Shown: piece after piece, positions 1 through 64,000 of the stretch | How the letters are laid out: each line of letters starts with the position of its first letter | How positions within the stretch are numbered: the stretch's first letter is position 1 | Source of the DNA: Nitrospira sp. | GTDB lineage: Bacteria > Nitrospirota > Nitrospiria > Nitrospirales > Nitrospiraceae | NCBI GenBank assembly: GCA_018242665.1 | Contig: JAFEBL010000007.1 | Coordinates: forward strand, 1-64,000 | Length of the DNA stretch: 64,000 nt | Reading direction: 5' to 3' | The notes under the pieces: model-generated | Told to the model about the DNA's origin: nothing | What the model saw: only the letters and a program-made list of their open reading frames with translations | Databases searched by the model: none | Translations under genes and position numbers: made by a program

Positions 1-270
1 ACCCACGCCTATCGGCCGGCTTAGAATCGCCGCTAGCCCAGTATTGTCTCGCCCCCCGCCGCTGAGCACCGGCGTGGGACCAGTCCGCTGCATCGCGCCA
101 TTCCACCCCCGCGGACCTCAGATGGAACGACGTCTCAGCCTAAATTAGGCTGCGAGTGCCAGTTCTTGGTTGGCAGTTGCGTTTTTCCCGGAATTTTACG
201 AGTTCCCGAGATCTCGACATGCGACGATGGCGTCAATATCCCCGTCGAAACCGGTCGCCCCCTTTCAGTC

Positions 271-389
271 GGATGTTGAAAAAGGCTTCTGGCGGCGTTC
301 TCGCTCGCTCAGGCTCTCGACGTACGGGACATGTACGCCTCGAATCTTCGCATCGCTGCGGCCTTGCCAGAAGACCTTTTTGAACATCC
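271..389 (-). repeat. Dispersed hairpin repeat, copy 1 (119 bp)
   Basis: The ends are inverted repeats: 271-293 (GGATGTTGAAAAAGGCTTCT then GGC) pairs with 366-389 with one mismatch and one bulged base. The core at about 318-343 is a palindrome that reads GAGGCGTAC...GTACGTCGAG on the minus strand. Minus-strand motifs GGCAAGGCCGCAG and GAGCGAGAACG recur in the copies at 42275 and 53022. The rest of 1-442 holds no gene I can support. It contains only a short dyad, AGCCTAAATTAGGCT, near position 138. The two short plus-strand reading frames here have no ribosome-binding site and cross the repeat. Confidence 0.75.
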
Positions 390-442
390 ACAAGATCTGT
401 GACCAGCTATTCTCTTACTAGATGCTCATCATACAGCAGGGA

Positions 443-1396
443 TCAAGGGGATGCCAGAGGTGGGATAGCGCGCCGCTCCACCGGATAGTTCCGCTCACGC
501 CAGGCGTCGAGGCCGCCCTCCAACGGACGGACACGATGGATGCCCTTCTTTTTCAATAGGAACGCCGTCCTGGCACTGGACACCTCATTAGGACAAGTGC
601 AGTAGAGCACGATGTCGCGGTCGCGCGGAATTTCGTGATGGCGCAGTTCAATGTCTTCCAACGTGAAATTGATCGCACCAGGAATACTATCCGGATCGAG
701 TTGCACCGACAACGGATGTCGCACATCCACCACGCTGATCGCCTCGCCGGCATCCAGCTGCCGCTTCAGTTCCTCCACGGAGATCTTTGACATGCGCAGG
801 TGCCGCAAGAACTTCTGCCGGTGATAGAACTTGTACCCCAGGAATCCAGCCAACCCGACGACCAACACCGTCAGCAGCAGCCCGCCGCCCTGATCGAACA
901 AGCCGACCAGTTGTTCGAGTTGATTGCTGAAGAGGGCCCCGACTCCGGCACTCACCCCGGCCCAGATGAGGGTACCGGCCACGTCATAGAGGATAAACGT
1001 GAGGGCACTCATCCCGACGATCCCGGCCAGCGGAGGCGCCACCGTGCTGAAGCCGGGGATAAACTTAGCCAGCAACAGCGTCCGGGGTCCGTTCCGATGA
1101 AACAGATTCTGCGTGTCGCGTACACACGAGTCCGGTTCCAGCGACAGTCGGCAGAGGAAGCCGAGCACCTTTCCGCCTTTATGGCGCCCCAGGTAGTACC
1201 AGGCGACATCCGGCGGCAATGACGCGGCCACCGGGACGAGCAGGGCGGCCGCCACCGACATTTTTCCGGCCCCCACGAGAGCGCCGGCGGCGACCAGCAG
1301 AGGAATGGCTGGAATGGGAAAACCGATCTGCTCGACGAGGATCACCCAGAAAAGCACCCACACCCCATGGTCGGCAAGGAATTGAAAGGTCGTCAC
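443..1396 (-). CDS. DedA-family membrane protein fused to a rhodanese domain
   Basis: A 317-residue protein. About 195 N-terminal residues form a DedA/SNARE-associated membrane domain with several hydrophobic segments and the family-typical AKFIPGFSTVAPPLAG stretch near residues 110-125. After a short basic linker (HRQKFLRHLR), residues about 205-310 form a rhodanese module with VVDVRHP and an active-site loop LYCTCPNE. The start is GTG, preceded by GGAGG four bases upstream. It lies 15 bases downstream of the MFS gene, probably in one transcript with it and the peroxidase. DedA proteins act in membrane homeostasis and lipid flipping. The rhodanese half suggests a sulfane-sulfur or thiol role at the membrane, which is inference. 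Confidence 0.85.
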   Translation of the reverse strand: MTTFQFLADHGVWVLFWVILVEQIGFPIPAIPLLVAAGALVGAGKMSVAAALLVPVAASLPPDVAWYYLGRHKGGKVLGFLCRLSLEPDSCVRDTQNLFHRNGPRTLLLAKFIPGFSTVAPPLAGIVGMSALTFILYDVAGTLIWAGVSAGVGALFSNQLEQLVGLFDQGGGLLLTVLVVGLAGFLGYKFYHRQKFLRHLRMSKISVEELKRQLDAGEAISVVDVRHPLSVQLDPDSIPGAINFTLEDIELRHHEIPRDRDIVLYCTCPNEVSSARTAFLLKKKGIHRVRPLEGGLDAWRERNYPVERRAIPPLASP

Positions 1397-1411
1397 TGCA
1401 CCTCCTCCGGT

Positions 1412-3037
1412 TCAGGCACTCCGAAAACGCGAGAAGCGTGCGAACACAATCGCCGCGAAGGGCAGCGCCAGACCAAGAAGCGTCTGAACAATCAACAAGA
1501 CGCCCAACTGACTATAGTCGTCAGGAGTCTGAATCGTGTTGGTCACCGGGTCGCGCACCTCCCGGGTAACCACGAACAGCTCATTGAGATATTTCGTCCC
1601 GAGTTGGCTGAGCGACAAGGCGAGGTTCGTGAATGAGGCCATCACGGCAAAATAGGTGGCTTTGAGATTGGCCGGCGCGGAGTTCGCAATCCAGGCCAGC
1701 ATGGGAATCATGGAGATCTGGCCGAGCGGGGATTCGAGCGCCGTGTTCACCAGTGCGATAAACCGCGCATCAACCACGCCGCCGGTCATTGCCGCCGTCC
1801 AGTGGTGAAGCCCGTAGTACATACTGACGATGGGAAGCCCCAACACAAACGCCGCCACCGTGAGAAAGCCCACCACATAGGCAATGGATCGCTCCGCCAT
1901 GAATCGGCGAAAGAGAAACATACCCGCGAGTGTCAAGGCGCTGCCGATGAGCGACAAGACCGACAGAAAGTGCTGGTCGAATTTGAGCGTATCGATCATC
2001 CACCAGGTCGCGCCTTCGCCAGGCCCAGGCACCGCACGGAACACGAACACGACGAGGGCCGTGCCCACGAGCACATGCCGGGCGTGAGGATCCAGCTCGC
2101 GGGTCAAGCGGACCATCAACACCGACACGATCGCCATCGACCCGGCAAAGACGATTTCTTCGCTGTAGGGAAAGTCCGCGACACCCACCGTCACGGTAAA
2201 CAACACAAAGACCAGACTCCCCCCGAGAATCCACCAATTGGGGGTGATCGGTTCTGCAGGCCGGTCCAGCAGAGCCGCAATCTGCTTCGGCGTCAACCCC
2301 TGGTTGAGGAAGCGACGCTTCGCGCGCATACGCAGGATCGAGGCGGTGATCACGCCGAGGACCGACACGGCCGGAATGGTCAACGCGAGGAGATAGACCT
2401 GTTGGTAGATCTCGGCAACCTTCTCCTTCGGCAGGTTCTCGACACCGGTAAACAGATACAGATTGATCAAGGAAACCAGAATGCCGCCGCCAATGATGGC
2501 GACGCGCCCGAGCGTTTGCATCGTCGTGTGCATGAGCTTCAGTGTGCTTTCGTCTATCGGGTGCCCCCGCTCATCCACTCGCGGAACCGCTTCGACAGTC
2601 ATGGCATCGGCCACAGTGTCTTGAATCACGTACCCGATCGGCGACAACAATACGCTCAGCACGTACCAGACCTCCGCCGGCATCAGGGCCACCATCGCCT
2701 CACGGTGCCCGATCAGCCCGACCATGATGAGCAAGCTCGCCGCAATCACCCCGGCCCCGACGTACACCAGCAGACTTTTCCATCTCCACAGCAGGTCCAC
2801 CAGATGCCCGAACGGCATTTTGAGCGCCCAGGGAATTCCGGCCCAGAACCCCAATGCGGCAAGAAAGGCCGCGGAGAGACCTAGATAATCTTTTACAAAG
2901 AACGTGCCCACAATACCGGTGAGCCCGGAAATGCCGGCGGCCATGTAGACCATGAGCGGCGGGAGATAGGACAATTGGAAGTCGCGAGCGAGTTCCAGAA
3001 TATTGCGGTCGATCCAGCGAGACAGGGCAGTCGTCAT
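1412..3037 (-). CDS. MFS-type membrane transporter, substrate unknown
   Basis: A 541-residue polytopic membrane protein with about 12 hydrophobic segments. An early loop, GIPWALKMPFGHLVDL, resembles the family made up of folate/biopterin (BT1) carriers and related MFS proteins. I chose the ATG at 3037. The frame stays open upstream to 3283, but that part overlaps the peroxidase 3' end and reads like non-coding sequence (Arg/Cys/Pro rich). No good ribosome-binding site directly precedes 3037; an AAGGAG lies about 30 bases upstream, so the start is uncertain. The gene follows the peroxidase by about 140 bases and precedes the DedA fusion. The substrate cannot be read from the sequence. Confidence 0.75.
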   Translation of the reverse strand: MTTALSRWIDRNILELARDFQLSYLPPLMVYMAAGISGLTGIVGTFFVKDYLGLSAAFLAALGFWAGIPWALKMPFGHLVDLLWRWKSLLVYVGAGVIAASLLIMVGLIGHREAMVALMPAEVWYVLSVLLSPIGYVIQDTVADAMTVEAVPRVDERGHPIDESTLKLMHTTMQTLGRVAIIGGGILVSLINLYLFTGVENLPKEKVAEIYQQVYLLALTIPAVSVLGVITASILRMRAKRRFLNQGLTPKQIAALLDRPAEPITPNWWILGGSLVFVLFTVTVGVADFPYSEEIVFAGSMAIVSVLMVRLTRELDPHARHVLVGTALVVFVFRAVPGPGEGATWWMIDTLKFDQHFLSVLSLIGSALTLAGMFLFRRFMAERSIAYVVGFLTVAAFVLGLPIVSMYYGLHHWTAAMTGGVVDARFIALVNTALESPLGQISMIPMLAWIANSAPANLKATYFAVMASFTNLALSLSQLGTKYLNELFVVTREVRDPVTNTIQTPDDYSQLGVLLIVQTLLGLALPFAAIVFARFSRFRSA

Positions 3038-3179
3038 ATCGGCGTAATCGAGAAAGGCACAGACACGTGGATTGTCTCCTTCTCTGTTACCCGTATGCAG
3101 CAGGGATTTGCAAGCCGTTGGACAGACGGGGAGGACCGAAGCCGGCAGGCCGCGGCCCTTCCCGACAGGGCACGGTATC

Positions 3180-4262
3180 TTATTTTGGAAACTCGGCCGG
3201 TGCCGTGACCTGTTGCCAGCCTTCCCCGTTGAGCGACCGCAGCAACGCCACCAGGTCCTGCTGCTCACTCTCTGTAAGCTCAAGAGGAATCACGGTATTG
3301 TCGAGATGGGGATTCTTGATTCCACCCTGATTGTAAAACCTGACGACCTCTTCAAGAGTGGCAAACCGGCCGTCGTGCATATACGGCGCGGTCCGTGCGA
3401 TTTCGCGCAGCGTCGGTGTCTTGAAGGCCCCGATGTCTTCGGGATTCTTGGTCACCATGTACCGGCCCAAGTCCACCGTGTTGGTATCCCAGCCAATCCC
3501 GAGGTTGTGGAACTTTTCATCGGAAAAATTGAACCCGGAATGACAACGGGTGCAGCGCGCTTTGCCACGGAACAGTTCGAGGCCGCGTTGCGCCTGGGGA
3601 CTCAGGGCCTGCTCCTCACCGCCCATGTCAAAGCGATCCACCGGACTGTTGCCGGACAATAACGTCCGTTGAAAGCTGGCGATAGCCCGGCCGACATCCC
3701 CGATGGCCACCTCACGATCAAACACCTCGCGAAATAGCCTTCGATACCCCCCGATGGTCTTCAGTTTCGCCACCAGTTCATCGTGATCGATAAAGCCATG
3801 CTCGACCGGATTCACGAATGGACCGATGGATTGATCCTCCAGCGTCTCCGCACGGCCGTCCCAGAATTGGGCCTTGCTATACACGCGATTAATCGCGGTC
3901 GGCGCACTCCGACCTCCCTGCAGCCTGTTGACCCCGGTGGAGACCGCTTGCCCGTCGGTGAATGCGAGCCCAGGCATGTGGCAATTCGCACAGGCGATAC
4001 TGTTATTCTTAGACAACCGTTTGTCGAAGAAGAGCCAGCGCCCCAACTCGATCTTTTTCGCGGTCTGTGGATTGTCCGCCGGAATGTACCCGGCGGGGTC
4101 CTCCAAGCCAAACGGCGCCTGCTGAACCATAGAGAGAGCCCCCGGCGACGGTGCCGATGGCTCACTCATGACCTTTGTAGCCGCCAGGCCCAAGACCCCC
4201 AAGAACACAGCCGCCACCAAACATGATCGCCATCCTCCCGTGCCCACCCTCCCCATTCCCAT
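3180..4262 (-). CDS. Di-haem cytochrome c peroxidase (CcpA/MauG family)
   Basis: A 360-residue exported protein with a signal segment at about residues 12-30 and two c-type haem sites, CANCH (91-95) and CTRCH (237-241). Spacing and length fit bacterial di-haem cytochrome c peroxidases, which reduce H2O2 in the periplasm with electrons from small cytochromes. Other family motifs are FWDGRAETLEDQ and FKTPTLREIA...PYMHDG. The start ATG has CGGAGG six bases upstream. A small lipoprotein gene lies just upstream on the same strand, and the divergent neighbour beyond it is oxyR, so peroxide induction is likely. A MauG-like oxidase role is the alternative. Confidence 0.92.
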   Translation of the reverse strand: MGMGRVGTGGWRSCLVAAVFLGVLGLAATKVMSEPSAPSPGALSMVQQAPFGLEDPAGYIPADNPQTAKKIELGRWLFFDKRLSKNNSIACANCHMPGLAFTDGQAVSTGVNRLQGGRSAPTAINRVYSKAQFWDGRAETLEDQSIGPFVNPVEHGFIDHDELVAKLKTIGGYRRLFREVFDREVAIGDVGRAIASFQRTLLSGNSPVDRFDMGGEEQALSPQAQRGLELFRGKARCTRCHSGFNFSDEKFHNLGIGWDTNTVDLGRYMVTKNPEDIGAFKTPTLREIARTAPYMHDGRFATLEEVVRFYNQGGIKNPHLDNTVIPLELTESEQQDLVALLRSLNGEGWQQVTAPAEFPK

Positions 4263-4301
4263 AAATCCTCCGTTTCTCGTGACTGCTCATGCCATCCCGG
4301 C

Positions 4302-4508
4302 CTATCGAAACATCAGTGTCGAACCGGGCCGGTCTTGGCGATCCATATGCCGCTCAACTTTATTGACGAATTCCTCGTGAGATAGCGACGACGGCTGCTG
4401 GTTCCCGAGCGTCACCGTGTCATGACCGACCGGCTTCTGCGGCACAGCACAACCTTGCAACAGGACCAGAAGACATCCCATTCCCACGGCTGTTATCAGT
4501 TGTCGCAT
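4302..4508 (-). CDS. Small lipoprotein
   Basis: A 68-residue protein starting at the ATG at 4508, with GGAGG seven bases upstream. The N-terminus is MRQLITAVGMG followed by a hydrophobic stretch ending in the lipobox LLQGC, so it should be lipidated after signal peptide cleavage. The mature part, about 45 residues, is polar and has a HEEFVNKVERHMDRQ segment. I do not recognise a domain. It is the first gene of the transcript leading into the peroxidase and shares a divergent promoter region (4509-4641) with oxyR, so it may belong to the peroxide response. Confidence 0.7.
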   Translation of the reverse strand: MRQLITAVGMGCLLVLLQGCAVPQKPVGHDTVTLGNQQPSSLSHEEFVNKVERHMDRQDRPGSTLMFR

Positions 4509-4641
4509 CACCCACCTCCTTGCTGCATGGTTGCTTCGTTGCGACGTCATGAGATCACGATACCGGTTGCCGAACCATCAGTCCAATTGATACTGTATGC
4601 AGCAACGATTAGATTCATTTATCTTTCAGGACGTCTTTCAC

Positions 4642-5556
4642 ATGACGCTCACCGAGCTCCAATACATTGTCGCGCTGGCGCATGAACGGCATTTCGGCCG
4701 GGCTGCCGAACGGAGTTTCGTCACCCAACCGGCACTGAGCCTGGCCGTGCAGAAGCTGGAGAAGGAGTTGGGCGTGGCGATCTTTGAGCGGCGTAAACAT
4801 CAAGCCGTGCTCACTCCGCTGGGGGAACAGATCGTCCAGCAAGCCCAACGGGTGTTGGAGGAGGTGGATCAGATCAAGCTCCTCGCGGCCCAAGGAAAGA
4901 ATCAATTGGTGGGGTCCTTACGGCTCGGCGCCATCGCAACCGTGGGGCCGTACCTGCTGCCGGATCTCGTGCCCCTCCTGCACAAGCGCGCGCCGGAGAT
5001 GCCGCTGGAGATCGAGGAAAATTTAACGGTGAACCTGACGGCCATGTTGAAGAGCGGCAAGCTCGACGTCATCATGATCGCCTTGCCGTTCGAGGAGCCG
5101 GGCATTTTGGTGCAGGCCCTGTACGACGAACCGTTCAAGGCTGTCGTACCGGCTGATCATCGCCTGGCAAAGAAGGGAACCCTCGATCCCTCCGCCATGA
5201 CCGGTGAGCGCGTCCTGCTGCCCCATGCCGGGCATTGCTTCAGGCATCAGGTATTGGAGGCCTGCCCGGAACTCAGTCGGTCAGACTCCGAAGGGTTGCA
5301 GGGAAATTCCCTGGAAACGATTCGTCAAATGGTCGCCTCGGGACTCGGCATTACCGTCATGCCCTCCAGCGCCGTCACGAATAGGCATCTGAACAAACGA
5401 CTGACTGTGTTGGAGTTTGTGAAACCGGTACCGGAGCGGCGCATTGCCCTGGCGTGGCGCAAGGGATTTTCCAGACCGGCTGTCATCAGGACCATTCAGG
5501 AGGCGGTGGCGATGTTAAAAATTCCAGGACTGGAGCCGGTCTCCGCACAAGCCTGA
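4642..5556 (+). CDS. oxyR: OxyR, LysR-family peroxide sensor and activator
   Basis: A 304-residue LysR-family regulator. Residues 1-60 form the winged helix-turn-helix (LTELQYIVALAHERHFGRAA, then SFVTQPALSLAVQKLE). The effector domain has GHCFRHQVLEAC, which places cysteines exactly at 199 and 208 with eight residues between them, as in E. coli OxyR. This makes peroxide sensing by disulfide formation very likely. I chose the start at 4642 by alignment to OxyR; the upstream in-frame ATG at 4597 would add 15 untypical residues. It is transcribed away from the lipoprotein and peroxidase genes, its likely targets. A weak inverted AGAT...ATCT lies at about 4611-4624 in the shared promoter region. 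Confidence 0.92.
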   Translation: MTLTELQYIVALAHERHFGRAAERSFVTQPALSLAVQKLEKELGVAIFERRKHQAVLTPLGEQIVQQAQRVLEEVDQIKLLAAQGKNQLVGSLRLGAIATVGPYLLPDLVPLLHKRAPEMPLEIEENLTVNLTAMLKSGKLDVIMIALPFEEPGILVQALYDEPFKAVVPADHRLAKKGTLDPSAMTGERVLLPHAGHCFRHQVLEACPELSRSDSEGLQGNSLETIRQMVASGLGITVMPSSAVTNRHLNKRLTVLEFVKPVPERRIALAWRKGFSRPAVIRTIQEAVAMLKIPGLEPVSAQA

Positions 5557-5580
5557 CCGGCAGCGTAGAGAGGGAGGTCC

Positions 5581-5934
5581 ATGGCGGACCAGCAGCGCAT
5601 CAGCATTCACGTGCTCGATCAATCACACGGACGACCGGCCGAGGGAATTCCCGTGACATTGGAGATTCGCGGCATGGCCGGTCTCTGGAAGCAGCTCGGC
5701 CAAGACCGTACCGATGCAGACGGCCGCAGCGGAGATCTCTATCCCGCCGGCGTCCGCTTACAAACTGGAACCTACCGTCTCACGTTCGACGTATCCGGCT
5801 ATTTTCGCGGCAGGAATGTGGTGAGTTTCTTCCCCGAGGTGGTCGTGGTGTTTACGGTGCAAGATGTGGCACAGACCTATCACATTCCGCTGTTACTCAG
5901 CCCCTTCGGCTACAGCACCTATCGCGGCAGTTGA
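5581..5934 (+). CDS. uraH: 5-hydroxyisourate hydrolase (transthyretin-like)
   Basis: A 117-residue protein matching the transthyretin-like HIU hydrolases in length and motifs: N-terminal ISIHVLDQSHGRPAEGIPV, central TDADGR and the diagnostic C-terminal YRGS. The family hydrolyses 5-hydroxyisourate, the product of urate oxidase, to OHCU. The start has GGGAGG five bases upstream. It lies 24 bases after oxyR and is probably cotranscribed with it. No uricase, OHCU decarboxylase or allantoinase gene is visible in this window, so its pathway context is incomplete here. Confidence 0.9.
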   Translation: MADQQRISIHVLDQSHGRPAEGIPVTLEIRGMAGLWKQLGQDRTDADGRSGDLYPAGVRLQTGTYRLTFDVSGYFRGRNVVSFFPEVVVVFTVQDVAQTYHIPLLLSPFGYSTYRGS

Positions 5935-5960
5935 GCGGGGACCTCATGGCCATCTGCATT

Positions 5961-6644
5961 TCACTCGTGCGCTCCCGCCGCCACGAGCTGGTCCGCAATC
6001 ACCCGATATCCCTTGTGCCTGGCATGCCGCAATGGCGTCACACCATCGTGGTCGGCGAGGTTCGGGTTTGCCCCTGCAGCCAGCAACAGTCGAACAATTT
6101 CTTGATGCCTCGTCCCGCCGTCGCTCAACAGAATGGCCTCCAGCAAGGCCGTCCACCCCAATCGGTTGACATGATTCACATCAATCGTCGTCTGCAACAA
6201 GGCGCGAACCACGTCGATATGCCCTCGCTCACAGGCTGGAATGAGCGCGGTTCCGCCGAACCGGTTGTAGACGGTGAAATCGGGACCAGCGGTCAAGGTC
6301 AGCTTCACAATCTCGACGTACCCGCTGGCGCCGGCCAGGAGCAGCGGGCTGTTCTGTAATGCGTCTTGCGCATTAACGTCGGCCCCGGCGTGAATGAGCA
6401 ACCTGGCGCTTTCCACGTGATTTTGATAGGTGGCCGCCATTAAGGCGGTGCGCCCGCGTCCGTCACGCGCGCGGAGGTCGGCTCCATCGGCGACTAACTG
6501 CCGGACCAGCGCAACATCGTTTCCTTCCGCCGCCCTGATCAAGGCTTGGTCCCGATCTCCGCTCACCGGCATCGCCCCCGTCTCAGTGATGATGCCGAGG
6601 CACAGGCCAAGCACGCAGGAACGCGTGAGGAATCGGAGAGTCAC
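5961..6644 (-). CDS. Secreted ankyrin-repeat protein
   Basis: A 227-residue protein with an N-terminal hydrophobic signal sequence (residues about 4-24) followed by about five to six ankyrin repeats. Repeats with G-T/R-TALM...A...N.....LLI.AGADVN consensus begin near residues 32, 64, 97, 130 and 165, and a last one near 200. Ankyrin repeats mediate protein contacts, and the export signal suggests a periplasmic place. Its ATG overlaps the stop of the upstream ferredoxin-MBL gene by four bases (ATGA), so the two are translationally coupled. The specific partner is unknown. Confidence 0.85.
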   Translation of the reverse strand: MTLRFLTRSCVLGLCLGIITETGAMPVSGDRDQALIRAAEGNDVALVRQLVADGADLRARDGRGRTALMAATYQNHVESARLLIHAGADVNAQDALQNSPLLLAGASGYVEIVKLTLTAGPDFTVYNRFGGTALIPACERGHIDVVRALLQTTIDVNHVNRLGWTALLEAILLSDGGTRHQEIVRLLLAAGANPNLADHDGVTPLRHARHKGYRVIADQLVAAGAHE

Positions 6645-7516
6645 ATGCGCACCCCTTGTCTGCGAAGGACCAGCTCCTCAAGTGCCGCACGCATCTCATG
6701 TTGTGGCAAGCCGATCCGCCCTCCATGCCCGGCCAAGACCCATTCAAAGGAATATTGAGCCAGCCGTTCGCAAGATCGTACAAGCGCATCGGCGTTCCAT
6801 ACCAACTGCCGAGGTGCTTCCAGTTGTCTGGTTTCCGGCTCCCACCAGAGATGATCGCCCGTGAATAGAAACCGATCTCGATACAGAAGGCAGAGGCTCC
6901 CTTCCGTGTGACCGGGCACTGGAATAATGCGAAACTCCGGCCGGTACAGGATCTCGTCCACCCCCTCCATGATCTCTTCCGCCTCCGGCATGGCATGGGC
7001 ATCGGCCCGATGAATGATACACCTCGCACCGAACCGGCGGGCATACCGTGCGGCATCAGCCACATCATCCTCATGCGTCAAGAAAATGTAGGACAGGCCG
7101 CCCAGGCGCTCGAAGGCCTCCACCAGATGCTTCAGATACCGCGGTGAATCGATCAACCAGTTGCCGTCAGGATGCCGGATAAAGAAACTATTCGCGCCGA
7201 ACGAGTGCTCCGAATTGAACCCGCAGTAGTAGACGTTCTCCTCAATGGGAAGGGGAAAGTCAGTCCTGGCCGCATCCAGCGCGCTTTTGTCTTTCTGCGT
7301 CTCGCCGATCGCCCCGGTGGGGCAGGCGAGGAGGGCATGGTAGGCTTTCCGAATTTCCATTTCGGTGAGCGGCTGGCGGGTCACGGCGGAATAGTCTCCG
7401 ACCTCCGAGAAACTGGCTGGAGCCAGTTGACGGCAGGCATCACAGTTGATGCACCGGACGTCCACGTAGAAGTGGCCTTCCACATTGTCGATCAATCGTT
7501 TTGCGGGATTCGCCAT
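6641..7516 (-). CDS. Ferredoxin-metallo-beta-lactamase fusion protein
   Basis: A 291-residue protein. Residues about 10-75 form a [4Fe-4S] ferredoxin domain with CINCDAC and a distal ACPTGAI. Residues about 90-290 form a metallo-beta-lactamase fold with SYIFLTHEDDVADAARY, PVPGHTEGSLCL, LFTGDHLWW and a late AGHGGRIG. The canonical HxHxDH is replaced by HEDDVAD, so metal binding must differ. I placed the start at the ATG at 7516 because residues upstream in the frame look non-coding; no clear ribosome-binding site is seen. It is coupled to the ankyrin gene. A redox-linked hydrolase or oxidoreductase is plausible, with unknown substrate. Confidence 0.82.
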   Translation of the reverse strand: MANPAKRLIDNVEGHFYVDVRCINCDACRQLAPASFSEVGDYSAVTRQPLTEMEIRKAYHALLACPTGAIGETQKDKSALDAARTDFPLPIEENVYYCGFNSEHSFGANSFFIRHPDGNWLIDSPRYLKHLVEAFERLGGLSYIFLTHEDDVADAARYARRFGARCIIHRADAHAMPEAEEIMEGVDEILYRPEFRIIPVPGHTEGSLCLLYRDRFLFTGDHLWWEPETRQLEAPRQLVWNADALVRSCERLAQYSFEWVLAGHGGRIGLPQHEMRAALEELVLRRQGVRM

Positions 7517-7622
7517 GACATGCGTTCGTGGATTTGTACAGATTGTACCAGTGAAAGGCTGTGCGCAGGGACAGCCGTGAGCCTCGACTTCCGCCACGCT
7601 CGTGGATGGCCCGTCGCCCCTG

Positions 7623-8264
7623 TCACACAGCCGGAGGAACTCGTCGCTTCGCCATATCGACCGCACGCCAGAGGTACCAGGCTGCGGCGGTCCGATACGG
7701 TCGCCACCGTTCGCCATATCGCATGACTTGGTTCGGCGTCGGCATGTTCGACAGCCCGTACGCGAGGCGAAATCCGTTACGCACGCCGAAGTCGTCGACG
7801 GGCAGGACATTGGGTCGGCCAAGTTGGAAGATGAGCAACATTTCGACAGTCCATCGCCCAACTCCACGCACAGCCGTCAGCCGCTCGATGATCGCCTCAT
7901 CATCCAGCCGTTGAATCGCGGCCGTGGTCGGCACAGTTCCATCCAGCGCCTTCGCCGCCACATCTTGGAGTGCCGCGATTTTGGCGCGGGAAAACCCCGC
8001 TTCTCGAATGGCCTCGGCCGAAATGGCCAACACATCGGCCGGTCGGGGAAACCTGCGTCCGGGAAACAAGGCGGTGAACCGCTTCAGAATACTCTCCGCC
8101 GCCTTCTCATGTAGTTGTTGATACGCGATGGCGCGTACCAGCGACTCAAACGGCGAGCGACGTGCACGGGGCAGGAGCGCATAGGGGCCAACCTCCTCGA
8201 TCACACGCTTCATCACCGGATCAACCCTGCACAGGTGGGCAATTTCCGGTGACACGCCGCTCAT
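7623..8264 (-). CDS. DNA-3-methyladenine glycosylase (AlkA/HhH-GPD family)
   Basis: A 213-residue helix-hairpin-helix glycosylase. The HhH motif is AVRGVGRWTVEMLL and the catalytic aspartate lies in LPVDDFGVRNG. SLVRAIAYQQLHEKAAESI is the family's early helix. It excises alkylated purines in base excision repair. I prefer the ATG at 8264, where GAGG lies just upstream with short spacing; an in-frame start at 8312 would overlap the ridA-like gene. It lies 16 bases downstream of that gene and is likely in the same transcript. Confidence 0.88.
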   Translation of the reverse strand: MSGVSPEIAHLCRVDPVMKRVIEEVGPYALLPRARRSPFESLVRAIAYQQLHEKAAESILKRFTALFPGRRFPRPADVLAISAEAIREAGFSRAKIAALQDVAAKALDGTVPTTAAIQRLDDEAIIERLTAVRGVGRWTVEMLLIFQLGRPNVLPVDDFGVRNGFRLAYGLSNMPTPNQVMRYGERWRPYRTAAAWYLWRAVDMAKRRVPPAV

Positions 8265-8280
8265 AGTCCTCACACTGCCG

Positions 8281-8664
8281 TTACTCGACGATCGCGTCGG
8301 CTTCGATTTCAATGAGCATCTCCGGATCGATCAACCGTTTCACTTCCACCATGGTGGTGGCAGGCCGAACCGAGCCGAACACCTCACCATGTGCCCGACC
8401 AACTTCCTGCCACTGATTGATATTGGCCATATAGATCCGCGTCCGGACCACATCGGCGATCGACGCGCCGGCTTCCACGAGCGCCGTCTCGATCGTTTTC
8501 AACGCCTGAATCGTCTGGGCATAGGGATCGCCCTTGCCGACGAGCCCGGTCGCCGTCATGGCGGTCGTGCCCGAGACCTGGACCGTTTGACCGACGCGCA
8601 CTGCACGCGAATAGCCGATTTTTTCTTCCCACGGACCCCCTGTCGACACGTTGCGTCTACTCAT
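8281..8664 (-). CDS. RidA-family (YjgF/Rut-C-like) protein
   Basis: A 127-residue protein of the YjgF/YER057c/RidA family, small trimeric proteins that hydrolyse reactive enamine or imine intermediates. Visible family features are AVRVGQTVQVSGTTA, QTIQALKTIETALVEAGAS, and the late VEVKRLIDPEMLIEIEADA with the strand-forming EIEA. It lies between an SDR gene (19 bases upstream) and the glycosylase gene. Its exact substrate cannot be inferred; several RidA subfamilies differ in this. Confidence 0.87.
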   Translation of the reverse strand: MSRRNVSTGGPWEEKIGYSRAVRVGQTVQVSGTTAMTATGLVGKGDPYAQTIQALKTIETALVEAGASIADVVRTRIYMANINQWQEVGRAHGEVFGSVRPATTMVEVKRLIDPEMLIEIEADAIVE

Positions 8665-8682
8665 GATTCCTCTTGACCCCCC

Positions 8683-9414
8683 TTACATGACAATGCCGCC
8701 GCCGGCCTGAATGGTCTGTCCCGTCAGCCACCGCGCGTCCTCACTCACTAGAAAGGCCACCACATCGGCGATATCCCCAGGCAATCCAAGGCGCTGGGTC
8801 GGAGAGCCTTGAAGACCGATCTGCCGATACTGGTCGGTCAGCACTCCCGTGTCGGTAATGCCGGGCGACACGGCGTTGACGGTAATCCCTCGCGGGGCCA
8901 ACTCCTGGGCGATGCCTTTGGTGAATTGCTCCAACGCCCGCTTGCTGCCCAAATACGCACTGGCGCCATGAAAATGCAACTGCGTGCCGGCGGTCGTGAT
9001 GTTCACGATGCGCCCATGCTCCGAGAGCACCTGCGCCGCTTCCTGCATCGCAAAATAGGGCCCCTTCGCATGCAGACCGATCAACGCGTCAAAATCCGCC
9101 TCGGTCGTCTCCAGGAAAGATTTCGGTGAAAACTTCCCAGCGTTATTGACCAGGATGTCCAGACGGCCAAATCGCGCGACGGTCTCCGCAATCACGCGGC
9201 GAGCGTCATCCGCACGGCTCATGTCGGCTTGGATCATCCATGCCGTGCCGCCTTGTTCCTGGATCGCCGCAACCACCTCACCCGCCTGCTGCGCGCGGGT
9301 GCGGTAATGGACCACGACCATAGCCCCTTCTTTGGCCAGCCTCAAGGCAATGGCTTTTCCAATACCGCTGGAAGACCCGGTGACGATCGCCACCTTCCCA
9401 CTCAACGAACCCAT
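8683..9414 (-). CDS. Short-chain dehydrogenase/reductase
   Basis: A 243-residue classical SDR. The nucleotide-binding motif TGSSSGIG is near residue 12, NNAG near 88, and the catalytic YLGSK near 155, with a preceding NITTAG serving as the serine/threonine segment. The C-terminus SEDARWLTGQTIQAGGGIV is typical of the 3-oxoacyl-ACP reductase-like branch. The start MGSLSGKV at 9414 was chosen; two further in-frame codons upstream are possible. It heads the ridA-glycosylase group on the minus strand. The substrate is unknown. Confidence 0.87.
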   Translation of the reverse strand: MGSLSGKVAIVTGSSSGIGKAIALRLAKEGAMVVVHYRTRAQQAGEVVAAIQEQGGTAWMIQADMSRADDARRVIAETVARFGRLDILVNNAGKFSPKSFLETTEADFDALIGLHAKGPYFAMQEAAQVLSEHGRIVNITTAGTQLHFHGASAYLGSKRALEQFTKGIAQELAPRGITVNAVSPGITDTGVLTDQYRQIGLQGSPTQRLGLPGDIADVVAFLVSEDARWLTGQTIQAGGGIVM

Positions 9415-9517
9415 CCGTCGCACCTCTGTTCCCGTCGCACTCCTGGCAGGCCTCGCCGGAAGCCTGTACCACCCACCGGCACTCGCCTCCGCCGAACCTA
9501 TCTGCTACTGTTCGCCC

Positions 9518-10201
9518 ATGAGTATTCGTTTGGATCAGACTGTCCCGTTCGGCCGCTCGCTGGGCGAATACGAGCTGATGTTTTCGTTGAGCGCGTCCGA
9601 TCGTGAACGCCGCATTCTGGACTGCGCCGCCGGGCCCGCCAGTTTTAATGCCGAGCTCACCGCTGCCGGCGGGACGGTCTATTCGTGCGACCCACTGTAT
9701 CAATTCACCGGAGCTGAGATCCAACGGCAATTCTTCCACAAGCTGGACCAGGTCATGGACCAGATCCGGGCGACTCCCGAGAATTGGGTATGGCGTTACC
9801 ATCGGAGTCCCGACGAACTCCGGCAACGCCGGATTGATGTCATGGAGCGCTTTCTCGTGGATTATCGGACCGGGCAGGGAACACACCGGTATGTCTGTGG
9901 TGCGTTGCCGGCCCTGCCGTTCGCGCGTGATCAGTTCGACCTCGCGCTCTCGTCTCATTTTCTCTTTCTATACTCGGACCACTTCTCCCAGACGTTCCAC
10001 CTGGAATCGATCCGCGCGCTGACGCTGGTCGCGAGGGAAGTGCGAATCTTTCCATTGATCGCGCTGAGGGCCGAACGGTCGCAACACCTTAAACCGGTTT
10101 ATGACCAGCTACAGCGGGAGGGATATCGGGTTTCGATCGAACCGGTGGAATACGAGCTACAACGCGGAGGCCATGAGATGCTCCGTGTGTGGCGACGGTG
10201 A
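9518..10201 (+). CDS. Class I SAM-dependent methyltransferase-like protein
   Basis: A 227-residue protein with a motif-I-like SAM-binding strand and loop, RRILDCAAGPASFNAEL, near residues 29-45. An acidic strand-end VYSCDPLY follows, then a motif-IV-like PFARDQFDLALSSHFLF near 140. The architecture fits a Rossmann-fold methyltransferase. The start ATG at 9518 gives MSIRLDQTVPFG; the frame extends upstream but overlaps the divergent SDR. It stands alone on the plus strand among minus-strand genes. The substrate is unknown. Confidence 0.7.
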   Translation: MSIRLDQTVPFGRSLGEYELMFSLSASDRERRILDCAAGPASFNAELTAAGGTVYSCDPLYQFTGAEIQRQFFHKLDQVMDQIRATPENWVWRYHRSPDELRQRRIDVMERFLVDYRTGQGTHRYVCGALPALPFARDQFDLALSSHFLFLYSDHFSQTFHLESIRALTLVAREVRIFPLIALRAERSQHLKPVYDQLQREGYRVSIEPVEYELQRGGHEMLRVWRR

Positions 10202-10214
10202 CGAGGCCGAATCG

Positions 10215-10820
10215 TCAATCGGCCAGCCAATCCGGGGGCGCGTTCCAACGCCCGACGGCCACAAACTCCCTCACAGATTTCCGTTCCCGTGGTTTGAGTT
10301 CTCGCTCGCGCAGATAGTCCGGCAATTCGGCCGGGTCGCCAGGGTACCCCACGGCAATCATCGCCACCGGCTCATGATCGGCGGGGATATCGAGATCGGT
10401 GCGAGCCTTCTCGATGTCGAAGCCCGCCATCTGGTGCACGATTAATCCCATCGCCGTGGCCTGCAAACAGAGGCTGAGCGCCGCCATTCCCGTATCGTGC
10501 CAGGCATGACGATTCGGCGTGCCTTCATCTTCAAAATTCAGCCGCGCAACCGAAAGCATCAGCACCGGCGCCCGGAACACCCATTTCTTGTTGCCTTCCA
10601 TGAGACAGGCAAACAGCCGGTCATACGCCGCCGGATCGGCCTTCGTCCCGACGATGAAATGCCACGGTTGCTCATTGTTCGAAGAGGGCGCCCACCTGGC
10701 CGCTTCGAACAAGCTCTGCAACTTCTCGATTTCCACCATCTGTTCCGAATACGCCCGCGGGCTCCAGCGACGTCGCAGAAGATCATGAATAGGGAACTGT
10801 GTCTCGGCGGGCTTGTCCAT
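10215..10820 (-). CDS. Nitroreductase-family flavoprotein
   Basis: A 201-residue nitroreductase-like protein. RRRWSPRAYSEQ near the N-terminus is the FMN-phosphate binding motif, EAARWAPSSNNEQPWHF is the second family signature, and residues near 155-170 give IAVGYPGD. These enzymes use FMN and NAD(P)H to reduce nitro compounds, quinones or related substrates. The start at 10820 has AAGGA seven to eight bases upstream. The HAD gene lies 50 bases upstream on the same strand. Confidence 0.9.
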   Translation of the reverse strand: MDKPAETQFPIHDLLRRRWSPRAYSEQMVEIEKLQSLFEAARWAPSSNNEQPWHFIVGTKADPAAYDRLFACLMEGNKKWVFRAPVLMLSVARLNFEDEGTPNRHAWHDTGMAALSLCLQATAMGLIVHQMAGFDIEKARTDLDIPADHEPVAMIAVGYPGDPAELPDYLRERELKPRERKSVREFVAVGRWNAPPDWLAD

Positions 10821-10870
10821 GAACGATCCTTCTGTGAATGATTCTGTTGCCAGGGTGGGCGAGGCGTCAC

Positions 10871-11569
10871 TTACATCAGCGGGTCGGGTCGAACCCCGCA
10901 TTCATCCAGGTGACGCAGGAGGTCTGCCGGATCATGGTAGGTGCGATACGCGCCCGCCCGTTCCAATTCCTCTCGACCGTAGCCGCCCGACAACAGGCCA
11001 ACGCCAAGGGCAGAGGCACGGCGGGCTGCCAGGAGGTCCCATACGCTATCTCCAACCACGATACACTTCGCAATGGGAACCTTGAGCTGTTCGGCAGCGG
11101 CGAGAAACAAATCAGGATCCGGTTTGGCCCGTTTCACCTGATCGCGTGTCACCACCGGCGTGCCTTCAGGCAACTTCAGCAATTTCAAGGTATGTTGCGC
11201 GCTCTGCAGTCGTCCGCTGGTCGCGATAGCATAGGGTACGCGACCCGCCGTCAGCGCATTCAGCAGGTCCTGCGCGCCGGGCAATATGCGGAGCGATGGC
11301 GCCTGCCTCACGAACGCGTCTGCGTGGACTCGCTGAATCCGCTCCGCCTCCTCCTTCGAAACCGGACGACCGGTTTCGCGCAAGAGGGCATGCAACATGA
11401 GGCCGCCGCTCATCCCGATTTGGCGATGGATCCTCCAGACCGGCAACTCGATGCCTGCGGCTTGCGTGGCTTCACGCCAGGCCAGCACATGTTGATACAC
11501 ACTGTCGACCAACGTGCCGTCCAGGTCGAAGAGAAACGCGAGCCCATCACGATCCTGCACCATAGCCAT
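10871..11569 (-). CDS. HAD-family phosphatase (phosphoglycolate phosphatase-like)
   Basis: A 232-residue HAD hydrolase. Motif I is FLFDLDGTLVDS near residues 10-21, motif II is AIATSGR, motif III is the lysine in RAKPDPDLF, and motif IV is VVGDSVWD. The cap domain lies between motifs I and II. This pattern fits beta-phosphoglucomutase or phosphoglycolate phosphatase relatives acting on small phosphorylated metabolites. GAGAGG precedes the chosen ATG at 11569. It starts six bases after the osmC stop, suggesting cotranscription. Confidence 0.88.
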   Translation of the reverse strand: MAMVQDRDGLAFLFDLDGTLVDSVYQHVLAWREATQAAGIELPVWRIHRQIGMSGGLMLHALLRETGRPVSKEEAERIQRVHADAFVRQAPSLRILPGAQDLLNALTAGRVPYAIATSGRLQSAQHTLKLLKLPEGTPVVTRDQVKRAKPDPDLFLAAAEQLKVPIAKCIVVGDSVWDLLAARRASALGVGLLSGGYGREELERAGAYRTYHDPADLLRHLDECGVRPDPLM

Positions 11570-11574
11570 ACCTC

Positions 11575-12000
11575 TCAGCTCTCCAACTTGGCATTCATGG
11601 TGATGGTGGTATTCAATAAACGGGAAATAGGGCAGCCGGTTTTGGCCGCCGTGGTTGCCTTCTCCCATGCCGCCTGGTCAGCCTTGGGCACTTTCCCTTT
11701 GACGTCCAGATGAATACCGGTGACGGTCCATCCTGCATCGAGCTTCTCCATGGTGACTGTGGCGGTCGTCGCCAGCTGGTCGGCCACGAGATTCGCCGCG
11801 CCCAACTGACCTGAGAGTGCCATGGTAAAACAACCGGCATGGGCGGCGGCGATGAGCTCTTCCGGGTTCGTCCCTTTTCCGTTCTCGAACCTCGTACTGA
11901 ATGAATATTGCGTGCCGGCCAACACACCGCTGTCGGTCGAGACCGTCCCTTTGCCGGTTTTGAGATCGCCCTGCCATTGTGCCGACGCGTTCCGTTTCAT
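11575..12000 (-). CDS. osmC: OsmC-type organic hydroperoxide reductase
   Basis: A 141-residue OsmC-family peroxidase. The two catalytic cysteines are at 57 ([12 protein letters not shown]) and 123 (TGCPISRLL), and [14 protein letters not shown] matches the OsmC subgroup. The family reduces organic hydroperoxides using lipoyl or thiol donors. It sits 14 bases downstream of the alcohol dehydrogenase and just ahead of the HAD gene. It adds to the oxidative-defence theme of the region. Confidence 0.92.
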
Positions 12001-12014
12001 GACTGCCTCCGTGG

Positions 12015-13034
12015 TTAAGGGTTCATCGTCAGGACGGCGCGAAAGCGCGCCCTCCCGCTCATCATCTGCTGATAGGCTTCTTGTGCGCGCGCCAGTGGAA
12101 ACTGTTCGATCATGGGCCGCACGCCGGTCATGGCGCTGAACCGCAACGTGTCTTCAGAATCCTTCGCCGTGCCGGATGGCCAGCCCTGCACGGAGGCGCG
12201 TTTGCCGATCAGGGTAATGGCGTTCACCATGACCGGCTCGCCTGGGGCGGCGACGACCAGCAATGTGCCATTCGCACCCAGTCCGTCGACCATCGAGGCG
12301 ATCGCCTTGCTGTCCGGCGCGGTCGCAAGAATCACCCGCGCCCCGCCCAGTCGTTGGAGCTCCTCAGCTGGATTCACCGCCGCGCCATCGAGGTAGACCG
12401 CCGCACCGAGCTTGCGGGCCAGCGGCTCCTTGTCCTTGCCGCGTCCGACCGCCACCGTCTGGAACCCCAGCTTCGACGCATACTGAATGCCGAGATGTCC
12501 CAGCCCACCGATGCCTTGTACGGCAACCAGATCGCCCGCCCGCGCAGCACTGTGACGCAAACTATTGAAGGTGGTAATGCCGGCGCAGAGCAGAGGAGCG
12601 GCCTCTTCGAACGACAATTCATCGGGAAGGGCAGCCACCGCTTCCTGCGGTACCACCACATATTCCGCCCATCCACCGTCGTAGCTGATCCCGCAGACCT
12701 GTCCGGAGCGACAGAGAATAAAATCTCCCCGGCGACAGGCGTCGCACTGGCCGCAATGACCTCCATGCCAGCCGACACCGACACGCTGACCCGGTTTCCA
12801 CGCCGTGACGACGGATCCAACTTCGTCAATGATTCCCGCAATTTCATGTCCGGGAATGCGTGGAAACTGAATCCCTGGCCAATACCCTTCTTTCACAAAC
12901 ATGTCACTGTGACAGATGCCACAAGCCTGAACCTTCACCCGCACCTGACCAGGTTTCGGGTGGGGAATATCGCGTTCGACAAGTTCCCAGTCTCCCCCTG
13001 ACCGTGCAGCTTGAATGGCCTTCATTCGCGCCAT
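12015..13034 (-). CDS. Zinc-dependent alcohol dehydrogenase (AdhP-like)
   Basis: A 339-residue medium-chain dehydrogenase. The catalytic zinc ligands are in CGICHSDMF and PGHEIAG, and the structural zinc site is C-x2-C-x2-C-x7-C in [16 protein letters not shown]. The nucleotide-binding motif is [13 protein letters not shown]. The overall pattern is that of NAD(P)-dependent AdhP-type enzymes that interconvert alcohols and aldehydes. AAGGAG lies eight bases before the start. The next gene downstream is osmC. Confidence 0.92.
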
Positions 13035-13110
13035 GGCTCATTCTCCTTAATCGATGACACTTCTCCATGCTCATGCCCTGAGGCCTGCCTCGAATAGGCT
13101 GGGCGACGAT

Positions 13111-13482
13111 TCACTTTTCGATGTCAAACCCGTCATCCTTCCACCAGCGCCAGCCGCCGTCCAATTCCATGATCGGATAGCCCTGCCCCGCAAACTGCAC
13201 CGCAGCGGTGGCGGCAAGATGACAGACCTGCGAATAACAGTAGAGCACATTGATCTTGTCCTTGCGTAGACCTTTAAGGCCCCCCCACTGATCCTTCGGT
13301 AAATTGACCGCGCCGGGAATGTGCCCCTCGGCGTAATCTTCGGCCGCGCGCACATCAATCACGTTCACTTCCTTGTTCTTCATCATCCGCTCCAGTTCGA
13401 CCGGACCGGTGGTAAACGCCATTTTCGCCTCGAAGAACTCCCTGGCTTTTGCCGAATCATGAGCCATCACTGGTGTCGCCAT
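13111..13482 (-). CDS. Single-domain rhodanese-like protein
   Basis: A 123-residue cytoplasmic protein consisting of one rhodanese domain. NVIDVRAAEDYAEGHIPGAVNLP is the family's CH2-A-like region, and the active-site loop is YCYSQVCHLA, with the catalytic cysteine probably that of QVCHLA or YCYS. GGAGG precedes the ATG. The active loop differs from the canonical six-residue CxxxxR, so sulfurtransferase activity is not certain. Sequence 13483-13741 upstream holds no recognisable gene. Confidence 0.85.
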   Translation of the reverse strand: MATPVMAHDSAKAREFFEAKMAFTTGPVELERMMKNKEVNVIDVRAAEDYAEGHIPGAVNLPKDQWGGLKGLRKDKINVLYCYSQVCHLAATAAVQFAGQGYPIMELDGGWRWWKDDGFDIEK

Positions 13483-13741
13483 GGTGCAGCCTCCTTCTAT
13501 GTATGCATTGCAGCATGATGCTCAACTGAACTCCATCGGTCCTGTATTGATCCCAACAACCGTAACACGATCTTAGCGTTCCCTGATCTCATGAACAATC
13601 AGTCTCGAGAAGAATCCACAACCACCCCCATTTGGCCCTCATCAGTCTCGAATGCGTCTCGTTTGGAGACAGAAGAAGCGGGCGAGAGATTCGCGCTGGT
13701 CGCTCATCGAATACTGTGCAGCGTGGTGCCTGACGACACCG

Positions 13742-14305
13742 TCAAGGAACCAGGCCGATCTGCTTCATGAACGTCTGATTGTCCCAGAACAGCCATTCCT
13801 CGGCCATGGTGGTGCCTTCCCACCGTCCAATCGTCACCATGTTCAGCTTGAACGCGTTTCCAGTCGGCGAGATCGTCGTCCCATTACCCGTGATCATCGG
13901 CTTGCTGAATGTGCCGACCATTGTGCCCATCACTGCCGTCCAGTTTCCCGACGCAATTCTGATCGGATGGTCGATGATCTTGTGATCCGGGGCAAAGACG
14001 AACATTGGGGCGAGCGCGGCAATGTGAGGTTCCAGTCCTGTGGTCGTGCTCCCGTCTGGATAGTGCACGACGATGTCCTTCGCGTGGCTTCTACCGAGCC
14101 TATCCCATCTTTGGTTGCTGTAGACGTTGAAATCAAGGTCGTCGAAGTTCTCGAGGTTGGCTTTTTCGCCTTCGCGTTGCTTCATCACCTCGGCCAACTG
14201 TTTCTTCATCGAATCGATTTCGCTCTCAGATTGCGCGAGGGCAACCTCAGAGCATCCGATAAGTGCGATGGCACCAAGTGCCAGAAGCCCAGTCTTCAAC
14301 TTCAT
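13742..14305 (-). CDS. Exported SnoaL/NTF2-like protein, probable lipoprotein
   Basis: A 187-residue protein with a lipoprotein-type signal (MKLKTGLLALGAIALIGC), then a short heptad-like helix (residues about 27-50) and a SnoaL/NTF2-like alpha+beta domain. Features such as YPDGSTTTGLEPHIAALAPMF and TMAEEWLFWDNQTFMKQIG resemble ester-cyclase-like SnoaL proteins. The fold is a common pocket for small hydrophobic molecules. No catalytic assignment is possible. Confidence 0.75.
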   Translation of the reverse strand: MKLKTGLLALGAIALIGCSEVALAQSESEIDSMKKQLAEVMKQREGEKANLENFDDLDFNVYSNQRWDRLGRSHAKDIVVHYPDGSTTTGLEPHIAALAPMFVFAPDHKIIDHPIRIASGNWTAVMGTMVGTFSKPMITGNGTTISPTGNAFKLNMVTIGRWEGTTMAEEWLFWDNQTFMKQIGLVP

Positions 14306-14428
14306 TTCATATCCCCTTTATGGGTTGACAGCAATCTATTCATTCAGAATGAGGGTCGAGACAGCGAGCCGAATGGTGAGTCTTCCTCAGACCTGTCTCG
14401 TCATCTTCTAACCTTCGTGAGGATTCAA

Positions 14429-14725
14429 TCAGTACTCAAAGGCGACACGGTAGAGCGCCGGCGTCATTTCAACCCCCAGTTGCCCGAGCTTGGCCTTCAT
14501 GGGCGTGACGCTCTGCTCATAGGCTTTCCAGTACACCTCTTCATTCTCCCAGATGGCGACGTTGATATAGTTAAACCGGCTATCCGGCTTGAGGCTCTTG
14601 TGAAACCTCCCGCTGATGAATCCTTCTTGCTTCGTGATGTGCGCCTTGACGTCCTGCCACCACTGCACAAATTCTGCTTCTCTGGCGGCCGGGACGGAAA
14701 ATACGTTGATCAATGTCACCGGCAT
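14429..14725 (-). CDS. Antibiotic-biosynthesis-monooxygenase (ABM) domain protein
   Basis: A 98-residue ferredoxin-like alpha/beta barrel protein of the ABM family, seen in VTLINVFSVPAAREAEFVQWW, the HITKQEGFISGRFHKSL strand and NYINVAIWENEEVYWKAY. Family members are small cofactor-free monooxygenases or haem-degrading enzymes, and some are stress proteins. It begins within the last ten bases of the STAS gene, so the two are coupled. Confidence 0.8.
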   Translation of the reverse strand: MPVTLINVFSVPAAREAEFVQWWQDVKAHITKQEGFISGRFHKSLKPDSRFNYINVAIWENEEVYWKAYEQSVTPMKAKLGQLGVEMTPALYRVAFEY

Positions 14726-15090
14726 GGAGAGCCTCCCTTTCCTCTATCCTTGTGCGATGTGTCGGCACAGCGGTGGGCATTATCCTGTGCGCCCGTCACG
14801 TTGGTGCTCCGGACCACTGACTCAGGTATGTTCAACTCCTCCACAATGGCCCTATTCAGGCAGCCGGCCGCGCGAATGGTGACGCCATCGCGAGCCATTT
14901 GGGAGAGGAGTAGCTTGCCTGCATCATCAATAAAACTCACGTCTCGGAGGTCGACCCGGCATTGCGCCGAGTCGTCGACGTCCGCCATCAGCCAACATTG
15001 CCGGAGCTCCTGAACCCAGGGACCCACCAGACGCCCGGAGAGCGTGAAGGTGGTCCCTGAATTCTCGTTCGACACCGTGATTTTCAGCAT
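14716..15090 (-). CDS. STAS-domain protein
   Basis: A 124-residue protein with a STAS-like fold: LKITVSNENSGTTFTLSGRLVGPWVQEL, then CRVDLRDVSFIDDAGKLLLSQMARDG. The aspartate pair replaces the usual D-S phosphorylation site, so control by a serine kinase of the anti-sigma type is doubtful. The C-terminal 25 residues are polar and probably disordered. The start at 15090 has GGAGG about 11 bases upstream. It overlaps the ABM gene by ten bases. Confidence 0.75.
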   Translation of the reverse strand: MLKITVSNENSGTTFTLSGRLVGPWVQELRQCWLMADVDDSAQCRVDLRDVSFIDDAGKLLLSQMARDGVTIRAAGCLNRAIVEELNIPESVVRSTNVTGAQDNAHRCADTSHKDRGKGGSPCR

Positions 15091-15130
15091 GATCGCACCA
15101 GCCTCCGCGTCATCCGACTGAGACTGCGCC

Positions 15131-15637
15131 TTACAACGTTCGGAACGCGTATCGCGACTCGCGTGATTCCGATGGCTGAATCTTCGCCCGCTCACCGAAC
15201 CAGCGAGCGATCAGCCCATCCAACGACCACTTGCCGCCTCCAACAACCAACAGGGCCAGACTCATGCCGATTACGAGCAGGTGATATTCAAAGCCTTCAC
15301 CGGTTTGCTGTCCGAACCAATTCATGAAGAACCCCTGCGGCAAGTGCACGGTCGCAATCGCCCCCAGCATGATCACGATGAAGCTCGCCGCCGTGAACCG
15401 CGTGAGCAGGCCTGCGATCAATCCAAGACTGCCGATGGATTCCCCGATAATGATGAGGAACGCGACCAACCAGGGAAGACCCATTTTTTGAGTAAAGAAT
15501 CCCATGGTGCCCTCAAACCCGAACCCGCCATACCATCCCAATAATTTTTGGGCTCCATGCGCGAAGATCACACCTCCCAGCACGACACGCAGAATCAAAC
15601 CCGCCCAGGAATCATCCGTTTTGAAAAAGCTGTACAT
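15131..15637 (-). CDS. DoxX-family membrane protein
   Basis: A 168-residue protein with four hydrophobic segments and the DoxX pattern [22 protein letters not shown] near the N-terminus, then GIGESIG-like [16 protein letters not shown] and a final VGGGKWSLD. DoxX proteins are membrane partners of oxidoreductases in several bacteria. A small membrane peptide gene follows 28 bases upstream on the same strand. Confidence 0.88.
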
Positions 15638-15664
15638 ATCGAACCTCCTTCTTCTTGAAATGAA

Positions 15665-15796
15665 TTACCGTCGGTGGCTCCGCACCCATTGCGGAACCAC
15701 AGTCTCCATCCTGTACTTCAGCAACAGCCCCGCCACGAAAAGGGGCAGCGTCACGAGCATTCCGTACCATCCGACCCACAGCGTGATGTCTTTCAT
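15665..15796 (-). CDS. Small single-pass membrane peptide (43 aa)
   Basis: A 43-residue peptide beginning MKDITLWVGWYGMLVTLP, with one hydrophobic segment (about residues 5-26) and a basic C-terminus ending WVRSHRR. GGGGGA lies six bases upstream of the ATG. The frame could extend upstream to 15868, but those residues do not look membrane- or signal-like. It directly precedes the DoxX gene and may be its small partner. I do not recognise a family. The stretch 15870-16049 holds nothing I can identify. Confidence 0.45.
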   Translation of the reverse strand: MKDITLWVGWYGMLVTLPLFVAGLLLKYRMETVVPQWVRSHRR

Positions 15797-16049
15797 GGAT
15801 TCCCCCGTTCCCTTGTGCGTTGCTATGCACGGGTAATGGCAAGGACCATTCCCAATGAGGATCATCAAGACTGCGCCGCCTAACTAGTTGAATGTACGAT
15901 TGCTTTTTGGGATAGCCCCCTGGGGAGTTGAGATGTATGTATCAACGTGACGAACGAGAGACGACGACCCTTCGTCAGGTGACGAAGGCCATCGTCACAG
16001 TGTGACAGGACGAGGCGTCAGAAGGCGGAATGCACGGTGGGGGAGTTGC

Positions 16050-17204
16050 CTATTGGAATTGGCGGCGGAAACGCCACATGCCCAACCCGAACAGCGTTCC
16101 GCCCAACAGGAGCATGGCACCCACGGGCTTCCACAGCAGGTCCAAGCCTGCGCCCTTCAACATCACGCCGTAGGTGATGTCGATATAGTAGCGCAGCGGA
16201 GAGAACGTCATGATCGCCTGTACCCACTTGGGCATCGATTCGTATGGAGAAGTAATACCTGATAACAACAGCATCGGCCCGACGACAAAGAGTGTCATCA
16301 TGGCCACTTGAGCCTGGTTCTTTGCGAGGGTTGCCGCCACCAACCCGAACCCAGCGGTGGTGAAGACTTGCAACGCAGTCAGCAGAAAGAAGAGCCCCGT
16401 CGATCCCTTCATCGGCACATGAAACACCGGGTGCAACACGCCATACAGGGCCAGGGCAGTCGCGAGGAGGATGACCCCCGACATCGCAATCACTTTCGAA
16501 AACATGATCTGGAAGGGAGACAAGGGCGACACCAGCAACTGCTCGACCGTGCCACGTTCCTTTTCACGGACCAGCGCGGCGGCCGGCAGCAACACCGCAA
16601 AGAGCGTAATCATCCGCAACAGATGCGAAATCGACTGGAACCATCGTTCGTCCTGGGTGGGATTGAACCACACACGATGGGCACTGGTGACCAACGGCAG
16701 GTTCGCCTTCGCACCGGAAAGACCAGCCGAGGCCAGACTCGTCTCGGTGCCGAACATCCCGGCGATCCGCACGGTATAGCCTGCGGCCGACAGCCCCTGT
16801 GGGGCATTGGTGGTATCGACGAGTAGTTGGACCGACGCCCGCTCCCCGCTCATGAGGGCCTCATGAAACCGGAGAGGAACGTCCAATACCACCATCGCAC
16901 GGCCCTGATCCAGTTGTCGAAAACCTTCGCGGGGATCGCTGATCGTTCCAGCGAGGGTGAAATAGGGAGGCTGAAACCGGTGAATCAGCTCGCGGGACGA
17001 AGGACTCTGATCCGCATCATGTACCAGCAACTCCGCGTTGGTGAGCTGCATCGTGATCCCCGCCCCGCTGACCAGCACTGAGAGCGAAAACGAATACAAC
17101 AAAAACAACAACAACGGGATATCGCGCGACAGTTGCAAGATTTCTTTCCACGTCAGCGCCGCAAGACGTTGCCCCCATGTAGCCGCGCGCTGATGAGCCG
17201 TCAT
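16050..17204 (-). CDS. ABC-2 type permease, YbhR-like
   Basis: A 384-residue membrane protein of the ABC-2 exporter type. There is one N-terminal hydrophobic helix (about 30-50), a large extracytoplasmic domain (about 55-200), then five C-terminal helices with REKERGTVEQLLVSPLS at the characteristic loop. The last segments carry LLSGITSPYESMPKW and the YYIDITYG motif. It is the second permease of the export operon and starts ten bases after its partner. With the double ATPase and HlyD adaptor it should form a YbhGFSR-type exporter. Confidence 0.9.
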   Translation of the reverse strand: MTAHQRAATWGQRLAALTWKEILQLSRDIPLLLFLLYSFSLSVLVSGAGITMQLTNAELLVHDADQSPSSRELIHRFQPPYFTLAGTISDPREGFRQLDQGRAMVVLDVPLRFHEALMSGERASVQLLVDTTNAPQGLSAAGYTVRIAGMFGTETSLASAGLSGAKANLPLVTSAHRVWFNPTQDERWFQSISHLLRMITLFAVLLPAAALVREKERGTVEQLLVSPLSPFQIMFSKVIAMSGVILLATALALYGVLHPVFHVPMKGSTGLFFLLTALQVFTTAGFGLVAATLAKNQAQVAMMTLFVVGPMLLLSGITSPYESMPKWVQAIMTFSPLRYYIDITYGVMLKGAGLDLLWKPVGAMLLLGGTLFGLGMWRFRRQFQ

Positions 17205-17214
17205 ACCATGCCCC

Positions 17215-18345
17215 TCATGTCTTCGGCCGCTTGGTAAAAAGCCGATACGTGAGCCCGCCCATCGCGGTGGCAAAGATCGCCAGCGCGAGCAGGTCGATCC
17301 ACAGCACTTCCGCGCCGACACCTTTCAGAAAACTGCCTCGCACGATGTCGGTATAGTACATGGCCGGGAAGAGATGCGCCTGGACTTTCGCGCCGCGCGT
17401 CAAGGAGGCGACGGGGACCAAGAGACCGGAAAACAAAATGGTCGGAATCATCGCCACGACCATCGTAATAATCAGGGCCGCCATTTGCGTCTGCACCAGC
17501 AGAGAAATCAGCAGACCGATTCCCGTGGTACACAACACGAAGAGGACCGACGAAGAAAAGAACAACAGGAAGTTGCCTTTAAACGGCACCTGGAAGAGGC
17601 CGACGGCCATCAGCCACAACACGCAGACGTTCACGAGGGAAATCATGATATACGGCAGCAGTTTTCCGGTGAGGAATTCGGCGCGAGTCACGGTAGAGCT
17701 GTAGATGTTGTAGATCGAACCCGTTTCCTTTTCCCGTACGACCCCGAGCGCCGTGAGCAGGGGAGACGCGAGCATCAACGTGAACATGACCAACGCCGGC
17801 ACCATGGACCAGGTGCTGCGGACTTCCTCGTTGTACAGATACCGAACCTCGACGCTCAACGGACGCACGAGGACAGCGGCTTGCTCCTGGCTGAGACCGC
17901 GGGAACGGCGCAGAAACTCGATCAGCCGATCCTCGGTGAACGCCTGGTTGATGGCGATGACATAGCCCTTGGCGATATCCGTATGGAGAGGAAAGGTCCC
18001 GTCGAGCAACGTCTGCACGGCGACCGGTTCGCCTGCAACCAGTTGCTCCTGAAACCGCTCGGGGACGATGATGGCCGCCCGGATCTTCGTTTCCGTCAAC
18101 AGGCGGTCCAGGGCGCGCTCTTCGTTGGCATAGCCTCGAAATGAAAAATACCGCGACTGGATGAACCGCTGGAGATACTCCCGGCTGAATTCACTCTGAT
18201 CCCGATCCAGGACCGCGAACGGAATATCCTCGACGTCCAGATTCAACCCGTATCCGAACACCACGAGCCAGAGTGCCGGCAGGAGAAACGCCAACAGGAG
18301 GAACAGCCGGTCCCTGGTCGTCTCCTTCCATTCCTTGAGCGCCAC
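17215..18345 (-). CDS. ABC-2 type permease, YbhS-like
   Basis: A 376-residue ABC-2 permease with an N-terminal helix, a large periplasmic domain (about 40-170) and five C-terminal helices. REKETGSIYNIYSSTVTR is the conserved loop and YYTDIVRGSFLKG the distal motif. The usual start for the family lies about eight residues upstream of the GTG used here. That position would be a CTG codon overlapping the stop of the ATPase gene, so the true start is uncertain. It lies between the ATPase and the second permease. Confidence 0.88.
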   Translation of the reverse strand: MALKEWKETTRDRLFLLLAFLLPALWLVVFGYGLNLDVEDIPFAVLDRDQSEFSREYLQRFIQSRYFSFRGYANEERALDRLLTETKIRAAIIVPERFQEQLVAGEPVAVQTLLDGTFPLHTDIAKGYVIAINQAFTEDRLIEFLRRSRGLSQEQAAVLVRPLSVEVRYLYNEEVRSTWSMVPALVMFTLMLASPLLTALGVVREKETGSIYNIYSSTVTRAEFLTGKLLPYIMISLVNVCVLWLMAVGLFQVPFKGNFLLFFSSSVLFVLCTTGIGLLISLLVQTQMAALIITMVVAMIPTILFSGLLVPVASLTRGAKVQAHLFPAMYYTDIVRGSFLKGVGAEVLWIDLLALAIFATAMGGLTYRLFTKRPKT

Positions 18346-18365
18346 GGCGCGGATGCGTTGCCAAT

Positions 18366-20345
18366 TCAGGGGGCCCCCTCCTTGTGCGCCGCCCGTTCAA
18401 GCGCCATGACTCGTGACACAAACACATCTTCCAAGCTGAGCATCCGCGGGCGCACCGCCGCAACGGTCATGCCGACGCGGGCCAAGACCTCCCGGAGACG
18501 CGCCTCGTCACGGGAGGGATCGCGTGAGAGCACGTGAATCTTGGTACCGAAGAGCGCGGCGCCGCTGAACCCGGCCGCCGCCACCTGCGCGAGTGCAGCT
18601 CCCGGCTTGTCCACGGCGATCTCCAGCAATTGGCCGGCTTCTCGTTCAATCTGCGATTTGAGGTCCGCCGGCGTTCCCTCGGCCACGATACCCCCGGCAT
18701 ACATGAGGGCCAACCTGTCACAGTGTTCTGCTTCGTTGAGATAGTGCGTGGTGATGAGGATAGCGACGCCCTCCTCACGGGCCAACCGCGACAGCAATTC
18801 CCAGAACCGCCGACGCCCAATGGGGTCCACGCCGGACGTCGGCTCATCGAGAAATAGCACCCGTGGACTATGGACGAGTGCGCAACCCAACGCGAGCCGT
18901 TGCCGCACGCCCATGGGCAGGCGCCCCGTCCGATCATGCTCATAGCCGCCGAGGCCGGCCATCTCGACGATCCACTCCATGCGTTGCCGCGCCTGTCGAC
19001 GAGGCAACCCGTAGATATCGGCAAACAGTCGGATGTTCTCGATCACGGTCAGGTCGAGATAGAGGGAAAAGGCTTGGGACATGTAGCCGATGCGTTCCTT
19101 GATCGCACCGCTCGCCGTCCGCATGTCGGCGCCGGCCACGCGGCCTTCTCCGCCCGTCGGAGGCACAATTCCCGTCAGCATCTTGATGACGGTCGTTTTG
19201 CCTGCGCCGTTCGCCCCCAAGAGTCCGAAGATTTCGCCCTGTTTCATGTCGAAGCTGACCCGATCCACAGCGCGAAATGAACCAAAGTCACGAACGAGGT
19301 CCTTGGCCTGGACAGCCGGTCCATGAAACTGTGACGTCGTCGCCGAGCGGGCAACCTGATCCGATCGTCCCGATACCCCTGCCTGCCCCTCCTGCTCTTT
19401 CAGCAGCAGCGCCACGACGACATCTTCCAGCTCCGGTTCGTCCATGCGGAGGTGCGTCATCGGTAATTCCCCCAGCGCATGCCGAATCCCCGCAGTGGCG
19501 GCGTCCACATCCCGCTCCGGCGTGAACAGGTGCAGCAAGGGACCCAACGATTCCACCTGAGCATACCGGCGCTTCAGGCGGACCCCCGCTTCCAATTGCG
19601 GGGTCGATTCGAAGGTGGCGACCAGGCCGGGGACCAACGATTGGATGTCCGCCGGAGTGCCGGAGGCGAGCTCGCGTCCATGAGAGAGAAACGACAATCG
19701 ATGAAAGCGGGCCGCTTCATCCATGTACGCGGTCGAAATGATCGCGGTCATACCCTTCACGGACTGCCATTCCGCCAGAATGGCCCAGAAGTCGCGCCGC
19801 GAGACCGGATCGACGCCGGTCGTCGGCTCGTCGAGAATGGCGAGCTCCGGCTCGTGAATCAACGTGCAGATCAGGCCGAGCTTTTGCTTCATGCCGCCCG
19901 AGAGTTGTTTCATCAGCCGGCCACGAAAACGATCTAACCGTGTGATGGCCAGCAACCGCGCCTTGCGTTCAGATAGTTCCGCCTCGGGAACCAGCCGCAG
20001 CTTGGCGAAGAAATCGATATTCTCTTCGATGGAAAGCTCAGGGTACAGGTTCAACCCCAAACCTTGAGGGAGAAATCCGATCCGCCGCTTCACCTGTTCG
20101 GCCGCCCGTTCGGAATCAAGGACCGTCCCGAACACTTCGGCGGATCCGCCTTCGTATTGCAAGACCCCGGCAATCGCCTTCATCACGCTACTCTTGCCCG
20201 CACCATCCGGACCGATAAGGCCGTAGATCTCCCCTCGGTTCACGGTGAAGTCCAGGCCGTTCACCGCCAGATGCTGCTTGTACCGCTTGACGAAACCGGA
20301 CAACCGGACGATCACATCCGGTGCCGATGCAGCGAGGCTCGTCAT
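18366..20345 (-). CDS. Fused double ABC ATPase, YbhF-like
   Basis: A 659-residue protein with two ABC ATPase domains. Domain 1 has Walker A GPDGAGKSS (an Asp in place of the usual Asn, as in YbhF), signature QLSGGMKQKLG and Walker B AILDEPTTGVDP. Domain 2 has Walker A GANGAGKTT, a signature-like LPMGVRQRLALG and Walker B VLFLDEPTSGVDP. About 60 residues at the C-terminus resemble the usual DrrA-like tail. The start overlaps the HlyD stop by four bases (ATGA). It energises the two downstream permeases. Confidence 0.93.
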   Translation of the reverse strand: MTSLAASAPDVIVRLSGFVKRYKQHLAVNGLDFTVNRGEIYGLIGPDGAGKSSVMKAIAGVLQYEGGSAEVFGTVLDSERAAEQVKRRIGFLPQGLGLNLYPELSIEENIDFFAKLRLVPEAELSERKARLLAITRLDRFRGRLMKQLSGGMKQKLGLICTLIHEPELAILDEPTTGVDPVSRRDFWAILAEWQSVKGMTAIISTAYMDEAARFHRLSFLSHGRELASGTPADIQSLVPGLVATFESTPQLEAGVRLKRRYAQVESLGPLLHLFTPERDVDAATAGIRHALGELPMTHLRMDEPELEDVVVALLLKEQEGQAGVSGRSDQVARSATTSQFHGPAVQAKDLVRDFGSFRAVDRVSFDMKQGEIFGLLGANGAGKTTVIKMLTGIVPPTGGEGRVAGADMRTASGAIKERIGYMSQAFSLYLDLTVIENIRLFADIYGLPRRQARQRMEWIVEMAGLGGYEHDRTGRLPMGVRQRLALGCALVHSPRVLFLDEPTSGVDPIGRRRFWELLSRLAREEGVAILITTHYLNEAEHCDRLALMYAGGIVAEGTPADLKSQIEREAGQLLEIAVDKPGAALAQVAAAGFSGAALFGTKIHVLSRDPSRDEARLREVLARVGMTVAAVRPRMLSLEDVFVSRVMALERAAHKEGAP

Positions 20346-21445
20346 CGAGGCTTCGACCAGGCGACGTCGTCCTTCCAACGGATCATCGCGTCTGCTGGAA
20401 GGCCCGGCGTCAGCCGATGATGTGGATTCGCCGTGAGATAGAGGCGGACGGCATAGATCAACTTGACCCGTTCATCCGGGGTTTGAACTTCTTTTGGTGT
20501 GAATTCCGCTTTTGAGGCGATGTATCGGACGGTGGCGTCGAAGGGTTCGTCGGGAAACGCGTCCGTGTGAATGCGGGCCGGCAAATCGAGTCGGACTTTG
20601 CCGATCTGCAGTTCCGGGACATAGACCTGCAGATAGAGGCGGTCAAGGTCCACCAACTCGAGCAGGGGCGCGCCGGTCGCCACGACTTCTCCGACGTCCA
20701 CCATGCGCGTGGTCACCGTCCCGTTCGTCGGGGCCACGATCGTCAGATCGTCGAGCACGCTGCGAGCCTCAGCAAGCGTCGCATCCGCTTGATCACGCTG
20801 CCGTTCGAGCGCCGCCACCTCCGCTTCCTTTGATCGGATGCGCTCCCGCCCCAATTCAGCCTGTGCGAGTTCCTTGCCGGCTTGGTCGAAAGCGGCTTGC
20901 GCCACCGCGATCTCCGTGACGGCGATCTTCCAACGCGCCTCAGCCTGATCGACCAGCTGTTGTGACACGGCCTGCTCGGGAAGCAGGGCTCGGATGCGCT
21001 CGGCATCCCGACGAGCTTCGTATTCGACGGCGCGGGCCTTTCGAATGACTGCGCGCGCACTTTCAACTTTGGCAGCGGCCGCTTCGATGCTCAGGGGCAC
21101 TTCAAGGTTCAAGACCGCGAGGGACGTATGTGCCGCCTCGACCTGCGCCATCAAACTATCGACCAGCCGTGCGGCTTGGTCGACTTTCGCTTTCGTCTGG
21201 GCATCGTCCAATCGAATCAGGACGCTGCCTTTGACGACCTCAGCCCCTTCACGCGCCGCCAGGTCCACGACACGCCCCGGGAACTTGCTGGCCACCGTGA
21301 CATGGTCGCCCTCGATCCGGCCATTGGCCTGAATCAGCCCCTCCGGTAGCCCGTGGTGCCACACCAGTCGATCGAGGATGACGTATCCGGCGATCAACAC
21401 CAAGGCGAGGACGGCGGCCGCCATCGTGGAGGTACGGGTGGTCAT
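20342..21445 (-). CDS. HlyD/MFP-family periplasmic adaptor, YbhG-like
   Basis: A 367-residue membrane-fusion protein. An N-terminal anchor helix (about residues 8-26) is followed by a barrel-sandwich lipoyl half (GRIEGDHVTVASKFPGRV), a long alpha-helical hairpin (about 75-200) and a second lipoyl half (TIVAPTNGTVTTRMVDVGE). It joins the inner-membrane exporter to an outer-membrane channel; no TolC-like gene is seen nearby. The start at 21445 follows domain logic; an in-frame GTG at 21499 is also possible. It is coupled to the ATPase gene. Confidence 0.9.
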   Translation of the reverse strand: MTTRTSTMAAAVLALVLIAGYVILDRLVWHHGLPEGLIQANGRIEGDHVTVASKFPGRVVDLAAREGAEVVKGSVLIRLDDAQTKAKVDQAARLVDSLMAQVEAAHTSLAVLNLEVPLSIEAAAAKVESARAVIRKARAVEYEARRDAERIRALLPEQAVSQQLVDQAEARWKIAVTEIAVAQAAFDQAGKELAQAELGRERIRSKEAEVAALERQRDQADATLAEARSVLDDLTIVAPTNGTVTTRMVDVGEVVATGAPLLELVDLDRLYLQVYVPELQIGKVRLDLPARIHTDAFPDEPFDATVRYIASKAEFTPKEVQTPDERVKLIYAVRLYLTANPHHRLTPGLPADAMIRWKDDVAWSKPR

Positions 21446-21584
21446 GGAATCAGTCTGTCGCGATGCCTGTGTGCCATCACTACCGCAAGGCCCGGTCACG
21501 CTCGCGTCGACACTGTAGTCGATGATGGGCGTTTTTGCCAGAGAACGCCTTCACCGCACGTCGGCCGACCGTTCACCTGACGGC

Positions 21585-22025
21585 TCAGTGATCTCCATAC
21601 CGGTCCATCCACTTGCGGATATGTTCCACGGCTTCCGCTTTCTGTTCCGGTCGAAGCGTCGCATGCCAATCCGTCACCTTGGGCAACACCCGCTGCATCA
21701 CGCGCTTCTGTTCGGCCTGATGCCGATCCATCAATTGCATCAGCTTGGCTTGGTCCAGCCGGTCGCTTTGCACCTGGGCTAGGACTTCCTCCATGATCGC
21801 CTTGTGCTCCGGCTGCGACTCGGCACGAGCCGCCACCATTTCGTCTCTCACGGCCATCAGCTTCGCCTTTTGCTGATCGTCGAGATCCAGATGTTTGGCG
21901 ATCTTGCTCGTCATCCAATCCGCGCGCTCCGCCGGCGTATGGTGGCGATGGCACCCGGCGCCGACCAACGCCCCCGCCAGAACCAGCGCCCCGATCGCGA
22001 CCCGAACCGTGCTCTGCATCCTCAT
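21585..22025 (-). CDS. Spy/CpxP-like lipoprotein
   Basis: A 146-residue lipoprotein with a signal sequence ending in the lipobox LVGAGC (cysteine 25), followed by a His-rich HRHH. The mature part is all-helical with LDLDDQQKAKLMAVRDEM and a late LRPEQKAEAVEHI, the LTxxQ-like motif of Spy/CpxP proteins. Those act as periplasmic chaperones or metal-responsive modulators. GAGGAGG precedes the start. It is the first gene of the export operon, so the exporter may respond to envelope or metal stress. Confidence 0.82.
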   Translation of the reverse strand: MRMQSTVRVAIGALVLAGALVGAGCHRHHTPAERADWMTSKIAKHLDLDDQQKAKLMAVRDEMVAARAESQPEHKAIMEEVLAQVQSDRLDQAKLMQLMDRHQAEQKRVMQRVLPKVTDWHATLRPEQKAEAVEHIRKWMDRYGDH

Positions 22026-22117
22026 GCGGCCCTCCTCTGGTCAATGATGTGGTCCGAACGAACCTTCTCCTCTCATTGAATCAGGAATCAGGGCGACGTG
22101 GTAGGGGCGCGAAGCGA

Positions 22118-24199
22118 TTATTCTATTGGGCGAGAGAGACCGAGCTTCTTGATTTTCGAGGTGAGGGTCGTGCGCTTCAGGCCCAGGCGAGCCGCCGCAC
22201 CATGTGGACCTCCGATTGTCCACTTGGTCTCTCGCAGAACCCGCAGGATCTGCTCACGTTCCGCATCATGCAGGGTGAGGGCTTCAGCCGGACGCTCCGG
22301 CTCAACTACCTTCAGTTCCTGGAGGGGCACGTGCAACTGCGTCCCCTGGGTGAGGATGACGGCCCGTTCGACCAGATTCTCCAATTCCCGGATGTTGCCG
22401 GGCCAATGATAGCGGGACAGGGCATCCAGGGTCGGAGCCGGAATCGATTCGATGGTTTTCTTCATACGCGTGGCATAGTGCTGGGCAAAATACCGCACGA
22501 GCATGGGAATGTCTTCTCGACGCTCGCGGAGTGGTGGCACATTCAGCGGAAACACGTTCAGCCGGTAATAGAGGTCGCTGCGGAAGCGCTGTTCGTCCAC
22601 CAGCGTCGCCAGATCGCGATTGGTGGCGGCGATCAGACGAATGTCCACGTGCACGGTGCGTGTGCTCCCGAGCCGTTCAAATTCCTGTTCCTGCAGCACA
22701 CGGAGCAGTTTGGACTGCAGTTCCAGCGGAATTTCCCCCACCTCGTCCAAAAAGATCGTCCCGCCATGAGCCAATTCGAACCGGCCGATCTTCTGCGCGA
22801 TAGCTCCGGTGAACGCGCCTCGTTCATGACCGAACAACTCACTTTCCAGCAGCCCGGTAGGAATCGCGGCGCAATTGAGCTTGACGAAGGTGCGTGCCTG
22901 GCGCGCACTCAGGCGATGGATGGCCCTGGCGATGAGCTCTTTGCCCGTGCCGGTTTCGCCTAAAATCAGTACCGTGGCATCGGTCGGCGCGACGATTTCC
23001 ACTTGTCCCAACACCTGCTTCAACGTCCGGCTGTCGCCGATGATGTCGTCGAAGCCATGTTCCACACGGATTTCTTCTTCCAGGTACAACTTCTCCTCGG
23101 TCAACCGATCCTTCAGCGTGCGGATCTCCTGATACGCCACGGCATTGTCCACCGCGAGCGCGATCTGCCCGGCCACCTGGCTTAAAAACTCCACATCCTG
23201 TTCGCCGAAGGCGTCCTCCTGATGACTCGCCAGATTCAGGCAGCCAATCACGCGGTCGCGCGACAACAGGGGTAAGGAACAGTTCGATTGAAATCCCTTC
23301 TCGACCAACAGTCTCGTCACGGGATGCGAAAATGCCTGCATGCCGTGCCGATCCGGAATCACCACCGGCCGTTTCGTTTGCAGGGCAAGTCCGGCCGGGG
23401 AATCGTGCGCGTCGGAGCTGTTTCCCTCCGTGAGAGCGCCGTGATTGTCGGGAAAATCGAGCGCGTGGAGGCGGACACGATCGGTCTGGCTGTCGTAGAG
23501 AATCACACTGGCATATTCCTGCGGGACCATCTCGCGCAGATAGACACTGACCGCTTTGAACACTTCACGCAGATCCAGCGTCGACGCGATGGTATTCGTC
23601 ATGCGCAGCAACAGGCTGAAACGATCCCGTTGCCGCTCGACATCATGACGGGAGGATTCTGCCGCCTCGCGGTTCAACACATTCTCCACCGCCACGGCCA
23701 CTTGACGTCCGACCTGCTGCATCAATTCCAGATCCGCGAGGCCGTAGGCATTCTGTTCCAGGCTCGAAAAAATCAACGAGCCCAATCGCCGGGACGCGGA
23801 GGTGAGAGGCACCAGACAGCACGACCGCACGCCGTCTTCCCGCATCAAGCCGATCACATCCGGCCAGCGAGGTTCCGTGGAGAGATCGCTCAAGACCAGC
23901 GGCTGCTGAGTCTGCCACACGAGTCCCGCCGGCGTGTCGTTCGGATGATTTTCATGGCCGCCCACGATATCAGCCGGGACATTGGCCTGCAGCACATGCA
24001 ATCGCATGACCTTGCGTTCCGGATCGTAGAGAGACAGCCCCACGAAGTTCACCGGGACGACCCGCGGCAAACGGTGCGCAAGATCCTGCGCCAATGCCGA
24101 CAACTCCGAATGGTTCGCAATGCCCTCGATGACTTCCAGGAGCGCGCGGTATTGCGCAATGTCCGACTGAGCCGGTTGGCTGGGTGGCGTATCCTTCAT
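22118..24199 (-). CDS. Sigma-54-dependent activator with two GAF domains
   Basis: A 693-residue FhlA/NifA-type enhancer-binding protein. There are two GAF sensor domains (about residues 20-175 and 195-355) and an AAA+ domain (about 385-620) with Walker A GETGTGKE, the sigma-54 loop GAFTGA and Walker [14 protein letters not shown]. The C-terminal Fis-type helix-turn-helix ends [15 protein letters not shown]. It lies upstream of the exporter operon on the same strand, which makes it a candidate regulator. I found no convincing -24/-12 element in the 92 bases before the Spy-like gene, so its targets may be elsewhere. Confidence 0.93.
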
Positions 24200-24312
24200 C
24201 GTGGCCTAGTATGCCCAGGGCTCCATGCAGACGCAACGCCGTTGCGCCGGGGGGCACAGCGCCAGATCCTGCTCCACGACCTGCAGCCGCTACCGATTAC
24301 CGTTGGACATCG

Positions 24313-24328
24313 AGCGCACATGTGCGCT
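24313..24328. promoter_or_regulatory. 16-bp perfect dyad upstream of the sigma-54 activator gene
   Basis: AGCGCACATGTGCGCT is a perfect 16-bp palindrome, extended outward by ATCG on the left and GCTCGAT on the right. It lies about 115 bases upstream of the activator's start. Length and position fit an enhancer-type binding site, perhaps for autoregulation, but function is inference. The rest of 24200-24447 holds nothing else I can support. Confidence 0.4.
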
Positions 24329-24447
24329 GCTCGATCATAGGCTCTCGGATCTCAATGGGTTTAGGCCTCGAACAACTCGTTCCTGGTGACGATGCCTTCC
24401 AAGCGAAGAGGAGGCAACCAACTGGACGGATGAGTATGAATCTTTAG

Positions 24448-24702
24448 CCCGCATTATTCATGACGATTCGTCGCGAAATCGCGGAGTCGCGTCGCGAGGT
24501 CCGCGGCTCGACGAATAAGTCGAGCCAAGCTTGCGGACGCCGGCGAGTTGGTGAGCCGGCCGTGTCTTGGCATGCGGAGCCGCTCGCCCCCGAGGCGTAC
24601 GTGAACAGTACGTTGAGGGGACGAGGGGCGAGCCGGCCCGCTGAAGGCTCGTCGCAGCAGCGAATCCACGATGGGAGCAGAAGTGCTCATGAATCATGCG
24701 GG
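24448..24702 (+). mobile_element. MITE-like element with 16-bp terminal inverted repeats
   Basis: The left end CCCGCATTATTCATGA (24448-24463) and the right end TCATGAATCATGCGGG (24687-24702) match at 15 of 16 positions as inverted repeats. The 255-bp interior has no open gene. It contains further inverted repeats and the core GAGGCGTAC...GTACGTTGAGG (24592-24618) shared with the other dispersed repeats in this window. It ends 13 bases before the stop of the polyphosphate glucokinase gene. It looks like a non-autonomous transposable element; no target-site duplication could be confirmed. Confidence 0.65.
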
Positions 24703-24715
24703 TGAGGACATCACA

Positions 24716-25456
24716 CTAGGTCCGCGTCTTGTTTCGACTTTGTTCGCCGGAGTTCTGGACGACACGTGGCACCCGCTCTTCCCACAGGCGAAAGCCGCCG
24801 AGAAAGGCCTTGCTGTTGTCGCCGAGCCGCGCCCCTTCCGGAAGGTCCTTCAGCTTTTTCGCATTACCGCCCCCCAGTACGACATACTCCACTTGCAGCG
24901 CGCGACGAAGGGCTTGCGTCACTTCCGCCACCTGGCTCCGCCACCGTTTCTTGCCGCAGCGTGTGAGTCCCTGCAGCCCCACATAGTGCTCGTAGGTTCG
25001 GCCTTTGCTGTAGGGGAGGTGCGCCAACTCCATGGGCGCGAGCACCCCGTCGATCACCAAGGCTGAGCCCAACCCGGTGCCGAGACCGAGGAACAACATC
25101 CGGCCGCCTTCGTAACTGCCGAGGGCCTGCATGGCGGCGTCATTGATGATCCGGACCGGTTTGCCGAAATTTCGCTGAAAATCATACGTCACCCAGCCGC
25201 CGCCGAGGTTCTTGGGTTCGGCCGCCGGGCGCCCGTCCCATACCGGCCCGGGATACCCGATCGATACCACGTCATAGGCCCAGTCGGCCACGGCGCGCTT
25301 CACGGCCACGACCATGTTGCTCGCCGTCATGGCCGGACCGGAAGGGATCTTACGAGGTTCCGATTGACCGGTTCCCAGCACTTTCACATTGGTGCCGCCC
25401 ACGTCGATCACGAGCACCTTGAGACGACCGGGTAAGATTCGCCTGTCTTTTCCCAT
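24716..25456 (-). CDS. ppgK: Polyphosphate glucokinase-like ROK-family kinase
   Basis: A 246-residue ROK-type sugar kinase. The phosphate-binding motif LVIDVGGTNVKV is near residues 15-26, a GYPGPVWDG segment follows, then NDAAMQALG (the catalytic Asp) and GLGTGLGSALV. The layout fits polyphosphate-dependent glucokinases, which phosphorylate glucose with polyphosphate or ATP. The zinc-type ROK motif is only partly present (LTRCGKKRW). The MITE-like element lies immediately downstream. Confidence 0.82.
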   Translation of the reverse strand: MGKDRRILPGRLKVLVIDVGGTNVKVLGTGQSEPRKIPSGPAMTASNMVVAVKRAVADWAYDVVSIGYPGPVWDGRPAAEPKNLGGGWVTYDFQRNFGKPVRIINDAAMQALGSYEGGRMLFLGLGTGLGSALVIDGVLAPMELAHLPYSKGRTYEHYVGLQGLTRCGKKRWRSQVAEVTQALRRALQVEYVVLGGGNAKKLKDLPEGARLGDNSKAFLGGFRLWEERVPRVVQNSGEQSRNKTRT

Positions 25457-25561
25457 TCACATTGCCTCCATCCATTGGGATCGAAACAGGACGGACCACT
25501 GCGCGCCCGTCTGACCGGGATCGTCAGGGGGAGACTCCGACCTCCTCCTGACGATCAGGCG

Positions 25562-25900
25562 TCACTGCACCTCTACCGTGACGGTGTCGGTCGCAGCGAG
25601 GTGGTCGTGGTCATGGGTCGCGGCCTGCACCTTGATTTCATGCGGGCCCTTGCTCAGGCCTTTGAACGTGCCTGGAAACTTTTTTTGCGGTTCGCCGTCC
25701 AGATAGACATGCCCATGCGCCGCCTTGGAACCCTTGACGAGTTCATATGTGAGGTCAAAGGTATCGCCGACCTTCTCCCCATTCTTCGGTGAAATGATGG
25801 TGATCTTCGACCCATCATCCACATCTGCGAAGGCGGGGAGTATCGAGACAGCCGCGCTGACGGCGACGATTGCCAGACCGGACAAGAACCCTCGTTTCAT
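25562..25900 (-). CDS. Small secreted protein with an Ig-like fold
   Basis: A 112-residue exported protein with a signal sequence ending at AFA (about residue 25), then a beta-rich domain: KITIISPKNGEKVGDTFDLTYE, HGHVYLDGEP, GLSKGPHEIKVQAATHDHDH. The pattern resembles DUF4399/Ig-like secreted modules. GGAGG precedes the ATG at 25900. The His/Asp-rich ATHDHDHLAATD could bind a metal, which is inference. Confidence 0.7.
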   Translation of the reverse strand: MKRGFLSGLAIVAVSAAVSILPAFADVDDGSKITIISPKNGEKVGDTFDLTYELVKGSKAAHGHVYLDGEPQKKFPGTFKGLSKGPHEIKVQAATHDHDHLAATDTVTVEVQ

Positions 25901-26091
25901 GATGACCTCCTTGAGTGAATTGGGCTGAATCAAGAAGATTCAGACGGATGACGGCATCGAAGTCTTACGTATGAGGACACAGGCCGGTGCCGCGGGTGAG
26001 AACGCCCCCTGTCTCAAAATTGCACAAGGCGTGAACGGGGCGCGCCCATCTTTTAGTGGGAGACCGCTGCGCTGAGAAAGGATTCAGGTTT

Positions 26092-26955
26092 TTACGGCCG
26101 TGCCTGAGAAAGGTATCGATACATGCCCTCCACATTCTCAGGAAGCCATTGAGCATACTGTTGCCACTGTTCGTACTTGGGCAGCCGAACGTTCCGTTTG
26201 GCCTCTTCGACCGTCGCACCCTTCTGCACCTGTTCGCGCACGGCGGCCCTGAGATCTTCCAGGTACTTGCGAAATTGACCGACGTGCTCTTTCCTGCCGA
26301 CCTTGCCGTGGCCGGGAACCAATACGTCGAAGTCCAATTGTTCGACAACTTTGAGAGACTCGATCCAATCGTCCGGATAGCCGTCCGGCAGCGCGCGGTA
26401 GGCGACGGTTTCTACCGGAATGAAGTCCACCGCGAACAGGAGCCTGTGCTGCGGCAGGAGCACCACCAGACTGTTATCCGAGTGATTCTTTCCGGTGTAG
26501 ATCAGTTCGACATGTTTTCCACCGAGGTCAATGGACATCCGGTCGGTGAAGGTGAGATCCGGGACGGGGGTGTTCGGATCCGCCGCCTGAAGAATTTTCG
26601 CCCTGGCTGCCGCATGGCTGACGAAGCGCGCCTGGTCTGCGAAGACACTGCCGCCGCTGATGTGGTCGTTGTGGTGGTGGCTGTAGAGCACGTAGCGCAC
26701 CGGTTGATCCGTGAGCTTCTTGATCTCGGCCTTCAGCCAGGTCGCCGCTTCCGCACTGATCGGGTCGGTGACAATCACACCTTGGGGAGTCGTGATAAAA
26801 ATGGCTTGATGGAATTGATGCCGGTACAGATAGACGTCATCGGCCAGCTTGGTGATGTCGTCGTCCGGCCGGGACTGTTGCGCTGACACCTCCAATCCTT
26901 GAACCAGCAGGCTTCCAATCGCGAGCACCAAGAACACCCACCGATATCCATGCAT
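26092..26955 (-). CDS. Exported metallo-beta-lactamase-fold hydrolase
   Basis: A 287-residue protein with an N-terminal signal sequence (about residues 4-25, ending SAQQ) and an MBL fold. The metal motif HHHNDH is intact (YSHHHNDHISGG), followed by IYTGKNHSDNSLVV and FAVDFIP, and a late LVPGHGKVG. The class fits periplasmic zinc hydrolases of unknown substrate. AAGGAGG lies five bases before the ATG at 26955. It is upstream of no obvious partner; the kelch gene precedes it on the same strand. Confidence 0.87.
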   Translation of the reverse strand: MHGYRWVFLVLAIGSLLVQGLEVSAQQSRPDDDITKLADDVYLYRHQFHQAIFITTPQGVIVTDPISAEAATWLKAEIKKLTDQPVRYVLYSHHHNDHISGGSVFADQARFVSHAAARAKILQAADPNTPVPDLTFTDRMSIDLGGKHVELIYTGKNHSDNSLVVLLPQHRLLFAVDFIPVETVAYRALPDGYPDDWIESLKVVEQLDFDVLVPGHGKVGRKEHVGQFRKYLEDLRAAVREQVQKGATVEEAKRNVRLPKYEQWQQYAQWLPENVEGMYRYLSQARP

Positions 26956-27029
26956 GGGCACCTCCTTCAGATGGCTCGTTCACTCTGGACTTCCCCACAG
27001 TGCCTGGTCGAACAAGTGCAGAACCCGGC

Positions 27030-28076
27030 TCATCGATCGCCCAACTCCAAGACATCATGAGACTCGGTCACCACACGCATGCCGGTAATGCCGGCCGACT
27101 GGATATCGCCACTGACCAGATGGAAGCGATCGCCGACGACCGCACCGGCCAAGCCGTGTCGAGGCATCGGCATCATGGGGAGAGCCGTCCAGCGATTGGT
27201 AGCCGGATCATAGGCCTCCACAGCGCGAAATGCCGCCATGAGATGCGCGTCTTGATGTTCCCCGCCCGCGACGTAGATGCGCTCATTGTGAACCGCCCAG
27301 GCCCCGCCGCTTCGCTCCGTCGGCATGCGGGCTTTGACCAGACCCCATTGATCGGTGGCGGGATCATATTCTTCGACCACATTCGTATTGCTCGCCGTAA
27401 AAATAAAGGCGCTGCCCAGCCGTCCGCCGATGACATAGATCTTTCCGCGGACGGCACCCACAGCGGCATGGTTGCGCGCGGTCGGCATCGACGCCCGAGC
27501 CGACCAGGTGTTGGTCGCGGGGTCGTACTCTTCCACCGTATCCACCGACCGGTGGGGACGGGTGGGCTGCAACGCGGGCTCCTTCGAACCGGGATGCATC
27601 GCCGCACCTCCAATCACGTAGAGCTTGCCGTTCACGGCCGCTGCCACCGCCGAGCCACGCTTCGTCGGCATGGGGGCCAAGGCCTTCCAGCTGTCCGTGC
27701 TCGGGTCATATTCCCATGCGTGATTGGTCGGTACCCAGGCAGGGGGGCCCGACTCGGGCGGGACAAAACCGCCGAAGGCATAGAATTTCCCGTTCAATTC
27801 GCAAAACGCGACATGGTGCGCAGGTACCTGCATCGGTCGCTTCTTGGTCCACTTGTCTATAGTCTCATCATATTCATAGACGAAACCCTGCGGAATCCAC
27901 CCAGGCCCCAGGCCCCCAAACACATACAGCTTTCCGCCGGCCGCGCCACCGACCAGTTCCTCGGAGGGCTCCGGAAAGGGTGCGCGCTTGATCCATTCGC
28001 CCGCCGCTTGTGTCTCGATTGAGGGCAGAAGCAGCGCGGCACTCATCACCGTCATCAACATCCACACCCGCATCAT
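27030..28076 (-). CDS. Secreted kelch-repeat beta-propeller protein
   Basis: A 348-residue exported protein with a signal sequence (residues about 1-24, ending TQAAGE) and six kelch-type repeats. Each carries a GGxxYVFGG or GKLYVIGG strand and an EYDPATNxW motif; examples lie near residues 45, 100, 150, 205, 260 and 305. The repeats should form one six-bladed propeller. GGAGG precedes the start. The role is unknown; such proteins often bind carbohydrate or protein partners outside the cytoplasm. Confidence 0.88.
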   Translation of the reverse strand: MMRVWMLMTVMSAALLLPSIETQAAGEWIKRAPFPEPSEELVGGAAGGKLYVFGGLGPGWIPQGFVYEYDETIDKWTKKRPMQVPAHHVAFCELNGKFYAFGGFVPPESGPPAWVPTNHAWEYDPSTDSWKALAPMPTKRGSAVAAAVNGKLYVIGGAAMHPGSKEPALQPTRPHRSVDTVEEYDPATNTWSARASMPTARNHAAVGAVRGKIYVIGGRLGSAFIFTASNTNVVEEYDPATDQWGLVKARMPTERSGGAWAVHNERIYVAGGEHQDAHLMAAFRAVEAYDPATNRWTALPMMPMPRHGLAGAVVGDRFHLVSGDIQSAGITGMRVVTESHDVLELGDR

Positions 28077-28132
28077 GACCTCCCTCCATCTCCACTACGG
28101 CTGGGCTGGCTGCGCAATCAGTTCCTCACCTG

Positions 28133-28867
28133 TCAGTAGCCCGAAAATTGTTCGGTGCGAATGTCACGATCCTCGACCTTCGCGGCTTTCAGCATCGCCC
28201 GCAACGCGGTCACCATACCCGGGGGTCCGACCACGTAGTACACCGGCGAATCGGCATCGGTCAGGTACTTGGAGAGCAGAGCGTTGTCGATGAATCCTGT
28301 TGCGCCCTTCCAGGGTCGAGCCGATTTCTGCGGCTCAGTCATCGTGCCCACAAACGTATACCGCGAATTCTGCTGCTGCAAGGCCTGCAGTTCCTCCAGA
28401 AACGGCGCATCTTCCGGTCGTCGATTCGAATAGAACAACAGCATGCGTTGGGGTAGACCCTCGATCGCTGCATACACCAGCATACTGCGGAACGGTGTGA
28501 TTCCTATTCCGCCGGAGAGAAACACGGTGGGCCTAGTTTGGTCTGTATGCAAGGCAAGACGGCCGAATGGCCCTTCGAGTTGAACGGTAGTGCCCAGCGG
28601 CATGCGCTGCAGTTCCCGTTTAAACGCCGTCTCGCGCAGACGCGTCGCGACCATGATGGTCGGCTCTTGCGGCGCACTCGCAATGGATAACGCCCTCGTA
28701 TTGCCGCCTGTATCCGAGTCGGGCAGATGGGGCAGGGTCACGTCCACAAACTGACCAGGCGTGAACGCAAACCCCGTTGGCTTGTCGAAGTAGAACGCCA
28801 TCGTGCCCTCGGCAACCGTCTGGCGCCTGCTGAGTTTCACGGTATAGGCCTTTGGCGCCTGGCTCAT
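28133..28867 (-). CDS. Ferredoxin-NADP+ reductase-like flavoprotein
   Basis: A 244-residue FNR-superfamily reductase. The FAD-binding motif is TRALSIAS (RxxS), LEGPFGRLAL follows, the pyridine nucleotide domain has FLSGGIGITPFRSML and YSNRRPEDAPF, and the end carries YYVVGPPGMVTALRAML. It should transfer electrons between NAD(P)H and a small carrier. GGAGGGAGAG precedes the ATG at 28867. The CDGSH iron-sulfur gene 59 bases upstream is a plausible redox partner. Confidence 0.9.
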   Translation of the reverse strand: MSQAPKAYTVKLSRRQTVAEGTMAFYFDKPTGFAFTPGQFVDVTLPHLPDSDTGGNTRALSIASAPQEPTIMVATRLRETAFKRELQRMPLGTTVQLEGPFGRLALHTDQTRPTVFLSGGIGITPFRSMLVYAAIEGLPQRMLLFYSNRRPEDAPFLEELQALQQQNSRYTFVGTMTEPQKSARPWKGATGFIDNALLSKYLTDADSPVYYVVGPPGMVTALRAMLKAAKVEDRDIRTEQFSGY

Positions 28868-28926
28868 GCGATCTCTCCCTCCGCCCTGCGCGGGCAAGCC
28901 GCACCATCCGTCGCGTCGATGATGAG

Positions 28927-29163
28927 TTAGAGCGACTTATGCGTCCCATCGCAGAACGGCGGGTTCTTGGTGTGCTTACACTGGCACAAGGCCACAGTTT
29001 TCTTTTCAGTTGTCGTGAACTCCATAGGCGTGAAACTGGTGCCCTTGTGAGACCCATCACAAAACGGTTGCTTCTTCGAGCGTCCGCACCGGCACCAATA
29101 GTACGTCCCGGCTTCCAACTCCAACACGGCCGGCTGCTTCGCTGCAATGACTGGTTCTTCCAT
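28927..29163 (-). CDS. Twin CDGSH iron-sulfur protein
   Basis: A 78-residue protein with two complete CDGSH-type sites: C-x-C-x-n-C...H in [20 protein letters not shown] and again in [17 protein letters not shown]. Each binds a [2Fe-2S] cluster through three Cys and one His. Bacterial twin-CDGSH proteins act as monomeric redox or cluster-transfer proteins. It sits between a VOC gene and the flavin reductase, all on the same strand. Confidence 0.92.
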
Positions 29164-29184
29164 GTACGTCTCTCCTTTGTTGAG

Positions 29185-29631
29185 TTACAGGTGTAGCGGC
29201 TTGATTGGTGACACCACCGCCGCAGGGTCGTTCTTCCACGTCGCTTCATCGGCATCCACATAGACCTCGACTTCGTTGCCGTCCGGATCGCGAAGGTAGA
29301 GGCTTTGGCTCACAGTATGGTCGCTCATGCCGTCGATGACGACGCCTGACCGTTCCAACTCCTGCTTGGCCGACCGGAGTTCATCCAGGCTATCTCCCAC
29401 TTTAATGCCGATATGGTACAACCCTCGTCGCCGTCCCTGCGGTGGACCCGGCGCATCACCCACTTGAATCAGCAGCAGCTCATGGTGCGTGCGACCGGAG
29501 GTGAGTGCCGCGGCGGCGCCGTTAAAAATTCGACCGACCTCTTGGAAGCCTAAGAGATCGCGATAAAACCCCAGTGACCGCTGCAGATCTTTGACGTAGA
29601 ACACCACATGACCCAAATAATGCGCCTTCAT
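29185..29631 (-). CDS. VOC-family (glyoxalase-like) protein
   Basis: A 148-residue vicinal-oxygen-chelate protein with two beta-alpha-beta-beta-beta modules. HVVFYVKDLQRSLGFYRDLLG opens module one, YHIGIKVGDSLDEL opens module two, and LRDPDGNEVEVYVD closes it with the metal-ligand glutamate. Potential metal ligands are H8, H79-like and the terminal E. The enzyme class is broad (dioxygenases, glyoxalases, resistance proteins), so the substrate is unknown. Confidence 0.87.
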   Translation of the reverse strand: MKAHYLGHVVFYVKDLQRSLGFYRDLLGFQEVGRIFNGAAAALTSGRTHHELLLIQVGDAPGPPQGRRRGLYHIGIKVGDSLDELRSAKQELERSGVVIDGMSDHTVSQSLYLRDPDGNEVEVYVDADEATWKNDPAAVVSPIKPLHL

Positions 29632-29658
29632 CGGTGTCGCTCCTTTCCGGCTGACCTT

Positions 29659-30051
29659 CTAGCGAAGCAGCGCTCGAACCGCCGCATGCGCTAACCCCAC
29701 GTCCGGCTCCCGTTGCAACGCGTCGTAGTAGTGTCTGCCGAATCCATCTCCCTCTTCGGAGGGCGTCAACAAGGTCCGCACAGATGCAATGACCGTCGGG
29801 ATCTCTTCACGGCTCGACGGCTCGTCCTCCTCGGACAATTCATCAAGCCGCGCCATCAACTGAGACAGAGGCCGTAACCAGGCAAACCAGGCATCGCCGA
29901 GGACCAGTTGAAAAAATGCGCCATTCGTCTCGATACGCCCATGCACCCGTTCATACGACACCCGCTCACCATCCAGTAACGCCTTGTGCAGACGCAACAG
30001 CGCCCGGGACAGATTCTGGAGGTGAGCGCGAGCATGGTCTTGATCCGCCAT
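29659..30051 (-). CDS. Conserved hypothetical helical protein
   Basis: A 130-residue, mainly helical, soluble protein that I do not recognise. It starts MADQDHARAHLQNLSRALLRLHKALL and has an acidic central segment (DELSEEDEPSSREE). It lies 17 bases after the SDR gene and 28 bases before the VOC gene, on the same strand. Its coding character is supported by good spacing and codon use. The function is unknown. Confidence 0.65.
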   Translation of the reverse strand: MADQDHARAHLQNLSRALLRLHKALLDGERVSYERVHGRIETNGAFFQLVLGDAWFAWLRPLSQLMARLDELSEEDEPSSREEIPTVIASVRTLLTPSEEGDGFGRHYYDALQREPDVGLAHAAVRALLR

Positions 30052-30068
30052 GGTTTGTCTTCTCCTTG

Positions 30069-30776
30069 TTATCGCTTGCCCACGGCCTTCATACCGCCGT
30101 GAGTCCCGATCGGAACTGCGGCCCCGTTGATCTGGCCGGCCCCATCAGAGGCCAAAAAGAGCAGCGTCTCGGCGATGGATTCCGGTTTGGCCCAGGTGGA
30201 GGGATCGACCGCCGGCATGCTCGCCCGGTTGGCCGGCGTATCGATCGTGGTGGGCAGCACCCCGTTGACCGTCACTCCGGAACCTTTCAACTCGAGCGCC
30301 AGCACGCGAATCAAGGCGAGCAGGCTGGATTTGGCCACGATGTAGGCAGCGGCTCCTGGAAAGGGGTCGACCGCCGCCCACGCTGCGATATGCAGGATAC
30401 GGCCGGTCCCCCGTTCCATCATATGGGGCAGCACGGCCTTCGAGAGCAGGAAGGCCGCTGTCACATTCATCGTCAACATCCGTTGCCACAGGGCTTCATC
30501 GGTGTCCTGTAGGCGTCCCATGGCGAAGCCGCCGACCAGGTTGATCAGCACGTCGATGCGGCCCTGCGTTCGGATCACCTCGTTCACCAGGCGCCGAACG
30601 TCCGCTCCATCGGTGACATCGGCCGTCATCGCGGTCTCTCCCGCAATCCGCGTCGACGGCGGATTGCGATCTGCCGTGATGACTCGCGCACCTGCCCCCG
30701 CCACAATCGGCACGACGGTATGTCCAAGGGCCCCCGATCCACCGGCGACCAGCACAACCTTGTCCTTGAGTATCAT
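30069..30776 (-). CDS. Short-chain dehydrogenase/reductase
   Basis: A 235-residue SDR. The nucleotide motif is VAGGSGALG, the third-strand motif ADVTDG, NLVGGF replaces NNAG, and the active site is AAYIVAKSS (Y-x-x-x-K), preceded by LHIAAW. The start is the ATG at 30776. It heads the SDR-hypothetical-VOC-CDGSH-FNR run. Just upstream lie the remains of an RND pump gene. Confidence 0.85.
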
Positions 30777-30879
30777 GATGACTCTTCCTCTTTCTGCATC
30801 GCGTGTGCACACCTGCCGTGCCGCCCTTCTGCAGCCCGACCGACAACGCAGCCGCTGTCGGGCTTGCGCCTCCCGTTCG

Positions 30880-31068
30880 ACCAGTCACCCGGTGGCTGAT
30901 GGTGCGAACCAGGACGAAGAACAGCGGCACAAAGAAGACCGCCAGGAAGGTTGCGGCAAGCATGCCGCCGAACACGCCGATGCCAATGGAATGTCGACTG
31001 GCCGCGTCGGTGGCGATGACCAGTGGGACCACGCCGAGAATACAGGCCATCGAGGTCATGACCCGCGA
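30880..31068 (-). pseudogene. Remnant of an RND efflux pump, C-terminal part
   Basis: About 63 residues match the last two transmembrane helices of AcrB-type pumps: [17 protein letters not shown], then [20 protein letters not shown] and [14 protein letters not shown] complete gene would be over 1,000 codons, but the sequence upstream of about 31068 is unrelated and no start or stop fits. The frame then runs into the SDR gene region. It is a truncated relic, probably left by deletion. Confidence 0.75.
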
Positions 31069-31140
31069 GCAGACCCCACTCTCACCAATTAGAAAGGGTC
31101 TGTTCGATGGATATTCGTGCAGCAAGAAATTCCTGATCGG

Positions 31141-31566
31141 TTACGATTCAATATCCAATCCCAGTCCTATACGGGCCCTCAGAAGATCATGGCGCGTCAC
31201 CGAATAGAGCACTTTGCCTTGTTTCACGACCGGCAAAATCAACAGGTGCTTCTCCTTCATGAGGGTGATGGCGTCGGCGATGGTCGTCGAAGCCTCGACC
31301 ACGAAGTGATTTTTGTTCATGATTTGACTGGCGGTCACCCTGTTCAAATCCTGTCCGGATTCGATCGCCCCCAACAGATCAAACTCGCTGATGAATCCAA
31401 CGAACAGACCGTTGCCGTCGACAACCGGCGCGCCGGAAACATGAGACGACAGCAGCTCGACGGCGACTGCCAAGCCGCTTTGCTCGGCATGAAAGCGAAC
31501 TTCGTTGGTTCCCACGATTTGTCCGATATTCTTGAATCCGCCGGCCGGTATACCCTGCATCGTCAT
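31141..31566 (-). CDS. Twin CBS-domain protein
   Basis: A 141-residue protein of two CBS domains (about residues 15-70 and 80-138). SSHVSGAPVVDGNGLFVGFISEFDLL and KHLLILPVVKQGKVLYSVTRHDLLRA are the two core strands, and QIMNKNHFVVEASTTIADAI links them. CBS pairs bind adenine nucleotides and modulate partner proteins. GGGGGT lies upstream of the start. It is intact although surrounded by decayed genes; no effector domain is attached. Confidence 0.87.
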   Translation of the reverse strand: MTMQGIPAGGFKNIGQIVGTNEVRFHAEQSGLAVAVELLSSHVSGAPVVDGNGLFVGFISEFDLLGAIESGQDLNRVTASQIMNKNHFVVEASTTIADAITLMKEKHLLILPVVKQGKVLYSVTRHDLLRARIGLGLDIES

Positions 31567-31589
31567 GATGACCCCCTATTAAAAGCAGA

Positions 31590-31815
31590 CTTACTTCCGC
31601 ATGATGATCGGCTCGAAACTGCGCATCATAGACGTGGATCGGGGCGAAGATCTTTGCCAGCCCTTTCACGCCATGGAACTCTCCGGCAATGACCCGTACA
31701 TGCCCCCGCCTCCGACAAGGTAGGCAACCGGGATCTGGTTATTCAGCAAGGGTTGATAGCGAGGAGTCGTCATTTGGGACGCCCTCGGAAGGTTCACCCA
31801 CATCAGTTCGTCCAT
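31590..31815 (-). pseudogene. Frameshifted pirin fragment
   Basis: Minus-strand translation gives LMWVNLPRASQMTTPRYQPLL in one frame, then VIAGEFHGVKGLAKIFAPIH and VYDAQFRADHHAEVSLLL in another. Both match consecutive parts of the intact pirin at 36018-36902 (LWVNLPKAFKMTRPRYQTLV; VIAGTFGGVNGPAKTFSPVH). So this is the middle third of a second pirin gene, broken by a frameshift and missing both ends. Confidence 0.75.
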
Positions 31816-31897
31816 GGTTCATCCCTTAATGCTCATGCAGCTACGACTGGGACACCTCTTGTCGCTTCTCCATCTCCTCTCGGGTCTTCGCTCAACC

Positions 31898-32143
31898 CTA
31901 TTGCTCGTATTTCTCGACCACCTCGGGCGGACGGACTTGTGCCTCGCCTGGATCCTGCCCCGTTTCACGAAGTGCTCGACGCTGACGCAACAGGTCCCAA
32001 CACTGATCAAGCTCAACCTGAATTTTGGATAAACGGTCGCGATTCGCATTGTCCAGAGCGCCGCGTTCGTAGAGTCGATGTTCTTCTGTCACGAGGTGCT
32101 GAATGTGATCCAGCACCGACTGATCTTTCGCTTGGTCATTCAT
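31898..32143 (-). CDS. DUF2630-family protein
   Basis: An 81-residue protein with the highly conserved family core VELDQCWDLLRQRRALRE and the end DPGEAQVRPPEVVEKYEQ. The N-terminal half is helical (DHIQHLVTEEHRLYERGAL). GGAGAA precedes the ATG. The function of the family is unknown; it is mostly found in soil actinobacteria and scattered other phyla. Confidence 0.87.
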   Translation of the reverse strand: MNDQAKDQSVLDHIQHLVTEEHRLYERGALDNANRDRLSKIQVELDQCWDLLRQRRALRETGQDPGEAQVRPPEVVEKYEQ

Positions 32144-32396
32144 GATCTTCTTCTCCGGTTTGGATGAAAGAGATTCCTACACAATCAAGTCGGCCGTTTC
32201 ATATGTGGATGTGCCGATCTTCACAACGCGATTCATCTTCAATCCCATGCGGATACCTATGAGTGGCTCACCCCTCAACTGTTCTTCGTACCGCCGTCGT
32301 AATACATTCATGAGGGAACACGATGCTATTTCGCAAGGACTCCTTTTCGACTCCTTTTGTGACTCCTATAACGCCTGTATCATCACTTTCTCGATT

Positions 32397-32605
32397 CTAC
32401 GAGAACTGAATACCGGCGGTACCGACGGTCTCGATAAAGAGGTTCATGAAGGCCGGGACGGTCTCCTTGCGCGTCCAGTCTCGTTGCAACTCGCACAGGA
32501 GCTGCACCCACGTACTAGGCTTACCGCGTGCCTGTTCGATCCGCCGCAGGGCCATCTCGTGAGAGACGACCGAGATGGCGCCGACCGCGTCCACCACCGG
32601 ACCAG
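32397..32605 (-). pseudogene. Remnant of an isochorismatase-type hydrolase
   Basis: About 66 residues (VVDAVGAISVVSHEMALRR, then STWVQLLCELQRDWTRKETVP and TVGTAGIQFS) resemble the C-terminal third of isochorismatase-family hydrolases. The in-frame sequence just upstream meets a stop, and the space to the next gene is too short for the missing part. Flanking sequence 32144-32396 and 32606-32866 holds nothing I recognise. Confidence 0.5.
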
Positions 32606-32866
32606 TCCTGTCTCATTGTCCCGCACCGCTGCTGCCTCGCCAAAATCACTCAAGACGGTAAACCGCGAGATGCCCAGTCATTTCTTGTCCCAGCTTTGGT
32701 ATAGGCTCGGTTGATCTGCCGATGAACGTTGCTCTCCATCAAACAAAGGCGTTGCCCGAACCTCACCCCGCGAAAACCAGGCAACCGATCAGCAACCCTA
32801 CGAGGCCGATTCGACTCGTCCATCTATCGGCGCGCACATGAGTGTGACCAACGCCCCTCACGATCC

Positions 32867-33559
32867 TTATGTAAAGAAGCCGGCGGCTTCAACTATCAGA
32901 GCCGCGACATCGCCTGGGCGCGAGGCCAAAGACGCGTGACTCGCTTGCAATGTCATCGTCTTCTTTGGCTTGATACGCTCCGCCATCCACGCTTCCGTCT
33001 CCGGTGGGATCATGCGGTCATTCGCTGAGATTTGATACCAGCTTGGCTTGCTCTTCCACGCCGGTGTGCCCGATTTGTCCTCGAAGCATCGCCCGGTAAT
33101 CGGCTTTTGAGAGATCGCCATCGCCAGCGCCTCCTTCTCGTCGAGGTCTTGGCCAAAGCTTTCGCGAAACGATCCTTGAGCGATCCATAAGAATCCATAT
33201 TTGTCGGGCCGAATGCTGCTTGCCCCGGACGGCTTTTCGCGCCTGGCAAAGATACTGCCCAAGCTATCCCCTTCGTCTGGCGCAAAGGCAGCGATGTACA
33301 CAAGCCCAACCACATTCGGCACGTGGCCTGCGCCGGTAATCACCGCGCCGCCGTAGGAATGCCCCACCAACAAGGTGGGGCCGTCTTGCCCTTCAGCAAG
33401 CTTGCCGGTGCGATCGATATCATCAGCGAGCGAGGTCAAGGGATTCTGGACCGCCACAACCTTAAAGCCCTGACTATGAAGAAGTGGAATAACATGGCGC
33501 CAATGTGAGCCGTCTCCCCATGCCCCATGCACTAATACGATGTTAGGCTTAGTAGCCAT
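32867..33559 (-). CDS. Alpha/beta hydrolase
   Basis: A 230-residue alpha/beta hydrolase. The oxyanion loop is VLVHGAWGDGSHW, the nucleophile elbow is LVGHSYGG (Ser in GHSYG), and a C-terminal ASHASLASRPGDVA contains the likely catalytic His. The family covers esterases and hydrolases resembling salicylate/hydroxynitrile esterases; the substrate is open. It is the last gene of the nmrA-pirin run, following the broken Rieske gene. Confidence 0.87.
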   Translation of the reverse strand: MATKPNIVLVHGAWGDGSHWRHVIPLLHSQGFKVVAVQNPLTSLADDIDRTGKLAEGQDGPTLLVGHSYGGAVITGAGHVPNVVGLVYIAAFAPDEGDSLGSIFARREKPSGASSIRPDKYGFLWIAQGSFRESFGQDLDEKEALAMAISQKPITGRCFEDKSGTPAWKSKPSWYQISANDRMIPPETEAWMAERIKPKKTMTLQASHASLASRPGDVAALIVEAAGFFT

Positions 33560-33635
33560 CGCAGTTCTCCCCTCTTCGCTGACCGTGATCCATATTCTTC
33601 GGTCACGGTAAGACCCGGTCCAGGCGTTTCACGTC

Positions 33636-33963
33636 CTAGCTCAGCCCAACCTCCTTTAGAAGGGCCTGAGCTCCACAACCGAGTTCCTTCAGCTTCTCGG
33701 CGACAAACCAGGGCATCGGACCAGGAATGTATCCGATATCCGGATTTTTCTTGTCGATGGAATCCAGGGACAGACGACATAGTCGCCGTCGCGGGTGCCT
33801 TGACCCATGGACCACCGGCATGATTACAGGTTCTCGAGATCACTCCGAATTCGCGGTCTTTATAGCTGAGTGCGAGCTTGGTGCTACCGCAGATGACTTC
33901 CTGCAACGGTTGCCGCTTGAGTTCCTCCAGACCTCCTACTTCAATCCAGTCGGCTTCCGGCAT
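33636..33963 (-). pseudogene. Frameshifted Rieske [2Fe-2S] protein gene
   Basis: From an ATG at 33963 with a good AAGGAG, the frame reads MPEADWIEVGGLEELKRQPL and reaches the first Rieske ligand pair, TCNHAGGPW. Directly after this the plausible continuation GTRDGDYVVCPW appears in the next frame, consistent with loss of one G near 33806. The second ligand His of CPWH is also missing, and the remaining C-terminal part (IGYIPGPMPWFVAEKLKELG) lies in yet another frame. The gene is inactive as a Rieske protein. Confidence 0.75.
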
Positions 33964-34006
33964 GCAGGACTCCTTCACGCTCCAGACAGGGCGACACCAT
34001 CGATCG

Positions 34007-34468
34007 TCACAATCGCTTCTCTTCAAGGTCGTAGACGTCGAAGTAGGCGTACACGGGGCGATGGGTTGGTACATACTTCGGGATGTACTCTTCCATGTAC
34101 GCTTGCACCGGCGGCGCCATCTCGGAAAGACGCATGTCCCGCATCTTGTTGTTCCATTCAATGATCGCCTGCTTGTCCTGCACCTTGGAATGGGCCTTGA
34201 TCCAGGCGGCAAGCTCTTCGTCGGTCGCGCCTGTGGCCACAACGTCCTTGAACTGGTCCGGGGTAATCCCGGCAAATGTGAACCAGAGAGAGGCCAACGA
34301 ACAGGGCCAATAGTTGTATTCCCCGTTCATGTTCGAGAGGAACGCCCGACATTTGTCCGTACAGCGGGCGGCGATGACATAGCCGCCGAGCATCTCGCGC
34401 GGGCTCCGAGGGTAGGTCTTGGTAAGGTCCTGTGCAAGGGCTTTGACTTTGTTGAGATCAGACTTCAT
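34007..34468 (-). CDS. DUF5069-family protein
   Basis: A 153-residue protein that fits the DUF5069 pattern: KTYPRSPREMLGGYVIAARCTDKCRA, a central NGEYNYWPC, then FAGITPDQFKDVVATGATDEELAAWI. It is soluble and mainly helical. The conserved R-C-x-D-K-C-R motif holds two cysteines. The function is unknown. It lies 84 bases after the NTF2-like gene in the same direction. Confidence 0.8.
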   Translation of the reverse strand: MKSDLNKVKALAQDLTKTYPRSPREMLGGYVIAARCTDKCRAFLSNMNGEYNYWPCSLASLWFTFAGITPDQFKDVVATGATDEELAAWIKAHSKVQDKQAIIEWNNKMRDMRLSEMAPPVQAYMEEYIPKYVPTHRPVYAYFDVYDLEEKRL

Positions 34469-34552
34469 GAGATTTCCTTCTCTTTCATCCTGTGCCAGAA
34501 CGACGGGAGGAGCTGGAGCGTCTGCACTCGCAGCCCTATGTTCATTCGGCGC

Positions 34553-34927
34553 TTATGACGCCCGCTTCCCTGTGTCGTAGTAAAACCGCTCATTGACGAT
34601 CTTCCCGTTCTTCCATTTCGCGACGGACACCTGCTCCATCCGCACCGGCTGGCCGTTCGTCGCGATGAATTCCAGGACGCATTCATAAAAGGTCACGTTC
34701 TCGCCGACGCCGGACGCCGTGACGTGAAACCCTTTCCACTCCTTGACGCCGTTGAGAAACTGTTTCTCGCGTTCGATATTGGCGGCGAGTCCCTTCGTGG
34801 GAGGATTGGCGTTGTCTTGCATCACCGTGTCCGCATCGTAGAACTCGTTCATGGCGTCCATGATCTTCCCCTGCTGAATGGAGGTCAAGAGCCCCTGCAG
34901 GCGTTGTTGAAGAGTCTGGTTGCTCAT
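34553..34927 (-). CDS. NTF2/SnoaL-like protein
   Basis: A 124-residue single-domain NTF2-like protein: TLQQRLQGLLTSIQQGKIMDAMNEFY, DADTVMQDNANPPTKG, then EQVSVAKWKNGKIVNERFYYD. These proteins have a cone-shaped pocket and include ketosteroid isomerase-like enzymes and binding proteins. The start at 34927 has AAGGAG and overlaps the VOC stop by four bases (ATGA), so translation is coupled. Confidence 0.83.
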   Translation of the reverse strand: MSNQTLQQRLQGLLTSIQQGKIMDAMNEFYDADTVMQDNANPPTKGLAANIEREKQFLNGVKEWKGFHVTASGVGENVTFYECVLEFIATNGQPVRMEQVSVAKWKNGKIVNERFYYDTGKRAS

Positions 34928-35367
34928 CTCGTCTCCTTTCGTGGTTGTGCACGTGGTCGTGTGGTGAACGTGATTCCGGCTTTTTGCACCTCCTGATAGG
35001 GGAGGAGCCACACGAGCGATTCGTCGCTCAGGTCGCCAACTTGAATGCGGTTCCCCCAGGGATCGCGGAAATCACATCGGAAATCAGGATGCAGCTTCAG
35101 TTTGTATTTCTTTGTCAGTTTGCGACGAACTTCCTTGATTTGATCGGCATCCCGGACCATCAGGCCGAAATGCTTTACCCGATCCGGCTGAAGCTGTTCG
35201 ACCTCGAAGATCGCCATGAACTGGTGTTCGCCGAGTTTGCACCAGGCGGCGCCTTCGCCGCCCCGTAGCATCTTCAATCCGAACACGTCCGCATAAAACT
35301 TGACGGCCTTTTTCGCATCCGTGACTTCGATCACGATATGGTTGCATCCATAGACCTGGACAGCCAT
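34924..35367 (-). CDS. VOC-family (glyoxalase-like) protein
   Basis: A 147-residue VOC protein: NHIVIEVTDAKKAVKFYADVFGL opens the first module, KHFGLMVRDADQIKEVRRKL the second, and FRDPWGNRIQVGDL closes it. Potential metal ligands are H11, H86-like and a terminal position occupied by Gln (RIQVGD) rather than Glu, so metal binding may be lost. It starts 12 bases after the FrnE-like gene and is coupled to the NTF2-like gene. Confidence 0.85.
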   Translation of the reverse strand: MAVQVYGCNHIVIEVTDAKKAVKFYADVFGLKMLRGGEGAAWCKLGEHQFMAIFEVEQLQPDRVKHFGLMVRDADQIKEVRRKLTKKYKLKLHPDFRCDFRDPWGNRIQVGDLSDESLVWLLPYQEVQKAGITFTTRPRAQPRKETR

Positions 35368-35379
35368 GTTCCTCGCTCC

Positions 35380-36021
35380 TTACGCGCTTGCCTGGCTGAT
35401 CGCGTCGATAAATGTTTCGACCGGCTGCGCGCCCGATACCGCGGTTTTTCCGTTCAACACGAAGTAGGGAACGCCTCGGATACCCAATTGCCGCCCACGC
35501 GCTTCCTCCTGACGCACGGCCTCGACTCCATCGTTCGACTGCAGGAAACGACCGGCGGCAGCCCCATCCAATCCGGCCCCGGAGGCCAGCGAGATCAGCG
35601 CATCCGCTTCCCCGACGTTCAGCCCCTCGGTGAAATATCCGTGAAATAAGGCCTCGACACACGCATCTTGCCGACCCTGTTGCTGAGCGAACCAGATGAG
35701 TCGATGTGCATCGAACGTATTCGGGGTGCGTGCAATCCGGCCAAATGCGAACTCAATGCCGGCACTGACTCCTGCAACCACGATTCGATCATGGATGGCG
35801 TGCACCTCATTTGCTCCCCCGAACTTCGTCTCCAGATACACACGGCGATCCATGCCGGCTTTGGGCATGGTCGGGTTCAGCTGGAACGGGCGCCAGAAGA
35901 CACGAGCGCGTGCTTGCGCCTGCACCGATTCGAGCGCCTGTTCCAACCGCCGCTTCCCGATGTAACACCAGGGACAGACCACGTCCGAATAGATGTCGAT
36001 GGTGAGCGATGTCTCGGTCAT
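35380..36021 (-). CDS. FrnE-like DsbA-family oxidoreductase
   Basis: A 213-residue cytoplasmic DsbA-fold protein with the redox motif CPWC at residues 16-19 (YSDVVCPWCYIGKRRLE). An inserted helical domain (about 65-165) and the cis-proline loop GIRGVPYFVLNGK follow. The family includes FrnE, a thiol oxidoreductase of oxidative-stress tolerance in Deinococcus, and polyketide-related 2-hydroxychromene isomerase relatives. It overlaps the pirin stop by four bases. Confidence 0.9.
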   Translation of the reverse strand: MTETSLTIDIYSDVVCPWCYIGKRRLEQALESVQAQARARVFWRPFQLNPTMPKAGMDRRVYLETKFGGANEVHAIHDRIVVAGVSAGIEFAFGRIARTPNTFDAHRLIWFAQQQGRQDACVEALFHGYFTEGLNVGEADALISLASGAGLDGAAAGRFLQSNDGVEAVRQEEARGRQLGIRGVPYFVLNGKTAVSGAQPVETFIDAISQASA

Positions 36022-36902
36022 GACAAATGGCCCATCTTTCCTGCCTGATAGTCTTGCACCGCCTGAATGATTTCTTCTCGCGTGTTCATCACAAACGGGC
36101 CATATCGTGCAATGGGCTCCTCAATCGGCTGCCCGCTCATGACGAGCAGGGTGGTGTCCTGCTTCGCTTCGAGCGTCACCCGCTCACCATACTTCGCAAG
36201 AAGTGCAAGTTCCACTTCTCCCACCGCCTGCGCATCGTTCACGATCACCTGTCCGTGCAGCACGAACAGGGACGAATTGAACCCTTCAGGCAAGTCAAGT
36301 TCGACGCGATGACCCGCCGCCAGCCGGACATCATAGAGATGAACCGGGCTGAACGTTTTGGCAGGACCATTGACGCCGCCAAAGGTCCCGGCGATCACCC
36401 GAAGCTGGCCAGCCCCTTCGCCAAGTTCCACCACCGGGATGTCCTCCTTCACCAACGTCTGGTACCGTGGGCGCGTCATTTTGAATGCCTTGGGCAAATT
36501 CACCCACAGCTGAATCCCTTCCAGCAAGCCGCCCTGTCTCGCAAACTCCTTTTCGTGCAGCTCTTCATGCACGACGCCCGATGCGGCCGTCATCCACTGC
36601 ACATCCCCAGGCCCGATGACGCCGCCGCTGCCGGTCGAATCCCGGTGCGCCACCTTGCCGTGATACATGATCGTCACCGTTTCAAACCCGCGATGCGGAT
36701 GCTCTCCAACGCCACGTTGCCTGGTACTGGGCGGGACCTGGTCCGGTCCCATATAGTCGAGCATCAAGAAAGGAGAGAGCTGTTCATCGACTCCGGCGCC
36801 CGGGATCATATTGCGGACTGGAAATCCATCACCGACCATATGATGCGATCCAGACTGATAAACACCCGCCAATTCCTTGGTTCCGATTGTCTCTGTGTGC
36901 AT
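36018..36902 (-). CDS. Pirin-family protein
   Basis: A 294-residue bicupin. The N-terminal cupin has the metal site in EHPHRGFETVTI (two His) with a further His in GVVHEELHEKE. LWVNLPKAFKMTRPRYQ and VIAGTFGGVNGPAKTFSPVHLYDV lie at the domain junction. Bacterial pirins include quercetinases and redox-responsive regulators. GGAGG-like AAAGGAGG precedes the start. It is the second gene of the operon; a broken paralogue fragment lies at 31590-31815. Confidence 0.92.
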   Translation of the reverse strand: MHTETIGTKELAGVYQSGSHHMVGDGFPVRNMIPGAGVDEQLSPFLMLDYMGPDQVPPSTRQRGVGEHPHRGFETVTIMYHGKVAHRDSTGSGGVIGPGDVQWMTAASGVVHEELHEKEFARQGGLLEGIQLWVNLPKAFKMTRPRYQTLVKEDIPVVELGEGAGQLRVIAGTFGGVNGPAKTFSPVHLYDVRLAAGHRVELDLPEGFNSSLFVLHGQVIVNDAQAVGEVELALLAKYGERVTLEAKQDTTLLVMSGQPIEEPIARYGPFVMNTREEIIQAVQDYQAGKMGHLS

Positions 36903-36916
36903 TTCGGCCTCCTTTC

Positions 36917-37774
36917 TTACGCCATCCCTCGCACCGCCTCGGCGAGGGAAATGGTTCCGCGCACCAGCGCCGTGGGAAACTCATATACGATCGTGCCCTT
37001 GGAGAAGGATGCGTACATTTCTTCGAACAGTCTGGCCGCCTCGTCAGAAAAGCCGAACGAGGTCATGGTCGGCACGACGGCACTGAGCGGCGCAGCCTGC
37101 GTCTCGACCTTGCGCCCGAGTAGCCGGCCGAATTCCACCCCCACCTGTTCCGGACTGTACTCTTCCGGACCCGCAAGTTCCACAATCACATGCCCCGATC
37201 CGCCGGCTATTAATCGCTCTGCTGCCACACGACCAATGTCACGAGCCGACACCATCGGGATCCTAACCTGCGGGGGGGTAAAGGTCGGGAGCACCCCCTG
37301 TTGCCTGGCCATTTCGAAACCAACCGCCCAATTCTCCATGAAATAGCAGGGGCGCACTGCCGTGACATTTCTCGTCACAGCACGCAACTGTTGTTCACCA
37401 TAGCGAACGGCGCGGATCGGACCCGTTTCGCTAGGAAGCTGTGCACCGACAGACGACAACAAGACGACATGTGGAACGGCGCTGGCCTTCACGGCCTCTG
37501 CCACGTGATCCACGCGTTTCCGCTGCTCCACAAGCCACGAAGAGGCACCATAGTTCGGCGGCACCAGCACGTACAGACCTGAAGCACCTTGAAAGGCTCG
37601 CGTCAGGGCCGGCACATCATCCAGCGAGGCCACAGCCACCTCCGCTCCCTTCGTGCGCCACGCCCCTCCTTGATCAGCCGATCGCACCACGACCCTGACC
37701 GGTTGCTTGCGCGCCAACAGCGTCTCCGCCACAACTTTTCCCGTATGCCCAGTAACTCCTAGTACGACAAACAT
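36917..37774 (-). CDS. NmrA-like NAD(P)-binding protein
   Basis: A 285-residue atypical SDR of the NmrA/QOR2 type. The nucleotide-binding GVTGHTGKVVAETLL is at the N-terminus, followed by VRVVVRSADQGG and VASLDDVPALTRAFQGASGLYVLVPP. There is no YxxxK active site, in agreement with NmrA-like redox sensors or quinone reductases. The ATG at 37774 has AAAGGA nine bases upstream; a GTG six bases further upstream is the alternative. It heads the operon behind the promoter at 37899-37926. Confidence 0.88.
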   Translation of the reverse strand: MFVVLGVTGHTGKVVAETLLARKQPVRVVVRSADQGGAWRTKGAEVAVASLDDVPALTRAFQGASGLYVLVPPNYGASSWLVEQRKRVDHVAEAVKASAVPHVVLLSSVGAQLPSETGPIRAVRYGEQQLRAVTRNVTAVRPCYFMENWAVGFEMARQQGVLPTFTPPQVRIPMVSARDIGRVAAERLIAGGSGHVIVELAGPEEYSPEQVGVEFGRLLGRKVETQAAPLSAVVPTMTSFGFSDEAARLFEEMYASFSKGTIVYEFPTALVRGTISLAEAVRGMA

Positions 37775-37881
37775 CTCCACGATTCCTTTCCTCAGGTGAT
37801 ACCCTCGCGGCGTCGAGCATCCTCTCCGTTCGACACCCAGGTTGTTCCAACCGCCGCCGCGGCCTGGCCTATCCCAGGCTC

Positions 37882-37926
37882 TTGACTCTTGCCCCAGTAT
37901 AATAGTTCTAGTTAGAACAGAGTCAA
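37882..37926 (-). promoter_or_regulatory. Promoter with dyad operator in the spacer
   Basis: On the minus strand, -35 TTGACT (37926-37921) and -10 TATTAT (37904-37899) are 16 bases apart. Fourteen of the 16 spacer bases are the perfect dyad GTTCTA-N2-TAGAAC (37905-37918). A second inverted pair, TTGACTCT/AGAGTCAA (37882-37889 and 37919-37926), flanks the first. A repressor bound here would exclude RNA polymerase. It should drive nmrA-pirin-frnE and the following genes with a leader of about 115 bases. The stretch 37927-38169 holds nothing else I recognise. Confidence 0.6.
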
Positions 37927-38169
37927 CCCCTCACCTTCCAAGCCGCGTGACTGAGTGATCCTGATGGGCAGAAACCTCCTGAAGTGATCCCCTGAGCGAA
38001 TCGTTCCCGGTTGGTTGAGTGTATCGAGGGATGATCTCTATGGAAGACGGCGTAACACGAGATAGGCTGTGGAGTCAGACTGAGGAGGGAACCGTTTGAA
38101 TGTGGATGCGAAGATCCCGCACCAGTCGCCAAGGCGGGGTGCGGCAACAAGCGCGCAGCGGGGGACGAC

Positions 38170-38649
38170 CTACTTCCGGCTCTTGATGGCCCGTTCGACT
38201 TCGCGGCCGGCCTCACGAGCTTTGATCGACTCGCGCCGATCGTACTGTTTCTTTCCCTTCGCCAGCGCCAGTTCCACCTTGGCATGGCCCCGCTTCGAAA
38301 AATAGATGCGCAACGGCACGAGGGTCAGACCCTTGAGCTGAGTCTTCCCGATCAGCTTATTGATTTCCTTGCGATGCAGGAGCAACTTCCGCTTGCGAAG
38401 CGGATCATGGTTCATCAGGTTGCCGTGCGAGTAGGGGCTGATGTGGCAATGATTCAGGTATACCTCGCCGTCGTCAACCGAGGCGAAACTGTCCTGCAAG
38501 TTCACCCGCCCTTCACGCAGAGACTTGACCTCTGTTCCCCGCAGGATGACACCGGCCTCGAACTTCTCCTCAATAAAATAGTCATGGTAGGCCTTCCGGT
38601 TGGTGGCCACCACCTTGAACTGATCGTCTTGATCCTGTGTCTTCGTCAT
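38170..38649 (-). CDS. smpB: SsrA-binding protein SmpB
   Basis: A 159-residue SmpB, of normal length. [46 protein letters not shown] and [14 protein letters not shown] are family-typical, and the basic C-terminal tail ([23 protein letters not shown]) is the part that enters the ribosome. SmpB delivers tmRNA to stalled ribosomes. I could not find an ssrA gene in the adjacent sequence. It is divergent from dciA, 53 bases apart. Confidence 0.96.
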
Positions 38650-38702
38650 GATGTTTGGCCGGCGGCTGTTCCCACCACGCACATTTTGTTATCATACCCG
38701 CC

Positions 38703-39203
38703 ATGCGAGGACAGAGCAGACTCGATTCCTTCGGCACCATCTTGGCCGGGGTTGCGCACCGGTTGGGCCTGGAGAGCAAACTCTTCGAAGCACGCCTGCG
38801 ACGCCACTGGCCCGACATCGTGGGCGAGCCGATCGCCACACACACATGCCCCGACCAGGTGCGCTTCAAGAAACTCTACATCCTCGTGCACAACTCGGTC
38901 TGGCTGCAACAACTCACCTTCCTCAAGCCGGTGTTGCTTCAAAAGGTCAACTCGATGGCAGGGGACATGTTGGTGACGGAGATTGTGCTCCGTATCGGAG
39001 ACGTGTCCCTGAATCGCGCTTCGCAACCGATGGCATCACCCGCCGAGGCCGGGCCACCCCAGCCAAGTGCCGAACTCCTCCGAGAAGCGGCACTCCGCAC
39101 GCAACGCATTCAGGATCCAGCCCTCCGAGAACAGCTGGCCGCCGTCATGGCGCAGGCGTTGGCGATGACGCCGTCGGAACGCTCTTCCCGACCGGCCCCT
39201 TGA
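38703..39203 (+). CDS. dciA: DciA-like protein (DUF721), helicase loading
   Basis: A 166-residue protein with the DUF721 domain (about residues 5-95): LDSFGTILAGVAHRLGLE, HWPDIVGEPIATHTCP and LYILVHNSVWLQQLTFLKP. DciA is the ancestral loader of the replicative helicase DnaB in bacteria without DnaC/DnaI. Its place beside gyrA-gyrB-dnaN-dnaA suits that role. The C-terminal tail is Pro/Ala rich. The last 59 bases overlap the 3' end of the convergent gene at 39145-39762. Confidence 0.85.
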   Translation: MRGQSRLDSFGTILAGVAHRLGLESKLFEARLRRHWPDIVGEPIATHTCPDQVRFKKLYILVHNSVWLQQLTFLKPVLLQKVNSMAGDMLVTEIVLRIGDVSLNRASQPMASPAEAGPPQPSAELLREAALRTQRIQDPALREQLAAVMAQALAMTPSERSSRPAP

Positions 39204-39762
39204 ACAACTGGCGCGAGTAGGCAGCACTCGCGGCACTGTCCTTTCCCTTCGGAACCGGCCCGATGCGCCCTTCCTCTTGCTGCTCGTCCAGTCGATAGTA
39301 TCCGCGCGTGGATCCCTCGAACCCCTCCCGCACCGTCTGGTCTTCACCGGTCACATATCGATGCAACATGTCCGGCTCCGTCCACCCGTCATCCGTGAAG
39401 ACATAGATCGCAATGTGTTGGTAGCGCCCATTGGGATCATCCGGGGTGGTTGGCCGGATCTTCATGGGGCCGAAATTTCTTGTCTCGGTACCAACCTTAC
39501 GGAATCGTTCGATCAGCGTTTCGATTTCGGTGTCACTGGTCCAAGACGGCACGTGCACCGCCACGATCGAGCCTTCCTGGGAGCCGATACTGTAGGGAGG
39601 GATGGAACGGTCGGGCCGGCTGAGAAACATGCCGCCCCAGATCAACGCAAAGGAGCAGAACAGGACTCCCAGCGCCATCTTCACGACCGTATCCAACGGA
39701 CGTTTGACCGGGGGGCCGGCAGGAGCCCCGGCCGACGGCGGAGTCTGATGATTCATAACCAT
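39145..39762 (-). CDS. Membrane-anchored conserved hypothetical protein
   Basis: A 205-residue protein with a proline-rich cytoplasmic N-terminus, a single transmembrane helix (about residues 28-47, MALGVLFCSFALIWGGMFL) and a soluble extracytoplasmic domain. That domain contains VAVHVPSWTSDTEIETLIERFR and YQHIAIYVFTDDGWTEPDMLHRY. I do not recognise a named family. It directly follows gyrA with a 41-base gap and converges on dciA with overlap. Confidence 0.72.
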   Translation of the reverse strand: MVMNHQTPPSAGAPAGPPVKRPLDTVVKMALGVLFCSFALIWGGMFLSRPDRSIPPYSIGSQEGSIVAVHVPSWTSDTEIETLIERFRKVGTETRNFGPMKIRPTTPDDPNGRYQHIAIYVFTDDGWTEPDMLHRYVTGEDQTVREGFEGSTRGYYRLDEQQEEGRIGPVPKGKDSAASAAYSRQLFKGPVGKSVPTASSPTPAP

Positions 39763-39803
39763 GGTGCGGAAGGCCGCCCAAACCGGGACGGCTCACGAAG
39801 TGA

Positions 39804-42263
39804 TTACTCGCCCTCGTCGGGCACCCCTTCTTCGCGTTCGACCAGCCGCACCACCGCGACCACGCGATCCTCATCACCATCCATGTCGAGCAAGCGAACG
39901 CCTTGGGTATTGCGCCCGATTTCGCGGATATCATCGACCTTGCAACGCAACACTTTGCCTTGGGCCGCCATGACCATAATTTCATCCTCGCCGCGCACCT
40001 GGAGGAACCCGACCGCAAGCCCGTTCCGTTCCGTGGTTTTGACGCTGATGATGCCTTTGCCGCCGCGTCCCTGCACCCGATAATCGTTCACCGGCGTTCG
40101 TTTGCCGTATCCGCCTTCGGTGACGGTCAGAATGGCTGTTGTGGAGTCGGGGGTGATCGTTTCCATGCCGATGACTTCATCACCAGCCTCCAACGTGATC
40201 CCGCGCACGCCGTGAGCCGTGCGTCCCATGGAGCGCACATCTTCTTCCTTGAAGCGAATGGTAATGCCCTGTTTCGTCCCGAGCAAAATTTCGCGCTGGC
40301 CGTCCGTCATGTCCACCCCGATCAGCTTATCACCCTGATCGAGCGACAGGGCAATGATGCCCCCCTGGCGCGGATTACTGTATGCCGACAGTTCCGTCTT
40401 TTTGATGACGCCCTGCTTCGTCCCCATGATCACAAAGCGATCGGCACGGAACTCCTTTACCGGCAGCGTGGCCGTGACCTTCTCGTCTTTCGACAGCGCC
40501 AGCAGATTCACCAAAGCCTTGCCCTTCGCGGCTCGGCTCGCTTCCGGAATTTCATGCACCTTGAGCCAATAGACTTTTCCCGCATCGGTGAAGAAGAGGA
40601 GGGAATCGTGCGTGGAGGCCGTGAAGAGGGTTTCGACAAAATCCTCTTCCTTGATGCCCATGGCGATCTTGCCCTTGCCGCCGCGGCGCTGCGCCCGATA
40701 GAGCGTGACCGCATTGCGCTTGATATAGCCGGCATGGGAAATCGTCACGACGACTTCTTCTTCGGCGATCAGATCTTCGAGTGTCAGTTCCGCTTCTTCT
40801 TTGACGATCTTCGTGCGCCGCTCATCTTGATACTTGTCCTTGATCTCGATCAGTTCGTCCTGGATGATCTTCCGCACCAACGCCTCGCTGCCGAGCACCG
40901 AGCGCAGATACTCAATGGTCTTCAGCACTTCGCGGTACTCCTCCACGAGCTTGTCGCGTTCGAGTTGGGTGAGCCGCTGCAGTCGCATTTCCAGGATGGC
41001 GTTGGCCTGAATCTCTGAGAGCCGGAACTGCTGCATCAGGCCCGTACGCGCCACGTCCGGCGATTGCGACCGACGAATCAAGGCAATGACGGCGTCCAGA
41101 TTGTCGAGGGCGATCTTCAACCCTTCGAGGATATGGGCGCGCTCTTCCGCCTTGCGCAAATCATACGCAGTGCGCCGCACCACCACTTCCCGGCGATGCT
41201 CGACAAAGGCTTCCAGGATCCGCTTCAGGTTGAGCACTTCCGGCCGGTTGTTGACGAGCGCCAGCATGTTCACGCCGAAGGTCGTCTGTAGTTGGCTGTG
41301 CTTGTATAAATTGTTCAAAACCACGAGCGGAATCTCGTTTCGCTTCAACTCGATGACGACCCGGACCCCTTCACGGTCGGACTCGTCGCGGATATCGGCG
41401 ATGCCGGTGACGCGGTCTTCCTGCGCCAAGTCGGCAATCTTTTCGATCAACTTCGACTTGTTTACCTGGTAGGGAATTTCGGTGATGATGAGCCGCTCGC
41501 GATCGGTGCGCTCGTCCGTCTCGATCGCGACCTTGGCCCGGACCGTGAGAAGCCCGCGACCGGTCTCATAGGCATCCTTGATGCCGGACGTGCCGTAGAT
41601 GAAGCCGGCCGTCGGGAAGTCGGGGCCCGGAATCTTTTTCATCAGTTGCGCGATGGTGACATCGGGATTTTCCAGCAACAGCAGCAAGCCCTCAATGACT
41701 TCACCCAGGTTGTGCGTGGGAATGTTGGTCGCATAGCCGACGGCGATCCCGCCTGCGCCGTTGACCAGGAGATTCGGCACCCGAGACGGCAGCACCAGCG
41801 GCTCAACCCGCGATTCGTCATAGTTGGGCCCGAAGTCGACGGTTTCCTTTTCGATATCCGCCAGCAGCTCTTCGGCCAGCTTCGTCAACCGGGCCTCGGT
41901 GTACCGCATGGCCGCTGCCGCATCGCCATCCATCGAGCCATAATTGCCCTGGCCGTCCACCAGCATGTAGCGCATGTTGAAGTTCTGGGCCATGCGTACG
42001 AGCGTGTCATAAATCGCGGAGTCGCCATGGGGATGGTAGTTCCCCATGATTTCGCCCACGATCTTGGCCGACTTACGATAGGGCCGGTTCGAGGCGAGCC
42101 CCATCTCGTTCATGCCGTGCAGAATGCGCCGGTGCACCGGCTTCAATCCGTCACGGACATCGGGCAGCGCGCGACCGACGATCACGCTCATCGCGTAATC
42201 GAGGTACGACGAGCGCATCTCATCTTCGATCGCAATCTGGCCTAAGCGTTCATCTGGCGGCAT
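39804..42263 (-). CDS. gyrA: DNA gyrase subunit A
   Basis: An 819-residue GyrA. The catalytic tyrosine is Y121 (AMRYTEARL). The quinolone-determining region is [11 protein letters not shown] with the sensitive-type Ser82 and Asp86. The C-terminal beta-pinwheel includes the GyrA box QRRGGKG. With GyrB it introduces negative supercoils. GGAGGG lies just upstream of the ATG. A hairpin repeat fills the gap between gyrB and gyrA. Confidence 0.98.
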
Positions 42264-42274
42264 CTACCCTCCAC

Positions 42275-42397
42275 CGAATGCTGAACATGGTCCCCGGGTT
42301 CGTTCTCGGCTCGAGAAGGTCCTCAACGTACCCCAGGGGGTACGCCTCCGGCCCTCTCTCGCCTGCGGCCTTGCCGGAGAGCCATGTTGAGCATCCG
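42275..42397 (-). repeat. Dispersed hairpin repeat, copy 3 (gyrB-gyrA gap)
   Basis: A 123-bp element between gyrB and gyrA. The ends CGAATGCTGAACATGG (42275-42290) and CCATGTTGAGCATCCG (42382-42397) pair at 14 of 16 positions. The core on the minus strand is GAGGCGTACCCCCTGGGGTACG, continuing TTGAGG. GGCAAGGCCGCAGGCGAG and CGAGCCGAGAACGAA flank it. It ends just before the gyrA ribosome-binding site, so it lies within the gyrB-gyrA message. Confidence 0.78.
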
Positions 42398-42435
42398 CCG
42401 AATCCACAAAAAATCTTCGTTTCCCAGCGGATTTC

Positions 42436-44910
<2,475 letters not shown>

Positions 44911-45003
44911 TCAGCTCCTTGGGCGATACGGTCAGTCTTCAGCCATCAGCTCACCGCAGCAGACGATCTGCCGGTCACTGCGCGCTGATTGCTGCTCGCT
45001 CGT

Positions 45004-46134
45004 TCAGATCTTGATCGGCATCACCACGCATTTGAAGCCAGGACTCTCGGGCTCCTGAATCAGACAGGGGCTCAAGGCCGTATCCATTTGCAGCGACACC
45101 GATTCTCCGTCCATGACGCTCAGCGCGTCCAGGAGGTAGCGGGCGTTGAAGCCGGTATGCAGCGCCTCGCCCTCGTACCGCGCCGCCAGTTCTTCGGTCG
45201 CTTCACCATAGTCCGGATTGCTGGAGAACAGTGTCATGCCACCCGGAGCAAACGAAAGCTTGACGGCATTGGCCTTATCCTTCGACAGCACCGACACCCG
45301 GCGCAACGCGCTTTCCAGCAAGGCTCGATTCACCACAATGCGCTTGCCGCTTTCCTTCGGCACCACCTGCTGGTAATTCGGATAGTTCCCCTCCATGAGG
45401 CGGGAGGTCAGCAGCAACCCGCTCTTGCGGAAAATCATGAGGTTCTTGGTGAATCCAATCAGCGGCTCCTCGTCACCACCTTCTTCGAGGAGTCGCCGGA
45501 TCTCGTGAGCCGCTTTTTTCGGGATGATCGCTTTGATGTCCTGCGCCAGCGGCTTGGCATTCGGGCTGCCGACCTCGCGCTCCGCGACGGCCAACCGGTG
45601 GCCGTCTGTGCCGACGAGGCGCAACAGCGTGGTCTTCTTGTCGGTCGTCGTGAGGCTGACGAGCAGGCCATTGAGAATATAGCGGGCATCATTGTCTCCC
45701 GCGGCAAACAATGTCTTGCGGATCAATTCCAGCAGCCCGGCCCCGGCCAGCGGGGTCAACCCTTCGCGTTCGATGGACGGCAACGCGGGGTAGTCGCCGC
45801 TCGGGAGGCCGACGACCTTGAACTGGCTCTTCCCGGACTGAATCGTTGTCCAGTTGTTCTCCCCTGACGTCAGTTCGATCTCACCGCTGGGTAATTCCTT
45901 GATGATTTCGTACAGCTTGCGGGCGGAAATAGTCACGCCCCCGGCTTCCAACACGGAGGCTTTGTAGAGCCCGCGCATGCCGAGTTCCAGATCGGTGGCC
46001 ACGATTTCCGCGCCGTCGTGCTTCGCTTCCAACAGAATGTTCGAGAGGATGGGCATGGTGTTCCGCTTTTCCACGACGCCCTGCACCCGCTGCAGGCCCG
46101 TCAGTAACTCCTCTCGTCCGATGCGTACCTTCAT
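45004..46134 (-). CDS. dnaN: DNA polymerase III beta sliding clamp
   Basis: A 376-residue beta clamp with three repeated clamp domains (about 1-125, 130-255, 256-376). Typical features are MPILSNILLEA near the start, DGHRLAVAERE at the centre and the C-terminal end GFKCVVMPIKI, similar to the VVMPMR/L terminus that builds the partner-binding cleft. It encircles DNA and tethers polymerase III. It lies 23 bases downstream of dnaA, the conserved arrangement at bacterial origins. Confidence 0.97.
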   Translation of the reverse strand: MKVRIGREELLTGLQRVQGVVEKRNTMPILSNILLEAKHDGAEIVATDLELGMRGLYKASVLEAGGVTISARKLYEIIKELPSGEIELTSGENNWTTIQSGKSQFKVVGLPSGDYPALPSIEREGLTPLAGAGLLELIRKTLFAAGDNDARYILNGLLVSLTTTDKKTTLLRLVGTDGHRLAVAEREVGSPNAKPLAQDIKAIIPKKAAHEIRRLLEEGGDEEPLIGFTKNLMIFRKSGLLLTSRLMEGNYPNYQQVVPKESGKRIVVNRALLESALRRVSVLSKDKANAVKLSFAPGGMTLFSSNPDYGEATEELAARYEGEALHTGFNARYLLDALSVMDGESVSLQMDTALSPCLIQEPESPGFKCVVMPIKI

Positions 46135-46157
46135 GGTCGATCTCCCTCAGAGGGCGT

Positions 46158-47501
46158 TCATGCCCTCAAAATCTGTTCTTTCAGGCCTTCCAGCGTCGTG
46201 TGCAAAGCGCTGTCGGATTCTTTGGCCTTACTGATCTGCCGGCAGGCGTGAATGATCGTCGTGTGGTCCTTCCCTCCGAACTGGCGCCCGATTTCTGGAA
46301 ATGACGCATCGGTCAACTCCCGGCACAAATACATGGCGATCTGGCGGGGATGGACCAAGGTTTTGCTGCGGCGGCGCGATTTCAGGTCGGCGATCTTCAC
46401 GTGATATTTCGATCCCACCGCTTCCTGGATGTCCTCGATGGACACAATCTTCTTCTTGTCGCCGATGAGATCGCGCAACACGTTCTTCGCCATCTCCAGC
46501 GTGATCGCCTGGCCCGTCAGCGATGAGTAGGCGCCCACGCGCACGAGGGACCCCTCCAGCTCACGAATGTTGTTTTTCATCGTGGTGGCCAGAAAATGGA
46601 TCACCTCTTCGGGGAGCGCAATACGTTCATCCTCAGACTTCTTGCGTAAGATGGCGATACGCGTCTCGACATCCGGCGGCTGCAGGTCTGCAATCAGACC
46701 CCATTCGAACCGGGACCGCAGGCGCTCTTCGATGTCAGGCATATCTTTCGGGAACCGGTCGCTCGACAACACGATCTGCTTCCTGGCCTCATAGAGCGTG
46801 TTGAAGGTATGAAAAAATTCTTCCTGAGTGCGTTCCTTACCCGCCAAAAACTGAATATCGTCGATCATCAACATATCGACATTGCGGTAGCGTTTGCGCA
46901 AGTCGATCATCTTGTCGTAGCGGATCGAATTGATCACTTCGTTCGTAAACTGTTCCGTGGTCAGGTAAGCGATGCGGAGATCACTCCGCTCGGCGAGATA
47001 GTTCCCGATCGCATTCAGCAAATGGGTCTTCCCCAATCCCACGCCGCCATACAGAAACAACGGGTTGTAGGCCTTGGCCGGTTGTTCCGCCACTGCCATA
47101 CAAGCCGCATGGGCAAACTGGTTCCCGGCCCCGACCACAAAACTCTTGAACGTATATTTGGGGTTGAGTTGGATCCCGCGCTTTGATCGCGAGGCCACGA
47201 ACCCGCGTCCACTCGTATCCGGAGCAGTCGTGTCCTGCTGAACGGGAGGCGGCGCCTGTTTATTGTTAATCACAAATGAGACATCCATACGCCCGCCGCC
47301 CTGTGCCGCCGAAACAGCCTCCGCCAACAGGTCGTGATAATGCTCGCCCAACCATTCGCCAAAAAATTTGTTCGGCACGGCAAGATAGGCCGTGGTGTCT
47401 TCGACCCGATCCAGGACAACCGGCGTGAACCAGGTCTCGTACACCTGCTTCGGCACCTTCTCCTGAATGTAGACTAGCGCGTCATCCCACATGTGTTTCA
47501 T
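46158..47501 (-). CDS. dnaA: Replication initiator DnaA
   Basis: A 447-residue DnaA. Domain I is about residues 1-85, with a short linker after it. The AAA+ domain has Walker [11 protein letters not shown], Walker [15 protein letters not shown] and sensor motif [22 protein letters not shown]. The domain IV signature is [16 protein letters not shown]. It opens the origin. Its upstream region (47502-47849) carries DnaA-box-like sequences. dnaN, gyrB and gyrA follow downstream. Confidence 0.98.
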
Positions 47502-47849
47502 CGTAGCAATTCAATAACTTAGAAATGTTCACAGGCTTATCAACAGGTGTGGATAATCGTACGGGCCGTCACGGTTTTCCTGGGTACGCGCCACACAACT
47601 CCGGTGAGTTCATGTGGACAGTCCTCGACCATTCCGACGGTCAGCGCATCTCCTACACAGCGCCCCTCACCTTATCCCACACGGTACCCAGCCTTATACA
47701 CCATCTCATCAACATGGGCTAGGATCTTCCATCCGCAACAACCACGCGCCTTGGCCTACCCATCCACAGAACTCACAAGACCTACTCCTACTCCGACGGC
47801 TGCTGATTTTCTCTTTCTAGAGAAAATATCTAAGAGAAGAGCCGTCCAG
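47502..47849. other. Probable replication origin (oriC) region
   Basis: This 348-bp gene-free region upstream of dnaA contains a perfect DnaA box in reverse (TGTGGATAA, 47548-47556) and close matches TTATCAACA (47537-47545), TTATACACC (47694-47702) and TCATCAACA (47706-47714). An AT-richer stretch at about 47797-47835 includes the hairpin TTTTCTCT-TTCT-AGAGAAAA (about 47808-47827). These features and the dnaA-dnaN arrangement suggest oriC; the unwinding element is not proven. Confidence 0.55.
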
Positions 47850-48122
47850 TCATAGCACAATCGTCGTATCATGCTCAGTAATGAAGGTGACCAGTTCCTG
47901 ATAGGAAATCACCTGCTGTGGTCCAGCGTGACCTGATACCTCCGATTCCGACGCCAGCATATAGATCGGACCGGGAAAGACGGGGACCGACTCGACAGCC
48001 TGTTCGAGCAGCACCAACGAAGCCGTTCTAACCGCGCCGGTCTCATCAGCAGAGGGCAACAGAGACCGGGTCATATCTGTCACAGGTTGGCGAAGCAGAT
48101 ATAGGGTTCGACGAGCGGCCAT
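47850..48122 (-). CDS. DsrH/TusB-like protein
   Basis: A 90-residue protein whose small alpha/beta layout and place behind DsrE- and DsrF-like genes suggest the third subunit of a DsrEFH/TusBCD-type sulfur relay complex. TLYLLRQPVTDM opens it, TASLVLLEQAVES and PIYMLASESEVSGHAG follow, and VISYQELVTFITEHDTTIVL is the C-terminal part. There is no cysteine. Similarity is weak, so the call rests mainly on context. Confidence 0.5.
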   Translation of the reverse strand: MAARRTLYLLRQPVTDMTRSLLPSADETGAVRTASLVLLEQAVESVPVFPGPIYMLASESEVSGHAGPQQVISYQELVTFITEHDTTIVL

Positions 48123-48137
48123 GAGGTCTCATTCACA

Positions 48138-48494
48138 CTAAAATACCAGGACCCGGTCGGCTGCCGTCATGGCCTGGCGTGTTGATTCCACAGTTCCTTC
48201 ACTGATCACAAACCCCTCCTGCAGCGCCGGTCGTGGTTCCTGATCCCCTACCAGGACAAAGGGAATATGGAGATGCCCACAGGAGGCCAGATATCCTTCA
48301 AGGATATCGAGATCCAGAATATTCTCCCGATTGACTGCCAACAACCGTACGGCCGGACCCATCAGCACGACAGTCGCGGGATGCTCCCCGGCGGCCAATC
48401 CCAACGCGATTCGCAGCGCCTCGACCGGTACGGCGGAGATGCGCGGATCTCGGCGAATGAGGAACAGGACGGAAGCGGTGGCGGCCACGGTCAT
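48138..48494 (-). CDS. DsrF/TusC-like DsrE-superfamily protein
   Basis: A 118-residue protein with a DsrE-superfamily layout: VLFLIRRDPRISAVPVEALRIALGLAAG, then ATVVLMGPAVRLLAV, LEGYLASCGHLHIPFVLVG and the end MTAADRVLVF. The single cysteine is in LASCGH. It is the middle gene of three on the minus strand; the start at 48494 has GAGG just upstream. In DsrEFH/TusBCD complexes this subunit is structural rather than the sulfur carrier. Confidence 0.62.
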   Translation of the reverse strand: MTVAATASVLFLIRRDPRISAVPVEALRIALGLAAGEHPATVVLMGPAVRLLAVNRENILDLDILEGYLASCGHLHIPFVLVGDQEPRPALQEGFVISEGTVESTRQAMTAADRVLVF

Positions 48495-48510
48495 GTCCTC
48501 AGGAGGATCG

Positions 48511-48831
48511 TCAGGTGAATGCCAGGAAGCGGTCGCAGCCATTCAGGATCTGTGACAGCACCACCAACCCGCAGAGGGAGATCCTCGAATCCAGCTGGTG
48601 AGTCGACACCCCGTGTCGTTGACAGCCGTAGGCGCAGAGGAAGCATTTCATACCGCGGCCGACCAATGTGGCATAGCGCGGGTCATGAATGTTCTTCACC
48701 CCCTCGTCGATACAATAGAGATAGACGGCATGACCCTGGGTGATGGCTTCGCTCGACAACCGTGCCACCGTCTCCACACTGGGGTGGGATGGGGGTGTGG
48801 ATAACAGGATCCCGACCTTCTTGGCGCTCAT
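48511..48831 (-). CDS. DsrE/TusD-like sulfur-relay protein
   Basis: A 106-residue DsrE-superfamily protein. VGILLSTPPSHPSVETVARLSSEAI opens the first strand-helix, AVYLYCIDEGV the next, and KCFLCAYGCQRHGV carries three cysteines, of which CAYGCQRHGV is where DsrE/TusD holds its sulfur-carrying cysteine. It begins a three-gene set with the DsrF- and DsrH-like genes. No DsrC/TusE partner is seen nearby. Confidence 0.72.
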   Translation of the reverse strand: MSAKKVGILLSTPPSHPSVETVARLSSEAITQGHAVYLYCIDEGVKNIHDPRYATLVGRGMKCFLCAYGCQRHGVSTHQLDSRISLCGLVVLSQILNGCDRFLAFT

Positions 48832-48950
48832 AACCAGGCGTCTGTGGAAAAAGTATAGGAGCGCTTAAGAATCAAATAGTTGCACAGCTCAACGAGCAAG
48901 CGGAGCGTACGAATTTTAGGCTGGAAAGTCAACTACAAAAAGGGGCGGAA

Positions 48951-50204
48951 TTACGTCAGGAGTCGGTTCTGCAGGATGGCAACCAGATCTCGGATAGAGA
49001 GGTCCTCTTGGGCCTTGGTCTGCATGTGACGCAACGTGGCGGCATTCTTTTCGATTTCGTCGTCACCGAGCAGAATGGTGTAGAGGGCCCCGAGACGGTC
49101 CGCCTGCCGCAAATGGGCCTTCAGTGATGTGGAACGAAAATCCATATCCGCTGGGACGCCGGCCCGGCGCAACTCATCCAGGAGCGAAAATCCAACCTCA
49201 GCGCCTTTCGTGCCAAACGCGGCGACATAGACCCGGGGGGTGGAGGGGATCACAACATCCTCCGGCAGCATCAAGGCAATCCGTTCCAGTCCAACTGCAA
49301 AACCCACGGCCGGGACTGCAGCACCACCGAGTTGTTCGACCAGGCCATCATATCGTCCGCCGGCGCCGACGGCATTTTGTGCGCCCAGATGGGAACAGGT
49401 GACCTCAAAGGCTGTAAGGCAATAATAATCGAGGCCGCGAACGAGGCGAGGGTTCAGGTGATAGGGAATACCCACAGCCTGGAGGCCAGCCGTGACATGT
49501 TCGAAATGATCCTGCGCCGCTGGAGAAAGGGAATCGGCCAGGCGAGGCGCATCCTCGGTAGCAATGCGGCAATCCGGCACTTTGCAGTCCAGAACTCGCA
49601 GGGGATTTGCCTCGATCCGGCGCTGGCAGTTTGCGCAGAGGCGACTTTCCACGCCTTTCAGAAACGCAACGAGGAGCGGTGTGTACCGCGCACGATCCTC
49701 GGTATAGCCCAGGTTATTGATCTCCAAGGTTAGCCCGGGCAGCGAGAGATCGGACAACAGCCGCCAGAGCAGAGCCATAACCTCGACATCGGCGCGCGGA
49801 TCTGCAACACCGAAGGATTCGACCCCGAACTGATGAAATTGCCGGAGGCGGCCAGCTTGGGGCCGCTCATGGCGGAACATGGGTCCGGCGTAACAGTATT
49901 TCTGCGGCCTAGGATCAGCAGCCCGATTATGTTCGATAAACGCGCGCACCGTCCCGGCCGTGCCTTCTGGACGAAGGGTCAGGGACGAGCCGTCGCGATC
50001 CGGGAACGTGTACATTTCCTTTTCGACAATATCGGTCGTGGCCCCGATACTCCGTGCAAACAACGTCGTCGTTTCGAAGATCGGCACCCGAATCTCCTGA
50101 AACCCATAGCGGAACGCCCAACGCCTGGCGGTCTCTTCAATATACCGCCAGCGTGGAGACTCTTCGGGTAGGAGATCTTTGACGCCTTTGATTGCTTTAA
50201 TCAT
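48951..50204 (-). CDS. hisS: Histidyl-tRNA synthetase
   Basis: A 417-residue class II synthetase. Motif 2 is in the FPDRDGSSLTLRPEGTAGTVRAF region, then FRHERPQAGRLRQFHQ. The histidine-specific motifs are LVRGLDYYCLTAFEV and GRYDGLVEQLGG, and motif 3 is AVGFAVGLERI. The anticodon-binding domain fills the last 95 residues. The ATG at 50204 is chosen; a GTG one codon upstream is possible. It is divergent from the ThyX-like gene. Confidence 0.97.
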   Translation of the reverse strand: MIKAIKGVKDLLPEESPRWRYIEETARRWAFRYGFQEIRVPIFETTTLFARSIGATTDIVEKEMYTFPDRDGSSLTLRPEGTAGTVRAFIEHNRAADPRPQKYCYAGPMFRHERPQAGRLRQFHQFGVESFGVADPRADVEVMALLWRLLSDLSLPGLTLEINNLGYTEDRARYTPLLVAFLKGVESRLCANCQRRIEANPLRVLDCKVPDCRIATEDAPRLADSLSPAAQDHFEHVTAGLQAVGIPYHLNPRLVRGLDYYCLTAFEVTCSHLGAQNAVGAGGRYDGLVEQLGGAAVPAVGFAVGLERIALMLPEDVVIPSTPRVYVAAFGTKGAEVGFSLLDELRRAGVPADMDFRSTSLKAHLRQADRLGALYTILLGDDEIEKNAATLRHMQTKAQEDLSIRDLVAILQNRLLT

Positions 50205-50454
50205 CACGCTGGTGGCCTGTTTCCGGTCATTCGTGCGGGACTATAACGGCGGCCTTGCGGGCAAGTCAACGCAATCTGTCGCCGCGTCGTCGGACAGCCT
50301 GCGGGCCATGTCAGCCACGTTCAGGGGCCCACTCGCGAGGTTGCACCAGGTCCGCGGCGGGGGTATAGTGCCGACCTTGTAAAAAATCGGCGGCTTTCTC
50401 CACCCACGTGGTGGACCTCGACCGCTCAAGCACTGTGCCCAGCGTAGGATGGTT

Positions 50455-51936
50455 ATGACGACTCCGGCCCGCCGTGTCATTGCTCTGGCTCCGATGCCAC
50501 CGGAAAAGTCCGCCTATGCCTTGGCGCGCTACAGCCGGTCTCCCGACTCCATCGAAGAGAGTCTGAAATGGGTCCATGGCCACTCCTCAGAAAAATTTTG
50601 GGAGCAGTTTTACTTCGACTATGGTCACGGGTCGATTGCGGACCTGGGCCACGTCATCATCTGTTTCGAGCAGATTTCGGAACTGGCGGCGATCCGCTTG
50701 GAGGATGAACAGGTCTGGGACGGCCAAGCCAAATCGAGCCGGTATCAGAATTTTGCCTCCAGCAGTTGGTATGTGCCGGGCACCATCCGCGGCCAGGAGA
50801 CAGAGGCGGTATACCTAGGCATTCTGCGGGGACTGTCGACGGTCTACCGCGCGTTGCATGACCCGTTGAGCCAGTTCCTCACCGAGCGCGATCCGCGCCC
50901 GGACAGCATGACCCCCGCGGCCTATCAACGGGCGATTGCGGCGCGGGCGTTCGACGTCACCCGTTACTTGTTGCCCCTGGCGGCACAGACGAACGTGGGG
51001 CAGGTGGTTAGCATCAGGACGCTCGAGAAGCAGATCATCCGCCTGTTGTCGTCGCAAATCCCCGAACTTCGTCAGATCGGGGAGGACTTGCAGGACGCCT
51101 GTCGCAAGCCGCCGGTCAATGTGTGGGGGGAACTGTGCGGTCAGACCGCCGGCGCCGGCGAGCCGATGGCCCCGACGTTGGCGCGGTATGCCAAGCCGAA
51201 TGTCTATCAGGCGGAGGTGTACAGCGATCTCGCGAGATATGCGAAAGAGGTCCTCAAAGGAACCGGGCTGGACCAACCATCCGCTTGGGGAGCCGCCGAG
51301 CCGGTTGATTTGATAGAGCCACATGATCCGTTGGATGAAGTGGTCACGACGCTGCTCTATCGCGCCTCGCAAGCTCCCTATCGAAAGATCCTCGCGGTGG
51401 TGCGTGACTGGACGGAGAAGCAAAAGCAGGACACCTTGGAAGTCGCGTTTCGCAAACGCGGTCCCTACGACGAATTGATCAAGGAGTTCCGCAGCGGATA
51501 CGCGTTCATTTTCGATGTGCTCATGGATATCGGCGGCTGGCGCGACATGCACCGGCATCGGCGTTGTCAGCAGGTGCAGCAGAATTTCACCACGGTGCAC
51601 GGTTTCGACACGCCCCCCATTCTGACCGCGGCCGGCCTCGAACAGGAGTATCGCGAGGCGATGGGGCATGTGAAATCCGATATCGAGCAACTCCGCAAGT
51701 CAAGCCAGGAAGCCGCGCTCTATGCCATTCCCTTCGGCTTCTCCGTGCGCTGTCTCTTTAAGATGGACTTTGCGGAAGCGGAATACATCGCGAAGTTACG
51801 ATCCGGGGTGAAGGGGCATTGGTCCTATCGCACCATCGCCTGGCTCATGAAGGAAAAAATCACTGAACGGTATCCCGTGCTCGGTGCGCGCATGCAGGCC
51901 ACTCCGCCAGACGTGCAGGATGCGTTGACGCGCTGA
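50455..51936 (+). CDS. Tandem ThyX-like (FAD-dependent thymidylate synthase family) protein
   Basis: A 493-residue protein that appears to contain two ThyX-like domains, about twice the usual ThyX size. The N-terminal half has FYFDYGHGSIADLGHVIICFE and AKSSRYQNF, which matches the SxRY end of the ThyX signature but lacks its RHR. The C-terminal half has MHRHRRCQQVQQNF, which keeps RHR but lacks S-x-RY. So the RHRxxSxNExSxRY motif is split between halves. Thymidylate synthesis is possible but not certain. TAGGA lies five bases before the start. Confidence 0.75.
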   Translation: MTTPARRVIALAPMPPEKSAYALARYSRSPDSIEESLKWVHGHSSEKFWEQFYFDYGHGSIADLGHVIICFEQISELAAIRLEDEQVWDGQAKSSRYQNFASSSWYVPGTIRGQETEAVYLGILRGLSTVYRALHDPLSQFLTERDPRPDSMTPAAYQRAIAARAFDVTRYLLPLAAQTNVGQVVSIRTLEKQIIRLLSSQIPELRQIGEDLQDACRKPPVNVWGELCGQTAGAGEPMAPTLARYAKPNVYQAEVYSDLARYAKEVLKGTGLDQPSAWGAAEPVDLIEPHDPLDEVVTTLLYRASQAPYRKILAVVRDWTEKQKQDTLEVAFRKRGPYDELIKEFRSGYAFIFDVLMDIGGWRDMHRHRRCQQVQQNFTTVHGFDTPPILTAAGLEQEYREAMGHVKSDIEQLRKSSQEAALYAIPFGFSVRCLFKMDFAEAEYIAKLRSGVKGHWSYRTIAWLMKEKITERYPVLGARMQATPPDVQDALTR

Positions 51937-51953
51937 CCGGTTCCATCTATCTC

Positions 51954-52991
51954 ATGAATCAGTCCATCAACAAGATCGAAACCGCCCTCCTTGCGGGCGA
52001 TTGGGACCGGTTAGGATACGAAGCCGGGGTGTGGGTCCGTGCGATCGACGCGGCCGGCGAAAAGGACCCCCGTCCTTATTTTGCATTGAATGTGACGCAT
52101 CTGATTCGAGGTGAATTCGCCGACGCCTGGCGGGTCCATGCTCACGCGTTGCAAGAAGCCGCCGACATCGACCAGGTGGGAGACTGGCTCCAGACGATTC
52201 TGAAGCAGCATTCCGACAATGCCCACGTCAATCTGGTGCAGGGGATGTTTCTGGCGCAGTCCGGCCAGTCGGAACAATCCGTGGTGTTTTACAAAGAAGC
52301 CGCGAAGCTGGCTCCGCAGTCGGCCTATCCCCATTATTTTCTGGCGCAGATCCATGAACGGGCGTCCCATCTGGAAATGGCGATCAAGGAATATCGCGAG
52401 GCGGTGAAGCTGGATCCGTCATTTGCCGCCGCGCGGACGAATCTCGGAGTCGCCTACCAGGAACAGGGTCGGCTTGAAATGGCCATTCCGCAATATCGTG
52501 AGGTCATCAAGCTGAATCCGAACGACGCCCTCGCCCATGCGAATCTGGGCTGCGCGCTGGCGGAACAGGGGAAAATCGAACCGGCATTGCAATCCTACAA
52601 AGAAGCGTTGCGCCTCAATCCGAACGATGGCGAAATTCATTTCGCCTTGGGAGGGGTGTATGAGACCAAAGGCCGCACGGATTTGGCCATGAAGGAGTAT
52701 CGAGTAGCCACGGAGGCCAATCCCGACCTGGCTCCTGCCCATACCGCCCTTGGCTGGTTGTTGATGGAGCAAGCCCGTCCGACCGAGGCGATGGATGCCT
52801 TCAACCGCGCGGTGAAAGCGAATCCCGAGGAGGCGCAGGCGCTCTATGGGATCGGCAGAATCTATGCCGCTAAGGGGAAACGGGAAACTGCCGCGGAAAA
52901 CTTCTCCAAGGCTATCCGGTTCGAAAAGGACCCCGCCAAGAAAAATGCCATCATGAACGCCCTCCTCGCCATCGGCCACACAGGGGATTGA
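51954..52991 (+). CDS. Tetratricopeptide-repeat protein
   Basis: A 345-residue soluble protein. An N-terminal helical part (about 1-95) is followed by about seven TPR units of 34 residues. Each has an A-x-x-x-L-G-x-x-Y/L consensus such as AARTNLGVAYQEQGRLEMAI, AHANLGCALAEQGKIEPAL and AHTALGWLLMEQARPTEAM. TPRs mediate protein assembly. It starts 17 bases after the ThyX-like gene and is likely cotranscribed. Partners are unknown. A hairpin repeat follows the stop. Confidence 0.9.
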   Translation: MNQSINKIETALLAGDWDRLGYEAGVWVRAIDAAGEKDPRPYFALNVTHLIRGEFADAWRVHAHALQEAADIDQVGDWLQTILKQHSDNAHVNLVQGMFLAQSGQSEQSVVFYKEAAKLAPQSAYPHYFLAQIHERASHLEMAIKEYREAVKLDPSFAAARTNLGVAYQEQGRLEMAIPQYREVIKLNPNDALAHANLGCALAEQGKIEPALQSYKEALRLNPNDGEIHFALGGVYETKGRTDLAMKEYRVATEANPDLAPAHTALGWLLMEQARPTEAMDAFNRAVKANPEEAQALYGIGRIYAAKGKRETAAENFSKAIRFEKDPAKKNAIMNALLAIGHTGD

Positions 52992-53021
52992 GGCCGTGAA
53001 CATTTCTGTGCTCTGGATGTT

Positions 53022-53146
53022 CCGGTTGCTCAAACGGGTGGCCAGCGAGGCCGCAGGCGAGGAAAACTCCGGAGGCGTACCCTCTGGGGTACATTGAGGT
53101 GTTTTTCGAGCCGAGAACGAAGTTGGTCGCCTGTTTCAGTAGCCGG
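53022..53146 (+). repeat. Dispersed hairpin repeat, copy 4 (after TPR gene)
   Basis: A 125-bp element downstream of the TPR gene, ending two bases before the stop of the convergent gene. The left arm (53022-53044, CCGGTTGCTCAAACGGG...) pairs with the right arm (53124-53146), with five of six mismatches being G-U wobbles in plus-strand RNA. The core is GGAGGCGTACCCTCTGGGG then TACATTGAGG, with GGCCGCAGGCGAGG before it and CGAGCCGAGAACGAAG after it. Confidence 0.78.
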
Positions 53147-53147
53147 T

Positions 53148-53417
53148 TTACAGCTCTCGAATCGCGCCCTGCAGAACGGTCATCTGCGTCATGGGGTCGC
53201 CGGACGCTTGGAGTTCCGTGCGGATCTGTTCTTTCAGGTAGGTGGTGTAGCCGAGTTTGTCGATGAGCAGGTCGAGAAAGCGTTCGGAGGACAACAGGCT
53301 CTGCGCCTTGAGTTCGTCGATGGTCTCGTCGCTCACCGGCACATAGCTGCTGCCGATGTGGAAAATGATGTTGTAGTGGCGATCCCGCCCGAGCCGTTCG
53401 AACCGTAGTCCCTTCAC
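53148..53417 (-). CDS. Conserved small hypothetical protein
   Basis: An 89-residue acidic-basic mixed protein (KGLRFERLGRDRHYNIIFHIG, then ELKAQSLLSSERFLDLLIDKLG). It starts at GTG with AAGGA upstream. No family is recognised. The last codons abut the hairpin repeat. It is divergent in neither direction from a clear partner; the PII-like gene lies about 120 bases upstream on the same strand. Confidence 0.6.
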   Translation of the reverse strand: MKGLRFERLGRDRHYNIIFHIGSSYVPVSDETIDELKAQSLLSSERFLDLLIDKLGYTTYLKEQIRTELQASGDPMTQMTVLQGAIREL

Positions 53418-53535
53418 GTGCCGTCCTTCCTCTTACAGGCCAACGGAGGCACATTGTAGACAATCACCCGGGAGAAGACAAGGTCGGCGTCTTCGCGGGA
53501 AGGCAGGCCGGCGGCCTCTTTTCCCTCCTCCATGC

Positions 53536-53877
53536 TCAGGACTTGGCCGTCTTCTTGCCGAAGTAGTCGCGTCGGCTGACGGAGACATCCGACACAAACA
53601 TGACGCCGGAATGGCGGTCAAACAACGGCCGGAGTCCGGCCAGTACCGGCTCGACTTTCTCTTCCGGCACCACGGCCATGATCATGATCAGGCTCTCCTG
53701 CTCACTGAACATGAAATGGGCCTCGCGCACGCCGTGATGGCCCTTCCCCGAAATGTTGCCGATGATGGTGTACCCGGTCGCCTCGACCTTGTCCAGCAAC
53801 TCTGTGACAAACGGCCGGTGCTCCCCGGATACGATGACGCGAATTTCTTTCATGGGATGCAACGTGAGTGCGGCCAT
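53536..53877 (-). CDS. PII-like regulatory protein of the DAB operon
   Basis: A 113-residue protein with a PII/ferredoxin-like fold: KEIRVIVSGEHRPFVTELLDKVEATGYTI, then NISGKGHHGVREAHFMF and IMAVVPEEKVEPVLAGLRPLF. There is no GlnB-type T-loop tyrosine. Small PII-like proteins are often encoded beside inorganic carbon transporters (compare SbtB) and DAB complexes. AAAGGAG precedes the start. It lies 54 bases downstream of dabA, so control of uptake is likely, by inference. Confidence 0.78.
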   Translation of the reverse strand: MAALTLHPMKEIRVIVSGEHRPFVTELLDKVEATGYTIIGNISGKGHHGVREAHFMFSEQESLIMIMAVVPEEKVEPVLAGLRPLFDRHSGVMFVSDVSVSRRDYFGKKTAKS

Positions 53878-53931
53878 CTCTCCACTCCTTTGAAAAAGAT
53901 CCTGCTCATTCTCGTTGATGTCGCGGGTGCG

Positions 53932-56900
53932 CTAGCTGTCGCCCGGATGCCTGATCCGGCGCCAGACGCCCGACGGCATGTAGCGGTACCAGACCCCGTC
54001 TTCGGGGTCGAGCGTCGCCAGATGCACCCATTCGTTGTGATAGAAATGCTGCAAAATATCATGCCGGGCAATGAGTTTTTCGATTCGGGCCCGCGAGGCT
54101 TCCACCAGCGTCAGCAAACGCATGGGTTCATGGTACGGCACGTCATCGTTCATGACGGTTTGCCAGGCGAGGCCCAGCCGCAAGTCGCTCCAGGGACCGG
54201 CCATAATGCCGATGCGTCCGACGACGTTGTGATAGATTTTGCTTCCGCTTCCATACACGTCATTGTCGACGGCCGAGAAATAATGCTCCATGTTGATCCA
54301 CTGCGCCACCACCTGCGGGGCAGTCAGGAGCACTTCCAGCCAGCGGTCGGTCGGGTCCTCCCGATGGTCGTAGGAATGGAGGAAGACGCGTCCGCCCAGG
54401 TTCAGCCCCTTCGTCAACTCACGGCGGCCGATGATGAACGTCGTGTTGCCGGAGAGTCCCCATTCGGGCCGCACCTGGCTCCAGTCCGCGCTGCGTCCGG
54501 CCACATGGGCCGAGGCCTCGTCGAGAGCTAGCACCGTCCCGACGTCGGGAAACCGCGTGCAGCGCTCCTGGCTGGTGAGTTGGGCCGCTTCCCGCAAGTC
54601 GTCGTATAGCCGCGCGACGTCTTTCCGATGGGTCGGGGGCGCGTCTTCAAGATCGAAGAGCTGCACCTCATCGGTCGTGGTGTCGACCTGCCCGGCGAGG
54701 AAATGGGTGTCGGGTGGAATCTCGATGCCGCGCTTCGCCAGCCGCTCACGGACCGGCGGCCGGTTGGCCATGGCCGCCAGCGCGCGTGCGTTCGGTTTCC
54801 CTTCGTTGCCGCCGCAGGCGCCGCAGTCCAACGCGGACTCGAAGGGATTGTTTTCCGTCGTACTGCCGTGGGCGCAGAAGAGCACCAGCCGGGCAAAATT
54901 TCGTACCAAGCCCATCATGCGTAGAGCCGTTTCGACTGTCAGCACCTGCTCTTCGAGCGTGAAGCCAGTACGGGTGATGCGTTCCTTCTGGCGGGAAGCG
55001 GCGCGGCGATTGATCCGATAGTGCCGGCGCAAATCGTCGAGAAACGAGTTCAACTGCTCGACCGACAGATCGGCATCCTTGGCGGCGTCAGTCAGGTAGG
55101 GCTCGACGGGCGCATCTTCATCCAAGGCTCGCTGCCGCAACGCCTCCACGAACTCGGCTTCGACCCGGGAGCCATGGAGCCCGAGCCGGTCGCGCAAGGC
55201 TTTCCAGATCAAGGCGCGTTGCTCGGAGACCACCATTTCTTCGGTTTCGGCAGGCGCGAGCTTATCCACCGTCAAGATGGTTGCGATCGGCGGCACGAAC
55301 AATCGCCGCACCCAGGTGGTCAGGCGTTTGTACAGCGCGGGCACCAGTGTCTTCGCCATCATGGGGAGGGCATAAAACCAGCCGAGCGACTCCACCATCA
55401 CGTACGGGGTGACGACATTTTCTTTCAGATCGTGCAACAGCGTGTGTCCGGCGTGGACAAGTTTGGCGCGCGACTGGTGTTTGGAGACGTAATGGTCCAG
55501 GTAGCTCCGTGGAATCTCACGCACCTCGTTCTTGGCGCGCATGATGACCGGGAATTGTTCCGTCTCATGTTCCTTGCCCCAGGCCCGGTAGCGAATAAAG
55601 ACGGCAAAGAATCCGGCGAAGCCGTAGGTCTCATTTGCGCCGGTCGATTCCAGGTGGCGGCGGAACGGCTCCGATCGCACATCGATGCAGAAGACCGATT
55701 GCGAATGCGGCCGGACCGGGGGCCGATGGTCGGGGGCCGCCGGCTGCGGTTTGGTCGGTGCGCGTTGCAGCATGCCGAACAAGTGTTCGTGATACCCGGC
55801 CTCGAAGGCGTTCAGCCACACCGGACCATGTGCGGATTCCGGAAACGCCTCCATCCAGTCCAGGAGCTGTCGTAGCGCCGGCAGCGGGGCGTCCATCAAG
55901 ACCGTCGGCACAATTTCGAGTGCGTGGGCCAGGGTCAGCAGGCGTCTGGCCATGCCCCGCTGCTCGGCCCGTTCCCGGCGTGGGCCATACTCGATTTGGT
56001 CGTGATGGGTCAGTTGTTCCCATTCGCGTGACAGCAGGGCGCTGTTCTGGGAGGAGCCAATTTTGGCGTGGAGACGCGCGACACGGGCCGCATGCGCGGC
56101 GGGCAACCGGCCGGCCACCCATTCTTTGCGCAGGTAGTACGCATGTGGGTGCTGGTCCATGAAGCGCAGAATGGCGCGATAGGTGCCGTCAATGCCGAAG
56201 TCGCGTTGACAGACCTTCTGGACCAGCTCGCGCACATACCAGAGCCGCACGGCCAGGAACTTCACCAAGCCGACCGGAAAGGCTTGCTGCCAGACATAGT
56301 CATTTTCTTCCGCCCGCCATTTGATGAAACCGGCCCAACCGGGTAGCGCCGCGAGTTGGAGCGATAGGTAGTCCTGTCTGAATTCCACCGGGATCTCGAG
56401 CGCCTCCAGGCAGTCGAGCACGACGTCTTCCGGATGTTCAGGGAGTGCGGTAATTTTCCGGCGGCTGTCCTCGATGCCGCAGGTCATCCATTCCTTCCCG
56501 GCGGCTTGTTTCCATGCGGCATAGAAGCCCTGCTGCCGTTCCGGCATGGGCCACGTGGCATGGCCTTCGTCGAGGAACGCTTCACACCATTTGACGAGCT
56601 CACCGTTGATCTGGTCGACGATGGTGGTGCCCGCTGTCCGGTCGCACCAGCTTGTCAGCGTCAGATCCCGCCCAAGGGCCGTCACATCCTCGCGGATGAT
56701 GGTAGCCATACGGTCTTGCACGGTCGGCGTCGAGCACGCGGCGAGGCGCTCAGCCAGTGCATCAATGGGTTCTTCGTCCGGCGTTGGTTCCATGAGCCGG
56801 TCAAGCGGCTCGTCGGCGTGACGGGAGAGGCCGTGGGTCAGGCAGGCTCGCAAGACCTCACGATGCGCGATACGGCAGGACCCCAGGTCGACGGCGTCAG

Positions 56901-57198
56901 GACGGGCGAGCGCTGCCAGGGCTTCGTCGACGTGCCGGACAAGAATTCGGCCCGACTTCAAGTATCGCCGATACATGTCACCAGAGAGGTAGCCGTTTCC
57001 GCCCAAGAACTGCTTCCCGCGGCGGACCGTCTCGGTGAACGGCAGATACTCCAAACTATGCAGCGGATTGTGGTGCACGAACGTCCGCATGGGCCAGTAC
57101 TGCGCGATGACTTCGCTGGCCAGTCGGATCGTCCCCCGCAATTCCATGCGCCGGGCTTCGAGATCAGTATGGTCGGGCGTCTGTCTCACCGGGTCCAT
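53932..57198 (-). CDS. dabA: DabA, DUF2309 subunit of the inorganic-carbon pump
   Basis: A 1,088-residue DUF2309 protein. The beta-carbonic-anhydrase-like zinc site is visible: Cys504 and Asp506 in CIDVRSEPF, His777 in FCAHGSTTEN and Cys792 in ALDCGACGG. The His-to-Cys distance of 15 equals that of the studied Halothiobacillus DabA (C351, D353, H524, C539); the gap between the pairs is about 100 residues longer. It overlaps the NuoM-like gene by 13 bases. I placed the start at 57198 from the SD (GGGGGA) and the start of the family motif TIRLASEVIAQYWPMRTFVH. Confidence 0.93.
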   Translation of the reverse strand: MDPVRQTPDHTDLEARRMELRGTIRLASEVIAQYWPMRTFVHHNPLHSLEYLPFTETVRRGKQFLGGNGYLSGDMYRRYLKSGRILVRHVDEALAALARPDAVDLGSCRIAHREVLRACLTHGLSRHADEPLDRLMEPTPDEEPIDALAERLAACSTPTVQDRMATIIREDVTALGRDLTLTSWCDRTAGTTIVDQINGELVKWCEAFLDEGHATWPMPERQQGFYAAWKQAAGKEWMTCGIEDSRRKITALPEHPEDVVLDCLEALEIPVEFRQDYLSLQLAALPGWAGFIKWRAEENDYVWQQAFPVGLVKFLAVRLWYVRELVQKVCQRDFGIDGTYRAILRFMDQHPHAYYLRKEWVAGRLPAAHAARVARLHAKIGSSQNSALLSREWEQLTHHDQIEYGPRRERAEQRGMARRLLTLAHALEIVPTVLMDAPLPALRQLLDWMEAFPESAHGPVWLNAFEAGYHEHLFGMLQRAPTKPQPAAPDHRPPVRPHSQSVFCIDVRSEPFRRHLESTGANETYGFAGFFAVFIRYRAWGKEHETEQFPVIMRAKNEVREIPRSYLDHYVSKHQSRAKLVHAGHTLLHDLKENVVTPYVMVESLGWFYALPMMAKTLVPALYKRLTTWVRRLFVPPIATILTVDKLAPAETEEMVVSEQRALIWKALRDRLGLHGSRVEAEFVEALRQRALDEDAPVEPYLTDAAKDADLSVEQLNSFLDDLRRHYRINRRAASRQKERITRTGFTLEEQVLTVETALRMMGLVRNFARLVLFCAHGSTTENNPFESALDCGACGGNEGKPNARALAAMANRPPVRERLAKRGIEIPPDTHFLAGQVDTTTDEVQLFDLEDAPPTHRKDVARLYDDLREAAQLTSQERCTRFPDVGTVLALDEASAHVAGRSADWSQVRPEWGLSGNTTFIIGRRELTKGLNLGGRVFLHSYDHREDPTDRWLEVLLTAPQVVAQWINMEHYFSAVDNDVYGSGSKIYHNVVGRIGIMAGPWSDLRLGLAWQTVMNDDVPYHEPMRLLTLVEASRARIEKLIARHDILQHFYHNEWVHLATLDPEDGVWYRYMPSGVWRRIRHPGDS

Positions 57199-58490
57199 GT
57201 GTCCCCCTGTGAGGTAGCCGAGACGGGAGGAATCGGCGCATTCGATTCGAACCACCGCGAGGGCGCCGTCCCGAGCACCAGCAGCAGAAACAGCACCAGC
57301 ACGAGCGACATCCATTCGGTTTCGCGGAGATCCTCGTAACGGACTTCCGCGCGCGCCCGCCCGAACACGAGTTGTTGCACGAGTTCCATCTGGTACCACG
57401 AGGCGGTGAGCCAGACGAGCATGATGATGGCGAAGGGTCCCGATGGTGCAAAGGTCGGCAGCAGCAGCATGCTCAGGAATCCGGAAAACACGCCGAACGG
57501 CGGCATCCCCAGGGCGGCGAGCGCGAGCAACGCCAGGAGTGTGCTGAAGCGGGGCATGGGATAGGCCATGCCGCCGAGCGCGCGAAGATCCACGTCGCCG
57601 TACCGGGCCCTGATCGCGAACCAAGCCAGCAGCAGTCCGCTGGTGGCGAGCCCCACGCCGCTCAGGTAGATCGTGGCCGGAACCGGCGACGTGCCGGTAT
57701 CTGCCAGGTACCACCAGAGGATGCAGAAGAAAGCCAGTGCGGCATAGGCGAGTCGAGGTAGCGGACGAGACTGAATCAACGCTCGCAAGGATCCGTAAAC
57801 GGTACCGGCAAGAGCCAGAATCGCCAGGGTACGGAGGACCGTTCCAGAGAGGCTCGGGAGCAGCAATTGTATGTCGTGAAATCCGACCATGGGTAGCAGC
57901 AAGGCGAGGAATGCGGGAAGATTGCCCGGCAGTCCGCTCAACACAGCCACGAATCCGCTATGGACCGGCAGCAGAGGAAGGAGTGTGGCGCAGGCCACCA
58001 GGGTGGCGATGTTGGACGCCGGCGCCGGAAGGAGCAGGGCCAGCAGAGTCGTGATCATGCCCAAGCCATAGGACGACAGTCCTCGCCAGGTGTCCGCAGC
58101 AGGGTCTGGTTGATGCCGGTACAAGAGCCCGCACAGCAGCGCCAGCAACAGCAGTAGCAGGAATCCATGGGCTGGCCCCTGGCTCGTCAGGGTGCCAAGA
58201 CCCAGGCCCAGCAGGATGAGGGTCATGGGCCAGGCCCGACTTGTGTCCCGGTGCAACGGCTGGCCAAGGAGCGAGAGACAGGCCGTCAAGGGCAGCAGGC
58301 AAAGAAAGAGAATGCCGGCGGAGGGTTCGCCCAGAGTCAGGGCCGAACCGATGATCGAACAGAGGCTGACGACTGTCGTGATCAAGGCGGCCGTTTTCAT
58401 CTGTGGAAGGGAGGCCTTCAACAGCCAGCAGAGGCCCGCACCGAGCATCGGAACGGAGAAAAGCAGCCATGGTGCCATCCAGGCTTGCAT
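57186..58490 (-). CDS. NuoM/antiporter-like membrane subunit in the DAB operon
   Basis: A 434-residue protein with about 12-14 hydrophobic segments. Loops such as GLPGNLPAFLALLLPMVGFHD and the MPPFGVFSGFLSMLLL resemble proton-translocating NADH dehydrogenase subunits (NuoM/MrpD class). GGAGG precedes the ATG at 58490. It lies between dabB and dabA and overlaps dabA. The usual DAB pump has only DabA and DabB, so this is an additional membrane part. Key charged residues are fewer than in true antiporters. Confidence 0.8.
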   Translation of the reverse strand: MQAWMAPWLLFSVPMLGAGLCWLLKASLPQMKTAALITTVVSLCSIIGSALTLGEPSAGILFLCLLPLTACLSLLGQPLHRDTSRAWPMTLILLGLGLGTLTSQGPAHGFLLLLLLALLCGLLYRHQPDPAADTWRGLSSYGLGMITTLLALLLPAPASNIATLVACATLLPLLPVHSGFVAVLSGLPGNLPAFLALLLPMVGFHDIQLLLPSLSGTVLRTLAILALAGTVYGSLRALIQSRPLPRLAYAALAFFCILWWYLADTGTSPVPATIYLSGVGLATSGLLLAWFAIRARYGDVDLRALGGMAYPMPRFSTLLALLALAALGMPPFGVFSGFLSMLLLPTFAPSGPFAIIMLVWLTASWYQMELVQQLVFGRARAEVRYEDLRETEWMSLVLVLFLLLVLGTAPSRWFESNAPIPPVSATSQGDTWTR

Positions 58491-58551
58491 CAGGACCGTC
58501 CTCCTGCCGCTGGCACAATCCCATGGTCGCATCTGCTGCGTGCGAGAATGG

Positions 58552-60246
58552 TCACGACAGGCGTTTCTCCAGGCGATGGGCCACGCGGGTCACGAGACGG
58601 CCGACTGTGAGGTAGAGTTGATCCAGGTAGAGCCGGTTCATGCAGACCACATAGAGGCGACCCAGGAAGACCTCGATCCAGCCGGGAATGGTGATGGTCC
58701 GGCCATGCGCGTGGGCATACAAATACACCCAGCTCAGCCCCGTTAAGAGGGTTGTGCCGACGACCAGGCTATCGAAAAGCCGTCCGGGAAGCGCTGCCGC
58801 CTTGAAGTAGGACGCCACCTCCTCCGGGTTAGGGTAGAGGAAGTGCGTGAAGCTCTCCACGGCGAACAGGTACGTGAAGACCACGATCACCAGGGTGACC
58901 AGCATGGCGGCAGACACTTTCCACGAGGCCACCGCTCGTATGCGCGTGAGCGAGAGGATGGCCTGCGACGACGTGACCCAGATGAAGAACAAGAAAATGA
59001 CGGTACCCTGAGATTCGAGCAACGGCAGTCTCAGTACGCCATGGGTGACCAGCAGAATGACGAGCGGCAGTAACAGCGTGGTGAAGAATCCGGTGGACCA
59101 GGTCAGGTTGGAGAATTCGCTTTCCTCCGCTTCCCGATCGAGGTGGGGAAATGACGGCTCCTGGCGGGCCTTGTGGATGACATTTCCGCAATTCAGGAAC
59201 ACGGTGCCTTTGAAGAGGCCGTGTGCGATCAGGTGGAACACGGCGAGGGAAAAGGCGCCCAAGCCGCATTCCATAATCATGTAGCCCATCTGCCCGATCG
59301 TCGAAAACCCCAACGTCTTCTTGATGTCGTTTTGGGTCAGCATCATGGTGGCGCCGAGTATGGCGGTGAGCATGCCGATGATGAAGACCACATGCAGCGT
59401 TGTCGGGCTCTGTCCGTACAGTGGGGCAAGCCGGTTCAGCAGGAACCCTCCGGCGTTGATGATGCCTGCATGCAGCAGGGCGTGGATCGGCGTCGGCGCA
59501 TAGAGCGAGCGGGGCAACCAGGTATGAATGGGGAACTGAGCCGACTTGCCCATCGCCCCGCCGAAAATGAGCAGCGTCACGGCCGTCACGCCGTTCATCT
59601 CCCAGCCGAGTTCCGGCCAAATGAATAGGGTAAAGGGCGTCTCTGCCGCGCGCGTGAACAGCGTCTGAAACTCGAACGTGCCATAGAGCGAATAGGCCAG
59701 GACGATACCCGCGAGAAATGCGGCATCACTCAGCCGCAACATGGTGAAGGTATTGGCGGCGCCGGAGAGCGTGGCGGCATGACCGTGATTGTGCGCGAGC
59801 AGAAACAGCAGCCAGGAGAGAATTTGCCAGAAGATGAACAGCATCACCAGATTGGCGCTCGAGACCATGCAGAGCAGCACGGAGGTCGTGAGGCCTAGCA
59901 GGCCCAAATATCGCCGGTACCCGCGATCTTGATACATGTAGCCCATAGAATAGCGGTAGATCAGCGTGGTCACGCCGGTGATCAGCACCATCATGACGGC
60001 GCTGAGCCGGTCGATGTAGAAGCCGATCGGGAAGGCGAGATTGGCGACCGCGGACGGATCATACAACTGGATCGTGACCGGCCCTCCGGAGGTCACCACA
60101 ATCAAGGTGAGCAGAGATCCCAGGAAAGAGGCGGCGATCGGCAAAAGTCCGGCCCGCGCATTCTGGTCCTGTTCAGCGTGATCACCGGTCATCACAATGA
60201 ACGCCGTCAAGAGCGGCAATAGCGGGACGAGGACGAGGAAAGCCAT
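58552..60246 (-). CDS. dabB: DabB, NuoL-like proton channel subunit
   Basis: A 564-residue NuoL/NDH-5 homologue with about 14-16 membrane segments. The conserved parts are YSMGYMYQDRGYRRYLGLL, FWQILSWLLFLL, AMGKSAQFPIHTWLPRSLYAPTPIHALLHAGIINAGGFLL and KKTLGFSTIGQMGYMI. In DAB complexes the subunit couples cation flow to CO2 hydration by DabA. It is the first gene of the operon; the AAAGG ribosome-binding site is close to a leader terminator. Confidence 0.92.
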   Translation of the reverse strand: MAFLVLVPLLPLLTAFIVMTGDHAEQDQNARAGLLPIAASFLGSLLTLIVVTSGGPVTIQLYDPSAVANLAFPIGFYIDRLSAVMMVLITGVTTLIYRYSMGYMYQDRGYRRYLGLLGLTTSVLLCMVSSANLVMLFIFWQILSWLLFLLAHNHGHAATLSGAANTFTMLRLSDAAFLAGIVLAYSLYGTFEFQTLFTRAAETPFTLFIWPELGWEMNGVTAVTLLIFGGAMGKSAQFPIHTWLPRSLYAPTPIHALLHAGIINAGGFLLNRLAPLYGQSPTTLHVVFIIGMLTAILGATMMLTQNDIKKTLGFSTIGQMGYMIMECGLGAFSLAVFHLIAHGLFKGTVFLNCGNVIHKARQEPSFPHLDREAEESEFSNLTWSTGFFTTLLLPLVILLVTHGVLRLPLLESQGTVIFLFFIWVTSSQAILSLTRIRAVASWKVSAAMLVTLVIVVFTYLFAVESFTHFLYPNPEEVASYFKAAALPGRLFDSLVVGTTLLTGLSWVYLYAHAHGRTITIPGWIEVFLGRLYVVCMNRLYLDQLYLTVGRLVTRVAHRLEKRLS

Positions 60247-60270
60247 GCAGGACCTTTGCGTTCCATGTAA

Positions 60271-60320
60271 AGAAAAAGGCCAGCCGACGGTCCTTGCAAG
60301 AAGGTCCGAACGACTGGCCT
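60271..60320 (-). terminator. Intrinsic terminator in the dabB leader (attenuator)
   Basis: On the minus strand, AGGCCAG...CTGGCCT (60320-60314 with 60283-60277) closes a stem extended by inner pairs (CGG/CCG and CCTT/AAGG), with a 5-base loop and the trailing run TTTTTCTTT. It starts about 25 bases upstream of the dabB ATG and no minus-strand gene lies upstream, so it cannot serve another gene. Minus-strand RNA 60259-60247 (AGGTCCTGC) could also pair with GCAAGGACC in the stem and cover the AAAGG ribosome-binding site. A further hairpin lies at 60329-60357. Confidence 0.65.
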
Positions 60321-60574
60321 GCACTGTCCCCGGCTTTTTCCTCTGAGGAAACACCGGCAAGACCCTACTGGCTGTCTCATCTCATCACGTGGGTGGGTCC
60401 GGGCCGCGCCCGCATCACGGCCTGTCGTCGGCACCACCGCAAAACTCCGGTAGATGTAGCCGCGTACCCCTTGGAATTGCAAGTAAAAAGTCGGCGGCCG
60501 AGCAAGCTCCGTCAGCCATCCGCCTGTCACGATCGGCCGGCGGCGGTCTGACTCAGCGCAGGGGGAGAGGGGGG

Positions 60575-60604
60575 TTGGAGTCGGGAAGGGGCCGCGACTA
60601 TAAT
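60575..60604 (+). promoter_or_regulatory. Candidate promoter of the DUF2294 gene
   Basis: TTGGAG (60575-60580) and TATAAT (60599-60604) are spaced by 18 bases. The -10 is a perfect consensus and the -35 matches in three positions. Transcription would start near 60611, 34 bases before the ATG at 60645. The rest of 60321-60574 holds the opposite-strand leader of the DAB operon; no clear minus-strand promoter stands out. Confidence 0.5.
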
Positions 60605-60644
60605 CCGTTCGGCCGTTGTGCACGATCACCTCAAAGGGATGAGC

Positions 60645-61013
60645 ATGCCTGTGCCCAGCAAGGGAGAAAAGGAAGCCGCCGTCCGCACGGCGATCATTAA
60701 ATTTGAACAGGAATTTCTTGGCCGCGGTCCGGACGAAGTCCGGGTCTTCATCGTGCGGGATATGCTGGTCGTGCGCTTAAAGGGGGTGCTGACACCGGCC
60801 GAGCGGCAATTGGCCAAAACGGCGGAAGGCATCGATATGGTGAAACGATTGCGTCAGAACCTGATCGCGCAAGGGCGGGAACGGCTCTGCGAGCAGGTGG
60901 CGGACTTGATCGGCGCCAAGATCATCGCACTGTTCACCGACATCGACACCGTGGTCGGCGAGCGCATTTTTGTGTTCACATTGGAGTCCGATCTGGAAGC
61001 CAACTTCCGGTAA
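60645..61013 (+). CDS. YbcI-like DUF2294 protein
   Basis: A 122-residue protein matching DUF2294: VRTAIIKFEQEFLGRGPDEVRVFI, VRLKGVLTPAERQLAKT, GAKIIALFTDIDTVVGERIFVFTLE. In Bacillus subtilis the DUF2294 gene ybcI lies in the operon with ybcC (DabA) and ndhF (DabB), so its place divergent from the DAB operon here supports a link to inorganic carbon uptake. Its biochemical role is unknown. AAAGGG lies six bases before the ATG. Confidence 0.85.
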   Translation: MPVPSKGEKEAAVRTAIIKFEQEFLGRGPDEVRVFIVRDMLVVRLKGVLTPAERQLAKTAEGIDMVKRLRQNLIAQGRERLCEQVADLIGAKIIALFTDIDTVVGERIFVFTLESDLEANFR

Positions 61014-61017
61014 GGTC

Positions 61018-62493
61018 ATGACACGTCACACGCTTGAAACCCTTCCCTTCGACAATCGCTATGCGCGGTTGCCCGAGGCCTTTTACGCCAAGGTGAATCC
61101 GACCCCGTTCAGCGCCGCGCCATATCTGATCAGTGCGAATCCAGCGGCGATGGAATTGATCGATCTCGATTTGCGTGAAGCGGCACGACCGGAATTTGCC
61201 GGAGTGTTCGGCGGCAGCCTGCTGGTGCCAGGCATGGAGCCGTTGGCGATGCTCTATTCAGGTCATCAGTTCGGGGTGTACGTGCCTCAGCTCGGCGATG
61301 GCCGCGCGATTCTTCTAGGAGAAATCGTCAACGGACGCGGCGAGCGCTGGGACCTACATTTGAAAGGCGCGGGGATGACTCCCTTTTCCCGCGATGGAGA
61401 CGGCCGCTCCGTCCTTCGTTCGGCCATTCGCGAATATCTTTGCTGCGAAGCGATGCACGGACTCGGTATCCCGACGACGCGCGCGCTCTGTCTCGTCGGC
61501 AGCGACGACAAGGTCTATCGCGAACAGGTGGAGACCGGCGCGACCATCGTTCGCATGGCGCCCTCGCACGTGCGGTTCGGCAGCTTCGAAATCATTTACT
61601 ACCGGAAGCAGCATGAGCACCTGCAGCGACTGGCCGATTACGTGATCGAGTCGTATTTTCCCCATCTCGCTCCAGCCGCCGACAAATACCTCCGGTTCTT
61701 TACCGAGGTGGTCGATCGCACAGCCAAGCTCATCGCACAGTGGCAGGCGGTCGGCTGGTCCCATGGCGTGCTGAATACCGACAACATGTCGATCCTGGGC
61801 CTGACGCTGGACTACGGCCCCTATGGCTTCATGGACGACTATGATCCGGGCTTCATCTGCAACCACTCGGACTATAACGGACGGTATGCCTTTAACCAGC
61901 AACCCTACATCGGGCTATGGAACCTCAGTTGCCTCGCGCAGACGTTGCTGCCGTTCGTACCGAAGGAAGAACTGAAAGCGGTGTTGGACGGCTATCAGCG
62001 GATGATCGAACAGTGTTACCAGGCTCACATGGCCAACAAGTTGGGGTTCCTGGAAGAGCGAGGAGAGGATGTGGTCCTGCTGGACGAGCTCAAGTCGCTC
62101 ATGGCCGGCAGCCGTGTCGATTACACGATCTTCTGGCGCGAACTCGGGACCTTTTCGTCTGACCCTGCGGCGAAGAACGAACGGCTGCGGGAGCATTTCC
62201 TCAGTCCGGAGCAATTCGATGCCTGGGCCGCTCGATATCGCGAACGGCTGCGGGCGGAGCAGAGCCGCGATGAAGAGCGGCGCGTCCGCATGGATCGCGT
62301 GAATCCCAAGTACGTCCTCCGGAACTATCTCGCGCAAGGTGCCATCGAAAAAGCCCAGCAGAAAGAGTATGCCGAGATCGAGCAATTGCTGAATCTGCTT
62401 CGCGATCCCTATACAGACCACCCTGGCATGAATTCCTACGCGGCTCCTCCGCCGAATTGGGGTAAACATCTCAGCGTGAGCTGTTCGTCCTAG
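61018..62493 (+). CDS. selO: SelO-like protein adenylyltransferase (YdiU/UPF0061)
   Basis: A 491-residue pseudokinase-fold AMP transferase. YSGHQFGVYVPQLGDGRAILLGE, then DLHLKGAGMTPFSRDGDGRSVLRSAIREYL are the family core, GWSHGVLNTDNMSILG holds the catalytic-loop equivalents and YGPYGFMDDYDP the metal-binding aspartates. The end VSCSS is the conserved C-terminal CSS. SelO attaches AMP to Ser/Thr/Tyr of redox-related proteins. It starts four bases after the DUF2294 stop, so the two are probably cotranscribed. Confidence 0.95.
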   Translation: MTRHTLETLPFDNRYARLPEAFYAKVNPTPFSAAPYLISANPAAMELIDLDLREAARPEFAGVFGGSLLVPGMEPLAMLYSGHQFGVYVPQLGDGRAILLGEIVNGRGERWDLHLKGAGMTPFSRDGDGRSVLRSAIREYLCCEAMHGLGIPTTRALCLVGSDDKVYREQVETGATIVRMAPSHVRFGSFEIIYYRKQHEHLQRLADYVIESYFPHLAPAADKYLRFFTEVVDRTAKLIAQWQAVGWSHGVLNTDNMSILGLTLDYGPYGFMDDYDPGFICNHSDYNGRYAFNQQPYIGLWNLSCLAQTLLPFVPKEELKAVLDGYQRMIEQCYQAHMANKLGFLEERGEDVVLLDELKSLMAGSRVDYTIFWRELGTFSSDPAAKNERLREHFLSPEQFDAWAARYRERLRAEQSRDEERRVRMDRVNPKYVLRNYLAQGAIEKAQQKEYAEIEQLLNLLRDPYTDHPGMNSYAAPPPNWGKHLSVSCSS

Positions 62494-62625
62494 CGCCTAC
62501 TCCCTTCCGCAGTTGTCATCATCAGCAGCTTCACGGTATCCGATTGGATACGGCCCTGTATCCTCGCCGATACGACAACGATCGCTTTCCTGTATCGGAA
62601 TGCGCCGATTCTCCCTCCGTTCAGC

Positions 62626-62665
62626 CTCTACGTAGTTGGCATGAGACATGCTGCCATACGTAGAG
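62626..62665 (+). other. Strong hairpin upstream of the last gene
   Basis: CTCTACGTA (62626-62634) pairs with TACGTAGAG (62657-62665), continued by TGGCA/TGCCA, with a two-base bulge and a 10-base loop. No T-run follows, so it is not a standard terminator. Just upstream lie five GTATC/GATAC copies (62536-62596), including the dyad GTATCC-GATT-GGATAC. The 220-bp gap 62494-62713 has no other feature. Confidence 0.5.
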
Positions 62666-62713
62666 TCAACGGTACTCCCCTCAGCCTTGAGCCACTGACG
62701 CAAAGGATTGCAC

Positions 62714-64000
62714 ATGGCCTTCAAGGGAGACGATTCCACCCTATCCCTGGCTACCACGGTCACCCTCGCCTTAGCGGTGGCGGCTATGGTGTTCGTCAAA
62801 AACCCGCTGCAGAGTTCACGGCCGACGGGCAACGGCCCGGGACTGCACCAAACGACAGGAGAGCTGAAAGTCCCGGCCAGGCTCTGGGAAGACCCCTTTG
62901 GGGCGGTGGAAAAGGCGGTAGAGGCGAGCAGGCAACACTCTGTTCAAGTTTCCATCGACGGAAGACAAGTGAATGTGACTACTAGTTCGGTGAGTCCCCA
63001 AGCGCTACCCATAAACGGGCTAGACCGTTTACACCAAAAAATCCAAGACATAGACGCGCGTGGCGAACGAATCCTGGCACTCATCGTCATGACCCAGGGG
63101 GGATGGTCGGTTGAGGCGGTCGAGAATCGGATCCGTGACCGATATGCGGTAGGTGCAGCATTGGAAGTGGGCTGTTTCGCACCGGACAAAGGCGAATCGC
63201 TGTCTTACTTCCTGTGGGATTTCCCTACATCAGGACAGACTCGACTCGCTGGAGGCGCGAATCGGTCTGCGAAGTTGTCAGCCGCCGAAACAGGCCCTCG
63301 CCCACCACAACAATACACTCCGTATGAATGGTACAGTCGCAATCCGATTTGGACTTGTCCTGGCTCAAATCTGAGTCCGCAAGACCGGGGCAAGAAAATC
63401 GACAAGGTGTTGGTCTTATGGACGAAGGCACAGGAGGATGAGGACAGGATACTGACCCGTATCGATGAAGTGCTCTCCAAGCTCGATATCCCCACACCTC
63501 AGGACAAGAATAAGAAGCTCAAGCTCCCGTTGCAGGTGAAATTCATTGGTCCTCGTACATCCTCGGAGTTTCGACGCATGCTGGAGGAAATCGAGAAGCG
63601 CCTCATGTCTCAAGAAGTCGAGAAGGTCATCACGACTAAATATCGCTGGCAAGGACATGATGAGGGCCTCCACATTTATTCTCCCTGGGCCACGGCCCCG
63701 CCCGGCCTTCTGGCCTATGGGTTGAGGGATCAACATAAGGCAAAGGATACCTGTACATCCTATGTAAGATGTGGAAACACATTCGATTTGTTGATGAAAT
63801 CCGCCGGCCTCCATGCTTCGTACCGCGTTACCAGTGACGAGGTGCTGTTTGCATCCCTCCTGGAGGAGCTTGAGCGCCGACAGGTCACGATCGGACAAGA
63901 CAGGATTGTGTTGATAGAGGAATGGGACTCATTTTATGCCCGTGCTCTTCCGTACACATTCCTGGGAGCGGCCTATCGGCAGTTTCAAAACAACAAGAAT
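62714..64000 (+). CDS. Uncharacterised membrane-anchored protein, 3' end outside the window
   Basis: An open frame of 429 codons without a stop to the window edge. AAAGGA lies six bases before the ATG. The N-terminus has one hydrophobic helix (about residues 10-28, LSLATTVTLALAVAAMVFV), then a large soluble region. It contains LKVPARLWEDPFGAVEKAV, ALIVMTQGGWSVEAVENRIR, KLPLQVKFIGPRTSSEF and DRIVLIEEWDSFYARALP. I recall no named domain. G+C is visibly lower than in neighbours, so acquisition by transfer is possible. Minus-strand frames inside it look like shadows. Confidence 0.82.
   Translation, partial: MAFKGDDSTLSLATTVTLALAVAAMVFVKNPLQSSRPTGNGPGLHQTTGELKVPARLWEDPFGAVEKAVEASRQHSVQVSIDGRQVNVTTSSVSPQALPINGLDRLHQKIQDIDARGERILALIVMTQGGWSVEAVENRIRDRYAVGAALEVGCFAPDKGESLSYFLWDFPTSGQTRLAGGANRSAKLSAAETGPRPPQQYTPYEWYSRNPIWTCPGSNLSPQDRGKKIDKVLVLWTKAQEDEDRILTRIDEVLSKLDIPTPQDKNKKLKLPLQVKFIGPRTSSEFRRMLEEIEKRLMSQEVEKVITTKYRWQGHDEGLHIYSPWATAPPGLLAYGLRDQHKAKDTCTSYVRCGNTFDLLMKSAGLHASYRVTSDEVLFASLLEELERRQVTIGQDRIVLIEEWDSFYARALPYTFLGAAYRQFQNNKN

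Follow-up and report, generated by a model that had tools for sequence, protein, structure and literature searches.

A candidate riboswitch-like transcription attenuator in the leaders of inorganic-carbon uptake genes of Nitrospirales

Introduction

The dab operon on a Nitrospira sp. contig (JAFEBL010000007.1) is preceded by a structured leader, which raises the question of whether an RNA element controls uptake of inorganic carbon in this organism. In cyanobacteria, the DNA-binding proteins CcmR and CmpR take part in low-CO2 regulation of carbon-concentrating genes. To our knowledge, the switching of inorganic-carbon uptake in chemolithoautotrophs beyond cyanobacteria and proteobacteria is largely unknown, and we know of no RNA class for inorganic-carbon uptake. 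An initial annotation of the window (the first 64,000 nucleotides of the contig) had proposed a transcription attenuator in front of dabB. Here, we compare this leader with those of related genomes and ask what kind of element it is.

The dab leader of the window contains an intrinsic terminator

Features of the locus are collected in Table 1. The dabB start codon is backed by alignment of congeneric sequences, while the listed start of the dabA open reading frame is probably too far upstream. The mpsC gene is found near or divergent to the leader and the dab genes in many genomes, a location expected of a DAB/Mps partner. At its left edge (1-262, minus strand), the window also holds a tmRNA (RF00023) that is cut by the window boundary.

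Table 1. Coordinates of genes and leader elements of the dab locus in the window
Feature	Coordinates	Strand	Basis and remarks
mpsC	60618-61013	+	PF10057; divergent from dab leader
−35-like TTGCAA (putative)	60477-60482	−	Conserved block in genus alignment
−10-like TACATC (putative)	60453-60458	−	18 nt spacing from TTGCAA; genus alignment
5′ domain I, GGTGGTGCC ... GGACCCACC hairpin	60392-60438	−	Structured but variable
P1 5′ strand	60370-60372	−	GCC, with one mismatch; relatives have GGC
GUAGGG, core 5′ half	60363-60368	−	Near-invariant; GUA pairs with UGC/UAC, GG faces AG
P2 hairpin	60326-60363	−	Fold and covariation; includes the TTTCCTC/GAGGAAA hairpin
AGUGC-AG-GCC, core 3′ half	60316-60325	−	Conserved; GCC (60316-60318) common to P1 and terminator
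Intrinsic terminator stem-loop	60278-60320	−	Fold energy; 98.8% of cells paired across 51 sequences
T-run TTTTTCTTT	60269-60277	−	T-rich in every aligned relative
dabB	58552-60246	−	Proton_antipo_M/N match; ATG at 60246
Second membrane protein of operon	57186-58532	−	No Pfam match; syntenic in relatives
dabA	53932-57714	−	PF10070, matched residues 197-1230
PII-like protein	53536-53877	−	PF00543

The stem and T-run that had been noticed before dabB are indeed present. The hairpin AGGCCAGTCG..CGGCTGGCC folds at −26.9 kcal/mol (z −3.9), none of 200 shuffled sequences being as stable, and the T-run follows it directly, so that both elements of an intrinsic terminator, a stable stem and a T-run behind it, are found in the leader. 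The distance to the ATG is 22 nt, rather than the 25 nt first given. A simple terminator scan of the window did not list this hairpin, since its length and bulges exceed what the scan accepts. As previously described, the neighbouring gene, mpsC, is divergent; given a transcription start upstream, this places the terminator inside the dab leader.

Such a start is predicted near 60446, ca. 200 nt before dabB, from the promoter-like elements listed in Table 1. Over all copies of the motif described below, promoter-like matches (at least 9 of 12 positions) numbered 28, compared with 12.4 in simple shuffles, no more than an approximately twofold excess. The boundaries first drawn cover only a part of the leader and should reach to about 60460. 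A hairpin with TTTCCTC/GAGGAAA arms within CCGG ends, also noticed earlier, exists (z −2.2) and forms the top of a conserved core hairpin. A 136-nt fold has z −3.7.

A compact core in the leader is conserved and covaries

Of 29 genomes of the genus, 27 have a close dabB, and in these the leader is present and little altered; the remaining two have neither the motif nor a close dabB. The stem and T-run are kept in nearly all relatives with the same dabB, as would be expected of the attenuator that the initial annotation had predicted. At distant dabB loci, the sequence is divergent, but GGC-n-GUAGGG-(P2 hairpin)-CAGURC-AA-GCC, the terminator and the T-run remain. The common element is a core of ca. 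55 nt, GGC-n-GUA-GG-(hairpin)-AG-UAC-AA-GCC, the last GCC of which doubles as the terminator 5′ arm. The GG/AG internal loop hardly varies (AG/AA or CG/AA in one sub-group), and P2 loops differ in length and sequence among the aligned copies.

Covariation among relatives, which had been suggested as a check on the leader, was strong in core and terminator taken together and in the core by itself. Since the aligned sequences are related, shuffles overstate the significance of the counts obtained (69 two-sided-change cells versus 16.5 in shuffles, 0 of 500, for core and terminator in 51 copies; 74 versus 22.8 in a diverse alignment limited to the core), and the argument is therefore carried by the slid controls, in which pairing in the 51-copy alignment was abolished once partners were displaced, and by double changes at 9 of 15 core pairs. 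The dabB leader thus contains what is looked for in a riboswitch, a conserved and covarying structured core in a 5′ leader.

Upstream of the core, the region of domain I (the 78 nt preceding the motif) is more structured than control stretches (mean z −1.28 versus 0.03). In some copies, that at L148 among them, a TGGTATAA box lies so near the core that domain I appears to be missing, and this suggests that sensing is done by the core.

P1 and the terminator compete for the same strand

The GCC that follows the AA bulge can be used twice: with the upstream GGC, forming P1, and with the GGC at the end of the terminator. P1 is possible in 128 of 137 distinct copies, compared with 3-13 of 137 at control offsets of 4-23; the upstream GGC lies outside the terminator, yet it is partnered at the right place in all of these 128. 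In one locus (L153), the three strands have changed together, to GGU, ACC and GGU. When folded apart, core and terminator have similar energies (means of −23.5 and −26.9 kcal/mol, respectively). An expression platform mutually exclusive with the core is therefore found, as in riboswitches, with a mismatch in the window copy, which is one of the nine exceptions: it has C at position 60371 of the P1 strand, against G in congeners.

This C both weakens P1 and contributes to a different pairing, which would cover the dabB ribosome-binding site and had been pointed out earlier (GGACCTT/AGGTCCTGC). The pairing is present in the window, where the 5′ core strand pairs with the Shine–Dalgarno sequence and ATG at −23.0 kcal/mol, versus −12.9 ± 2.8 in shuffles, and, like the low z of the 136-nt fold, it would agree with translational control, in which the leader hides the ribosome-binding site. 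Its conservation did not hold up: most of 23 congeneric sequences pair no better than shuffles, and the stretch from the T-run to the ATG diverges in both length and content. Sequestration of the ribosome-binding site was accordingly rejected as specific to the window, and we consider translational control very improbable as the general role of the leader. The conserved alternative pairing, as judged from the alignments, is that of the GGC upstream of GUAGGG with the GCC of the terminator 5′ arm.

The motif is spread over Nitrospirales

R1, a model whose training set consisted solely of dabB-locus leaders, matched 139 of 175 genomes of the family and 184 of 236 genomes of Nitrospirales (30 of 37 genera), usually with one copy per genome. 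A core-only model (R2) gave the same picture of distribution. It had one significant match in the genome of the window, and a repeat element was rejected on this ground. In a phylum sample outside Nitrospirales, R1 produced only a few weak matches, all in one family, which were rejected on inspection: L165 and L185 have no GUAGGG and match via the terminator alone, and L184 lacks the terminator. Also set aside were weak matches at L151 and L183, which are not before carbon genes, and an R2 match in G229 (E 0.0036) with neither terminator nor carbon gene. The terminators at L165 (1900-1993) and L185 (1740-1825) are similar to those of the motif (TATAAGCCAGTC..GGCTGGCTTTTTT), and the start of the gene that follows them resembles isocitrate dehydrogenase.

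Inorganic-carbon genes follow nearly all copies

The genes downstream of 107 copies were classified. As can be seen, dabB (58 copies) was the most frequent, followed by MrpE of DabA-Mrp clusters (23), SulP (12) and dabA (10), with four copies unassigned. One of these four (L215) precedes an LCIB-type carbonic anhydrase (LCIB_C_CA, PF18599); of the other three, one is at a contig end and two are weak matches. Genes of inorganic carbon (DAB, DabA-Mrp, SulP, LCIB) thus follow 104 of 107 copies, a consistent functional class of the kind associated with a riboswitch, and the link to CO2/bicarbonate uptake turned out stronger than the initial annotation had claimed. Since training was restricted to dabB leaders, the occurrences before SulP, Mrp and LCIB genes came up independently.

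Full DabA is present in the DabA-Mrp clusters. The best PDB match of the SulP proteins is 6ki1, which we take to be the BicA membrane domain, and the permeases are described as BicA-like. One genome (G275) has three copies in a 6.5-kb stretch, which precede SulP, DabA and Mrp genes, and the fragment with the SulP copy at L143 also carries a beta-carbonic anhydrase gene. BicA-like SulP transporters have been reported for Nitrospira marina (PMC8115632) and Mnh/Mrp clusters for lineage IV Nitrospirales (PMC12342949), in passages that are silent on a leader RNA.

The strength of the terminator in every aligned copy would also agree with a constitutive terminator, whose effect is limited to reduced expression or to the release of a small RNA, with no sensing. 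We regard this as quite unlikely, because near-invariant bases and conserved P1 outside the terminator call for another reason, and the same core stands before at least four types of carbon genes.

In one copy counted with dabB (L169:1517), dabB is 3.3 kb downstream: the order at L169:1517-4101 (G154:C553) is motif, a 797-aa protein without a Pfam match or known family, mpsC, and a second motif copy with dabB. The gene of the 797-aa protein is possibly a new inorganic-carbon gene. In the second family of the order, the DabA frames after the motif at L158 (1474-2823) and L160 (6580-8121) match only the first ca. 275 of 747 profile positions, and these DabA are truncated, frameshifted or split.

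The leader RNA has no match in Rfam

A search of the window against Rfam 15 at E ≤ 10 returned only two sub-threshold, chance-level matches, and at E ≤ 1 no match was found in any leader of 14 other loci (9 + 5). Known Rfam RNA classes were rejected on this basis, in keeping with the novelty expected in the initial annotation. No riboswitch was described for these carbon genes in the literature searched, whose scope excludes most subscription papers and bioRxiv preprints. The element appears to form an RNA class of its own within a known type, as an attenuator or orphan riboswitch candidate.

Small ON riboswitches in which the P1 3′ strand is the terminator 5′ arm include the fluoride crcB, pbuE adenine and guanidine-I classes. 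The dab-leader RNA resembles them in its leader position, compact conserved core and mutual exclusion of P1 and terminator, but it matches no Rfam model and is tied to inorganic-carbon genes. Compared with CcmR and CmpR, the targets (bicarbonate transporters and CO2-uptake complexes) are similar, whereas the candidate regulator in Nitrospirales is a leader RNA and not a DNA-binding protein.

A predicted ON switch and its possible signals

The conserved architecture would also suit protein-controlled antitermination, in which an RNA-binding protein of the LicT/SacY or ANTAR manner binds the core and blocks the terminator. The core resembles RAT/LicT sites in that a small, internally looped hairpin overlaps the terminator 5′ arm, and ANTAR proteins, which act in leader antitermination, are found in 50 of 60 genomes of the family. 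However, the bases differ from those of RAT hairpins, and CAT_RBD, the domain of the LicT family, was found in none of the 60 genomes, with the control being positive. No ANTAR was found in six near-complete genomes that have the motif (G055, G066, G068, G127, G129 and G130), and G014 has ANTAR without the motif. Furthermore, the conserved positions are those of the internal loop and helix, with none in the hairpin loops, unlike the paired hexaloop hairpins of ANTAR-target RNAs with their conserved A1 and G4. BglG/LicT and ANTAR proteins were accordingly rejected as obligate partners, and control by a protein is, in our view, unlikely. Since these two antiterminator families fail, the best reading is that the leader is a cis-acting, riboswitch-like transcription attenuator in front of the dab operon, which we consider probable.

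In this model, transcription would start at the promoter ca. 200 nt before dabB, and the core hairpin, consisting of P1 (GGC/GCC), a 3-bp GUA/UAC helix with the GG/AG internal loop and AA bulge, and P2, would fold first. As long as P1 is held, GCC would be kept from the terminator and RNA polymerase would read into the dab operon; when P1 opens, the AAGCC..GGCUU terminator would form, and transcription would stop before dabB. It is probably the core that directly recognises a signal of inorganic-carbon status. From the way P1 and terminator overlap, the signal would be expected to stabilise P1, making the element an ON switch; as in ON riboswitches, a P1-stabilising signal that permits read-through is the parsimonious model, and we infer the polarity from it.

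Since uptake genes are expected to be on at low carbon, the RNA may respond to some metabolite whose level goes up as carbon runs short, or to an ion or pH state, and not to bicarbonate itself; bicarbonate becomes a possible ligand in the opposite case, where binding promotes the opening of P1. We are doubtful of the more specific proposal of direct sensing of bicarbonate/CO2, or of something that closely tracks inorganic-carbon starvation, by an RNA that thereby switches DAB, DabA-Mrp, BicA-like and LCIB genes through attenuation. Against the attenuator model in general, MpsC, DAB, SulP and Mrp are also ion-linked, so that the true signal could be Na+ or pH; a protein or other regulator could act on the core; and P1 is mismatched in the window copy and in eight others.

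An order-wide compact RNA before four carbon systems is a concrete aptamer candidate for HCO3−/CO2, Na+, pH or metabolites of the rTCA cycle. The leader may also help to locate carbon-concentrating genes, known and unknown, in nitrite-oxidising and comammox bacteria. As in the window, a PF00543 PII-like gene is located 3′ of dabA in many relatives, and its product is a possible carbon sensor at the protein level.
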